DNA of 40,032 bases, from NCBI GenBank assembly GCA_002070275.1, contig MWCY01000028.1, positions 1-40,032 of the forward strand, read 5' to 3'. This DNA is from Candidatus Hydrogenedentes bacterium ADurb.Bin170. GTDB taxonomy: Bacteria > Hydrogenedentota > Hydrogenedentia > Hydrogenedentales > CAITNO01. Numbering within the stretch: the first letter of the stretch is position 1; every line of letters starts with the position of its first letter. Made by a program: the position numbers and the translations under genes. This document shows, in pieces, positions 1 through 40,032 of this stretch. The notes under the pieces were generated by a model. It was not told the DNA's origin, ran no database searches, and worked only from the letters and a program-made list of their open reading frames with translations.

Positions 1-13
1 AAGACTCATCAAA

Positions 14-71
14 GTAAGAAAGCAAATGGCGTGACGAAAGCCGCTACGGTAAGATTAGCAAATGGCTTGAC
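14..71. repeat. Imperfect direct repeat at the left edge
   Basis: A unit of about 22 bases occurs twice, at 14-35 and 49-71. Both copies begin GTAAGA and share AGCAAATGGC followed by a G or T and then TGAC. They differ by one substitution in the 15-base core and a one-base indel before it. The repeat lies beyond the terminator of the hsp20 pair, in sequence with no convincing gene. Its function is unknown and it may belong to something left of the window. Confidence 0.45.
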
Positions 72-110
72 AGGATCCTTGTCAATGCCTATCCCGGAGC
101 ATAGTGCCAT

Positions 111-159
111 AAAAAAGAAGCCGGACGGACCGCAGATCTTCTGTTTGGGTCCGCCCGGC
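111..159 (-). terminator. Rho-independent terminator of the hsp20 pair
   Basis: Read on the minus strand, a 12-base stem (148-159 with 120-131, one mismatch) is followed by a T-rich tail from the A run at 111-116. It lies about 50 bases past the stop codon of the downstream hsp20 gene and should end that transcript. Confidence 0.8.
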
Positions 160-210
160 GACAACATCGGACGGGAGTTCCGATGGTTCATGCCTCGGTT
201 GATTTTGTGA

Positions 211-600
211 TTATGCAGTCACAGTCACATCAATTTTCCGGGGCTGCTGTTCTTTCACTTTCGGCAGGTGGATGGTAAGCACGCCATATTTCATTTCGGC
301 GGTAATGCCTGCCTGATCAACACGCTCGCTCAGCTGAAACTGCCTGAAGAAAGGCAGCAGTTCATATTCCTGACGGAGGAAATCCTCTTTCAGCTCCTGA
401 GAGGGGCGCGCCTTCAAAGTCAGTACATTTTTCTCCACATCCACTTCGATACTGTCTTTATCTACGCCCGGCAGATCGGCAACAACCACCAGCCCGGTAT
501 CTGTCTCAAAAATGTCCACGGGCGGTTTCAGCGTGCGTGTTTCTTCACGGGTATCAGGCACGTTCGGTTCGGTCGGTACGGGTACGGTTGTTTCTTTCAT
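211..600 (-). CDS. Small heat-shock protein, Hsp20/alpha-crystallin family (second copy)
   Basis: This 129-residue protein has a short N-terminal arm of about 25 residues, then an alpha-crystallin domain from about residue 28 to 120. The start of the domain reads VDIFETDTGLVVVADLPGV, and the diagnostic A-x-x-x-x-G-V-L motif is in AEMKYGVLTIHLPK near the end. Family members are ATP-independent holdases that bind unfolding proteins in the cytoplasm and pass them to DnaK or ClpB. A good AGGAG ribosome site sits before the ATG. The gene follows the other hsp20 by 39 bases and is probably cotranscribed from the same sigma-54-type promoter. The very short N-terminal arm compared with its partner suggests the two subunits differ in assembly or substrate choice. 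Confidence 0.93.
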   Translation of the reverse strand: MKETTVPVPTEPNVPDTREETRTLKPPVDIFETDTGLVVVADLPGVDKDSIEVDVEKNVLTLKARPSQELKEDFLRQEYELLPFFRQFQLSERVDQAGITAEMKYGVLTIHLPKVKEQQPRKIDVTVTA

Positions 601-639
601 GATATCTGTCTCCTTTTTCTGTTTTTCTTTCTGTGGTTC

Positions 640-1104
640 TCAGCTCACCTGAACGGAAATCTGCCTGGGCTTCGCCGCCTCATGTTTAGGCAGGGTCAGC
701 AGAAGCAATCCGTTCTTATACGCCGCAGTCACTTTGTCGCCGTCCACTTCTGCTGGAAGGCTGATCTCCCGGACGAATCGCCCGGCACCGCGTTCGTTGC
801 GATGCCATGCCTCTGCTTTCACATCCGGGTTAATGGCGGCTTTCTCACCGGAGAGTCGCAGCTGATCACGCAGTACGGAGACCTCAATACTGCCCGGGTT
901 CAGACCCGGCGCCAGCGCTTCCACATAGATCTTATCCTGGTCTTCCCGGATATTCACCAGCGGGTAGCGGCGTGCACCGAGGGAGGGCAGAAAAGCGGAC
1001 CGGGCATAAGCGCGGCTTGAAGGGGTGTACTGCTCAAAGACACGTTCCATCTCGTTGCGGATCGCTTGTAACTGTTGAAAAGGTTCCCAAAAAATGTGTG
1101 TCAT
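640..1104 (-). CDS. Small heat-shock protein, Hsp20/alpha-crystallin family (first copy)
   Basis: This 154-residue protein is a typical bacterial class A-like small Hsp. It has an N-terminal arm of about 45 residues starting MTHIFWEPFQQLQAIRNEMERV, an alpha-crystallin domain from about 48 to 145 (PLVNIREDQDKIYVEALAPGL) and the A-Y-K-N-G-L-L motif in AAYKNGLLLLTLPK. A short C-terminal extension follows. It is predicted to be a cytoplasmic holdase. It is the promoter-proximal gene of the pair, and the low similarity between the two proteins argues against a recent duplication. Its leader holds a sigma-54 promoter, a GC-rich stem-loop and a small hairpin over the ribosome site, so control at both transcription and translation is possible. 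No CIRCE element was seen. Confidence 0.94.
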   Translation of the reverse strand: MTHIFWEPFQQLQAIRNEMERVFEQYTPSSRAYARSAFLPSLGARRYPLVNIREDQDKIYVEALAPGLNPGSIEVSVLRDQLRLSGEKAAINPDVKAEAWHRNERGAGRFVREISLPAEVDGDKVTAAYKNGLLLLTLPKHEAAKPRQISVQVS

Positions 1105-1108
1105 GGCT

Positions 1109-1121
1109 GAAAGATCCTTTC
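1109..1121 (-). promoter_or_regulatory. Small hairpin covering the hsp20 ribosome-binding site
   Basis: On the minus-strand transcript, GAAAG and CTTTC flank a GAT loop, so the AAAGGA Shine-Dalgarno sequence lies inside a five-base-pair stem just before the start codon. Such a weak stem would melt with heat, as in simple RNA thermometers. That role is inference from position and gene type. Confidence 0.4.
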
Positions 1122-1140
1122 TATTTGTTTTTCCTTGTCA

Positions 1141-1167
1141 GCCGGCCGCCCCGGCGGAGCGGCCGGC
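1141..1167 (-). other. GC-only stem-loop in the hsp20 5' leader
   Basis: A perfect nine-base-pair stem made only of G and C (1141-1149 with 1159-1167) has a nine-base loop. It lies between the predicted transcription start near 1183 and the hsp20 start codon. On the plus strand it is followed by a short T-rich stretch, but no plus-strand gene precedes it. It is more likely an mRNA leader structure that protects the 5' end or shapes translation. Confidence 0.5.
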
Positions 1168-1193
1168 CTTTCTTTGCATGCCCAACTGTATAT

Positions 1194-1210
1194 GGCAAGT
1201 TGCGTGCCAA
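1194..1210 (-). promoter_or_regulatory. Sigma-54 (RpoN) promoter of the hsp20 pair
   Basis: Read on the minus strand, the sequence is TTGGCACG, four bases, then TTGCC. The invariant GG and GC are separated by exactly ten bases, as in the -24/-12 consensus. Transcription would start near 1183, leaving a leader of about 80 bases. Sigma-54 promoters need an AAA+ enhancer-binding activator, and none is encoded in this window. An AT-rich stretch at about 1215-1260 and a palindrome at 1324-1355 complete the usual layout. Confidence 0.75.
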
Positions 1211-1323
1211 AACAGAAAAAGAGCATTATAAAAAAACATATCTTACTGAATATGAACAAGATATTGATTTTTCTTTGGAGACTGCTGACGCGCCTGTGTT
1301 TTTGGAAGGCCGTCTCTGTCTGA

Positions 1324-1355
1324 TTCAAAAGGAAACAGTACTCCTTCCTTTTGAA
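1324..1355. promoter_or_regulatory. Perfect palindrome, candidate enhancer or operator site
   Basis: Two perfect 11-base arms (TTCAAAAGGAA and its complement) are separated by ten bases. The site is about 140-170 bases upstream of the predicted sigma-54 start for hsp20, a normal distance for an enhancer-binding activator. It is also about 75-100 bases upstream of the predicted promoter of the divergent haem/FGE gene and could serve that gene instead. No T run follows, so a terminator is unlikely. The rest of the roughly 400-base gap between hsp20 and the haem/FGE gene holds only the two promoters and leader structures listed here. Confidence 0.5.
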
Positions 1356-1427
1356 ACAGCACCGCAGTACCCTTTGTCGTCGAGCCCCTCCGCCGTATTC
1401 GCTCTTTCGCCCGCATCTCTTTTTTGT

Positions 1428-1456
1428 TTGGCTCTTTTCAGCGTCCTTGCTATACT
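1428..1456 (+). promoter_or_regulatory. Sigma-70-type promoter for the HzsA-like gene
   Basis: TTGGCT at 1428-1433 and TATACT at 1451-1456 are separated by 17 bases. The predicted start near 1463 would give a leader of about 40 bases before the ATG at 1505. Confidence 0.5.
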
Positions 1457-1504
1457 TATTTATGTGCACTGTTAACAAACCTCGTCCAGAAGAAAGAGAG
1501 TTCC

Positions 1505-4500
1505 ATGCAATTCTGCCTTTGCCCCCACCGAAATCTGATTCCGTTTCTTTTTGTGCTGATCCTTTCCGCTTTCTTTTCCGCATCAGGACTTTACGCTCAG
1601 GAAGAAGGATGGTCGGAAGCGCTGTCGGCTGCAAGAGATCAATTCCAGAGCCGTGATGAGGCATCCGCCTCGGAAGCAGTCACCCTAAGCGCCTGGTACA
1701 AAACGGCAGTCTTTGCGAATGTCGCTTTTGATGATGTGGCGCTTCCGGAACAATCCCGGCATCTCAATGAACGCAACGAGGACGGGGGCCGCCTGTGGCT
1801 CCGTGATAGAGACCTTCAGGACGGCATCGTCAATTCTCTTACCTGCGGCGATGGTTCGGCACTATATCTGGCACGCACGATTCGGATTCAGGAGCCAATT
1901 CTGTTAAACATCGGTTTGGGAAGTGACGACGGTATCAAAGTCTGGCTCAACGGAACGCTTGTCCACAGCAATAATGCGGCACGGGTACTGTCTCCCGAAG
2001 CGGACACCCTTACGCTGCCCCTGCTTGATAAAGACAATTTTCTGGTTGTTAAAATTTACAATGTCAGCGGCGGCTGCGGCTTTTATTTCAATATCCGGGA
2101 TGACGGCGCCAAAAATCTCTGGAGGGGTGTGGAGAAAAGCTATCCTCAGGCGTGTCTCCGGATGGCACAGGATCTGGGCGGAACCGATCCATCTGAATGG
2201 ATTGCCAGTGCTGATCCGACGGAGCTTTCAGCGGCAATGGTATCGAAGCGCCTCCAGGGCATGAAAGAAATACAGAACAGGTGGCAGGAAAAATGGGACG
2301 CTATGACAGCATCCGGTGCGGGGGCGCTGACACAGCTGCAATTTTATCAGCACCTGTGCGAGAGCGGTGCGCTTCTGGAGCGTTTCAATCAGATCAACCG
2401 GGAGGCCTTAAGGCTTGCCGTCGAATATCTGGTCAAGGAATTTCCCGACCGTTATGCCGGAGGGCGCGCCTATCTGGACGAACTCGCCGCTCTTGAAGCG
2501 CAGCTGCCTGAGTATTTTGCCGCACTGGGGGAAAATGCCCCCGAAGCCAGGGATATCAGCGCCCGATGGGAAGCGCTGCAGCGGACAGCGCTGCTTGCCA
2601 ATCCACTGCTTGACTTTGAAAAAATTCTTCTGGTGAAAAGGCATGAACGCCAGCTGGGCCTGCCTCAGAACTGGCAGGGGAACTGCTCCATGCCCAGGCG
2701 CGGTTACGACAATGAGCTGGCTCTATTGGACTACCGGACTCAGAACAGTCAGCCGGAAACGCTGTTCCGCCCGGAAAAAGATTATTTTGTGGGCGATGTC
2801 GATCTCCACTTTGACGGCGACAGAATGCTCTTCTCCATGATCGGCAGCCACAACCGCTGGCAGATATGGGAATTGAACAGCGACGGCACCGGTCTGAGGC
2901 AGGTAACGCCCGGCGCTGAAGAGGATGTGGACAACTATGATGCCTGCTATCTTCCTGACGGGAGGATTATCTACGACTCCACCCTCTGTATGCAGGGCAT
3001 TCCCTGTGTGACCGGAAGCGATGCTGTCGCAAACCTCTGTATCATGAATGCCGATGGAAGCGGCATACGGCAGCTCTGCTTTGATCAGGATCACGACTGG
3101 TGTCCCACAGTGCTGAACAACGGCAGAATCCTTTTCAGCCGCTGGGAATATTCCGATACGCCGCACTATTTTACGCGCGTCCTTTTCCATATGAACCCCG
3201 ACGGCACCAATCAGGTGGAATACTACGGCAGCAATTCCTTCTGGCCCAACTCCATGTTCTACACGCGGCCCATCCCGAACAACCCCAGCCAGGTGGTCAC
3301 CATTGTGTCGGGTCATCACGGCGTGGCACGCATGGGCGAACTGGTACTTCTTGATTCAGCGCGGGGCCGTCACGAAGCAAGCGGCGTGGTTCAGCGGATT
3401 CCGGGCAGAGGACAACCGGTGGAGCCTGTCATCGAAGACCAGCTTGTGGACGAGATCTGGCCGAAATTTCTGCATCCCTACCCGCTCAGTGAACACTTCT
3501 TCCTTGTTTCATGCAAACCATCCCCGCCGCAGCCCTGGGGTATTTATCTCGTCGACACTTTCGATAACATGCTGCTTCTTCACGAAGAAAAGGGCTATGC
3601 CCTTTTCGAGCCCCTGCCGTTCCGTGCGATAGCAACGCCGCCCGCCATCCCCGATCGGGTTAACCTTGAAGCGAAGGATGCGTCTGTCTATCTGATGGAT
3701 GTCTATGCGGGCGAAGGGCTGAAAGATGTGCCGCCCGGAACAGTAAAAGCGCTCCGTGTTTATTCTTTCCATTACTGCTATCAGCATATGGGCGGCCATG
3801 AGCATGTGGGCGTGGAAGGGCCCTGGGACGTGCGCCGTATTCTGGGTACAGTCCCTGTGATGCCCGACGGCTCCGCTTTCTTCAAAGTGCCCGCCAACAC
3901 ACCCATTGCCGTACAGCCGCTGGACAGCGAGGGCAAAGCCCTGCAGGTCATGCGCAGCTGGTTTACCGCCATGCCCGGCGAAGTGCTTTCCTGTGTGGGC
4001 TGCCACGAACCGCAAAATACCACACCTTCCCTGCATTATAACCGGGCGGCGCGCCGTACACCCGACCAAATCTTACCCTGGTACGGACTTGCCAGGGGAT
4101 TCAGCTTCCATCACGAAATCCAGCCCGTTCTGGATCGGCACTGCGCAGGCTGCCATGACCGTGACGATTACCCCGACGGCAGGCCCAACCTCAGCAACCG
4201 GAGCGGCAGAGATCACGCCAATTTCACCCTGTCCTATCTGGCGCTGCACCCCTTCGTCCGCCGACCCGGTCCGGAAAGCGACTATCATCTCCAGATCCCC
4301 CTGGAGTGGCACGCCGACACCAGCGAGCTGATTCAGATGCTTAAAAAAGGACATCACGGCGTTCAGCTGGATACTGAAGCCTGGGACCGCCTCACCACCT
4401 GGATAGATCTGAATGTGCCCGATCATGGCAGATGGACCGACCATACGGACAAGGCTAAGGCCTGTGCCGGGCGCCGTGCCGAATTACGCGCTCTTTACGC

Positions 4501-5530
4501 CTGCACGCCCGAAGATAATTCGGAAGCGGATCTGGTGGAAGCGGCATACCCCCGGGAATTTGTCAAGCATGAAAAACCCGCTCTGGATGCACCGGCACCG
4601 GCACTGGAAAGCTGGCCCTTTGACCGGGCACAGGCAGAAGCCCGGCAAGCACAGGCGGGCAGCATACAGCGCCGCACCGTTGACCTCGGCAACGGCACCA
4701 CCATGGAATTTGCACTCATCCCTGCCGGAAAGTTTGTTATGGGCGGCGACCGCTTCGCCGATGAATATCCCCGGACTGTCGTGGAAATTGAAAAACCGTT
4801 CTGGCTGGGAACCACCGAGGTGACCAATGAACAGTACAGGTGTTTCAACCCTGCCCATGACAGCCGTTACATTGACCAGCATTCCAAAGACCATACAACC
4901 CCGGGCTATCCGGCGAATGAGCCGTTGCAGCCCGTCATCAGGGTCAGCTGGAACGATGCGCTGGCGTTCACGCAGTGGCTGTCGGAAAAACTTCAGGTGC
5001 CCTGCACGCTGCCTACGGAGGCACAATGGGAGTGGGCGTGTCGCGCCGGTACGGACAGCCCCTTCTACTACGGAGGCCCGGATACTGATTTCAGCGCCTT
5101 CGCCAATCTTGCGGATCTCTCAACCAGAAAACTCGCGGTTGCAGGCGTGAATCCTCAGCCTATCGCCAATCCGAACCGCTTTCAGGACTTCTTCCCCAAG
5201 GATGCCCGCTTCGATGACGGACAGCGAATTGTCTGCGTCGTCGGCATGTATGAACCCAACGTCTGGGGACTCTTCGACATGCACGGCAATGTGAGCGAGT
5301 GGACACTCTCCGCCTGGCGTCCTTATCCCTATCAGGAGCAGGACGGAAGAAATAACCCTGATGTTCAGGAGAAACGTGTTGTGCGCGGCGGCTCCTGGTC
5401 AGACCGGCCGAAGCGTGCCCGTTCCGAGTTCCGCCTGGCTTACGAGCCCTGGCAGGGCGTTTTCAATGTAGGCTTCCGTGTCGCTCTTCCCTGCACGGAA
5501 GAGGAGAGCATGCTGGCGGCTGCACATTAA
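1505..5530 (+). CDS. Secreted two-haem HzsA-like protein fused to an FGE-sulfatase domain
   Basis: The ATG at 1505 is chosen because it directly precedes a signal peptide (to about residue 32) and has a purine-rich ribosome site. An upstream in-frame start at 1424 would bury that signal. The mature part of this 1341-residue protein begins with a beta-sandwich resembling galactose-binding or PA14-type domains (about 60-210). A helical stretch follows, then a WD40/PD40-like propeller (about 430-600) of the kind found in hydrazine synthase alpha subunits. Two CxxCH haem motifs follow (CVGCH at 830-834, CAGCH at 880-884). The C-terminus (about 1067-1335) is an FGE-sulfatase fold with GGxxFADEYP-, LPTEAQWEWACRAG- and RVVRGGSW-type motifs. 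The two active-site cysteines of true formylglycine-generating enzyme are absent after RGGSW. A periplasmic redox or ligand-binding role is likely. The substrate is unknown, and nothing here supports anammox chemistry. Confidence 0.85.
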   Translation: MQFCLCPHRNLIPFLFVLILSAFFSASGLYAQEEGWSEALSAARDQFQSRDEASASEAVTLSAWYKTAVFANVAFDDVALPEQSRHLNERNEDGGRLWLRDRDLQDGIVNSLTCGDGSALYLARTIRIQEPILLNIGLGSDDGIKVWLNGTLVHSNNAARVLSPEADTLTLPLLDKDNFLVVKIYNVSGGCGFYFNIRDDGAKNLWRGVEKSYPQACLRMAQDLGGTDPSEWIASADPTELSAAMVSKRLQGMKEIQNRWQEKWDAMTASGAGALTQLQFYQHLCESGALLERFNQINREALRLAVEYLVKEFPDRYAGGRAYLDELAALEAQLPEYFAALGENAPEARDISARWEALQRTALLANPLLDFEKILLVKRHERQLGLPQNWQGNCSMPRRGYDNELALLDYRTQNSQPETLFRPEKDYFVGDVDLHFDGDRMLFSMIGSHNRWQIWELNSDGTGLRQVTPGAEEDVDNYDACYLPDGRIIYDSTLCMQGIPCVTGSDAVANLCIMNADGSGIRQLCFDQDHDWCPTVLNNGRILFSRWEYSDTPHYFTRVLFHMNPDGTNQVEYYGSNSFWPNSMFYTRPIPNNPSQVVTIVSGHHGVARMGELVLLDSARGRHEASGVVQRIPGRGQPVEPVIEDQLVDEIWPKFLHPYPLSEHFFLVSCKPSPPQPWGIYLVDTFDNMLLLHEEKGYALFEPLPFRAIATPPAIPDRVNLEAKDASVYLMDVYAGEGLKDVPPGTVKALRVYSFHYCYQHMGGHEHVGVEGPWDVRRILGTVPVMPDGSAFFKVPANTPIAVQPLDSEGKALQVMRSWFTAMPGEVLSCVGCHEPQNTTPSLHYNRAARRTPDQILPWYGLARGFSFHHEIQPVLDRHCAGCHDRDDYPDGRPNLSNRSGRDHANFTLSYLALHPFVRRPGPESDYHLQIPLEWHADTSELIQMLKKGHHGVQLDTEAWDRLTTWIDLNVPDHGRWTDHTDKAKACAGRRAELRALYACTPEDNSEADLVEAAYPREFVKHEKPALDAPAPALESWPFDRAQAEARQAQAGSIQRRTVDLGNGTTMEFALIPAGKFVMGGDRFADEYPRTVVEIEKPFWLGTTEVTNEQYRCFNPAHDSRYIDQHSKDHTTPGYPANEPLQPVIRVSWNDALAFTQWLSEKLQVPCTLPTEAQWEWACRAGTDSPFYYGGPDTDFSAFANLADLSTRKLAVAGVNPQPIANPNRFQDFFPKDARFDDGQRIVCVVGMYEPNVWGLFDMHGNVSEWTLSAWRPYPYQEQDGRNNPDVQEKRVVRGGSWSDRPKRARSEFRLAYEPWQGVFNVGFRVALPCTEEESMLAAAH

Positions 5531-5545
5531 GCATACCGGCAGGAA

Positions 5546-5575
5546 ACCGCTGTATCCCCTGAATACGGGGGCGGT
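5546..5575 (+). terminator. Weak hairpin between convergent genes
   Basis: ACCGC and GCGGT enclose a CCCC/GGGG stem, with five unpaired bases on one side. There is no T tail on either strand. It is the only visible structure in the 47 bases between the two convergent stop codons, so terminator function is only a guess. Confidence 0.25.
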
Positions 5576-5577
5576 GC

Positions 5578-5943
5578 TCAACCGAAGGCACTGCCCTCGA
5601 ATTCCATGTTGCAGTACATGCATTTTTTAAGGCGTGAATTGGAAACCCGCCCGCATTGGGGGCATCGTACCGGATGCGTCGTCATTTTGCCGTCTAGCTT
5701 GCCGTCCCGGAGATCCACTTCCTGCGCCTTTTTCTCCAGGTCCGCATCGGTCAGCCCGAGTTTTGAGCAGATCAGTTCCCACATTGCCTGATTCAGCAGA
5801 CACAAACGCTCCACTTCGTTACGAAGGTCGTTGGTTTCCGTGGTTATCATCCGCTGCTGCCGGGCAACCTGCGCATCTTTCTCTATCTGATTCTGGACAT
5901 CTCTGAGATCCTGTGCCAACCGGGCTCCCCAGAATAAATTCAT
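5578..5943 (-). CDS. Coiled-coil protein with C-terminal zinc ribbon
   Basis: No family is recognised for this 121-residue protein. Residues 1-70 look like a charged, heptad-rich helix (MNLFWGARLAQDLRDVQNQIEKD onwards). The C-terminus carries two CxxC knuckles (CPQC and CMYC) about 13 residues apart, typical of a rubredoxin-like zinc ribbon. The ATG at 5943 is chosen over a start 20 codons upstream because it has a strong AAAGGAG site. It also overlaps the stop of the upstream dehydrogenase as ATGA, so translation is probably coupled. The pairing suggests the two proteins are made in fixed ratio. The ribbon could bind nucleic acid or protein. No function is assigned. Confidence 0.75.
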   Translation of the reverse strand: MNLFWGARLAQDLRDVQNQIEKDAQVARQQRMITTETNDLRNEVERLCLLNQAMWELICSKLGLTDADLEKKAQEVDLRDGKLDGKMTTHPVRCPQCGRVSNSRLKKCMYCNMEFEGSAFG

Positions 5944-6749
5944 TTCTTTCTCTCCTTTCTGTAACTGCCTTGGCGAAGCAGCAGGCGGATTAACGCCGGA
6001 CAAAAACGCTTCAGCCAGGACAGCACCACGCCGTGAAATGTAACCACCACGACTGCTTTCTTTTTATACACCGCTTTCAGAATAACAGATGCTGCTTTTG
6101 AAGCGGGCATGACCAGCCAGGAGGGAACCGGGTCACCTCTGCCTGTGCGTGCGCCCCGGTTATCCAGAAGCCGGATCTCGCTCTCCACAAATCCCGGGTT
6201 GACCAGCGTCACAGCGATGCCCTCTTTTCCCAGATCATAGTAAAGAGATTCGGCAAGCCCGACTACGGCAAATTTGCTGGCGTTATAAGGCGAGCTGCCG
6301 GGTGTACCGGCAAGCCCTGCCACGCTGCCCACCAGCACAGCCTGCCCCTGCGATGCCTTCAATGCCTCCAGAGAAGCGAATAAGGTGTGGAGCACTCCGA
6401 AAAAATTCACTTCAAACTGATGCCGGTAATCTTCCGTGGTCAGCCTCGAAAACGGGGAAGTGACTCCGATACCCGCATTGGCAACCACCAGATCCAGCCT
6501 GCCGAAACGCTCCAGCGCCAAAGCCACAGCGCCTTCCAGGTCTGACGGAACAGTGACATCACCTGCATAGACAGCAACCTGCGCACCGGATGCCTCCAGC
6601 TCCGACTGAAGCGCCTGCAGCCGGTCGGCACGGCGGGCAAAAAGACAGAGCCCGGCACCTTCCGCCGCCAGCTGACGGGCAAGGGCTTCGCCTATGCCGG
6701 ATGATGCGCCTGTGATTAACGCGACTTTATCCTGAAAGCGTTTTTTCAT
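5940..6749 (-). CDS. Short-chain dehydrogenase/reductase (SDR family)
   Basis: This 269-residue classical SDR has the nucleotide-binding TGASSGIG at residues 13-20, NAG at 91-93, the active-site Ser at 142 and the YNASK catalytic Tyr155/Lys159 pair. FARR at the end of beta-2, with Arg after a non-acidic residue, leans toward NADP(H). A basic, hydrophobic C-terminal tail (about 230-269, KKKAVVVV to RKERKK) could associate with the membrane, as in SDRs acting on lipids or retinol-like substrates. The substrate cannot be deduced. AAGGAAG precedes the ATG. Its stop codon overlaps the start of the zinc-ribbon gene. A strong terminator separates it from the upstream oxidoreductase, so it has its own promoter somewhere in the 6750-6780 area, which I could not identify. 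Confidence 0.92.
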   Translation of the reverse strand: MKKRFQDKVALITGASSGIGEALARQLAAEGAGLCLFARRADRLQALQSELEASGAQVAVYAGDVTVPSDLEGAVALALERFGRLDLVVANAGIGVTSPFSRLTTEDYRHQFEVNFFGVLHTLFASLEALKASQGQAVLVGSVAGLAGTPGSSPYNASKFAVVGLAESLYYDLGKEGIAVTLVNPGFVESEIRLLDNRGARTGRGDPVPSWLVMPASKAASVILKAVYKKKAVVVVTFHGVVLSWLKRFCPALIRLLLRQGSYRKERKK

Positions 6750-6776
6750 CCGTCTTCCTTTTCTGTAACCGCGCTG

Positions 6777-6824
6777 AAAAATGAGGAGCCGGGACTGGAG
6801 AATTGCTCACAGACCCCGGCTCCT
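6777..6824 (-). terminator. Rho-independent terminator of the Gfo/Idh/MocA gene
   Basis: A perfect ten-base-pair stem (6784-6793 with 6815-6824) is followed on the minus strand by CATTTTTC. It lies about 50 bases beyond the stop codon of the oxidoreductase. Confidence 0.75.
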
Positions 6825-6875
6825 GACAATACTGATCAGGCCGGTCGCTGGCACTCCGCCTGAACAAAAAAGGAA

Positions 6876-8243
6876 TCACAGAGGCATGAAGTCAAAGCCT
6901 TTGCGATAGCTCTTCGTCAGAAACTGATTTGCCGCCGCATTATTAGTAATGGTCATGGACGCTACATCAAATTCAATTTTCGCCCCGGCAAGGAGAGCGA
7001 CATTGCCCATATTGGCAAATTCGGTCAGCGGTCCGGCATAGCTGAAGGGAGATACCGCTTCTGTTCCGTTTTTGCATGCATTAATCCAGTGCATATACGG
7101 ATTCTCATCGGGGATGCGCTCGAGTGTCGGTGTCGGCATGGTGAAGTCTTTCATGCGCTCCGCAGGCAGCATACGGGTATCGCCGCCATAGGTTCCGGTG
7201 GTCAACACGCCGTCCGTGCCGATAAAGAGTGAACCATTTTCGCCGTCACCAAGCTTCTCGTTTTCGGGCACGCCTTCCGGACGCTTGGGCAGCAGACCGC
7301 CATCGTACCAGTATACTGTCACCGGATCCATATCGCCCCGGGCCGGAAATTCATATTTGATAATGGAAGAATTGGGGAAAGTCTCCTGTGTGAGCCCGGT
7401 CTGCTGCACCACTTCCACCGTATAAGAAGGTGCTTCATACAGTTTCAGTGCCCAGAAAACGGGGTCAACAATGTGGCACGCCATATCACCAATGGCACCG
7501 CAGCCGAAATCCAGCCAGCCGCGCCAGTTGAACGGCAGATATTCAGCACTGTATTCGCGCCAGGGCGCCGGGCCGAGCCACAGATCCCAGTCAAGATGCT
7601 CGGGCACAGGCTGTGCTGCCGGCCGGTTTGCAATACCCTGCGGCCAGATGGGCCGGTCAGTCCAGGTGTGGCTTTCGCGTATCTGACCGATGGCGCCCGA
7701 CCAGACAATCTCGCACATCTCGCGGATACCGTTACCGGAATGTCCCTGATTGCCCATGGCAGTCACAACGCCGGTTTCTTTGGCAGTTTTCGCAAGAAGT
7801 CTGGCTTCCGCAATAGTCTGAGTCATCGGTTTCTGAACCCGTACATGCTTGCCCATGGTCATCGCCAGATAAGCGGCAGGTGCGTGGATATGATCGGGTG
7901 TAGACACGGTGACCGCATCAATTTCTTTGTCCATCTCTTCCAGCATTACCCGGAAATCTTTATACTGTTTTGCTTTGGGAAGGCGGTAAAAAGTTTCTTC
8001 CGCTCTTTTGAAGTCCACGTCGCAAAGAGCAACAATGTTCTCGCTGCGGCATTTCATCACGTCACCATGCCCCATGCCGCCCACACCGATGGAAGCAATA
8101 TTGAGCCGTTCATTGGGGGACAGTTTGCGCGGAATGACCCGTGCCGTGTTCACAAGCGGATTACCGGATGCGTATCCTGCCACAAGGGCGGTAGTGGTTG
8201 CCGTCGACAGAAAAGCGCGACGTGTCAGGGTGTGTTTTGACAT
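6876..8243 (-). CDS. Tat-exported Gfo/Idh/MocA-family oxidoreductase
   Basis: This 455-residue protein starts with a twin-arginine signal (TRRAFL at residues 7-12, then a hydrophobic stretch to about 30). It is therefore predicted to fold with its cofactor in the cytoplasm and be exported. The Rossmann motif GVGGMG is at 53-58. The usual EKP cofactor/catalytic motif is QKP (Lys138, Pro139). The C-terminal half is the alpha/beta dimerisation and substrate domain. Family members oxidise or reduce sugars and inositols with tightly bound NAD(P). Tat-exported versions are abundant in Planctomycetes-like and Lentisphaerae-like genomes with large glycan-degrading sets. GGAGG lies before the ATG. The gene is a single transcription unit, divergent from dus, with its own terminator. 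The substrate is unknown. Confidence 0.9.
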   Translation of the reverse strand: MSKHTLTRRAFLSTATTTALVAGYASGNPLVNTARVIPRKLSPNERLNIASIGVGGMGHGDVMKCRSENIVALCDVDFKRAEETFYRLPKAKQYKDFRVMLEEMDKEIDAVTVSTPDHIHAPAAYLAMTMGKHVRVQKPMTQTIAEARLLAKTAKETGVVTAMGNQGHSGNGIREMCEIVWSGAIGQIRESHTWTDRPIWPQGIANRPAAQPVPEHLDWDLWLGPAPWREYSAEYLPFNWRGWLDFGCGAIGDMACHIVDPVFWALKLYEAPSYTVEVVQQTGLTQETFPNSSIIKYEFPARGDMDPVTVYWYDGGLLPKRPEGVPENEKLGDGENGSLFIGTDGVLTTGTYGGDTRMLPAERMKDFTMPTPTLERIPDENPYMHWINACKNGTEAVSPFSYAGPLTEFANMGNVALLAGAKIEFDVASMTITNNAAANQFLTKSYRKGFDFMPL

Positions 8244-8408
8244 GCTGAAAAGCCTCCGTACAAAGGGTTGGATTTTTTATAAAAACAGCGACGGAGCCAG
8301 CCAGTCCAGCCCGAACGCTGCCCGCTTTCTGATGCTGAATGAACCGCCATCCGGCATCATGAAATATGATCCTCTCTTTACGGACTCATTGTCAAGCCCG
8401 TTGACTTT

Positions 8409-8438
8409 TTGGCTGTCTTTCCGTCCTGAGGGTATCAT
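8409..8438 (+). promoter_or_regulatory. Possible promoter of the dus gene
   Basis: TTGGCT at 8409-8414 and TATCAT at 8433-8438 are separated by 18 bases, giving a start only about 15 bases before the ATG. The hexamers resemble those before the HzsA-like gene. A nearby TTGACT at 8401 is spaced too far for this -10. Confidence 0.35.
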
Positions 8439-8459
8439 ATACCATAAAAGGAAGTTACC

Positions 8460-9467
8460 ATGCGCATCGGCTCTTTTGACATAGAACATCCTCTCTGTCT
8501 TGCTCCCATGGAGGATGTCACAGATCTGCCTTTCCGAAAACTGTGCAGTGATTTCGGTGCACAGGTTCTTTTTACGGAATTCGCCAACTGCGAGGCCGTG
8601 ATCCGGAACATTGATTCTGAAATTTCCAAATTCAATATTGAAAAGGATGCACGCCCCATCGGCATTCAGCTGTACGGAAGCAATCCTGAATCTCTGGAAA
8701 AAGCGGCACACATCGCTTCCGCATCATATCCGGACTTTATTGACCTGAACTGCGGGTGCTGGGTGAAAAAAATTGCAGGCCGCGGTGACGGAGCCGGGTT
8801 GCTTCGGGATCTGAAACGGCTTGAAGCGGCTGTGCAGGCTGTTCAGCGCGGATCCTCCGTGCCCGTCAGCGTAAAAACACGCCTCGGCTGGGATAACGAG
8901 CAGTATGTGATCCTCGAACTTGCGCCCCGGCTGCGTGATATGGGTATACAATTCCTCACTGTCCACTGCCGCACCCGGGTACAGGGCTATAGGGGTGACG
9001 CCGACTGGTCCTGGTTTCCCCGTATCAAAGAAGCGGCTCCCGATCTGCCTCTCATCGGCAACGGCGATATCACAACGCCCAAGGAAGCCGCTGCCTGTTT
9101 TTCACTGGGCTGCGACGGGGTTATGATCGGTCGCGCCGCCATTCAGCAGCCCTGGGTATTCCGTGCTATGCGTTCCTATCTTGAAGACGGTGTCCAGCTG
9201 CCTGAACCGACCCTCGATGAGCAGTTGGACTGGTGTATAGCCCACCTGCGCGCACATGTCGCTTTTCGGGGCGTACCGCGGGGCATCTATTCTTTTCGTC
9301 GCTATTATGCCGCCTACCTCAGAGGGGTGACCAATATTGCCCGGCTTCGAAGAGATCTGATGCAGCTTATGGATACAGAGGCAATTGTTGACCGTATCCG
9401 AGCGTTTCAGTCGAATCGTGCAGAAGAGGACACTGCCTCTGCTGAAGAGGATGCGCCCGCTCTCTGA
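8460..9467 (+). CDS. dus: tRNA-dihydrouridine synthase (DusB-like)
   Basis: This 335-residue FMN enzyme reduces specific uridines in the D-loop of tRNA with NADPH. The TIM barrel begins with LCLAPMEDVTDLPFR. The catalytic cysteine is Cys100 in D-L-N-C-G-C, the Lys and Arg of SVKTR are at 139-141, and the phosphate-binding NGDI and G-x-M-I-G-R-A motifs follow. After the catalytic Cys the almost universal Pro is Trp101, and the loop reads KKIAGRGDGAGLL, slightly unlike the canonical K-V-x-x-x-x-x-G-x-A-L-L. It could therefore be a divergent Dus subfamily. A C-terminal helical tRNA-binding domain is present. AAAGGAAG precedes the ATG. It stands alone, divergent from the Tat oxidoreductase and convergent with the next gene. 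Confidence 0.92.
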   Translation: MRIGSFDIEHPLCLAPMEDVTDLPFRKLCSDFGAQVLFTEFANCEAVIRNIDSEISKFNIEKDARPIGIQLYGSNPESLEKAAHIASASYPDFIDLNCGCWVKKIAGRGDGAGLLRDLKRLEAAVQAVQRGSSVPVSVKTRLGWDNEQYVILELAPRLRDMGIQFLTVHCRTRVQGYRGDADWSWFPRIKEAAPDLPLIGNGDITTPKEAAACFSLGCDGVMIGRAAIQQPWVFRAMRSYLEDGVQLPEPTLDEQLDWCIAHLRAHVAFRGVPRGIYSFRRYYAAYLRGVTNIARLRRDLMQLMDTEAIVDRIRAFQSNRAEEDTASAEEDAPAL

Positions 9468-9513
9468 ATCCACATCAGCAACGCGACTTAGCATGTCTCT
9501 CCCACGCAACACT

Positions 9514-9571
9514 CCTGAAAAAGGCTGCGACCGCCGGGCTTCCAGGTGTGCACGGCGGCCGCATATTCAGG
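9514..9571 (-). terminator. Hairpin between convergent genes, likely terminator
   Basis: A ten-base-pair GC stem with one mismatch (9527-9536 with 9553-9562) sits inside a longer pairing of CCTGAA with TTCAGG. On the minus strand TTTTT follows four bases after the inner stem, which suits termination of the B-repeat protein gene. On the plus strand no T run follows, so it would serve dus only weakly. Confidence 0.5.
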
Positions 9572-9638
9572 TATAGGGCAAGTGTGATGCCTGAGGGTGT
9601 CGTTATCGGTCTTTCAGATGAAATTCCTTTCCAGCACT

Positions 9639-11516
9639 TTACATGAAGTAAGCAGTAATCTGAATGTTTGCCGTCACATTTCTCACACGATAGGTATTGC
9701 CGCCGACATGCTCGACTAATGCTTTCGTATTGTCATAGTCAATTCCGGCAAAGCTTTTTCCCGGTGCAGGTTCAACGGTAAACTCCACCGCTCCTGTCGT
9801 ATCCTGCACAGAATGCAGACCGGTGACCGTTCCTTCACCATCCGCCTTGTAGGCAATACTGCGCATCTTTTTGACAAAAACAGCCGTAACGACGGTATCG
9901 CGATTCACATCCGACAGACGGTAGTTTCCGTTGCCCAGATTGGTAATGGCACCTCTGCTTGCTGTCACAAGAAAAGTTGTGTAACCGGCAGCGGGCAGCA
10001 CTGCAAATTGCGTGGTACCGACCACGGCCTGGATCACCGCGGCACCGCCGCTGATCGAGCCGGTGCCGGCAGGATCAGTCACATAACTCACATTGTATTC
10101 AGCTGCATTGAAAGTGACCGTGACCGTTGTATTGGCTTTCACATTGGAGAGCCGGTAATTACCGCTGCCCAGTGCTGTAACAGTACCGCTCGTCGCTTCA
10201 ACCGTAAGATTGTCCAGATCATAACCGGGGTTGGGTGTAATCGTAAAGGTAATCTCGCCGATGGAATCCTGGATACTTGCCGGTCCGGATACCGTACCGG
10301 CACCGGCGGGACTGGATGCGTAGCTGATCGTACGCATGCGCTCAATGAATGCGGCAGTCACGTTTTTGTGGGCTGTCACATTCGTATCCGTACGGGAAGC
10401 CACCGTGGCACTATCACTCCACTTGTCAAACTGGTAGCCCAAATCAGGCACGGCGATTACTTGCGTGCCGCTGCCGCCGTAGTTGACTGTTTGCGCCACT
10501 GTCCCGGTTAAAGTACCGTTGGGTCCGGCGGAGTATGCAAGATTGGCTTTATACACAGCCGTTCTGGAGAAGGTTTCACCTGAGACAACAGAAGCCAGGA
10601 TCTCATCGGGAGATGTCAGATTCGCCTGAGGGTTGAAACTCACAATATAATCGCCCGGCACAAGATCAACCGTTGCACCCGATGCATACCAATGGGCGCC
10701 GCCGTCCGGAGTCCAACGGGCAGCGGCGGGACCTACGATATTGATTGTCATGGCACCCATAGAGGCAAAAGCGGCTGCGGCATTCACAAAATCCGTGGAA
10801 GTATGCGTCCATCCTATCGCTACGGAACTGCTTGCGCTTTGGAACTGGGACATGAGACCGCCACGGAGATAATTGGTCAGATAATTGTCTTTTTCGTTCA
10901 CATGTGCCACACCGGGCGCTATGGCTGTAATGGAGTTATTGCCCCGCAGTGCGAGCACGCTGACCGATCTTGTGTTGGGAATGCCCGGCTCCAGAAAAAG
11001 CGCGGAATTACCGGCGCTTCCCGTACGTACCAGTTCTGCTGCCGGATCACCCGGCGCCGCATTATAAAGCGTCATGGCACCGGCAACGATCACTTCCGCA
11101 TGGTGATCAAACTTGATTTCCACAGTAGCTGTGCCTGCAGGGGGATTATCGAGATAAAACAGACCGGCAACATTTCTTTCAATAGCCCAATCCTGATTTC
11201 CCCGATTAATCAGTATCATGGGGACACCGCCATAGCTTGCCGATCTGACAACAATATTTTTAGAGTGGACATCGCGGCCGGTTACTCCCACCACCAGCTT
11301 TCTGTAGGGAAGTGCGCCGTTGACCGTGTGGCTCCAAGTTCGGGAGGAAACTCCATTGGGCCCCCCGCCGTATTTGACATGAGACACATTCGCCGTATCC
11401 ACTTCTATTCCGGCGCGGGCAACCCCCTGCATCGCCACTATAGCCAATGCCGCCAGAAACAGCACCATAAGGGCACGCCGCTGCGACGTCTCGCCATTGC
11501 GTTTTGTCCTGTTCAT
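9639..11516 (-). CDS. Exported protein with InlB-type B-repeats
   Basis: This 625-residue protein has a signal peptide (basic start, hydrophobic core, ARA-G cleavage near 35). An N-terminal beta-rich region of about 220 residues follows (GGGPNGVSSRTWSHTV onwards), resembling laminin/jelly-roll-like modules in surface proteins. From about residue 330 to the end come four or five divergent repeats of about 70 residues, with G-x-G-x-V-x-G, P-x-x-G-Y and NGNYRLS-x-V units. This is the pattern of the Listeria-Bacteroides/InlB B-repeat family. These repeats build stalk-like, extracellular beta structures. No catalytic motif is seen and there is no C-terminal anchor. It lies 71 bases downstream of the giant surface-protein gene on the same strand, with an AGGAG ribosome site, so cotranscription and a shared cell-surface role are likely. 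Confidence 0.8.
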   Translation of the reverse strand: MNRTKRNGETSQRRALMVLFLAALAIVAMQGVARAGIEVDTANVSHVKYGGGPNGVSSRTWSHTVNGALPYRKLVVGVTGRDVHSKNIVVRSASYGGVPMILINRGNQDWAIERNVAGLFYLDNPPAGTATVEIKFDHHAEVIVAGAMTLYNAAPGDPAAELVRTGSAGNSALFLEPGIPNTRSVSVLALRGNNSITAIAPGVAHVNEKDNYLTNYLRGGLMSQFQSASSSVAIGWTHTSTDFVNAAAAFASMGAMTINIVGPAAARWTPDGGAHWYASGATVDLVPGDYIVSFNPQANLTSPDEILASVVSGETFSRTAVYKANLAYSAGPNGTLTGTVAQTVNYGGSGTQVIAVPDLGYQFDKWSDSATVASRTDTNVTAHKNVTAAFIERMRTISYASSPAGAGTVSGPASIQDSIGEITFTITPNPGYDLDNLTVEATSGTVTALGSGNYRLSNVKANTTVTVTFNAAEYNVSYVTDPAGTGSISGGAAVIQAVVGTTQFAVLPAAGYTTFLVTASRGAITNLGNGNYRLSDVNRDTVVTAVFVKKMRSIAYKADGEGTVTGLHSVQDTTGAVEFTVEPAPGKSFAGIDYDNTKALVEHVGGNTYRVRNVTANIQITAYFM

Positions 11517-11546
11517 TATGATTGCACTCCTATATAGGTTGTGGAT

Positions 11547-11574
11547 GCCTGCGACAGGATCGCCCGCCGCAGGC
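11547..11574 (-). other. Stem-loop between the two surface-protein genes
   Basis: A perfect seven-base-pair GCCTGCG/CGCAGGC stem with a 14-base loop lies in the 71-base gap. No T run follows on the minus strand, so it is more likely a processing or stability element than a terminator. Confidence 0.35.
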
Positions 11575-11587
11575 CGTATATACTCAA

Positions 11588-14500
11588 TTAATGGGACCGT
11601 TTCCGAAGGGCCGCTGCACCGCCTGCCGCAGTGATCAGGGCAAGCAGGATAAGACCCGCACCACCCGCAGCAGGAAGTTTGCTGGCATTGGCTACTGTAA
11701 CAGGACCGACCGTGAGTGAAGTGAAATCATCGCTCACCTCAACCTGATACTGACCTGCCATGGCTTCCGTGTAGGGAGCGAAACGCAGCGTGTTGGTTGT
11801 CGCACCTTCATAGGCACCTTCGTCGAAGGCTCCGTCTTCCACCAGAATGAAGTTCTTGCCGTTGTCATAGTTGGCATACCAGCTGTAGTGAAGTCCTCCC
11901 AGCCCGCCGGAAATACCAACACGCAGGCGTGCCGTATCTCCTTCACTCAATTCGAGATTGGAAGGCCCGAACTCCTTGCGCAAAGGCTTACCCACTTCAA
12001 CAATAGCAAGTTCTGTAGAATAGACAAAGGCATCGCTGTCTTTAATCTCCAGACGGTAGCCATAAGTGCCTACCGGATGTACAGCCGGATTTATCGGCAG
12101 TTTGACCGCTGTGCCTGCAGGCGGCGGTGTCTGGGCGCCCTGACCCACATTGTCAATGAACCATTCCATGCTGGTCAGATTAAAGCCGCCCTGATACACA
12201 ACCTCCAGATCCACCGGCGCCGCTGTCGTGTACAGACGGAAACTGCCCGGCTGGGACGTAAACGTTACCGGATCACTCACGACTACAGTACGCGACGCCT
12301 GTGCGCTCTGACCGCTCGGATCCTCCACATAATACTGGAGCGTGTAGATACCCGGTGTATTCACATCCAGATAGCCGGTTACCACGACAGCATTATTAAG
12401 GGCCCCGGCACAGGAGTCCCACGCCGAGTAGCCAGGCTCCTGATAAGCGCTGCCCGGCACCACCAGAAGAGGACTGCCGCCGTCCAGTGTCAATGTGGGT
12501 ACTTTCGTATCGATCACATTTACCACCCGCACCGCTGTTACAGGCGCCAGGCTCGGGAATGCAGGCACCCGGACACTGTACACTACTGCATAACTGCCCG
12601 GATTATTCACATCCACATTGACCAGCGTTTCCAGCATCGCCGTAATGTCTGAATCTGATTCCGGGTCATACACGGTGGCACTGCCCGCCTTCAGATCGTT
12701 GTACGGCGTGGCGCACTCATGCGTCACCGGGTTTGCGCCGTTAATGGTAATCACCGGAAGCTGCAGTGCATACAACGTCAGTGAAACTTCCTCCTGCGTC
12801 AGATTGCCGCTTCCATCCTGCACGCTGTACACCATGCGGAAGTTGTAGGTATCCGCACCTTGCAGATTCCAGGCGGCAGGCACGGGGAATGCAACAGGAT
12901 TATTGGCGGCATCAAAGACTTCAACCAGAACAGCACTGGTGAGATCGCCGCTGCAGATGTCTTCTGCCGTCACGCCGTCCAGGGCCTGTGCAAAGGTAAA
13001 ATCAGCGCCCGCCGAAATGAAGAAGCGGTCACGGGTGCCGTTCAGTTCCGGCGCAAATATGTCTTTCACCACCACCGCAACCGTATCGGTGCTGCTGTTG
13101 CCATTCACGTCATACACGGTCATCAGCAGATTGTGCGTACCGATTTCAGAGCAGTCGAACTCTGTTTTTTCCACTTCGATACCGATCCAGTCAATGGCGC
13201 AGTTATCGGTAGCGCCCGCTGCAAGATCCTGCATATCGGTGAGGCTCAGGGACGCATAGCCGCTGGCATTGAGGCTCAGTTCAATCGTATTGGCGGGAGA
13301 AGGCAGCACCGGAGCAATCTTGTCATTTACAGTCACCACAGCAACACCATAGTCATCATTGCCCATTTCGTCGGTCACTGTCACCGTCACATTCACATCT
13401 TTCCCCGCATCATCACAATCGAATCCGACAGGGGAAACAGTAACCGTCAGGTTTTCCGGCAAAGTGCAGTTATCTGTTGATCCGGCACTCAGCAGCAGGA
13501 TGTCAGCGGCGGTAAGCAGGTATTCACCGTTACTGTCCAGATCCACCGTCATATTGCTGCAGACAACCACAGGATCTTCGGATTCGGTCACATGCACCGC
13601 AGCCGCAGTGCTTCCGGTACGACCCAGAATATCCTGCACGGTCAGTGTGAATGTTGATTCCGGAATATCGCTGCAGCCGAACACCTTGTCTTCATAACTG
13701 AATTTCCACATCGGCGCTTCAAAAACGGAGTTGTCCAGATCCAGCAGCGCAAAGGGATCTGCGATGGTGGTTGTCTGGGCAATGTCAATAGACGTGTCAA
13801 AACTGGACAGCACCGGCGCATCCGTGCTCAGTTCGAAAGCACCCATGTCAACGATGTTTTCCAGAGGTCTGAGCACGCCCAGGAAGTCATCTCCGCCCGA
13901 AATCAGCGGATCACCGCTGTTCACCACGGCGGCACCTGCCTGAGGAACAAAATAGGCAAGCATGCCCACGAGATCTCTGTAATCGGCGTTATACAGAGAA
14001 GGATTGGCTGTAATATTGCCGTCGCCCGTCTGCACGCTTTGCAGTGCCGAGTAGGTGTATTGCGGCTTATGGGTTCCCTGACCACTGCCGCCGCCCGTGT
14101 TTCCACTGACGATTGTATTGTTCACACCCATTTCATCGGCATTAAGATAATACAGACCGCCGCTGCCCTGTCCCGCTGCAGCAGAACCGGTCTGAGTAAC
14201 AACGCCGTTCTGAACGAGCGTCACAAAATTCAGATCAAAAGCCGCACCTTCGGCAAAAATGGCACCGCCACCGCGGTTGCTGTCCATGCCGAGGACAGCA
14301 TTGCGCCGCGCCGTATTGTTGGCAAAAACACAGTTGGTCAGCATGGCGGCGCCGCCCGCAACATTTGCCATGCCGCCGCCGTTGCGGTTGGCGATATTGT
14401 TCAAGATCAGACAGTTGTTGATGGCAGGAGCAGATCCGAAATTATAGATACCGCCGCCCGCATGCGTGTGCTGTATCTGTCCGGAACCGGAAGCGTTCCC

Positions 14501-17002
14501 TCCGGAAATAATCACTCCGTCCAGAACAGCGTTATACGTCGGGCCGTCTTTATCGCCGAAGACCACAACGTGCCACGCCGCCAGCCCGCCACGGGCCCGG
14601 GAACCGTCAATGACAGCCCAGTTCTGCGCACGGTTACGCAGATTGCGCCGGGCTTCCTGCGCCCCTGTGCCGCCACGGTAACCTTCGAAGCCACCGAATA
14701 CGCCGACATTCGTGCGCATCACAAGCGACCCTGTCACTGCACCGCTGCCATCATCCCAGGAAGCTGTGCGTGCTTCATCATAGAATATAGGCTCATTCAC
14801 TGGGCCACCGGCAATCCAGACCTCGCCGCCGTTCGTTTCAAGGGCCACCGCATCAATGGCATCCTGAATGTGATGGAATGCCGTTGCCCAGCTCATGCCG
14901 TCGCTGTTGTCCGCTGTGGGATCGACGTAGAAGATGGCCCCCGAGCTGACGTTAACAACCGCTGCCGCTGAATTTGCCGTGTAGGCACCGAAAGGATCGA
15001 GCGTATTGCGTACAGCCAGCCGGTAAACGCCGGAATGGGCGATAGTAACATTGTCCAGTTCCAGCTGAATGGAAAATGAAATGCTTCCTGTATTCACCCA
15101 GTCACCCAGCGCCTGGAATCCCTGACCGCTGTTGCGGTACCACCGGTATTCCAGTTCTCCTGCCGCAACGGATGCGCCCACTGAAAGTGTGTGGCTCTGA
15201 CCGATCTCGAGATCAGCACCTGTAGGATTGGGATCAAAGCTGATGGCAGGTGCGACAGTCAGTGTTGCCGGCGTGGAAAATGCCCAGTACACCGGATTGG
15301 TGCCGACCTGATTCGATACTTTGCAGCGGTAGGTTCCGCTGTCCGGAGCCCGCAAGGGTGTGAAGGCAAGATTGGCGGATGTTTTTCCCGGCAGGTCATC
15401 CCACAGGGAAGTGGCGGGATCCTGCTTCTGCCACTGATACTGCAGCGCTCCCGCCGCAACACTGGCACTGACCGCCAGCGTATGGCTTTTATCGGGAAGG
15501 AAAACACCGCCCAGCGGCTGCTGGCTGAAACTGATGGTGGGCGGTGTGCCGCCTTCTACCACGACAATATTGCTGGAATCACTCACAAAGTCTCCGCAGG
15601 CAGCCGTTTTCGCCACCGCACGGTAGTACCGTCGGCGGATATCACCCTGCCAGGAATAGCAGTCCACCACCGGAGAAAAACTGGTCTGCACCGCACCGGG
15701 CACTGCTGTCATTGAAGAAGCATCCGGTCCCGCATACCACTGATAGGTGATGGGATTGCCCGTCCCGCCTGCCGCGAGAACTGTCATCGCATGTTGAGCG
15801 CCATAGGCGACAGGTGCGCTGGGCGGCTGCGGCTGCTGGGTAATGCCGAAATTAATCCCCACGCCCGCATTCACAAAAAACTGGGAACGGCTTCCATTTG
15901 CCGCCTGCCACGCCGCCTGATTGGTCATGCCGCCTGTACGCAGCACACTGGTGTGGGCAAAGCGGTTGGCATAGCCTGAGCCGAAACCATTGGCACCGAC
16001 AGTGTACCAGTTCAGCCAGTACTGCAGGATACCCGTTTTGACGCTGTCGCCTTTTACAGATGCCTTGAGCCGCTTGATTTCGACCCAGCCGTCACTGCCG
16101 AAACTGATATGGAGCCAAGGGTTGTATTCTTCCTGAATCACAATATCAGGAAAAACACCTGTTGATCCATAGGCTTTGTCATTCTTGTCGAAGAGACCGG
16201 AAGGATCCCAGGCAACTTCCGCATCCATATCACCATCAATCAACGCTTTCTTCTTCACCAGGCTGAGAATAAGTTCTGTAATGCTGGGAAGCACCCCTTT
16301 AGAAAACGTCTCGAAAACAACCGCCTGCATGTAATCAACCATGCCCTGCTGACCCATAGTCAGGTACGCCGCAAAAAGATCGCGAATATCATCACCAAGC
16401 CCCGGCGATGCATCGCTGTTCAGCAGCCCCTTACTCCCCCAGAGACTGGGGATATCCACTTTCTGGCTAATGCCGGACGGAAGAAGATCGAAGCGAAGGG
16501 ACAGTTCATTTTTCTGGCCTGTCCAGATTGTTGTCGCCGGGATCCAGAACTTGGAGTCATTCACGTTAATACCGGCTACATTCGCTCTAATCTTCGTCCA
16601 GTCATGCACTTCAAATCTGAAGTAGGTCTCTCGTGTTGTCACCAGCGCCTGGTTGGCAAAAAACTGGCTGCGAACGGCATCAACAAAGGCGGAGCCCAGC
16701 AGTTCACGGGTACAGGCATCTCCTTCCAACACTTTCTGAAAAAGCGCCAGATGCGCATCGTCCGGTATGGTATTTTGGATATGATCCTTCCCGGGAAAAT
16801 CCGGCGATGACTGATTGAACGGCGGAACAGCTCCAGGCATTTTGACAAAGGAATAAGCAGTTGTAGACCACTTGCCATAGGATACCGCATCCAACTTGGT
16901 TTGGAGGTTGTTCAGGATGTTCTGAAAATCCGGTACGGTCTGTGCATACCCACCGCCACAGCACATACAGGCAATCAGAAACAGGAGCGTGATTCTTTTC
17001 AT
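11588..17002 (-). CDS. Giant surface protein: Ig-like, beta-helix and HYR modules with LPxAG tail
   Basis: This 1804-residue protein has a signal peptide (MKRITLLFLIACMCCGGGYAQ). After an N-terminal region of about 360 unrecognised residues come Ig-like domains (about 387-685, repeated V-S-A-S-V-A-A-G and Y-x-C-K-V/A-V-R strands). A right-handed beta-helix follows (about 690-1055, opening FYVDPTADNSDG, with repeated N-N-I/C-L-I turns). Next are HYR-type repeats (about 1075-1340, repeats of A-x-D-N-C), two DUF5011-like modules (about 1417-1574) and two more Ig-like domains. The last 29 residues read LPAAGG, a hydrophobic helix, then RKRSH. This is a tripartite sorting signal with a sortase-like LPxAG motif. 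It is probably a cell-surface adhesin or matrix protein. GAAGGA precedes the ATG, next to a short stem. A terminator-like hairpin lies in its leader. Confidence 0.85.
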   Translation of the reverse strand: MKRITLLFLIACMCCGGGYAQTVPDFQNILNNLQTKLDAVSYGKWSTTAYSFVKMPGAVPPFNQSSPDFPGKDHIQNTIPDDAHLALFQKVLEGDACTRELLGSAFVDAVRSQFFANQALVTTRETYFRFEVHDWTKIRANVAGINVNDSKFWIPATTIWTGQKNELSLRFDLLPSGISQKVDIPSLWGSKGLLNSDASPGLGDDIRDLFAAYLTMGQQGMVDYMQAVVFETFSKGVLPSITELILSLVKKKALIDGDMDAEVAWDPSGLFDKNDKAYGSTGVFPDIVIQEEYNPWLHISFGSDGWVEIKRLKASVKGDSVKTGILQYWLNWYTVGANGFGSGYANRFAHTSVLRTGGMTNQAAWQAANGSRSQFFVNAGVGINFGITQQPQPPSAPVAYGAQHAMTVLAAGGTGNPITYQWYAGPDASSMTAVPGAVQTSFSPVVDCYSWQGDIRRRYYRAVAKTAACGDFVSDSSNIVVVEGGTPPTISFSQQPLGGVFLPDKSHTLAVSASVAAGALQYQWQKQDPATSLWDDLPGKTSANLAFTPLRAPDSGTYRCKVSNQVGTNPVYWAFSTPATLTVAPAISFDPNPTGADLEIGQSHTLSVGASVAAGELEYRWYRNSGQGFQALGDWVNTGSISFSIQLELDNVTIAHSGVYRLAVRNTLDPFGAYTANSAAAVVNVSSGAIFYVDPTADNSDGMSWATAFHHIQDAIDAVALETNGGEVWIAGGPVNEPIFYDEARTASWDDGSGAVTGSLVMRTNVGVFGGFEGYRGGTGAQEARRNLRNRAQNWAVIDGSRARGGLAAWHVVVFGDKDGPTYNAVLDGVIISGGNASGSGQIQHTHAGGGIYNFGSAPAINNCLILNNIANRNGGGMANVAGGAAMLTNCVFANNTARRNAVLGMDSNRGGGAIFAEGAAFDLNFVTLVQNGVVTQTGSAAAGQGSGGLYYLNADEMGVNNTIVSGNTGGGSGQGTHKPQYTYSALQSVQTGDGNITANPSLYNADYRDLVGMLAYFVPQAGAAVVNSGDPLISGGDDFLGVLRPLENIVDMGAFELSTDAPVLSSFDTSIDIAQTTTIADPFALLDLDNSVFEAPMWKFSYEDKVFGCSDIPESTFTLTVQDILGRTGSTAAAVHVTESEDPVVVCSNMTVDLDSNGEYLLTAADILLLSAGSTDNCTLPENLTVTVSPVGFDCDDAGKDVNVTVTVTDEMGNDDYGVAVVTVNDKIAPVLPSPANTIELSLNASGYASLSLTDMQDLAAGATDNCAIDWIGIEVEKTEFDCSEIGTHNLLMTVYDVNGNSSTDTVAVVVKDIFAPELNGTRDRFFISAGADFTFAQALDGVTAEDICSGDLTSAVLVEVFDAANNPVAFPVPAAWNLQGADTYNFRMVYSVQDGSGNLTQEEVSLTLYALQLPVITINGANPVTHECATPYNDLKAGSATVYDPESDSDITAMLETLVNVDVNNPGSYAVVYSVRVPAFPSLAPVTAVRVVNVIDTKVPTLTLDGGSPLLVVPGSAYQEPGYSAWDSCAGALNNAVVVTGYLDVNTPGIYTLQYYVEDPSGQSAQASRTVVVSDPVTFTSQPGSFRLYTTAAPVDLEVVYQGGFNLTSMEWFIDNVGQGAQTPPPAGTAVKLPINPAVHPVGTYGYRLEIKDSDAFVYSTELAIVEVGKPLRKEFGPSNLELSEGDTARLRVGISGGLGGLHYSWYANYDNGKNFILVEDGAFDEGAYEGATTNTLRFAPYTEAMAGQYQVEVSDDFTSLTVGPVTVANASKLPAAGGAGLILLALITAAGGAAALRKRSH

Positions 17003-17013
17003 AATGCCAGTCC

Positions 17014-17031
17014 TTCTGTTGTGAGACAGAA
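17014..17031 (-). promoter_or_regulatory. Hairpin next to the surface-protein ribosome site
   Basis: TTCTGT and ACAGAA, six bases apart, form a stem whose second arm runs into the AGAAGGA ribosome site of the giant surface-protein gene. It could modulate initiation or form an alternative structure with the T-tailed hairpin just upstream. Confidence 0.35.
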
Positions 17032-17078
17032 AAAAGATCGGGAATGCAAAAGCGCCTGATGCGCCTTAGCATCCCCGA
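17030..17078 (-). promoter_or_regulatory. Terminator-like hairpin in the surface-protein leader (possible attenuator)
   Basis: On the minus strand a ten-base stem with one mismatch (17069-17078 with 17038-17047), containing an inner GCGC/GCGC stem, is followed by TC and six Ts. It has the form of an intrinsic terminator but lies inside the 5' leader, about 30 bases before the start codon. No minus-strand gene lies upstream for it to terminate. This suggests transcription attenuation, by a riboswitch, a protein or processive antitermination. The upstream leader (to about 17200) has no motif I can assign to a known riboswitch class. Confidence 0.55.
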
Positions 17079-17448
17079 CCGCAAACGAAATACCTGCCTC
17101 TCTTCATATGCAGCAAATACCTCTAAAAAACTTAATGGTGTTCAGATGATAGCACTATTCTTCGTCAATAAAAATATTCATCTATTTTTGTCAAACCAAT
17201 TATATAATATACATGTTTCTGTAAAAATGCAAGTATAAACACCATTCTCAACAAAAACGGCCACTTATTCAGATTTCTTATTAAAAAGGTAGAATTATAT
17301 GCGTTTGCAAGGAAAAACACAGCATTGTTACCCTATATGTAACGCACCAGGCTGAAAACAACGTGAATTTCTTTTCAAAAGCAGCATTTAAAAAAGAAAA
17401 AAAATAGAAATAATTCGGAATACATTACTCCATTTTTAAAAAGCACTC
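17079..17448. other. AT-rich divergent intergenic region
   Basis: This stretch separates the giant surface-protein gene from the response regulator. It is strikingly A/T-rich compared with its neighbours and holds no credible gene. On the minus strand TATAAT lies at about 17199-17204, with a poor, closely spaced -35. It could start a leader of about 200 bases for the surface-protein gene. The minus-strand leader contains AGGTATTT twice (near 17090 and 17118). Homopolymer A and T tracts suggest bent DNA or a nucleoid-protein target. Confidence 0.45.
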
Positions 17449-17478
17449 TTGACTCTTAAGGATGGCTTATACTAGTAT
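17449..17478 (+). promoter_or_regulatory. Promoter of the response-regulator gene
   Basis: TTGACT at 17449-17454 and TAGTAT at 17473-17478 are separated by 18 bases. A TATACT just inside is spaced too closely for the same -35. A start near 17485 gives a leader of about 75 bases to the TTG start. Confidence 0.45.
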
Positions 17479-17562
17479 TCTCCGTGTAGTTTCATGCAAC
17501 GGGCAGCCCCCTGTATCGCACCCGCTTCTTTTTACACGCCATCATGTCGGAGATATAAAGCG

Positions 17563-17982
17563 TTGCTGCTGAAAAAACTCACTATTGTACTTGTAGATGA
17601 TGACGCCGATGTGCTCGAGTCTGTAGCGGCATGCTTCCATAGACTCGGGCATGACGTTATCCCTTTCAGCAATGCGCTGAGGGCGCTGGATCACCTGCAC
17701 GCAGGCGCATGCGATCTTCTTGTGGCGGATATCAAATTACGGGAAATGAGCGGTCTTGATCTGATCAGTCAGGTGAGAGCACGTCATCCCCTCATGGCAA
17801 TTGTTGCCATGACCGGCCATGAAGAAGAGTACCCTCTCTCCATGGCGCTGGAAGCAGGCGCTGATGCCTATCTCGCCAAGCCCTTCAGTCTGAAAACGCT
17901 GGAGCTGATGTTGCAACAGACTTTCTGGGAAACGGCATCCCGGCTGGACTGGTGGGAACACCATTCTGTCAGCAACTGCTGA
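17563..17982 (+). CDS. Single-domain response regulator (CheY-like receiver)
   Basis: This protein of about 139 residues consists of one receiver domain. The acidic trio is Asp12-Asp13-Asp14 (LVDDD), the phospho-acceptor is Asp56 in VADIKL, and Thr84 (MTGHE) and Lys106 (AKPF) complete the active site. No output domain follows, only a short Trp-rich tail, so it should act by protein-protein contact or phosphotransfer. The TTG at 17563 is chosen because GGAG lies ten bases upstream and the receiver begins at once. An upstream in-frame ATG at 17494 has no ribosome site and would add an unstructured Cys-rich leader. No histidine kinase is nearby, so this is an orphan. It is divergent from the giant surface-protein gene, which makes a regulatory link possible but unproven. 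Confidence 0.88.
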   Translation: MLLKKLTIVLVDDDADVLESVAACFHRLGHDVIPFSNALRALDHLHAGACDLLVADIKLREMSGLDLISQVRARHPLMAIVAMTGHEEEYPLSMALEAGADAYLAKPFSLKTLELMLQQTFWETASRLDWWEHHSVSNC

Positions 17983-18005
17983 ATCCTCTTCTGCAGATAC
18001 ACGCC

Positions 18006-19454
18006 TCAGAAAGACCACGGTACCGGCGGTGTATCCCCTTCGTAATGCCACAACTGCCCGCGCAGTGCAACTGCAGTCACCACATTACCCACGCCCGCCC
18101 ATTCCGTGCGCCGCACCGCAGTCTGTTCACTGTATACTTTTCCTGCTGAAGTCGTATGCAGCAGCCGTGTGACATCTGAACCTTCCGAGAAGACATCTGC
18201 TGCGAGCAGAAGCGAAAGAAAAGGGGCTGCCAGATGCTGCACGTACAGCGCAAGTGCTCCATCCAGCCACATGTCGCTATTAATCAGCCAAAGATAAACC
18301 AGATACGTCACCAACCGATCCGGCGAAGCAGGCATCAGCGCCCCGGGCACGATCTGTTCCAATCCTGCTTCCGGTCTTTTCCGTACCCAGTCAAGCACAT
18401 GAAAGCACCGCTGCATCAGTTCAGGCCGTTTGATCAGCTGAAAACTCGTGACAGCCTGCGCCACCTGCTCCAGCAGCAAAGCGGTATATTCAGGCAGCGG
18501 GGGCAACGAAAGCAGCGGAGGAAGCAGCGTTGCGTCCCGCATCAGTGACAAATCCAGCACAGGCACCCGCAGCGTATAGCCCGGTATTCGCAAAGCATTT
18601 TCCGGATTGACCGCCGGAATCCCCTCCTGTACAAAAGCGGCGGCAATTCCATGCAGTGAAAAGGGAATCGATGTAAAAACACTTTCAAGAATTGCCAGCT
18701 GCTCCGGATTCAATGCTTCCCCGCCAAAGAGCCAGACACCGGTGCTTTTGAAGAAAAGCGCCTGAATACGGGGCATGTCAATCCAGCGGAAAATATCAAA
18801 TCCCTTTGAAAAGGCACTTAAAGTGACGCAGTGCTGCCAGGCATCCAGCAGCAGTCCCTCGCCATAAAGGCTGCCGGGGTGCAGCACTTCAGTCAGCGGA
18901 AGCGGACCGGAAGCAAACACATCTTCAATACCGGAAGCAAAAGCTTTTCGAATCATTTCAGGTGTGTCGTTGTAAAGAGACTCCATAAAAGGAAGGATAA
19001 GCGACGGAGAAAGCGCTGTACCGGCAAGAGACTGCGTCCAGTAACGGCGGATTCCTTCGGCGGCAAAAGAACCGGCAAAACGTGCCATCTTTTCTGCATC
19101 GGCGGAACCGAACTTTATATGAGCATGCAAATTGGTGCCGTGCTGCGCTGTAAAAGCATTTGTTTCATAGTACTGACTTATGCCGAACAGACGGGCGGCA
19201 AGATCAAGAGGCTCCTTTTCCACATAAGCACAGAGCCAGGGCTGCTCTTCCGGAAGAGGCGCCGTGCCAAGTGCTTTCAGTGCATCCAGCATGCCTTCCG
19301 GCGCCACTACAGTTTCACCAGACGGCAGCCCGTAAGCCGTCGGCTCAGCCACCGGTTCTGATAGAGCGGACGGCGCAGACAGGGCAGGCGGCTCAGACAG
19401 CACCTCTCCCTCCGACGCTCCCAGCACCGCAAATATAAGCAATAAATAAAGCAT
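18006..19454 (-). CDS. Exported protein of unknown function
   Basis: I do not recognise a family for this 482-residue protein. It starts with a hydrophobic signal sequence (MLYLLLIFAVLGASEG), then a low-complexity Ser/Pro/Glu/Ala linker to about residue 45. The rest is mostly alpha-helical and rich in Leu and aromatic residues, with no obvious membrane segments, metal motifs or repeats. The ATG at 19454 is chosen over one 26 codons upstream because GGAG lies in front and the signal peptide begins there. It is convergent with the response regulator (23-base gap) and divergent from the glycosidase-like gene. It is probably periplasmic or outer-membrane associated. Its helical make-up would fit a scaffold or solenoid protein, but this is a guess. 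Confidence 0.7.
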   Translation of the reverse strand: MLYLLLIFAVLGASEGEVLSEPPALSAPSALSEPVAEPTAYGLPSGETVVAPEGMLDALKALGTAPLPEEQPWLCAYVEKEPLDLAARLFGISQYYETNAFTAQHGTNLHAHIKFGSADAEKMARFAGSFAAEGIRRYWTQSLAGTALSPSLILPFMESLYNDTPEMIRKAFASGIEDVFASGPLPLTEVLHPGSLYGEGLLLDAWQHCVTLSAFSKGFDIFRWIDMPRIQALFFKSTGVWLFGGEALNPEQLAILESVFTSIPFSLHGIAAAFVQEGIPAVNPENALRIPGYTLRVPVLDLSLMRDATLLPPLLSLPPLPEYTALLLEQVAQAVTSFQLIKRPELMQRCFHVLDWVRKRPEAGLEQIVPGALMPASPDRLVTYLVYLWLINSDMWLDGALALYVQHLAAPFLSLLLAADVFSEGSDVTRLLHTTSAGKVYSEQTAVRRTEWAGVGNVVTAVALRGQLWHYEGDTPPVPWSF

Positions 19455-19649
19455 TTCAGTATCTCCGCTCAGCAAAAGAATTCTGAAAGAGCATACCATA
19501 TTTTTAAATAAGAAGGTGGGCGCGCGGCACAACCTGCCCGAAAACAGCGGACATGAACACGTTGTCCCGTTTTCCTTTTTAAATACAGTGCGCTACAATG
19601 GTTTCTGCTCCGTTCTTCTGCGAACCGTTTTTGGTAAAAGGAAAAAGTA

Positions 19650-21062
19650 ATGAGAACGCTGTTTTTCATGTCCCTCTGCCTCGGCTGGATATTTCTCTCA
19701 CCCTTTCATGCCCGGGCGGCTGAACCCATGTCCATAGGTTCACGCCTGGAAGTTTTTGCCGATGCCCGGATGATCGAATCTCTCGAAAACCTGCAGCATG
19801 TGCCGGGGACGCCTGTTCATCGCGAAACAGTGCTTGTTTTTGATCGTCCCTGGGAAGGCAGGTATTGCGGTTATGTCACTGTCCTGCAGGACGGTGACCT
19901 TTATCGCATGTACTACAGAGGGTTGCCTGAAGCGGGCAGGGACGGTTCCGCCCGGGAGGTCACCTGTTACGCGGAAAGCAAGGACGGCATCCGCTGGGAA
20001 AAGCCTGAAAATAATATTGTCCTTGCCGATCAGCCTCCTTACTCGCATAATTTCAGCCCTTTCATCAATACCCGGCCCGGTGCCCCCGCCTCTGAGCGGT
20101 ATCTTGCGGTCGCCGGTACGGAAGAAAGCGGCTTGAGCAGTTTCTCTTCAGAAGATGGGATCCACTGGACTTTAAAAGATGAAAAAATTATCACCGGCGG
20201 TGCCTTCGACTCACAGAACCTGGCTTTCTGGTCTGAAGCCGAACAATGCTACCTCTGCTATTTCCGGACCTGGACAAAAGGCAACTATGCAGGATATCGC
20301 TGGATCAGCCGTGCCTCCTCACCCGACTTTGTCCACTGGTCGCCCCCGGAAGAAATGGATGCGGGCAATGCGCCGCCGGAGCACATTTATACCAACCAGA
20401 CGCTCCCCTACTTTCGGGCACCTCATCTGTACATTGCGCTGGCAGCGCGCTTTATGCCCGGCAGGCACATCATGTCCGAGCAGGAGGCGGCGGTATTGGG
20501 CGTCGAAAAAGGGTACTACAAGGACTGCTCCGACAGTGTGCTCATGACCAGCCGCGGAGGCACCCGCTATGACCGCTGTTTTCTGGAAGGCTATGTGCGG
20601 CCGGGTATCGGGCTGGAAAACTGGACTTCCAGAACCAATTATCCTGCCTGGGGAATTCTCCCGACCGGCGAAACAGAACTCTCGCTCTATATCCAGCATA
20701 ACTACGGGCAGCCGACAGCACGGATTGACCGGTATACCCTTCGTACCGACGGATTTGCCAGCCTTCGGGCAGGATGCACCCGTGGTCTTTTGACAACGAT
20801 ACCTTTTACATTTACCGGCAAAGACCTCCATATTAACTTCAGCACTTCCGCCGCAGGCTCCGTACGGGCGGCTTTGACCGATGAAGCAGGCACAGCTTAT
20901 CCCGGATTTTCATTGGAAGAGAGCAACGAAATTTTCGGCAACAGCATTGACCGCATCGTCCGCTGGCAGGACGAAAACAGCGCGGGAATTCTGGCGGGCA
21001 AGACCGTTCGGCTTGTTATCCAGCTGGCTGATGCGGATTTGTATGCATTTCAGTTCAAATAA
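19650..21062 (+). CDS. Secreted glycosidase-like five-bladed propeller protein
   Basis: This 470-residue protein has a signal peptide (MRTLFFMSLCLGWIFLSPFHARA, cleavage near 23). Residues about 60-350 show repeated S-x-D-G-x-x-W and S-x-D-F-x-x-W blades (ESKDGIRWEKP, SSEDGIHWTL, SSPDFVHWS). This is the signature of the GH43/GH32-type five-bladed beta-propeller superfamily seen in many exported planctomycete and lentisphaeral proteins. A C-terminal beta-sandwich (about 370-470, ending LVIQLADADLYAFQF) resembles the GH32 accessory module. It probably binds or cleaves a glycoside outside the cytoplasm. I cannot fix the catalytic acids or the substrate. AAAAGGAAAAAG precedes the ATG. A -10-like TACAAT at 19594-19599 is the best promoter candidate. 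Confidence 0.78.
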   Translation: MRTLFFMSLCLGWIFLSPFHARAAEPMSIGSRLEVFADARMIESLENLQHVPGTPVHRETVLVFDRPWEGRYCGYVTVLQDGDLYRMYYRGLPEAGRDGSAREVTCYAESKDGIRWEKPENNIVLADQPPYSHNFSPFINTRPGAPASERYLAVAGTEESGLSSFSSEDGIHWTLKDEKIITGGAFDSQNLAFWSEAEQCYLCYFRTWTKGNYAGYRWISRASSPDFVHWSPPEEMDAGNAPPEHIYTNQTLPYFRAPHLYIALAARFMPGRHIMSEQEAAVLGVEKGYYKDCSDSVLMTSRGGTRYDRCFLEGYVRPGIGLENWTSRTNYPAWGILPTGETELSLYIQHNYGQPTARIDRYTLRTDGFASLRAGCTRGLLTTIPFTFTGKDLHINFSTSAAGSVRAALTDEAGTAYPGFSLEESNEIFGNSIDRIVRWQDENSAGILAGKTVRLVIQLADADLYAFQFK

Positions 21063-21069
21063 AATAGGC

Positions 21070-21098
21070 GACACAATTTTGTAATTCAGCGGTATAAT
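21070..21098 (+). promoter_or_regulatory. Promoter of the beta-propeller lipoprotein gene
   Basis: A perfect TATAAT at 21093-21098 lies 17 bases after GACACA, a weak -35. Transcription would start near 21105, separating this gene from the glycosidase-like gene upstream. Confidence 0.55.
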
Positions 21099-21141
21099 AT
21101 ATACAGGGTACGTTAACTGTGCCCGAAACCGTGTGTGCCTA

Positions 21142-21162
21142 CCTCTTTAGAGGAGTTCCTCT
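21142..21162 (+). promoter_or_regulatory. Ribosome site flanked by two complementary arms
   Basis: The AGAGGAG ribosome site has CCTCT both just before it (21142-21146) and just after it (21158-21162). AGAGGA and TCCTCT form a 14-base palindrome ending two bases before the ATG. Either arm could hide the site, so initiation may depend on RNA folding. Confidence 0.4.
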
Positions 21163-21163
21163 C

Positions 21164-24088
21164 ATGAAACGCATGCTTTCGTTCTCACTCACCACCATCG
21201 CTCTCCTCGTGCTTCTTTCCGGATGCCCCTGGTTCAAGCCCCCCGTTCCGCCTGTCGATCCTGTAGAAGGAGAAGAAGTAATTGAAGGTGAACTTCCCGC
21301 TGAGGGCGAGAGCCCGGAGGAAGGAGAGGCGCCTCTCTTTACCAGTGCGGACCCGGCACAACGCGGGGTTTACGATGAGACTCTGGATGGTGTGCCCACA
21401 CCGGACGCCGGAGAAGAAAACGAAGGCGGCAAAGAATCCCGGGAACTCGTTGAGCCCGACGTGATCAGACGGGCAGGCAACCTGCTTTACATTCTCAACC
21501 AGCACCGCGGGCTCATCATTGCCGATCTCGACGGGCAGCGCACGCTGTCGCAAACACCCACGTTCGGATATCCCCGGGATCTGTATCTGGTCGGCAACAA
21601 AGCCTATGTGCTGGTCAGTTATGCGCAAGATGTCCGGCTGGATGAGAAAGGACGCTACCAGGTCTCCTACGGTTCCCGCCTTTACGTTTTTGATGTCACC
21701 GATCCTGAAGCAGTTGTTTCACTGGGGTCCAGCCGCTTTGAGGGCGACCTCATCGACAGCCGCCTCGTTGGCTCTATCCTGTACGCCGTGTGCAGCAACT
21801 ATACCTGGTATTACCCTGAGGAAACAGACGAACCCATCGAAACAGCGTCCGTAGAAAAGAGCTACGGCGACACCTGGGCAATCAGTCTGGATACTGCCCG
21901 ACCGGGTGCCATGAGCCAGGTGGCTAAAGTTAAATTTCAGGGATACGGAAATCTGATTCAGGCGACCAGCGAGGCAATTTTCTGTGCCACTTCCGACTGG
22001 TACAGCGACAGCACCGCAATCACTTATGTCGACATCAGCGATCCCCGCGGTGCTATTGCCGTACGGGGCACAGCTGTTGTTCCTGGACATCTGGCAGACA
22101 GATTTAAAATGGACGCGTGGGAAGATGTGCTGCGTGTAGTTAGCAATACCGGATGGAACGACCGGAAAACCCTGATTACCACCTGGGATCTGAAAGACCC
22201 CGATACCTTTGCACAGCTGGGATCGACCGAACTGGAAAGTGCCGCCGGTGATACTACGTATGCGACACGCTTTGACGGTGCCCGCGCTTATATTGTCACC
22301 TACCTCACGGTAGACCCCCTGTATGTCGTGGATCTTTCAGATCCCGCAAATCCGCAGGTGCTGGGCGAGCTGAAAATTCCGGGCTGGTCAACGCATATTG
22401 AACCCCGGGGCGACCGGCTCATCGCTCTGGGCGTTGATGATGAAGGCGGCGGCAGACGGGTCATGGTCAGTCTTTTCGATGTGAGCGATCCCGGGGCTCC
22501 GCAGCGCCTCGATTACACCAGCTTCGGCGACAACTGGAGCTGGTCAACGGCCTATGAAGATGTCAAAGCCTTCACCGTTCTGGACAATGCCATTCTGGTT
22601 CCATTCAGCGGCTGGAACTACGGCAGCGGCGGATATGACCGGCTGCAGTTCATCTCCTACAACCGCGATCGCCTGCAGGCGCAGGGCTATGTGGATCTGC
22701 GGGGAAGCGCACTCCGCGCACTGCAGTACGGCGGTTACCACTTCGCCGTTACACAGGAACAGTTGGCTGTGATTGATGCCTCCGACCCGAACACGCCCCG
22801 TATCACAAACAGCATCACCCTTGCCGAAAACATTGCGGATGTCGTCCCGCTGAAAGACGGATGGGCACTGGAAATTATCTGCCGGTATGACTCCGCCGAC
22901 AGCAGCGTCCGCGCTGTGAATGCTGCCGGTGAGACAGGGCAGGAAGTGCTTCTTAAAACGTCCTCCATCACGGAGAGTTTTCTTTGGAATGACACTGCGG
23001 TGCTGGTGGCTTCCGGCTATGATTACTATCCGGAATACAACAGTTTTTACCGGGTCTATCTGGTGAATGTTTCTGATCCGCTCTCCCCGGTTCTTGAAAA
23101 AGAAATCTTGGTGAAACTGCAGCCCTGGTACTACGGCTGGTGGATGGGCTACGACATGGTTGCTTCCGGAAAACAGGCGCGACCGGGATACTACCCCTAC
23201 TACTACTATTATGATCCTTCGCCTACTGCATTTCTGGCTGGAGACTATCTTGTGATGCGCGGATCAGGCGACCGCTTCGACCGGTACCTCGGCGCATCCT
23301 CCGCTTACCAGGGTCTCGCCGTGCTGAATCTTAATGACCCGGACAACATGACCTACCTCGGTCTGGGCGACCCTGCCCCGGAAAGAGTGAGCGGCGACGG
23401 AAAGCAGATATATCTGACCTATCGCAAGACGCTGGCGACTTCCTCCGGCAACGCCTACCGCTGCGCTTATTACCTGAGCACTTTAGATCCCGCCACGCTG
23501 GATGAAAGCGCCAGAGTCAATGTGCCCGGCATCTTCCAGCACCGTGTTCCCGGCACTGATATTCTGCTGCTTAAAGATACCCAGTACCTGCGGGACGGCA
23601 ACTTGAAGGAACTGCTTCGAAGCGGCATTCTCTCGGAAAACAAATTCTCGCTGCAGGATTCCGTCAACCTGCCGTCATACGGCACGCAGCTTGCCCTCTC
23701 CGATAATTTTGCTGGCTACGTGGGGTATATTTACTCCGAAAACAGCGATGTCCCGCGTGATACTCTTTTGTCTTCGGGCAACGACAAAGCAGCAGAAGAA
23801 GCCCGGGGCTACATGCTTGGCGGCATTTTTGTCAACGCCAAAGGCGGCTTCAAAAGCCATGAAAGAAAGAATGTGGGAGACGTATGGTGCAACCTTCTCG
23901 GCGTGAGAAAAGGCTCCGTATTTCTTTCCGTCTCAGGCGCCGCTGCTTCCCAGTGGAACTTCAACGAACATCCGCCGGAACACGTAACCCTCTTCCCTGT
24001 CATGGGGTATCCGAGTAAGCTGCGTGTGGGCAAAGATACAGCATACCTGCCGTTGGGGTATGGCGGCCTGGCATCCTTCCCGCTCTAG
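21164..24088 (+). CDS. Lipoprotein with large C-terminal beta-propeller
   Basis: The ATG at 21164 is chosen for this 974-residue protein because AGAGGAG precedes it and a lipoprotein signal follows at once (LLVLLSGC, lipidated Cys near residue 20). The next 60 residues form a Pro/Glu/Gly linker with repeated EGE units, as in surface lipoproteins of Hydrogenedentes-like bacteria. From about residue 80, repeated blades read V-I-x-R-x-G-N-L-L-Y-I-L, Y-V-L-V-S-Y, V-F-D-V-T-D-P-E and V-V-D-L-S-D-P-A-N-P. This is the pattern of the secreted C-terminal beta-propeller (LVIVD-like) family. It probably sits on the outer membrane and binds a ligand or partner protein. A Tyr-rich insertion is found near 680 (YYPYYYYYDPS). 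Strong terminator after the stop. Confidence 0.85.
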   Translation: MKRMLSFSLTTIALLVLLSGCPWFKPPVPPVDPVEGEEVIEGELPAEGESPEEGEAPLFTSADPAQRGVYDETLDGVPTPDAGEENEGGKESRELVEPDVIRRAGNLLYILNQHRGLIIADLDGQRTLSQTPTFGYPRDLYLVGNKAYVLVSYAQDVRLDEKGRYQVSYGSRLYVFDVTDPEAVVSLGSSRFEGDLIDSRLVGSILYAVCSNYTWYYPEETDEPIETASVEKSYGDTWAISLDTARPGAMSQVAKVKFQGYGNLIQATSEAIFCATSDWYSDSTAITYVDISDPRGAIAVRGTAVVPGHLADRFKMDAWEDVLRVVSNTGWNDRKTLITTWDLKDPDTFAQLGSTELESAAGDTTYATRFDGARAYIVTYLTVDPLYVVDLSDPANPQVLGELKIPGWSTHIEPRGDRLIALGVDDEGGGRRVMVSLFDVSDPGAPQRLDYTSFGDNWSWSTAYEDVKAFTVLDNAILVPFSGWNYGSGGYDRLQFISYNRDRLQAQGYVDLRGSALRALQYGGYHFAVTQEQLAVIDASDPNTPRITNSITLAENIADVVPLKDGWALEIICRYDSADSSVRAVNAAGETGQEVLLKTSSITESFLWNDTAVLVASGYDYYPEYNSFYRVYLVNVSDPLSPVLEKEILVKLQPWYYGWWMGYDMVASGKQARPGYYPYYYYYDPSPTAFLAGDYLVMRGSGDRFDRYLGASSAYQGLAVLNLNDPDNMTYLGLGDPAPERVSGDGKQIYLTYRKTLATSSGNAYRCAYYLSTLDPATLDESARVNVPGIFQHRVPGTDILLLKDTQYLRDGNLKELLRSGILSENKFSLQDSVNLPSYGTQLALSDNFAGYVGYIYSENSDVPRDTLLSSGNDKAAEEARGYMLGGIFVNAKGGFKSHERKNVGDVWCNLLGVRKGSVFLSVSGAAASQWNFNEHPPEHVTLFPVMGYPSKLRVGKDTAYLPLGYGGLASFPL

Positions 24089-24121
24089 TCCTCTCCGAAG
24101 CCACAGACAGATACCATCAGT

Positions 24122-24156
24122 CCCGGAACTCACCAGGGTTCCGGGCTGTGTTTTTT
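24122..24156 (+). terminator. Rho-independent terminator of the propeller lipoprotein
   Basis: A perfect eight-base-pair stem (24122-24129 with 24138-24145) is followed on the plus strand by CTGTG and TTTTTT at 24151-24156. It overlaps the last codons of the convergent bshA gene, which has no T run on its own strand here. Confidence 0.85.
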
Positions 24157-25290
24157 CTCCATGACATCAGCACGGCGGGCGCGCACTTCTTCATACAAAT
24201 GTTCGTATTGATCCACAATCAGATCAACCGAAAATTTTTCCAGCGCCCGTTTTCTGCCTGCCTGTCCCAGCGCCGTCCTCAGTTCGGGTTGTGTAAGGAT
24301 GGCACGAGCGTACTCAGCCATACTTTCAATATCCCCAACTTCGCACAAATACCCCGTTTTACCATGAACTACCACTTCCGTCACACCGCCGCTGTTGGTC
24401 GCAATTACCGGCACTTCGCTCGCCATCGCCTCCAAAGGAACCAGTCCGAAACTTTCGTGTTCGCTCGGCTGAATAATCAGGTCTGCGCAGGGAAGCAAAT
24501 CTTCCACGTTGGCGCAATTACCCAGATAACTGATGCGGTCTTCCACACCCAGCTGCCGGGCAACTCCTGCCGCCGAGAGACGTTCCGGCCCTTCACCCAC
24601 CATGATGAGGCGGGCGGAAACATCATCCAGAATCCGCTTGAACACGCGTATCACATCAGTGACACGCTTCACCGGTCTGAAATTCGACAAATGCATGATT
24701 ATTTTTTCGTCCCCCCGCGCAAGAGTGGGACGATTGATCTTCCGTGTATGAAACCGGGTGGGATCCAGAAAATTATAAATCGTGCGCACCGGCTCTTTCA
24801 GGTCAAACTCACGCTCGGTTTCGCGGCTTAACCAGTCCGACACGGCTGTCACCGCACAACTGCTCTCCATGGCATACTGCGTCGCACGATAAAAAGACGG
24901 ATGGCTGCCGACCAGCGTAATGTCGGTGCCGTGAAGCGTCGTAATCAGGCAGAAGCGTTTTTCTGCCGGAAGCATGCTGCGCCCGAGCAGTGCCGCCACC
25001 GCATTGGGAATCGCATAATGGGCGTGCCAGAGCTGAATATCATATTCCTGCGCAACCTCGGCAATTTTACTGGACAGCGCAATAGAATAAGGAGGCAGCT
25101 TGAACAACGGATAGTTGATGGTATCCACAGAATGCGCAAAAATATTGGGCTCATAATGAGGCAGCCGAAAAGGGGGCTCCATGGTGACAAAATGAATCTC
25201 ATGACCCCGGCGTGCCAATGCCAGCCCGAGCTCTGTCGCTACTATCCCGCTGCCTCCCGTTGTGGCATGGCACGAAATGCCTATTTTCAT
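24130..25290 (-). CDS. bshA: N-acetyl-alpha-D-glucosaminyl L-malate synthase BshA
   Basis: This 386-residue GT4 glycosyltransferase catalyses the first step of bacillithiol synthesis, joining GlcNAc from UDP-GlcNAc to L-malate in the cytoplasm. Motifs match BshA rather than other GT4 enzymes: CHATTGGSGIVATELG near the start, HAHYAIPNA, TTLHGTDITLVG, SNFRPVKR and the late E-x7-E motif (EHESFGLVPLE). AAAGGAAAA precedes the ATG. It lies 42 bases downstream of the glutaminyl cyclase gene on the same strand, so the two may be cotranscribed. bshB and bshC are not in the window, so the rest of the pathway must be elsewhere. Its presence points to bacillithiol as a thiol buffer in a Gram-negative-type organism. 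Confidence 0.95.
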   Translation of the reverse strand: MKIGISCHATTGGSGIVATELGLALARRGHEIHFVTMEPPFRLPHYEPNIFAHSVDTINYPLFKLPPYSIALSSKIAEVAQEYDIQLWHAHYAIPNAVAALLGRSMLPAEKRFCLITTLHGTDITLVGSHPSFYRATQYAMESSCAVTAVSDWLSRETEREFDLKEPVRTIYNFLDPTRFHTRKINRPTLARGDEKIIMHLSNFRPVKRVTDVIRVFKRILDDVSARLIMVGEGPERLSAAGVARQLGVEDRISYLGNCANVEDLLPCADLIIQPSEHESFGLVPLEAMASEVPVIATNSGGVTEVVVHGKTGYLCEVGDIESMAEYARAILTQPELRTALGQAGRKRALEKFSVDLIVDQYEHLYEEVRARRADVMEKKHSPEPW

Positions 25291-25332
25291 AATCAGATTT
25301 TCCTTTGCCAGCCCACAAAGAGCCGGTCGGCA

Positions 25333-26172
25333 CTATTCTACAGCAGGATAGGGAGCACGCGCCTTTTCTATCAGGCGGATTTCGAAGAGCTCCGGCCAGT
25401 ATTTACCCGTGACAAAAAGACGCTCGCCATCTCTGTCCCAGGCAATCCCGTTCAGCACATCCGCCCGGGCAATTTCCGGTCGTTTCACTAAAGAACTGCA
25501 GTCAATCCAGCCCGTCACGTAACCGCTTTCCGGGCAGATAATTGCTATCCGGTGATCATACCAGATGTTGGCGTACACCAAGCCGTTTATGTATTCAAGT
25601 TCATTCAGTTTCTGTATGGGACTGCTGCCGTAACGGACATGAACACTCCCCTTCTCTTCAAAGCTGTTCATATCCAGAAAACGCAGCCGGCTGGTACCGT
25701 CGCTCATAATAAGGCGCTTGCCGTCATGGGTCAGCCCCCAGCCTTCACCCAGATAGCCGAAATCACCCGTCTGCTCGAAACTGTCCAGATCGTAGACAAA
25801 TCCCATGTTTGAGCGCCAGGTCAACTGAAAAAGGCGTTTCCCCTGAATAGCAATTCCTTCCCCGAAATAGGAGGAGGACAGAAGATGCTGACGAATCAGC
25901 TCCCCGCTTTCCAGGGCAACCTGACGGATGGAGGACTTGCCGTGCATGCCCGTACCTTCATAAAGGCAGCCATTTTCAAAAACGAGCCCCTGCGTAAATG
26001 CACCTGAATCATGGGGATAAACGGTGACAATTTCACATTCGTAATAGATGATTTCCTCCGGAGGCGCATAATCCGACGGGGGCAGCGGGGCGCAGCATCC
26101 GCCGAAAAAACTCCAGGTTATAAGAGACGCCGCTAAACGGAACAACTTGCGGCGTGCGGAATAAAAAAACAT
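25333..26172 (-). CDS. Glutaminyl-peptide cyclotransferase, lipoprotein
   Basis: This 279-residue protein belongs to the plant/bacterial glutamine cyclotransferase family, a five-bladed propeller that turns N-terminal Gln of peptides into pyroglutamate. Visible family motifs are PHDSGAFTQGLVF, LYEGTGMHGKSSIRQ, GEGIA, QLTWR, GEGWGLTHDG, LNELEYINGLVYANIW and LNGIAWD near the C-terminus. The N-terminus has a basic start, a hydrophobic core and FFGGC, a lipobox, so it should be tethered in the periplasm. The ATG at 26172 is preferred to a TTG two codons upstream. GAGAGG lies about 15 bases upstream, a rather long spacing. It precedes bshA. N-terminal pyroglutamate would protect exported proteins from aminopeptidases. 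Confidence 0.9.
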   Translation of the reverse strand: MFFYSARRKLFRLAASLITWSFFGGCCAPLPPSDYAPPEEIIYYECEIVTVYPHDSGAFTQGLVFENGCLYEGTGMHGKSSIRQVALESGELIRQHLLSSSYFGEGIAIQGKRLFQLTWRSNMGFVYDLDSFEQTGDFGYLGEGWGLTHDGKRLIMSDGTSRLRFLDMNSFEEKGSVHVRYGSSPIQKLNELEYINGLVYANIWYDHRIAIICPESGYVTGWIDCSSLVKRPEIARADVLNGIAWDRDGERLFVTGKYWPELFEIRLIEKARAPYPAVE

Positions 26173-26332
26173 AAACAAAACGACAGCCTCTCACTCCGGT
26201 GATGGGGCGCCCATGAAACCCGGCGTCTTCAAACCCGCCGGGCACATCGCGTCCGGGCAACTGCGGTCAGCACAGCGATATACGGGACAACAAGTAAAAG
26301 TACATGTTTTGATCCCGGCAACGCTCTTTTTT

Positions 26333-27415
26333 TTACTTGGTTGCTTCTTTATTCGTAACCGCAAGGTTGCGGTCCAGCTGCAAAAAGATTTGTGTTTTGC
26401 TGGTGTCGTTGATGACAGGCTCGCAAAATTCCAGCACGATCTCTTCCATTTTGGATGCTTTCAACTGCGCGCGAATATTTTCCCGAGCCTCTTCAAAAGA
26501 AATGGCGTGCTGCGACTCTGTATCCACCAGCTGAATCAGATGCATACCGTGCTGGCTTCGGATCGGCTCGCTTAATTCTTTGGGTTTCAACGCCTGCCCG
26601 GCTTCCACATAAAAGGGCGGAAGCAGATTGACCGGCAGCATGCCCATGTCTCCGCCTTTCTCCGCATCAGGTGCCTCCGAGACGCTGCGCGCCACTGCCG
26701 CAAACTGCTCTCCCGCCTCGATGCGGGACTTCGCATGCCTGATCTGTTCTGTCGCTTTTGTCCACGCTTTGTCATCCGCCTTTGCCGCGGAGGGTTTGGG
26801 CACAACCAGAATATGATTCAAATGCATGCTTCCGGGCATCTGAAAGAAATTGGGATTCTCATCGTAAAATTTCTTTACTTCCCCATCGGTAACAGACAGT
26901 TTTTTCTCTTTAGCCAGTTCTTCCGCCATCTTCTCTGCAAGAAGCTGCCGGCGGATGCTGTCAAGCGCTTCTTCCCGGCTTTGACGTGCCCGTTCGAGCA
27001 CCTGTGCTTCCCCTACTTTTTCCCCGCTGGTTTCCTCAATATACTGGGAAAAAGCACGAAGTTTTTCCTGATATTCCGTCTCGACGTCCTTGCTGGTCAC
27101 CTGAATTTTGCGGCGCGACGCTTCCTGTACAAGAATCTCTTCGCGCAGCAGTTCTCCAAGCGTAGTCAAACCCGCATGAACCCGGAATTCATCTGTCAGA
27201 TTCTGATCTGCCACGAGGGACATCACATTGCGCAAATGCCTCCGGTATTCTTCAAGAAAATACCGCCCCTCCACGGCAACCCCGTTAACCAGGGCAACAG
27301 GTCCGGCAGGGACAGAACGCTCGACTATATCCAATTTTGCAAGATCCGGCACCTGAGCGCCTGCAGAAAAGACAACGAGACAGAAGAGCACGGAAAGCGC
27401 AACTATTTTTTTCAT
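26333..27415 (-). CDS. Exported peptidyl-prolyl isomerase, SurA/PpiC type
   Basis: This 360-residue protein has a signal peptide (MKKIVALSVLFCLVVFSAGA). A SurA-N-like chaperone domain follows (about 30-190, V-N-G-V-A-V-E-G-R-Y-F-L-E-E then a long charged helix). A parvulin/PpiC domain lies at about 195-310 (LNHILVVPKP, GGDMGMLPVNLLPPF, EPIRSQHGMHLIQLVD). A C-terminal helix (FEEARENIRAQL) completes the SurA-like architecture. It should help fold outer-membrane or surface proteins in the periplasm, useful for the many large exported proteins in this window. AAGGAG precedes the ATG. It follows hemE by 67 bases on the same strand and is probably cotranscribed. Confidence 0.92.
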   Translation of the reverse strand: MKKIVALSVLFCLVVFSAGAQVPDLAKLDIVERSVPAGPVALVNGVAVEGRYFLEEYRRHLRNVMSLVADQNLTDEFRVHAGLTTLGELLREEILVQEASRRKIQVTSKDVETEYQEKLRAFSQYIEETSGEKVGEAQVLERARQSREEALDSIRRQLLAEKMAEELAKEKKLSVTDGEVKKFYDENPNFFQMPGSMHLNHILVVPKPSAAKADDKAWTKATEQIRHAKSRIEAGEQFAAVARSVSEAPDAEKGGDMGMLPVNLLPPFYVEAGQALKPKELSEPIRSQHGMHLIQLVDTESQHAISFEEARENIRAQLKASKMEEIVLEFCEPVINDTSKTQIFLQLDRNLAVTNKEATK

Positions 27416-27482
27416 GAATCAATCTCCTTCATGTCATTGTAGACAAAGAGGCGCAAGGACACAAAATTGGATGAGCCCGTTT

Positions 27483-28529
27483 TCAGCCGTCAACCTCATA
27501 CCCGCGGGCTGTTTCCAATATGTGCACAAGATTTTTCAGTGGAGTACGGGGCAAAACACCGTGCCCCAGATTTAAAATATGACCGCGGCTTTGCCCTTCA
27601 GCAAGGCATTCTTCCGTCGCCCGGGCAATCGCGTCTTTGCTTCCGTCTGCCACCAGGACGTTGTCCACATTGCCCTGCACCACCAGGGAATCCCCCAACT
27701 GTGCCCGGGCGGCCGTGATGGAGAAACAGGAGGGAAGCGAAAGGACATCGGCACCTGCTGCGCCAAGGTCTTCCAGCTGCACACCGGCTTCATCCAGTCT
27801 GGAAAAAAGAATCGTCGGACCGAAGCCCTTCAAGGCAGCAAAAATACGCTGCTGGGACGGGAGCGCAAAGCGCAGATACTCGTCGCGGCTGAACAGGTGG
27901 GCACACGATTCGAAAAGCTGTACCGCATCAGCACCGCCGGAAAACTGATACTTGAGATAATCAACGGTCATGACTGTAAGAAGATCCAGCAGCGCATCCA
28001 CCCGCTCCGGACAGTTGCGCATCATGCTTCGAAGTACAGACAGTTCTGAGGACGGGCTCTTGCCTTCTGAAAGAAAAGCAAGCAGCGTAAGAGGCGCACC
28101 TGCGAAACCAAGCAAAGGGTATTCCTGCCCGGCGCTTTGGCGGATCAGCGTCAGGCTCTCTCCAACAAAGGGCATCGCTTCTCTCACGTCGCAGCGATGG
28201 AGCGCTCCCGGCTCAGTCAGGAACCGCTCCGGATTCGCCAGAACAGGCCCGGGAGCAAAGCGGAAAAAGGCTCCCATTCCTTCCAGAATAGTCAGGATGT
28301 CCTGAAAAAAGATGATGGCATCGACGCCCCAGGCAAGAGGCAGAAGCGAAATCCGCGCCGCCAGATCAGGCGATCGGAACAGGTGCTCCAGAGGAAGGCC
28401 GCTTTTCTCGCGTAATGCCAGATAGGCCGGATCACAGCGCCCCGCCTGCCGCATAAACCATACAGGCACACGCGGTGTTTTTTCACCACGGAGCGCCTGC
28501 ATAAAAAGACTTCGCTTATTTTCTGACAT
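27483..28529 (-). CDS. hemE: Uroporphyrinogen decarboxylase, divergent
   Basis: This 348-residue protein converts uroporphyrinogen III to coproporphyrinogen III in haem synthesis. RQAGR at 27-31, FQDIL with the key Asp77, LQ/VVQGN-type strand and NLGHGV with His324 identify the family, and length is normal. Several usually fixed residues differ. RQAGRY is RQAGRC, the substrate-contact Tyr in G-A-P-W-T-L-x-x-Y is Phe152 and the Trp of that motif is Leu. The later D-W motif is replaced around LSLPSCF. It could be a true but divergent HemE, or a UroD-family enzyme with altered substrate. GGAG precedes the ATG. It lies between the acidic zinc-ribbon gene and the SurA-like gene, all on one strand. 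Haem demand from the two-haem secreted protein fits, though no link is shown. Confidence 0.88.
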   Translation of the reverse strand: MSENKRSLFMQALRGEKTPRVPVWFMRQAGRCDPAYLALREKSGLPLEHLFRSPDLAARISLLPLAWGVDAIIFFQDILTILEGMGAFFRFAPGPVLANPERFLTEPGALHRCDVREAMPFVGESLTLIRQSAGQEYPLLGFAGAPLTLLAFLSEGKSPSSELSVLRSMMRNCPERVDALLDLLTVMTVDYLKYQFSGGADAVQLFESCAHLFSRDEYLRFALPSQQRIFAALKGFGPTILFSRLDEAGVQLEDLGAAGADVLSLPSCFSITAARAQLGDSLVVQGNVDNVLVADGSKDAIARATEECLAEGQSRGHILNLGHGVLPRTPLKNLVHILETARGYEVDG

Positions 28530-28596
28530 ATCTCCTCATCAGAGCAGAAAAGAATAACATCCGGCCTGAGATGACGGAATCCGCCTCAAAAGCGCC

Positions 28597-29049
28597 TCAT
28601 TCGTCCTGGAAATCAAGATCTACCTCTTCTTCGTCCAGATCAGGGGAAAGATCTTCCTCTTCCTCGTCTTCCTCTTCTTCATCCTCGTCAGCGATAACGG
28701 TGAGGCCGTCATCGGTGTCACCATCTTTATCATCGCCGCCGTCACTCAAGACAACAGGCTTCCGATCTTCCGCCTCCTCGTCATCTATTTCCAACTCTTC
28801 TTCGTCTTCTTCGTACTCTTCACCCAGGTCTTCCTCTTCATAATCGACATCGGCGCGGGGAACAAGAGTCTGGCGTCTTTTTGTCGCTTTTGATTTTGCA
28901 CTAATCTCCAGCAGACTTGCCTCCGGTGAGCCAAGCAGAACCAGCAGATTTTCTGCACAGCCCTCTGTCGGACATTTGAAATCAAGCTTTTTTGCGCCCC
29001 AGTCTACATACTTACGTCCGCATTTTGTGCAAATGTATTTATCAGCCAC
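28597..29049 (-). CDS. Zinc-ribbon protein with highly acidic tail
   Basis: This protein of about 150 residues is not a family I can name. The N-terminus is a small zinc ribbon (YICTKCGRKY then FKCPTEGC), with Cys spacing C-x2-C and C-x4-C. A short basic segment follows (KSKATKRRQTLVPR). From about residue 70 on the chain is almost only Asp and Glu with a few hydrophobics, clearly disordered. GTG at 29049 is chosen because AAAGGA lies six bases upstream. A TTG two codons earlier would touch the ribosome site. Ribbon plus acidic tail recalls nucleic-acid mimics, RNA-polymerase-binding factors or histone-chaperone-like proteins, but no role is assigned. It leads a probable operon with hemE and the SurA-like gene and has its own TATAAT promoter. 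Confidence 0.75.
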   Translation of the reverse strand: MADKYICTKCGRKYVDWGAKKLDFKCPTEGCAENLLVLLGSPEASLLEISAKSKATKRRQTLVPRADVDYEEEDLGEEYEEDEEELEIDDEEAEDRKPVVLSDGGDDKDGDTDDGLTVIADEDEEEEDEEEEDLSPDLDEEEVDLDFQDE

Positions 29050-29121
29050 GGTCAATCCTTTCGCAATAAATACTCAGTTAAAGTCTGCTAAAAACTTACA
29101 TTTCTGATGAGGAACCGCGAA

Positions 29122-29150
29122 ATTATAGCAGGAATACGAAGTCCTGTACA
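29122..29150 (-). promoter_or_regulatory. Sigma-70-type promoter of the zinc-ribbon/hemE operon
   Basis: On the minus strand TGTACA (29150-29145) and a perfect TATAAT (29127-29122) are separated by 17 bases. The predicted start near 29115 gives a leader of about 65 bases. Confidence 0.65.
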
Positions 29151-29222
29151 TCTTTTTATTGAAATCGCCACGTCTTTTTTTTCAGAAGGAAAACGCACGA
29201 AAAAACAGAGCCACTTTGAAAG

Positions 29223-29257
29223 AAAAACCGGGTGCACCAGAAAAAGCGTACACCCGG
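29223..29257 (-). terminator. Rho-independent terminator of secDF
   Basis: On the minus strand CCGGGTG (29257-29251) pairs perfectly with 29234-29228, and flanking bases extend the stem. TTTTTCTTTC follows. It lies about 27 bases beyond the secDF stop codon and isolates that operon from the zinc-ribbon promoter. Confidence 0.85.
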
Positions 29258-29283
29258 AAATTTCAGCAAAAACAAACAGGCAA

Positions 29284-31959
29284 TCAGGCTTTGGCGCTGC
29301 TCCTGCGCGGGGCGCGCTCCTCTGCTTTACCCGACTTGCGACTTTGCGTACTGCCACCTTCAGCCGGACGCTTCTCCATCAGATAGACCAGTGCGCTGGC
29401 AACAAAAATTGAAGAATAGGTACCGAAAACAATACCCAGCAGAAGGACTATGGCAAAGTCGCGAATGGCTTCACCACCGAACACAGCCAGCACGACCACC
29501 ACAAAAAGAGTTGTGATGGAGGTCAGCAGCGTACGGCTCAACGTGGAGTTAATTGCACCATTAAGGATATCTATAAAACGATAGCCTTTGCCGCGCTGTG
29601 CCTGAATATCTTCACGCACACGGTCAAATACCACGATAGTATCGTTGATGGAATAACCCAGTATTGTGAGCAGCGCCGCAATGACATTCATGCTGATTTC
29701 GCCGCCCAGAAGGGAGAAAACGCCAACCGCCACAATAAGGTCATGCGCCAGTGCTGCCACAGCGCCCAGCGCAAAGCGGAATTCGAAACGAACCCACAGG
29801 TAAATCACGATGAAAAGCAATGCCCAGAAAATGGCGTTCAGCGCATCCCACCGCAGCTGTGCACCCACGGAGGGGCCTACAGTCTGCTCGTCTTCAACAA
29901 CCACACCCTCGGCTGTACCGGCAGCACTCAAGGGTGCCAGTGCCTGCTGAATGCGCTCCGCTACCGTCTGAAGCTGCTCGCTCCCCGCTTCGGCACCCTC
30001 TGCCGTGCGGGTAATATCACCCACGCGTACAATGAAAACATTGGCATTGCCTTCGCCGCTATCGCCGGAGCTTTCCTGCACGACCGGGTTGGTGAAGCCG
30101 CTGGCGGACAGAGCCGCACGCACATCACCTACCGGCACAGAATCCGTATTTTCCACATGCAGCATCAGGTTGGTGCCCGGCTGGAAGTCCACGCCGAAAT
30201 TGTCCATACCACGGATGGCAAAGCACGTCATGCCGACAACAATGACGGCACCGCTGAAAAGGAAGGTAAAGTTGCGCAGTTGCAGGAAGGGCACCCGCGG
30301 ATTTTCAGGCACAATGCTGAGCATCGATACTTTTTTCATGACGCCTTTTGCCAGGAAAAAGTCAAAAAGCGCACGGCCGATAACCAGCACAGTAAACACG
30401 CTGGTCACAATACCGATACTCAAGGTCACCGCAAAGCCCTCAATCGGCCCTGTACCGAATTGCATCAGTACGGCAGCAGCTATCAGCGTGGTCAGGTTGG
30501 CGTCCACAATCGTGACCGTGGCGCGGCGGAAACCGCTTTCCACTGAAGACAACACCGTGTGCCCCAGTCGAAGCTCCTCCCGGATACGTTCGAAAATCAG
30601 CACATTACCGTCCACCGCCATACCCATGGTCAGGATCAGACCGGCAATACCGGGAAGGGTCAGGGTCATACCGAAATACGCCATGGCGGCAATAATCATG
30701 AGGGCATTCAGGGCAAGGCAGATACAGGAGATAAGGCCGGCGCCTTTATAGTAGGCGATCATAAAAAGTGCCACCAGCGTCACGCCGGCAAGGGAGGCAT
30801 AAACACCACTGCGCACTGTGTCTTTACCAAGACTGGCACTTACCGTACGGGTGAACTCTTCACGAACGGGCACAACCATGGAACCCGAGTTCAGGGCAAT
30901 GGCAAGATCCACCGCTTCCTGTGCCTCAAAGTTGCCTGAGATCTGTCCCCGGCCACCCGCAATGCGGTCTCGAATTGTCGGCGCCGACACAACAACACCG
31001 TCCAGCACAATCGCCATGGGCTTGCCTATATTGGCACCTGTTGCATCAGCGAAGTTGACGGCTGCGGAAGCGCCGAAAGAAAAAAGGATCTGCCAGTAGG
31101 GCATATTGCTCTGATCCTGAATGGCTGCTGCCGAGGTCAGCCCCTCACCACTGGCAATCGGCTTGCGCGCAAGAACATACAGGTGATATTCCTGATCCCG
31201 CGCGTAGGGCTTGGGCTGCTGGCTGAAGGCAATGATTTTGTCTTCAGGAATGACGCCGCTCTCTTCGGCACGGACAAGAACCCTGCGCACCCGCTCGTAG
31301 TTTTCCACACTCACAGTCAGCACATCAGGGCGCATACTCGTCGTTTTTACAAACGGAATAAACTCGTTGGGGAAGGTGTCTCTGATTTTTTCGAAAACAG
31401 GGCGCGACTCATCGGGCCCCGCAACAATATGAAAATTCATCTGAGCCGTTTTCGTAATCAGGTTCTTGGCGCGCTGCACATCTTTTTCGCCGGGCAGCTG
31501 CACCTGGATCTGGTTGGTGCCAAGCGTCTGGATAATCGGCTCTTTCGCTTCAAAATCATTGATGCGGCGCGTGATCTGCTGCAGCACAATCTGCTGCACT
31601 TCTTTTTCAATATTCTCATCAGAATACCGCCGCTCGTTGCGGTATTCGTCCAGCATTTCCTGAGGCAGATCTTTAATGTCGAAGCCGATCACCATATGGA
31701 TACCGCCCTGCAGATCCAGCCCGAGATTAATGACCTTGTTCCGGTCACACTCAAACCAACGGCGGGCACCTACCCATAATTCCTCAAAATAGCCTGTCTG
31801 GCGACGGGCAAGATCATCGTCCTCTTTCTGCCATTTCTCAAGACGTGCGGCACGGCTTTCATCCGACAACAGCATCCATCCCACCGTCGGATAAACATAC
31901 ACAAAGGCCAGCACCAGAGAAGCCCCGATCAGCAGGCTGCGATATATGCTCTTGGACAT
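29284..31959 (-). CDS. secDF: Protein translocase subunit SecDF (fused SecD-SecF)
   Basis: This 891-residue inner-membrane protein uses the proton gradient to pull exported chains out of SecYEG. The SecD half has one TM, a periplasmic P1 domain (NLGLDLQGGIHMVIGFD near 80), a head domain with GRGQISGNF and a five-TM block with MGMAVDGNVLIFERIREE. The SecF half begins near 570 with a TM, then FGVDFQPGTNLML, and ends in a five-TM block with LTILGYSINDTIVVFDRVRED. Both conserved Asp motifs for proton relay are present. The fused form is common in several non-proteobacterial lineages. GGAG precedes the ATG. A small ATCCCTG stem lies 15-30 bases before the start. It is the last gene after tgt and yajC and is followed by a strong terminator. 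Confidence 0.97.
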   Translation of the reverse strand: MSKSIYRSLLIGASLVLAFVYVYPTVGWMLLSDESRAARLEKWQKEDDDLARRQTGYFEELWVGARRWFECDRNKVINLGLDLQGGIHMVIGFDIKDLPQEMLDEYRNERRYSDENIEKEVQQIVLQQITRRINDFEAKEPIIQTLGTNQIQVQLPGEKDVQRAKNLITKTAQMNFHIVAGPDESRPVFEKIRDTFPNEFIPFVKTTSMRPDVLTVSVENYERVRRVLVRAEESGVIPEDKIIAFSQQPKPYARDQEYHLYVLARKPIASGEGLTSAAAIQDQSNMPYWQILFSFGASAAVNFADATGANIGKPMAIVLDGVVVSAPTIRDRIAGGRGQISGNFEAQEAVDLAIALNSGSMVVPVREEFTRTVSASLGKDTVRSGVYASLAGVTLVALFMIAYYKGAGLISCICLALNALMIIAAMAYFGMTLTLPGIAGLILTMGMAVDGNVLIFERIREELRLGHTVLSSVESGFRRATVTIVDANLTTLIAAAVLMQFGTGPIEGFAVTLSIGIVTSVFTVLVIGRALFDFFLAKGVMKKVSMLSIVPENPRVPFLQLRNFTFLFSGAVIVVGMTCFAIRGMDNFGVDFQPGTNLMLHVENTDSVPVGDVRAALSASGFTNPVVQESSGDSGEGNANVFIVRVGDITRTAEGAEAGSEQLQTVAERIQQALAPLSAAGTAEGVVVEDEQTVGPSVGAQLRWDALNAIFWALLFIVIYLWVRFEFRFALGAVAALAHDLIVAVGVFSLLGGEISMNVIAALLTILGYSINDTIVVFDRVREDIQAQRGKGYRFIDILNGAINSTLSRTLLTSITTLFVVVVLAVFGGEAIRDFAIVLLLGIVFGTYSSIFVASALVYLMEKRPAEGGSTQSRKSGKAEERAPRRSSAKA

Positions 31960-31974
31960 GCGTTACTCCAACTG

Positions 31975-31992
31975 ATCCCTGTCTGCAGGGAT
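31975..31992 (-). other. Stem-loop just upstream of the secDF ribosome site
   Basis: A perfect seven-base-pair ATCCCTG/CAGGGAT stem with a four-base loop lies in the 174-base gap between yajC and secDF. SecDF translation in E. coli-type systems can be export-sensitive, but no arrest peptide is seen here. The rest of the gap shows only a short GGGAC/GTCCC repeat. Confidence 0.35.
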
Positions 31993-32133
31993 ACACAAGG
32001 CCGCATCGACGGCGGCGGTTATACGATTAAACGGGACAGGTCCCGCTGTTCCGGCGCCAAACTGCCGAAACACACTGTTATATACTTCGCCTCTTTGTCG
32101 GAAAAGACAAAGAAACACAAAAACACTTCGTTA

Positions 32134-32466
32134 CTATTTCGTTTCTTTCGGAAGCACCTGCGCTATGGCGCCGCGGACAAACTCCATGGTTACATTGTCA
32201 TCCACCCGCAGCACAACACGATCATCCGACAACCCCACAACGCTGCCACAGACTCCACCTGTCGTGATTACATTGTCGCCCTTGGCAAGGCTGCCAAGCA
32301 TTTCACGGCGTTCACGATCCCGTTTCTGCTGGGGACGAATCATAAGAAAATACATGATCCCTATGAAGATGACGATCATGGGAAGCATGCTGCCCAAAGG
32401 ATTGACGGGTGCCCCGCCAGCGCCCTGCGCCGCACCTTCCGCTCCGGCAACGATTAAATGCCACAC
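32134..32466 (-). CDS. yajC: Preprotein translocase subunit YajC
   Basis: This 110-residue protein has the YajC plan. It has a short periplasmic N-terminus rich in Gly and Ala, a single TM (MLPMIVIFIGIMYFLMIRP) and then a cytoplasmic domain with QQKRDRERREMLGSLAKGDNVITTGGVCGSVV. It binds SecDF at the translocon. The GTG at 32466 is chosen because AAAGGAG lies eight bases upstream, and the longer reading upstream overlaps non-YajC-like sequence. It sits between tgt and secDF as in many genomes. The C-terminus, VRGAIAQVLPKETK, is intact. Confidence 0.93.
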   Translation of the reverse strand: MWHLIVAGAEGAAQGAGGAPVNPLGSMLPMIVIFIGIMYFLMIRPQQKRDRERREMLGSLAKGDNVITTGGVCGSVVGLSDDRVVLRVDDNVTMEFVRGAIAQVLPKETK

Positions 32467-32567
32467 GTATGAATCTCCTTTAATCCAATAAACATACCCG
32501 GACTGAGCAGTCGGGCCTCCTGATTCCGGGCACAGCACACCGCCTCCCGCTATGGATTTTGGCGGTT

Positions 32568-34320
<1,753 letters not shown>

Positions 34321-34327
34321 CGCGCAC

Positions 34328-34357
34328 ACTATACCACAGATGAATTGAAGGGGACAA
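34328..34357 (-). promoter_or_regulatory. Promoter of the M23-tgt-yajC-secDF unit
   Basis: On the minus strand TTGTCC and TATAGT are separated by 18 bases. The predicted start is near 34321, almost at the ATG of the M23 gene, which would make the transcript leaderless or nearly so. Confidence 0.55.
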
Positions 34358-34404
34358 AAGGCGTTTTAAGACGGAGCGCTTCGCTTTTTTACGATAAAAT
34401 CAGA

Positions 34405-34410
34405 TATAAT
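34405..34410 (+). promoter_or_regulatory. -10 element of the pst operon
   Basis: A perfect TATAAT lies about 45 bases before the pstS ATG. The -35 area (around 34382) is poor, as is common in PhoB-activated promoters. Two related 12-base sequences (CGTTTTAAGACG at 34362 and CGCTTTTTTACG at 34382) are 20 bases apart and could be activator sites. This is weak evidence. Confidence 0.5.
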
Positions 34411-34453
34411 ATCCCTCACTTGGGCAGAAGCTGAGGAAGACTCGGAGCAAATC

Positions 34454-35266
34454 ATGTATCGTTCAAAAATAAACAGCGCTCTTATTGTGCCTGTTCTATT
34501 ATGTTTTGCTCTGCTTTTGACCGCCTGCTCGAGCCAGACGGGCGAGTCTGTCCATATCGTGGGCTCATCCTCGGTACAGCCCTTCGTTGAATTGCTGGCG
34601 GAAAGTTACTTGAAAAACAATCCCGAAGAAAATGTTGATGTACAGGGCGGCGGCTCCACCGCCGGACTGCAGGCCGTGCGCACCGGACTTGCAAATATCG
34701 GCACAAGCTCGCGCATGCTTACCGCCGCGGAAAGTGAAACCTTTGACAGTGCCGTTGTCGCTCTTGACGGGCTCGCCGTAGTAGTTAATCCTGCCAACCC
34801 CCTCTCCAAAATCACCTCAGCCGAGCTCAGAGATGTGTTTTCCGGCAAAATCGCCAACTGGGAAGTGCTGGGCGGAGACGACAGACCGATCAGGCCTATC
34901 ACCAGAGAGGCCGGCTCCGGCAGCCGGGACAATTTCGCCTCGCTCGTCATGGAAGGGAACCCCATTTCACGGCGCGCTATTACCCAGGAATCCAACGGCG
35001 CAGTCAAAGAACTCGTCAAAGGCGACCCCGCCGCCATCGGCTATATTTCACTCAGTATGCTGTCTCATGAAGTTAAGGCACTGCTTGTCGATGAAGAGGC
35101 CCCTACCATTGAAAATATTCAGAAGGGGCACTACGCCCTGACCCGGCCCTTCCTCTTTGTCACAAAAGGTGACATGTCTCCCGAAGCCCGACGCTTTTTT
35201 GAGTATGTACTCTCCGATGAAGGACAGGCAATACTTGAAGAAGAAGGACTGGTACGCAAACCATGA
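34454..35266 (+). CDS. pstS: Phosphate ABC transporter substrate-binding lipoprotein PstS
   Basis: This 270-residue periplasmic phosphate receptor has a lipobox LLLTAC (Cys25). The phosphate loop is VGSSSVQPF near residue 36, followed by GGGSTAGL. The second half has REAGSGSRDNF, the usual R-x-x-G-S-G-T-R-D phosphate-contact motif with Ser for Thr. IGYISLS closes the domain. It is short compared with E. coli PstS, as in many lipid-anchored versions. GGAG precedes the ATG. Its stop overlaps the pstC start as ATGA. The operon order is receptor, two permeases, two ATPases and phoU, so phosphate starvation control is expected. No phoB or phoR is in the window. Confidence 0.95.
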   Translation: MYRSKINSALIVPVLLCFALLLTACSSQTGESVHIVGSSSVQPFVELLAESYLKNNPEENVDVQGGGSTAGLQAVRTGLANIGTSSRMLTAAESETFDSAVVALDGLAVVVNPANPLSKITSAELRDVFSGKIANWEVLGGDDRPIRPITREAGSGSRDNFASLVMEGNPISRRAITQESNGAVKELVKGDPAAIGYISLSMLSHEVKALLVDEEAPTIENIQKGHYALTRPFLFVTKGDMSPEARRFFEYVLSDEGQAILEEEGLVRKP

Positions 35267-36123
35267 GACAGGAAAAACTGATTGCCCTGATCCTTCAGGC
35301 TGTTGCGCTCTCCGCTCTGGCAGGGCTGCTGCTGATCACAGTCTTTATTTTTAAGGAAGGGCTGCCTCTGATTCTCCGAACGGGGCTGAAAGATTTCTTC
35401 TTCTCCTCCGATTGGGAACCCGATGCCGGCCACTTCGGCATCATGTCCATGATTATCGGCTCTCTTGCCGTTACACTGGGCGCCATGCTTATCGGAGGCA
35501 CCCTCGGGCTTGGCATGGCAATTGTGCTCACCCAGTTCTGCCCGCCCAAACTTGCCTCCTTTTTAAAACCGACCATCGAATTGCTGGCAGGAATCCCTTC
35601 CGTCGTTTACGGATTCATGGGGGTTGTGACCCTTGTTCCGCTGATCCGCAGTTATCTGGGCGGCCCCGGTCTCTCCGTGCTGGCGGCATCCATCGTGCTG
35701 GGCATCATGGTACTGCCCACAGTGACCAGCATCTCCATTGATGCACTGAAAGCGGTGCCCAGAACTTATTGGGAAGGCTCGGTGGCTTTGGGCGCAACAC
35801 GCTGGCAGACAACCCATATGCTGATGCTGAAAGCGGCGCGCTCCGGCATTGTCGCCGCCATTATTCTGGGAATGGGCAGAGCGCTGGGCGAAACCATGGC
35901 GGTCATCATGGTCGCCGGCAATGCCCTCGAAATACCGGGATCCGTTCTGGATCCTGTGCGGACTCTTACCAGCAATATAGCCCTGGAAATGGGCTACGCT
36001 TCAGGCGAGCACAGAGAGGCGCTTTTTGCCGCAGGCGTAACCCTTTTCGCTGTCATCATGATCTTCAACACCATTGCGCTGACCTTTGCGCGCCGAACCA
36101 TAAGACAGGGGAGAGGCCAATGA
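35263..36123 (+). CDS. pstC: Phosphate ABC transporter permease PstC
   Basis: This 286-residue inner-membrane protein has six predicted TMs. The coupling loop E-A-A-like motif reads YWEGSVALGATRWQTTHMLMLKAARSGI. IELLAGIPSVVYGFMGV is the conserved Pst permease segment and MGRALGETMAVIMVAGNA lies near the end. It forms one half of the channel with PstA. Start and stop overlap pstS and pstA by four bases each (ATGA), so translation is coupled. Confidence 0.96.
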   Translation: MRQEKLIALILQAVALSALAGLLLITVFIFKEGLPLILRTGLKDFFFSSDWEPDAGHFGIMSMIIGSLAVTLGAMLIGGTLGLGMAIVLTQFCPPKLASFLKPTIELLAGIPSVVYGFMGVVTLVPLIRSYLGGPGLSVLAASIVLGIMVLPTVTSISIDALKAVPRTYWEGSVALGATRWQTTHMLMLKAARSGIVAAIILGMGRALGETMAVIMVAGNALEIPGSVLDPVRTLTSNIALEMGYASGEHREALFAAGVTLFAVIMIFNTIALTFARRTIRQGRGQ

Positions 36124-36959
36124 AACGCATCTCTCCCGCCATCACCCAGCTGATCGCTGTCGGCTGTCTCTGGACATTCACCCTCCTGACACTTTCCATA
36201 CTGCTCTTTATCATTGCCTATATCCTGATTCAGGGACTGCCCTGGCTCAGCTGGGAATTCCTCTCCCAGGCACCCGAAAGCATGGGACGCCGGGGCGGCA
36301 TTTTCCCCATGATTGTAGGAACCTTCATGGTCGCGGGACTGGCAGTACTCATCGCTGCACCCATCGGCATCGCCACAGCTGTCTATCTGACCGAATATAC
36401 CCGGGAAGGAAAATTCACTTTTATCGTCCGCTTCGGTGCCGACTGTCTGGCAGGAATCCCTTCCATCATTTACGGACTGTTCGGTTTCGTCTTTTTTGCC
36501 ATTGCTCTGGGCATGGGGCTCAGTGTCATTTCCGGTGCCCTCACCCTGACGCTCATGATTCTGCCCACCATCGTGCGCACCGCTGAAGAAGCGATCCGTG
36601 CCGTACCGCCCGCCTACCGTGAAGCGAGTTACGGCCTGGGCAGTACCCGCTGGCAGATGGTCACCCGGGTGGTGCTTCCTCTGGCGCTGCCGGGAATCTG
36701 CACCGGTATTGTGCTCTCTCTGGGACGCAGCATCAGCGAAACCGCTGCGGTCATGCTCACGGCAGGATCCGCGCTGCGCATGCCCCATTCCCTCTCCGAT
36801 TCAACAAGAACGCTGGCACTCCATTTTTATATCCTTTCACGGGAGGGGCTCTCCATGGACAAAGCCTATGCCACCGCTTCCGTGCTGATCCTGCTGATTC
36901 TGGCGCTCAACCTCTTCGCTTACTGGCTCATGCGCCAGGTAACACGGAGGAACGGATGA
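36120..36959 (+). CDS. pstA: Phosphate ABC transporter permease PstA
   Basis: This 279-residue partner of PstC has six predicted TMs. The motifs are DCLAGIPSIIYGLFGFVFF, ILPTIVRTAEEAIRAVPPAYREASYGLGSTRWQ (coupling helix) and LGRSISETAAVMLTAGSA. The ATG at 36120 overlaps the pstC stop, and a longer reading upstream runs through pstC in another frame and is rejected. The stop overlaps the pstB1 start. Because PstC and PstA differ, the membrane part is already asymmetric and could dock two different ATPases in a fixed arrangement, which bears on the two pstB genes that follow. Confidence 0.96.
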   Translation: MKRISPAITQLIAVGCLWTFTLLTLSILLFIIAYILIQGLPWLSWEFLSQAPESMGRRGGIFPMIVGTFMVAGLAVLIAAPIGIATAVYLTEYTREGKFTFIVRFGADCLAGIPSIIYGLFGFVFFAIALGMGLSVISGALTLTLMILPTIVRTAEEAIRAVPPAYREASYGLGSTRWQMVTRVVLPLALPGICTGIVLSLGRSISETAAVMLTAGSALRMPHSLSDSTRTLALHFYILSREGLSMDKAYATASVLILLILALNLFAYWLMRQVTRRNG

Positions 36960-37729
36960 TGCCTCCGGAACAGAACAGCCCTGTTATTGAAGTGCAGAAC
37001 CTCACAGTCACCTCTTATGACAGAACCATTCTGGACGGACTCAGTCTGCCTGTTTATAAAAATGAACGTCTTGCCATTATCGGGCCGTCCAACAGCGGGA
37101 AAACCACCTTTCTCCGATGTCTGAACCGGCTTAATGATCTGCAGCACAGCTTTAAAGTGAGCGGAACCATTCTCCTGAACGGCAGCAATATTTTCGATCC
37201 CGGCGCCGATACCGCTCAGCTGCGGCGAAAAGTCGGCATGGTCTATGCCGTACCGGTGCCGCTGCCCTGGTCAATTTATGAAAATCTGGTTTACGGCCCC
37301 AGACTGGCGGGCGTGCGGGATAAGAACAGGCTGGACGAACTCGTCGAAACATCACTCCAGTCCGCTTTCCTTTGGGGCGAAGTCAAAGACAGGCTCCATA
37401 TGCCTGCCAAAAATCTCTCCGGCGGACAGCAGCAGCGCCTTTGCCTCGCCAGAGTGCTTGCTCTTGAGCCGGAAGTCCTGATCCTCGACGAGCCCTGCTC
37501 CGCCCTGGATCCCATCTCCACAGCAAAAATTGAAGATGCGCTCTTCGAACTCAAGTCAAGGCTCGCCATTGTGCTCGTCACAAACAATACAAAACAGGCG
37601 GCACGCGCCTCCGACCGTACCGCTTTCTTCCTCATGGGAAAACTCATCGAAATGAAGGAAACCGGACGGCTCTTCACAAACCCCTCCGATAAGCGCACCA
37701 ACGATTATCTGGTCGGACAATTTGGCTAG
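36956..37729 (+). CDS. pstB: Phosphate ABC transporter ATPase PstB1, catalytically degenerate site
   Basis: This 257-residue ABC ATPase of the PstB family has several substitutions. Walker A is GPSNSGKTT (43-51) instead of GPSGxGKST. The Q-loop Gln of VGMVFQ is Ala98 (VGMVYA, followed by VPVPLP instead of PNPFP). The switch His of VTHN is Asn210 (VTNN). In contrast the ABC signature LSGGQ (154-158), Walker B VLILDEP with Glu179 and the SALDP D-loop are normal. Lys49 remains, so nucleotide binding is likely but hydrolysis at its own Walker A site is probably poor. It overlaps pstA by ATGA, and a second ATG one codon later is an alternative start. PstB2 follows seven bases downstream with the opposite pattern of defects. 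Confidence 0.94.
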   Translation: MMPPEQNSPVIEVQNLTVTSYDRTILDGLSLPVYKNERLAIIGPSNSGKTTFLRCLNRLNDLQHSFKVSGTILLNGSNIFDPGADTAQLRRKVGMVYAVPVPLPWSIYENLVYGPRLAGVRDKNRLDELVETSLQSAFLWGEVKDRLHMPAKNLSGGQQQRLCLARVLALEPEVLILDEPCSALDPISTAKIEDALFELKSRLAIVLVTNNTKQAARASDRTAFFLMGKLIEMKETGRLFTNPSDKRTNDYLVGQFG

Positions 37730-37736
37730 GAGTCCC

Positions 37737-38492
37737 ATGGACGCAAAGATTGAAACAAAAAATCTGAACCTCTATTACGGAGACTACCACTCCCTCAAGG
37801 GAGTGAATATCGCCATTCCGCCCAGAAGCATCACCGCCATTATCGGTCCCTCCGGATGCGGAAAATCAACGCTTCTCCGCTGTTTTAACCGGATGAACGA
37901 GCTGATTCCCGGCGTCATCATTGAGGGTGAAATCCTCCTGGATGGAGAAAATATCCACCAGCAGGGCACAGATCTCATCCGGCTGCGCAGGCGTGTGGGC
38001 ATGGTATTTCAACGGCCGAACCCCTTCCCCCTTTCCATCGCCGACAACATCACCTACGGGCTGCGCGTGCACGGGACACCGCCCGGACAGAAACACAGCG
38101 ATATTGTGGAAAACAGCCTCCGCGCCACGTTACTCTGGGAAGAAGTAAAAGACAAACTGCACAGCCCCGCACTGGCGCTCTCGCCCGAACAGCAGCAGCG
38201 CCTCTGCATTTCGCGCGTCCTCGCCATTGAACCGGAAATCCTTCTCATGGATGAACCCTGTTCCGCCCTCGACCCCATTGCCACAGACCATATCGAAGAT
38301 CTTATGCGCGATCTGTCAGAAAGCTACACCATTATTATCGTTACCCATAATATGCAGCAGGCATCACGTGTCTCCTCCTGGTCCGCATTCATGCTCATGG
38401 GCGAACTCATCGAGTTCGGACCCACCGTGCGCATTTTCAACAACCCCAGAGATAAGAGAACGGAAGCCTATATCTCAGGCCGTTACGGATGA
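37737..38492 (+). CDS. pstB: Phosphate ABC transporter ATPase PstB2, altered signature motif
   Basis: This 251-residue ABC ATPase of the PstB family has a canonical Walker A, GPSGCGKST (37-45). The Q-loop is VGMVFQRPNPFP (Gln92), Walker B is ILLMDEP (Glu173), the D-loop is SALDP and the switch His is His204 in VTHNMQQA. The ABC signature is LSPEQ (148-152) instead of LSGGQ. Its own signature should therefore be poor, while its Walker A site should work if paired with the intact LSGGQ of PstB1. The ATG at 37737 is chosen because AGGAG lies just upstream. Ending IFNNPRDKRTEAYISGRYG is typical of PstB. The sequences of the two ATPases are clearly diverged, so the duplication is old. Confidence 0.95.
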   Translation: MDAKIETKNLNLYYGDYHSLKGVNIAIPPRSITAIIGPSGCGKSTLLRCFNRMNELIPGVIIEGEILLDGENIHQQGTDLIRLRRRVGMVFQRPNPFPLSIADNITYGLRVHGTPPGQKHSDIVENSLRATLLWEEVKDKLHSPALALSPEQQQRLCISRVLAIEPEILLMDEPCSALDPIATDHIEDLMRDLSESYTIIIVTHNMQQASRVSSWSAFMLMGELIEFGPTVRIFNNPRDKRTEAYISGRYG

Positions 38493-38523
38493 TCCCAACC
38501 CAACTGAAGCAGGAGTACCGCCC

Positions 38524-39222
38524 ATGACCAGGCACTTCCAACACGAAATCGAAAAACTGAAAGTACGCATCCTTGCCCTGGCTGCTCTGGTCGAAAAATC
38601 GGTGCGAAACGCCGTCACCGCCCTGGCCGAACGCGACACCGAAATGGCACAGGTTGTAATCGGCGAAGACAGAGAGATTGACCTGGTCGAAGTGGATATA
38701 GAAGAGGAATGCCAGAAAATTCTCGCTCTCCATCAGCCCGTGGCGCACGACCTGCGGTTCATTATCGCCGTCCTCAAAATCAATGCGGAACTCGAACGCA
38801 TCGGTGATGCCGCTGTCAGCATCGCCGAGCAGATCTGCTATTGGGTGAACGAAGGGCACACGGACGTATCCTATGACTTCGAGTCCATGGCGAAAAAGGC
38901 GCAGGCTATGCTTCATAACAGCCTCGACGCACTCGTAAACTTCAATGCGCAGACTGCCTTTGAAGTCATTGCCGAAGACGATAAAGTGGACGAAATCTAC
39001 GGGGACGTACACCGCTTTGTCCGGCGTGGCGTACAGAGTGCGCCCCATCAGTCGGGAGGATTCATTCATCTCCTCGCCATCTCCCGCCATATTGAGCGCA
39101 TCGCCGACCACGCATCCAACATTGCCGAAGTGGTTATCTATCTTGTCGAGGGACGCATCATCCGCCACCGCGCCAAGGACGCCATGAAACAGGACACCTT
39201 CGGCAACGGCTCACAAAGCTGA
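38524..39222 (+). CDS. phoU: Phosphate signalling regulator PhoU
   Basis: This 232-residue protein is made of two three-helix bundles with the metal-binding motifs in each half: ELERIGDAAVSIAEQ and HIERIADHASNIAE, both of E-R-I-x-D-x-A type. PhoU restrains the Pst transporter and the PhoR kinase when phosphate is ample. The ATG at 38524 is chosen because GGAG lies upstream and it begins the family-like MTRHFQHEIEKLK. A longer reading overlaps pstB2 in another frame. It is the last gene of the operon, 31 bases after pstB2. No clear terminator is seen before the tRNA fragment. Confidence 0.96.
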   Translation: MTRHFQHEIEKLKVRILALAALVEKSVRNAVTALAERDTEMAQVVIGEDREIDLVEVDIEEECQKILALHQPVAHDLRFIIAVLKINAELERIGDAAVSIAEQICYWVNEGHTDVSYDFESMAKKAQAMLHNSLDALVNFNAQTAFEVIAEDDKVDEIYGDVHRFVRRGVQSAPHQSGGFIHLLAISRHIERIADHASNIAEVVIYLVEGRIIRHRAKDAMKQDTFGNGSQS

Positions 39223-39309
39223 GTTTCTGCTCTCTGCTGAAAATAAGGATGGCTCACCCTGCCGGGAAAAGAGGAAACGGGCAGAAGAAGCTGTAAAAGA
39301 GGTGGGAAA

Positions 39310-39360
39310 TGGCGCGCCCAGCAGGACTCGAACCTGCGACCTTCTGCTCCGGAGGCAGAC
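39310..39360 (-). pseudogene. 3' fragment of tRNA-Arg(CCG), likely attachment site
   Basis: On the minus strand the fragment starts one base before the anticodon stem (TCTGC, loop CTCCGGA with anticodon CCG, GCAGA). It continues through the variable loop AGGTC, the T-arm GCAGG-TTCGAGT-CCTGC and acceptor strand TGGGCGC, and ends G-CCA. The D-arm and 5' acceptor strand are absent: the sequence beyond 39360 cannot pair. This is the usual trace of a tyrosine-recombinase element that integrated into a tRNA gene, leaving a partial copy at one end and the intact tRNA at the other. The intact copy should lie to the right, outside the window. Confidence 0.8.
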
Positions 39361-39403
39361 GGCAAGAGGTTATAACATGTTGAATTATAAAGAGTTAGAC
39401 GGG

Positions 39404-39462
39404 CTTCCTGTGAACACTTGTACTCCTACTTGTCAAAATTTCAAAAAAGTGTTCACGGGAAG
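39404..39462. repeat. Long inverted repeat inside the element edge
   Basis: Two 16-base arms (39404-39419 and 39447-39462) match at 15 positions and are separated by 27 bases. They contain GTGAACACTT and its complement. ACGTTTTT follows on the plus strand. It could be an integrase or excisionase arm site, an operator or a terminator. Confidence 0.55.
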
Positions 39463-39486
39463 ACGTTTTTCAGCATCAAAAAACAT

Positions 39487-39596
39487 CCGGAGGGAACCCT
39501 AGGTTCTTCCCGGAGGAGCGGATAGCACTGGCTACGCAGCCCACCCCCTAATTTTTATCCCTACAGGAGTTTAATTTTGCAAAAATGCAAAAACTC
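39487..39596. other. Two further hairpins in the AT-richer element start
   Basis: A 12-base stem with one mismatch and two G-T wobbles and a three-base loop lies at 39487-39513. A TTTTGCA/TGCAAAA stem lies at 39575-39592 inside a GAGTTT...ACTC pairing ending at 39596. The stretch from 39361 to 39647 carries no gene I can support. Its density of stems is unusual compared with the rest of the window and could mean a structured RNA or recombination sites. Confidence 0.4.
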
Positions 39597-39647
39597 AAGT
39601 GCAAGAACTGTAAGTGAAAGTCCCCCCAAAAGCAGGAGCACTAGACT

Positions 39648-40032
39648 ATGACAGAGAAACAAAAAGCAGTGCACACTATCCCCTTCAAGCAGTGGCTTAA
39701 AGAACAGATCCCGGCGGGCATGTCTGATATTCAGCTGCCGTACATTGAGGAACATCTTCAGGGGAAAACATTCACTCGATCCTATTCCAGAAAAGAAGGT
39801 GAGGAGATACGGTACGTCTATGACATGACTCCAGTCGGCTATGTTCGGGCGTGGGTTCGCGAAGTGCACAAGGATAATAAAAGGCTTCTGGAGTATGGGC
39901 TTCAGGTTTGTGATGACTTTGAAAAAGGACTCCTTCAAGTTTACGATCTTCCCGGGAAACTGAGAGGCTACATTGAAGACTACATGGAAGAAGTGTGCAT
40001 CGAAGACTCCCCTTTAGATAATCCCGTCTGGT
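39648..40032 (+). CDS. Unknown protein, truncated by the window end
   Basis: Translation from the ATG at 39648 stays open for 128 codons to the end of the window. AGGAG lies nine bases upstream. The visible part starts MTEKQKAVHTIPFKQWLK and is rich in charged residues and aromatics, with no signal peptide or recognised motif. It is predicted cytoplasmic. It is the first gene past the tRNA fragment and so probably belongs to the integrated element. Its base composition is visibly more AT-rich than the phosphate operon. It does not show integrase motifs in the visible part. Confidence 0.65.
   Translation, partial: MTEKQKAVHTIPFKQWLKEQIPAGMSDIQLPYIEEHLQGKTFTRSYSRKEGEEIRYVYDMTPVGYVRAWVREVHKDNKRLLEYGLQVCDDFEKGLLQVYDLPGKLRGYIEDYMEEVCIEDSPLDNPVW

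Follow-up and report, generated by a model that had tools for sequence, protein, structure and literature searches.

A half tRNA-Arg(CCG) gene next to phoU as the footprint of a small mobile element in Candidatus Hydrogenedentota, and the integrase family behind it

Results

A half tRNA gene next to phoU

The half tRNA-Arg(CCG) gene next to phoU in Candidatus Hydrogenedentes bacterium ADurb.Bin170 is confirmed as the footprint of a small mobile element that inserted into an arginine tRNA gene, an event of an ordinary type. The stretch analyzed (“the window,” 40,032 nucleotides) is contig C28 of a 3.5 Mb genome in 164 contigs (G000). We are highly confident that the half gene represents attR of an element integrated in this Candidatus Hydrogenedentota chromosome and that C28 and a second contig, C95, carry its two ends. 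The sequence evidence for this comprises a duplicated core, a rebuilt tRNA, a displaced 3′ half, intact catalytic residues in the integrase, matched end motifs and complete relatives of the same anatomy. The features of the window involved are:

38524..39222, plus strand: phoU, last gene of the pst operon and chromosomal flank outside the element (PF01895, E 3.7e-43; the same-genus homologue is 88% identical and has no tRNA behind it)
39300..39361, minus strand: att core or scar, consisting of tRNA-Arg(CCG) nt 26-77 (39310-39361) plus 10 bp past CCA; direct repeat of C95:5358-5419
39362..40032, no strand: left end of the integrated element, which continues past the contig end (drop in G+C; end motifs common to C95 and contig C41 of the same-genus genome G001)
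39404..39462, no strand: inverted repeat with arms 39404-39419 and 39447-39462, containing GTGAACACTT in both orientations (94% complementary; also conserved at the left end of the element in G001)
39410..39435, plus strand: probable arm-type integrase site GTGAACACTTGTACTCCTACTTGTCA, with ACTTGT repeated at a 12-bp period (the genome's only other copy is at C95:5213-5238)
39648..40031, plus strand: element gene without an assigned function, its frame still open where the contig ends (128 aa visible)

Read on the minus strand from 39361 to 39310, the fragment is CGTCTGCCTCCGGAGCAGAAGGTCGCAGGTTCGAGTCCTGCTGGGCGCGCCA and equals nt 26-77 of the 77-nt intact tRNA-Arg(CCG) at C95:5368-5444 (minus strand), which is called by both ARAGORN and Rfam; ARAGORN detected no complete tRNA in the window. 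Comparison with the whole of G000 showed that the identity continues 10 bp beyond CCA, giving a 62-bp match at 100% (39300-39361 versus C95:5358-5419, E 5.8e-26), and the second-best place for the scar sequence is a tRNA-Arg(TCT) with an 85% match. A sequence-only reading had described half a tRNA-Arg(CCG), from the anticodon stem-loop to CCA with the 5′ half missing, and had predicted that an integrase and an intact gene sharing this 3′ half would lie farther to the right; both are borne out by C95. Its limits of 39310-39360 need revision: the fragment is real, and the duplicated segment is instead 39300-39361 on the minus strand. Taken alone, the scar is textbook material and mainly corrects an annotation (a tRNA fragment, not a gene), while also locating the edge of an element in an uncultured phylum.

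The DNA past the scar has the properties that had been ascribed to it. It is richer in AT (45.3% G+C at 39362-40032 versus 54.3% before the scar), it holds the inverted repeat, and the start of a gene without family match is present at 39648, for which no Pfam, PHROG or PADLOC match was found; neither the 40 related genomes nor a single-protein scan of IMG/VR yielded a relative. With up to three mismatches allowed, the 26-bp motif GTGAACACTTGTACTCCTACTTGTCA occurs at exactly two places in G000, C28:39410 and C95:5213, both without mismatch and neither reversed. The copies lie 48 bp and 119 bp inside the cores, one near each junction, and complete relatives have comparable tandem motifs of their own at both ends. 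The 26-bp motifs are presumably arm-type integrase binding sites, and the inverted repeat probably provides further arm sites.

The other end of the element

Contig C95 is 7.1 kb long; in the direction of the tRNA 3′ end it carries a small Cys-rich ORF, followed by a primase-helicase of 803 aa (AAA_25, E 2e-30, and PriCT_1), an HTH protein of the Cro/C1 type and a tyrosine integrase (455 aa; Phage_integrase PF00589, E 5e-15) that adjoins the 3′ end of tRNA-Arg(CCG), its stop codon lying 175 bp before the tRNA. An alignment of 16 members (the C95 protein and 15 relatives) has R281, K310, H388, R391, H414, and Y424 invariant, which, from established knowledge of tyrosine recombinases, we take to be the catalytic residues. 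Because both cores are in direct orientation, the order reads phoU, half tRNA, element, integrase, intact tRNA and a prepilin-like DUF1559 gene beyond the tRNA 5′ end, and this order and orientation across C28 and C95 are as expected for integration into a tRNA gene. Among the G000 contigs searched, none overlaps the end of C28 or C95 and none joins them; we thus infer that they are the ends of one element. It would be at least 6.0 kb long, with 671 bp seen on C28, 5357 bp seen on C95 and the middle unassembled. Each genome has very many diverged copies of prepilin-like DUF1559 genes (G000:C95:5539-6699, G001:C164:14214-17900), and some of these stand in tandem.

In the proposed mechanism, the tyrosine integrase would have recombined attP with attB in the anticodon arm of a tRNA-Arg(CCG) beside phoU, attP being the 62-bp core that copies the 3′ part of the tRNA, flanked by arm sites. 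Because the element would have brought its own 3′ half, the intact tRNA could be rebuilt from it at the integrase end (C95), and the displaced original 3′ half would have stayed beside phoU. Such integrase-mediated recombination of attP and attB would have been reversible, at least in the past, and the element may still be able to excise; neither an excised circle nor an empty site was seen for the exact phoU locus.

Complete relatives in Hydrogenedentota and Planctomycetota

The integrase family was detected in 26 of 40 related genomes, and its named matches belong to Candidatus Hydrogenedentota and Planctomycetota, with few exceptions; a single-protein scan of IMG/VR returned no relatives. 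In the related genomes, the integrase 3′ end nearly always faces a tRNA 3′ end at a distance of about 150-260 bp, and the isotypes involved are Arg, Val, Lys, Asp, Phe, Pro, His, Met, Gly, Glu, and Leu. Five elements are bounded, each having at its ends an identical repeat of a tRNA half (48-58 bp): two at Arg (9.4 and 8.9 kb) and one each at Lys (7.4 kb), Asp (5.5 kb) and Phe (5.4 kb); eight more (7.0-9.5 kb) are bounded in named Planctomycetota genomes. Each of these 13 complete relatives (L169, L171, L187, L207, L209, L230, L233, L234, L239, L240, L103, L106, and L113; 5.4-9.5 kb) is flanked by a tRNA and its fragment, both on one contiguous stretch, whereas the ends of the window’s element are on C28 and C95.

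ORFs of the relatives match primases, primase-polymerases, DnaB-like helicases, HTH proteins and assorted cargo, and no relaxase, capsid or portal is among the 25 commonest families listed. They look like phage-satellite or integrative-replicon elements, and the window’s element may spread in one of these two ways, which fits the relatives best. Phage satellites such as the PICI and P4-like elements consist of an integrase, a regulator and a primase core without structural genes, in about 5-15 kb. The likeness lies in the small size of the relatives, in the combination of integrase, HTH protein and primase/helicase with no structural genes seen, and in the TerS-like gene of one relative; the differences are that most genes lack matches and that no helper is known. 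Against a phage collection, the integrase of one relative matched two Streptococcus satellite integrases at 27%, with no close relatives. The relative concerned in the TerS comparison is the 5.5-kb tRNA-Asp element (L103), where two small ORFs at 3474-4332 (minus strand) resemble the phage small terminase subunit (PF05119), a hint that a helper phage might package it.

The sequence-only reading had left the nature of the inserted element between a phage and a genomic island. The element scar stands, and a full temperate prophage is unlikely: its integrase, Cro/C1-type HTH protein and primase-helicase are genes of phage type, and an unassembled gap separates C28 from C95, but the 13 complete relatives span just 5.4-9.5 kb, with no large terminase among their 25 commonest families listed either and only one TerS-like carrier. 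Capsid, portal and terminase genes are absent from the assembled part of the window’s element, the middle of which is missing.

Neither of the two observations that the sequence-only reading had named as refuting it was made: the scar is not present in all relatives, and an intact tRNA-Arg(CCG) without this integrase on its contig is present in G002, G004, G005, G006, G008, and G010. The same-genus genome G001 has an identical half tRNA that ends at the same base and is accompanied by the same inverted repeat and ACTTGT motif (G001:C41:910-966, L086); the flank of this scar is an aminotransferase-like gene, not phoU. No intact tRNA-Arg(CCG) was found in the G001 assembly. Its phoU is located elsewhere with no tRNA near, and therefore neither supports nor refutes an empty site at phoU.

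Two further integrases of the family occur in G000. On C84 (L054, 5342-6700), a sister integrase, truncated and sharing 81% identity across aa 159-455, lies beside a tRNA-Val in similar flanking DNA and is, by our reading of the translation, fused to a serine-recombinase-like N-terminus, so that it is probably a decayed element hit by another one. The third, at C64:14278-15627 (L055), is of the type whose frame overlaps the attachment site (see below), and its tail, which contains the repeat CVTPGVTP, stays open until the contig ends.

One element or two

With three integrases of the C95 family in one genome, the scar and C95 could derive from two different elements, by a tandem array or by successive integrations at the same tRNA, the window end then being an older relic, and the phoU-side DNA just past CCA does resemble the right end of the element slightly beyond the exact repeat. 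We regard this as very improbable: the exact 26-bp motif is common to C28 and C95 only, their cores are identical over 62 bp, and the C84 integrase belongs to tRNA-Val with a diverged motif. Chance or artifact, in the form of a tRNA-derived repeat, decay of a tRNA gene or an assembly chimera, deserves mention given that the source is a metagenome-assembled genome of 164 contigs in which only 0.7 kb separates the repeat from the end of its contig; it is extremely improbable in view of the independent genome G001, in which the repeat breaks at the same tRNA position and the end motifs agree, and of the bounded relatives, which have the same kind of break.

The single integrated element that we favor has the hallmarks of a tRNA-integrated genomic island: an intact tDNA and a likewise oriented, identical copy of its 3′ part (62 bp, 100%) would enclose an interval that encodes a PF00589 tyrosine integrase with the R/K/H/R/H/Y residues. 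It shares with islands of the Islander type (Hudson et al., PMC4383910) the intact tDNA with a displaced 3′ fragment in direct orientation, the integrase beside the intact tDNA, and a break in the anticodon arm (site class A). The sole difference is that the window’s copy is split over two contigs. The scar itself is ordinary; the integrase family behind it deserves a separate look.

An integrase frame through attP in the relatives

In a set of 93 loci, the integrase frame enters or crosses the tRNA gene, read antisense, at 43 of the 49 tRNA-adjacent loci, and it stops at once at 24 of the 27 loci without a tRNA that have enough flank. The association of an extended frame with a tRNA neighborhood has a Fisher test p of 3e-11, which is not proof, because the integrase tree shows only about 6 changes and the counts are thus not independent.

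We then built excised circles in silico for all 13 bounded elements by joining the integrase gene, the core and the left end of the element. The frame continues uninterrupted past the core in every one of the 13 computed circles, for 59-106 residues, and the extension usually ends in a hydrophobic helix-like motif, LxxALxxLxxDERxxLLxxL. Mutual matches among the extensions were found for 29 of 78 pairs in frame versus 3-18 in the other five readings, and the other frames of this DNA contain more stops. Four pairwise comparisons gave an excess of third-position differences (18/12/35 summed over codon positions 1/2/3). Since the frame in the circle is open and conserved, attP with its arm sites would lie inside the integrase gene of these relatives, and integration would, going by the computed circles, swap the C-terminal piece for a short tail encoded antisense by the tRNA.

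We therefore consider it likely that the usual design of this family in Hydrogenedentota and Planctomycetota is an integrase gene containing a complete attP (arm site, tRNA core, arm site), with a full-length enzyme of 600-730 aa made in the excised circle only. Integration would trade the conserved C-terminal helix-like piece for a few tRNA-antisense residues, a built-in switch that may promote integration by the full-length enzyme and keep the element in place once it is integrated, and the overlap would have been lost secondarily in the window’s lineage. Should the C-terminus confined to the circle prove real, this design would operate in a large bacterial family and at many different tRNA genes, and small, portable int-attP cassettes would make it possible to test how integration affects integrase activity.

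The window’s own integrase is the exception. Its frame does not cross attP, the stop lying before the tRNA as it likewise does in the C84 sister, and in the tree it is nested among relatives of the overlapping type; the window’s element has a conventional int with a downstream attP. We also considered whether the integrase tail is a frameshifted or coupled second ORF (L008:5186-5488), which overlaps the int stop as GTGAGTAA and has an open frame in C95 as well as in C84. A coding role was rejected because the substitutions between the C95 and C84 tails have no codon-frame preference, with 5-6 synonymous versus 13-15 non-synonymous codons in every frame.

Comparison with known integrases

The closest layout that we found is that of the Int protein of Myxococcus phage Mx8, which resembles most relatives in having a catalytic part, a linker, a tRNA-antisense core and a C-terminal piece exchanged on integration; its sequence has a tRNA-antisense-like segment followed by about 90 residues. 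The attP of Mx8 is located within int (Tojo, 1996, cited in PMC4383910; reviewed in PMC6070905). Homology of Mx8 Int to the integrase family of the relatives was rejected (no phmmer hit; hhalign probability 1.9%), and Mx8 Int differs from the window’s own integrase, which stops before attP.

The Islander authors mention Mx8 and SSV as cases in which the integrase reaches across attP (PMC4383910), and according to a 2021 review, only archaea have recombinases that disrupt their own gene (Badel et al., PMC8371274). The SSV-type suicidal archaeal integrases (PMC8371274) have the att site within the integrase gene, as in the relatives, but integration splits off their catalytic domain, whereas the relatives keep it whole and lose the C-terminal tail only. 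Descriptions of an integrase frame running through attP were found for Mx8 alone among bacterial phages, plus the SSV-type archaeal integrases, and no paper on this integrase family was found in the open-licence literature.

Paired pstB genes in the pst operon

The pst operon that ends with phoU contains two adjacent pstB genes (plus strand) with complementary defects. The product of the first (36956-37729) has an altered Walker A (GPSNSGKTT), no Q-loop glutamine and an H-loop VTNN, with the LSGGQ signature intact; that of the second (37722-38492) has intact Walker A, Q- and H-loops and the signature LSPEQ. The same pairing is present in G001, G003, G008, and G020, which suggests that the ATPase for phosphate import is a heterodimer in which one of the ATP sites is degenerate.
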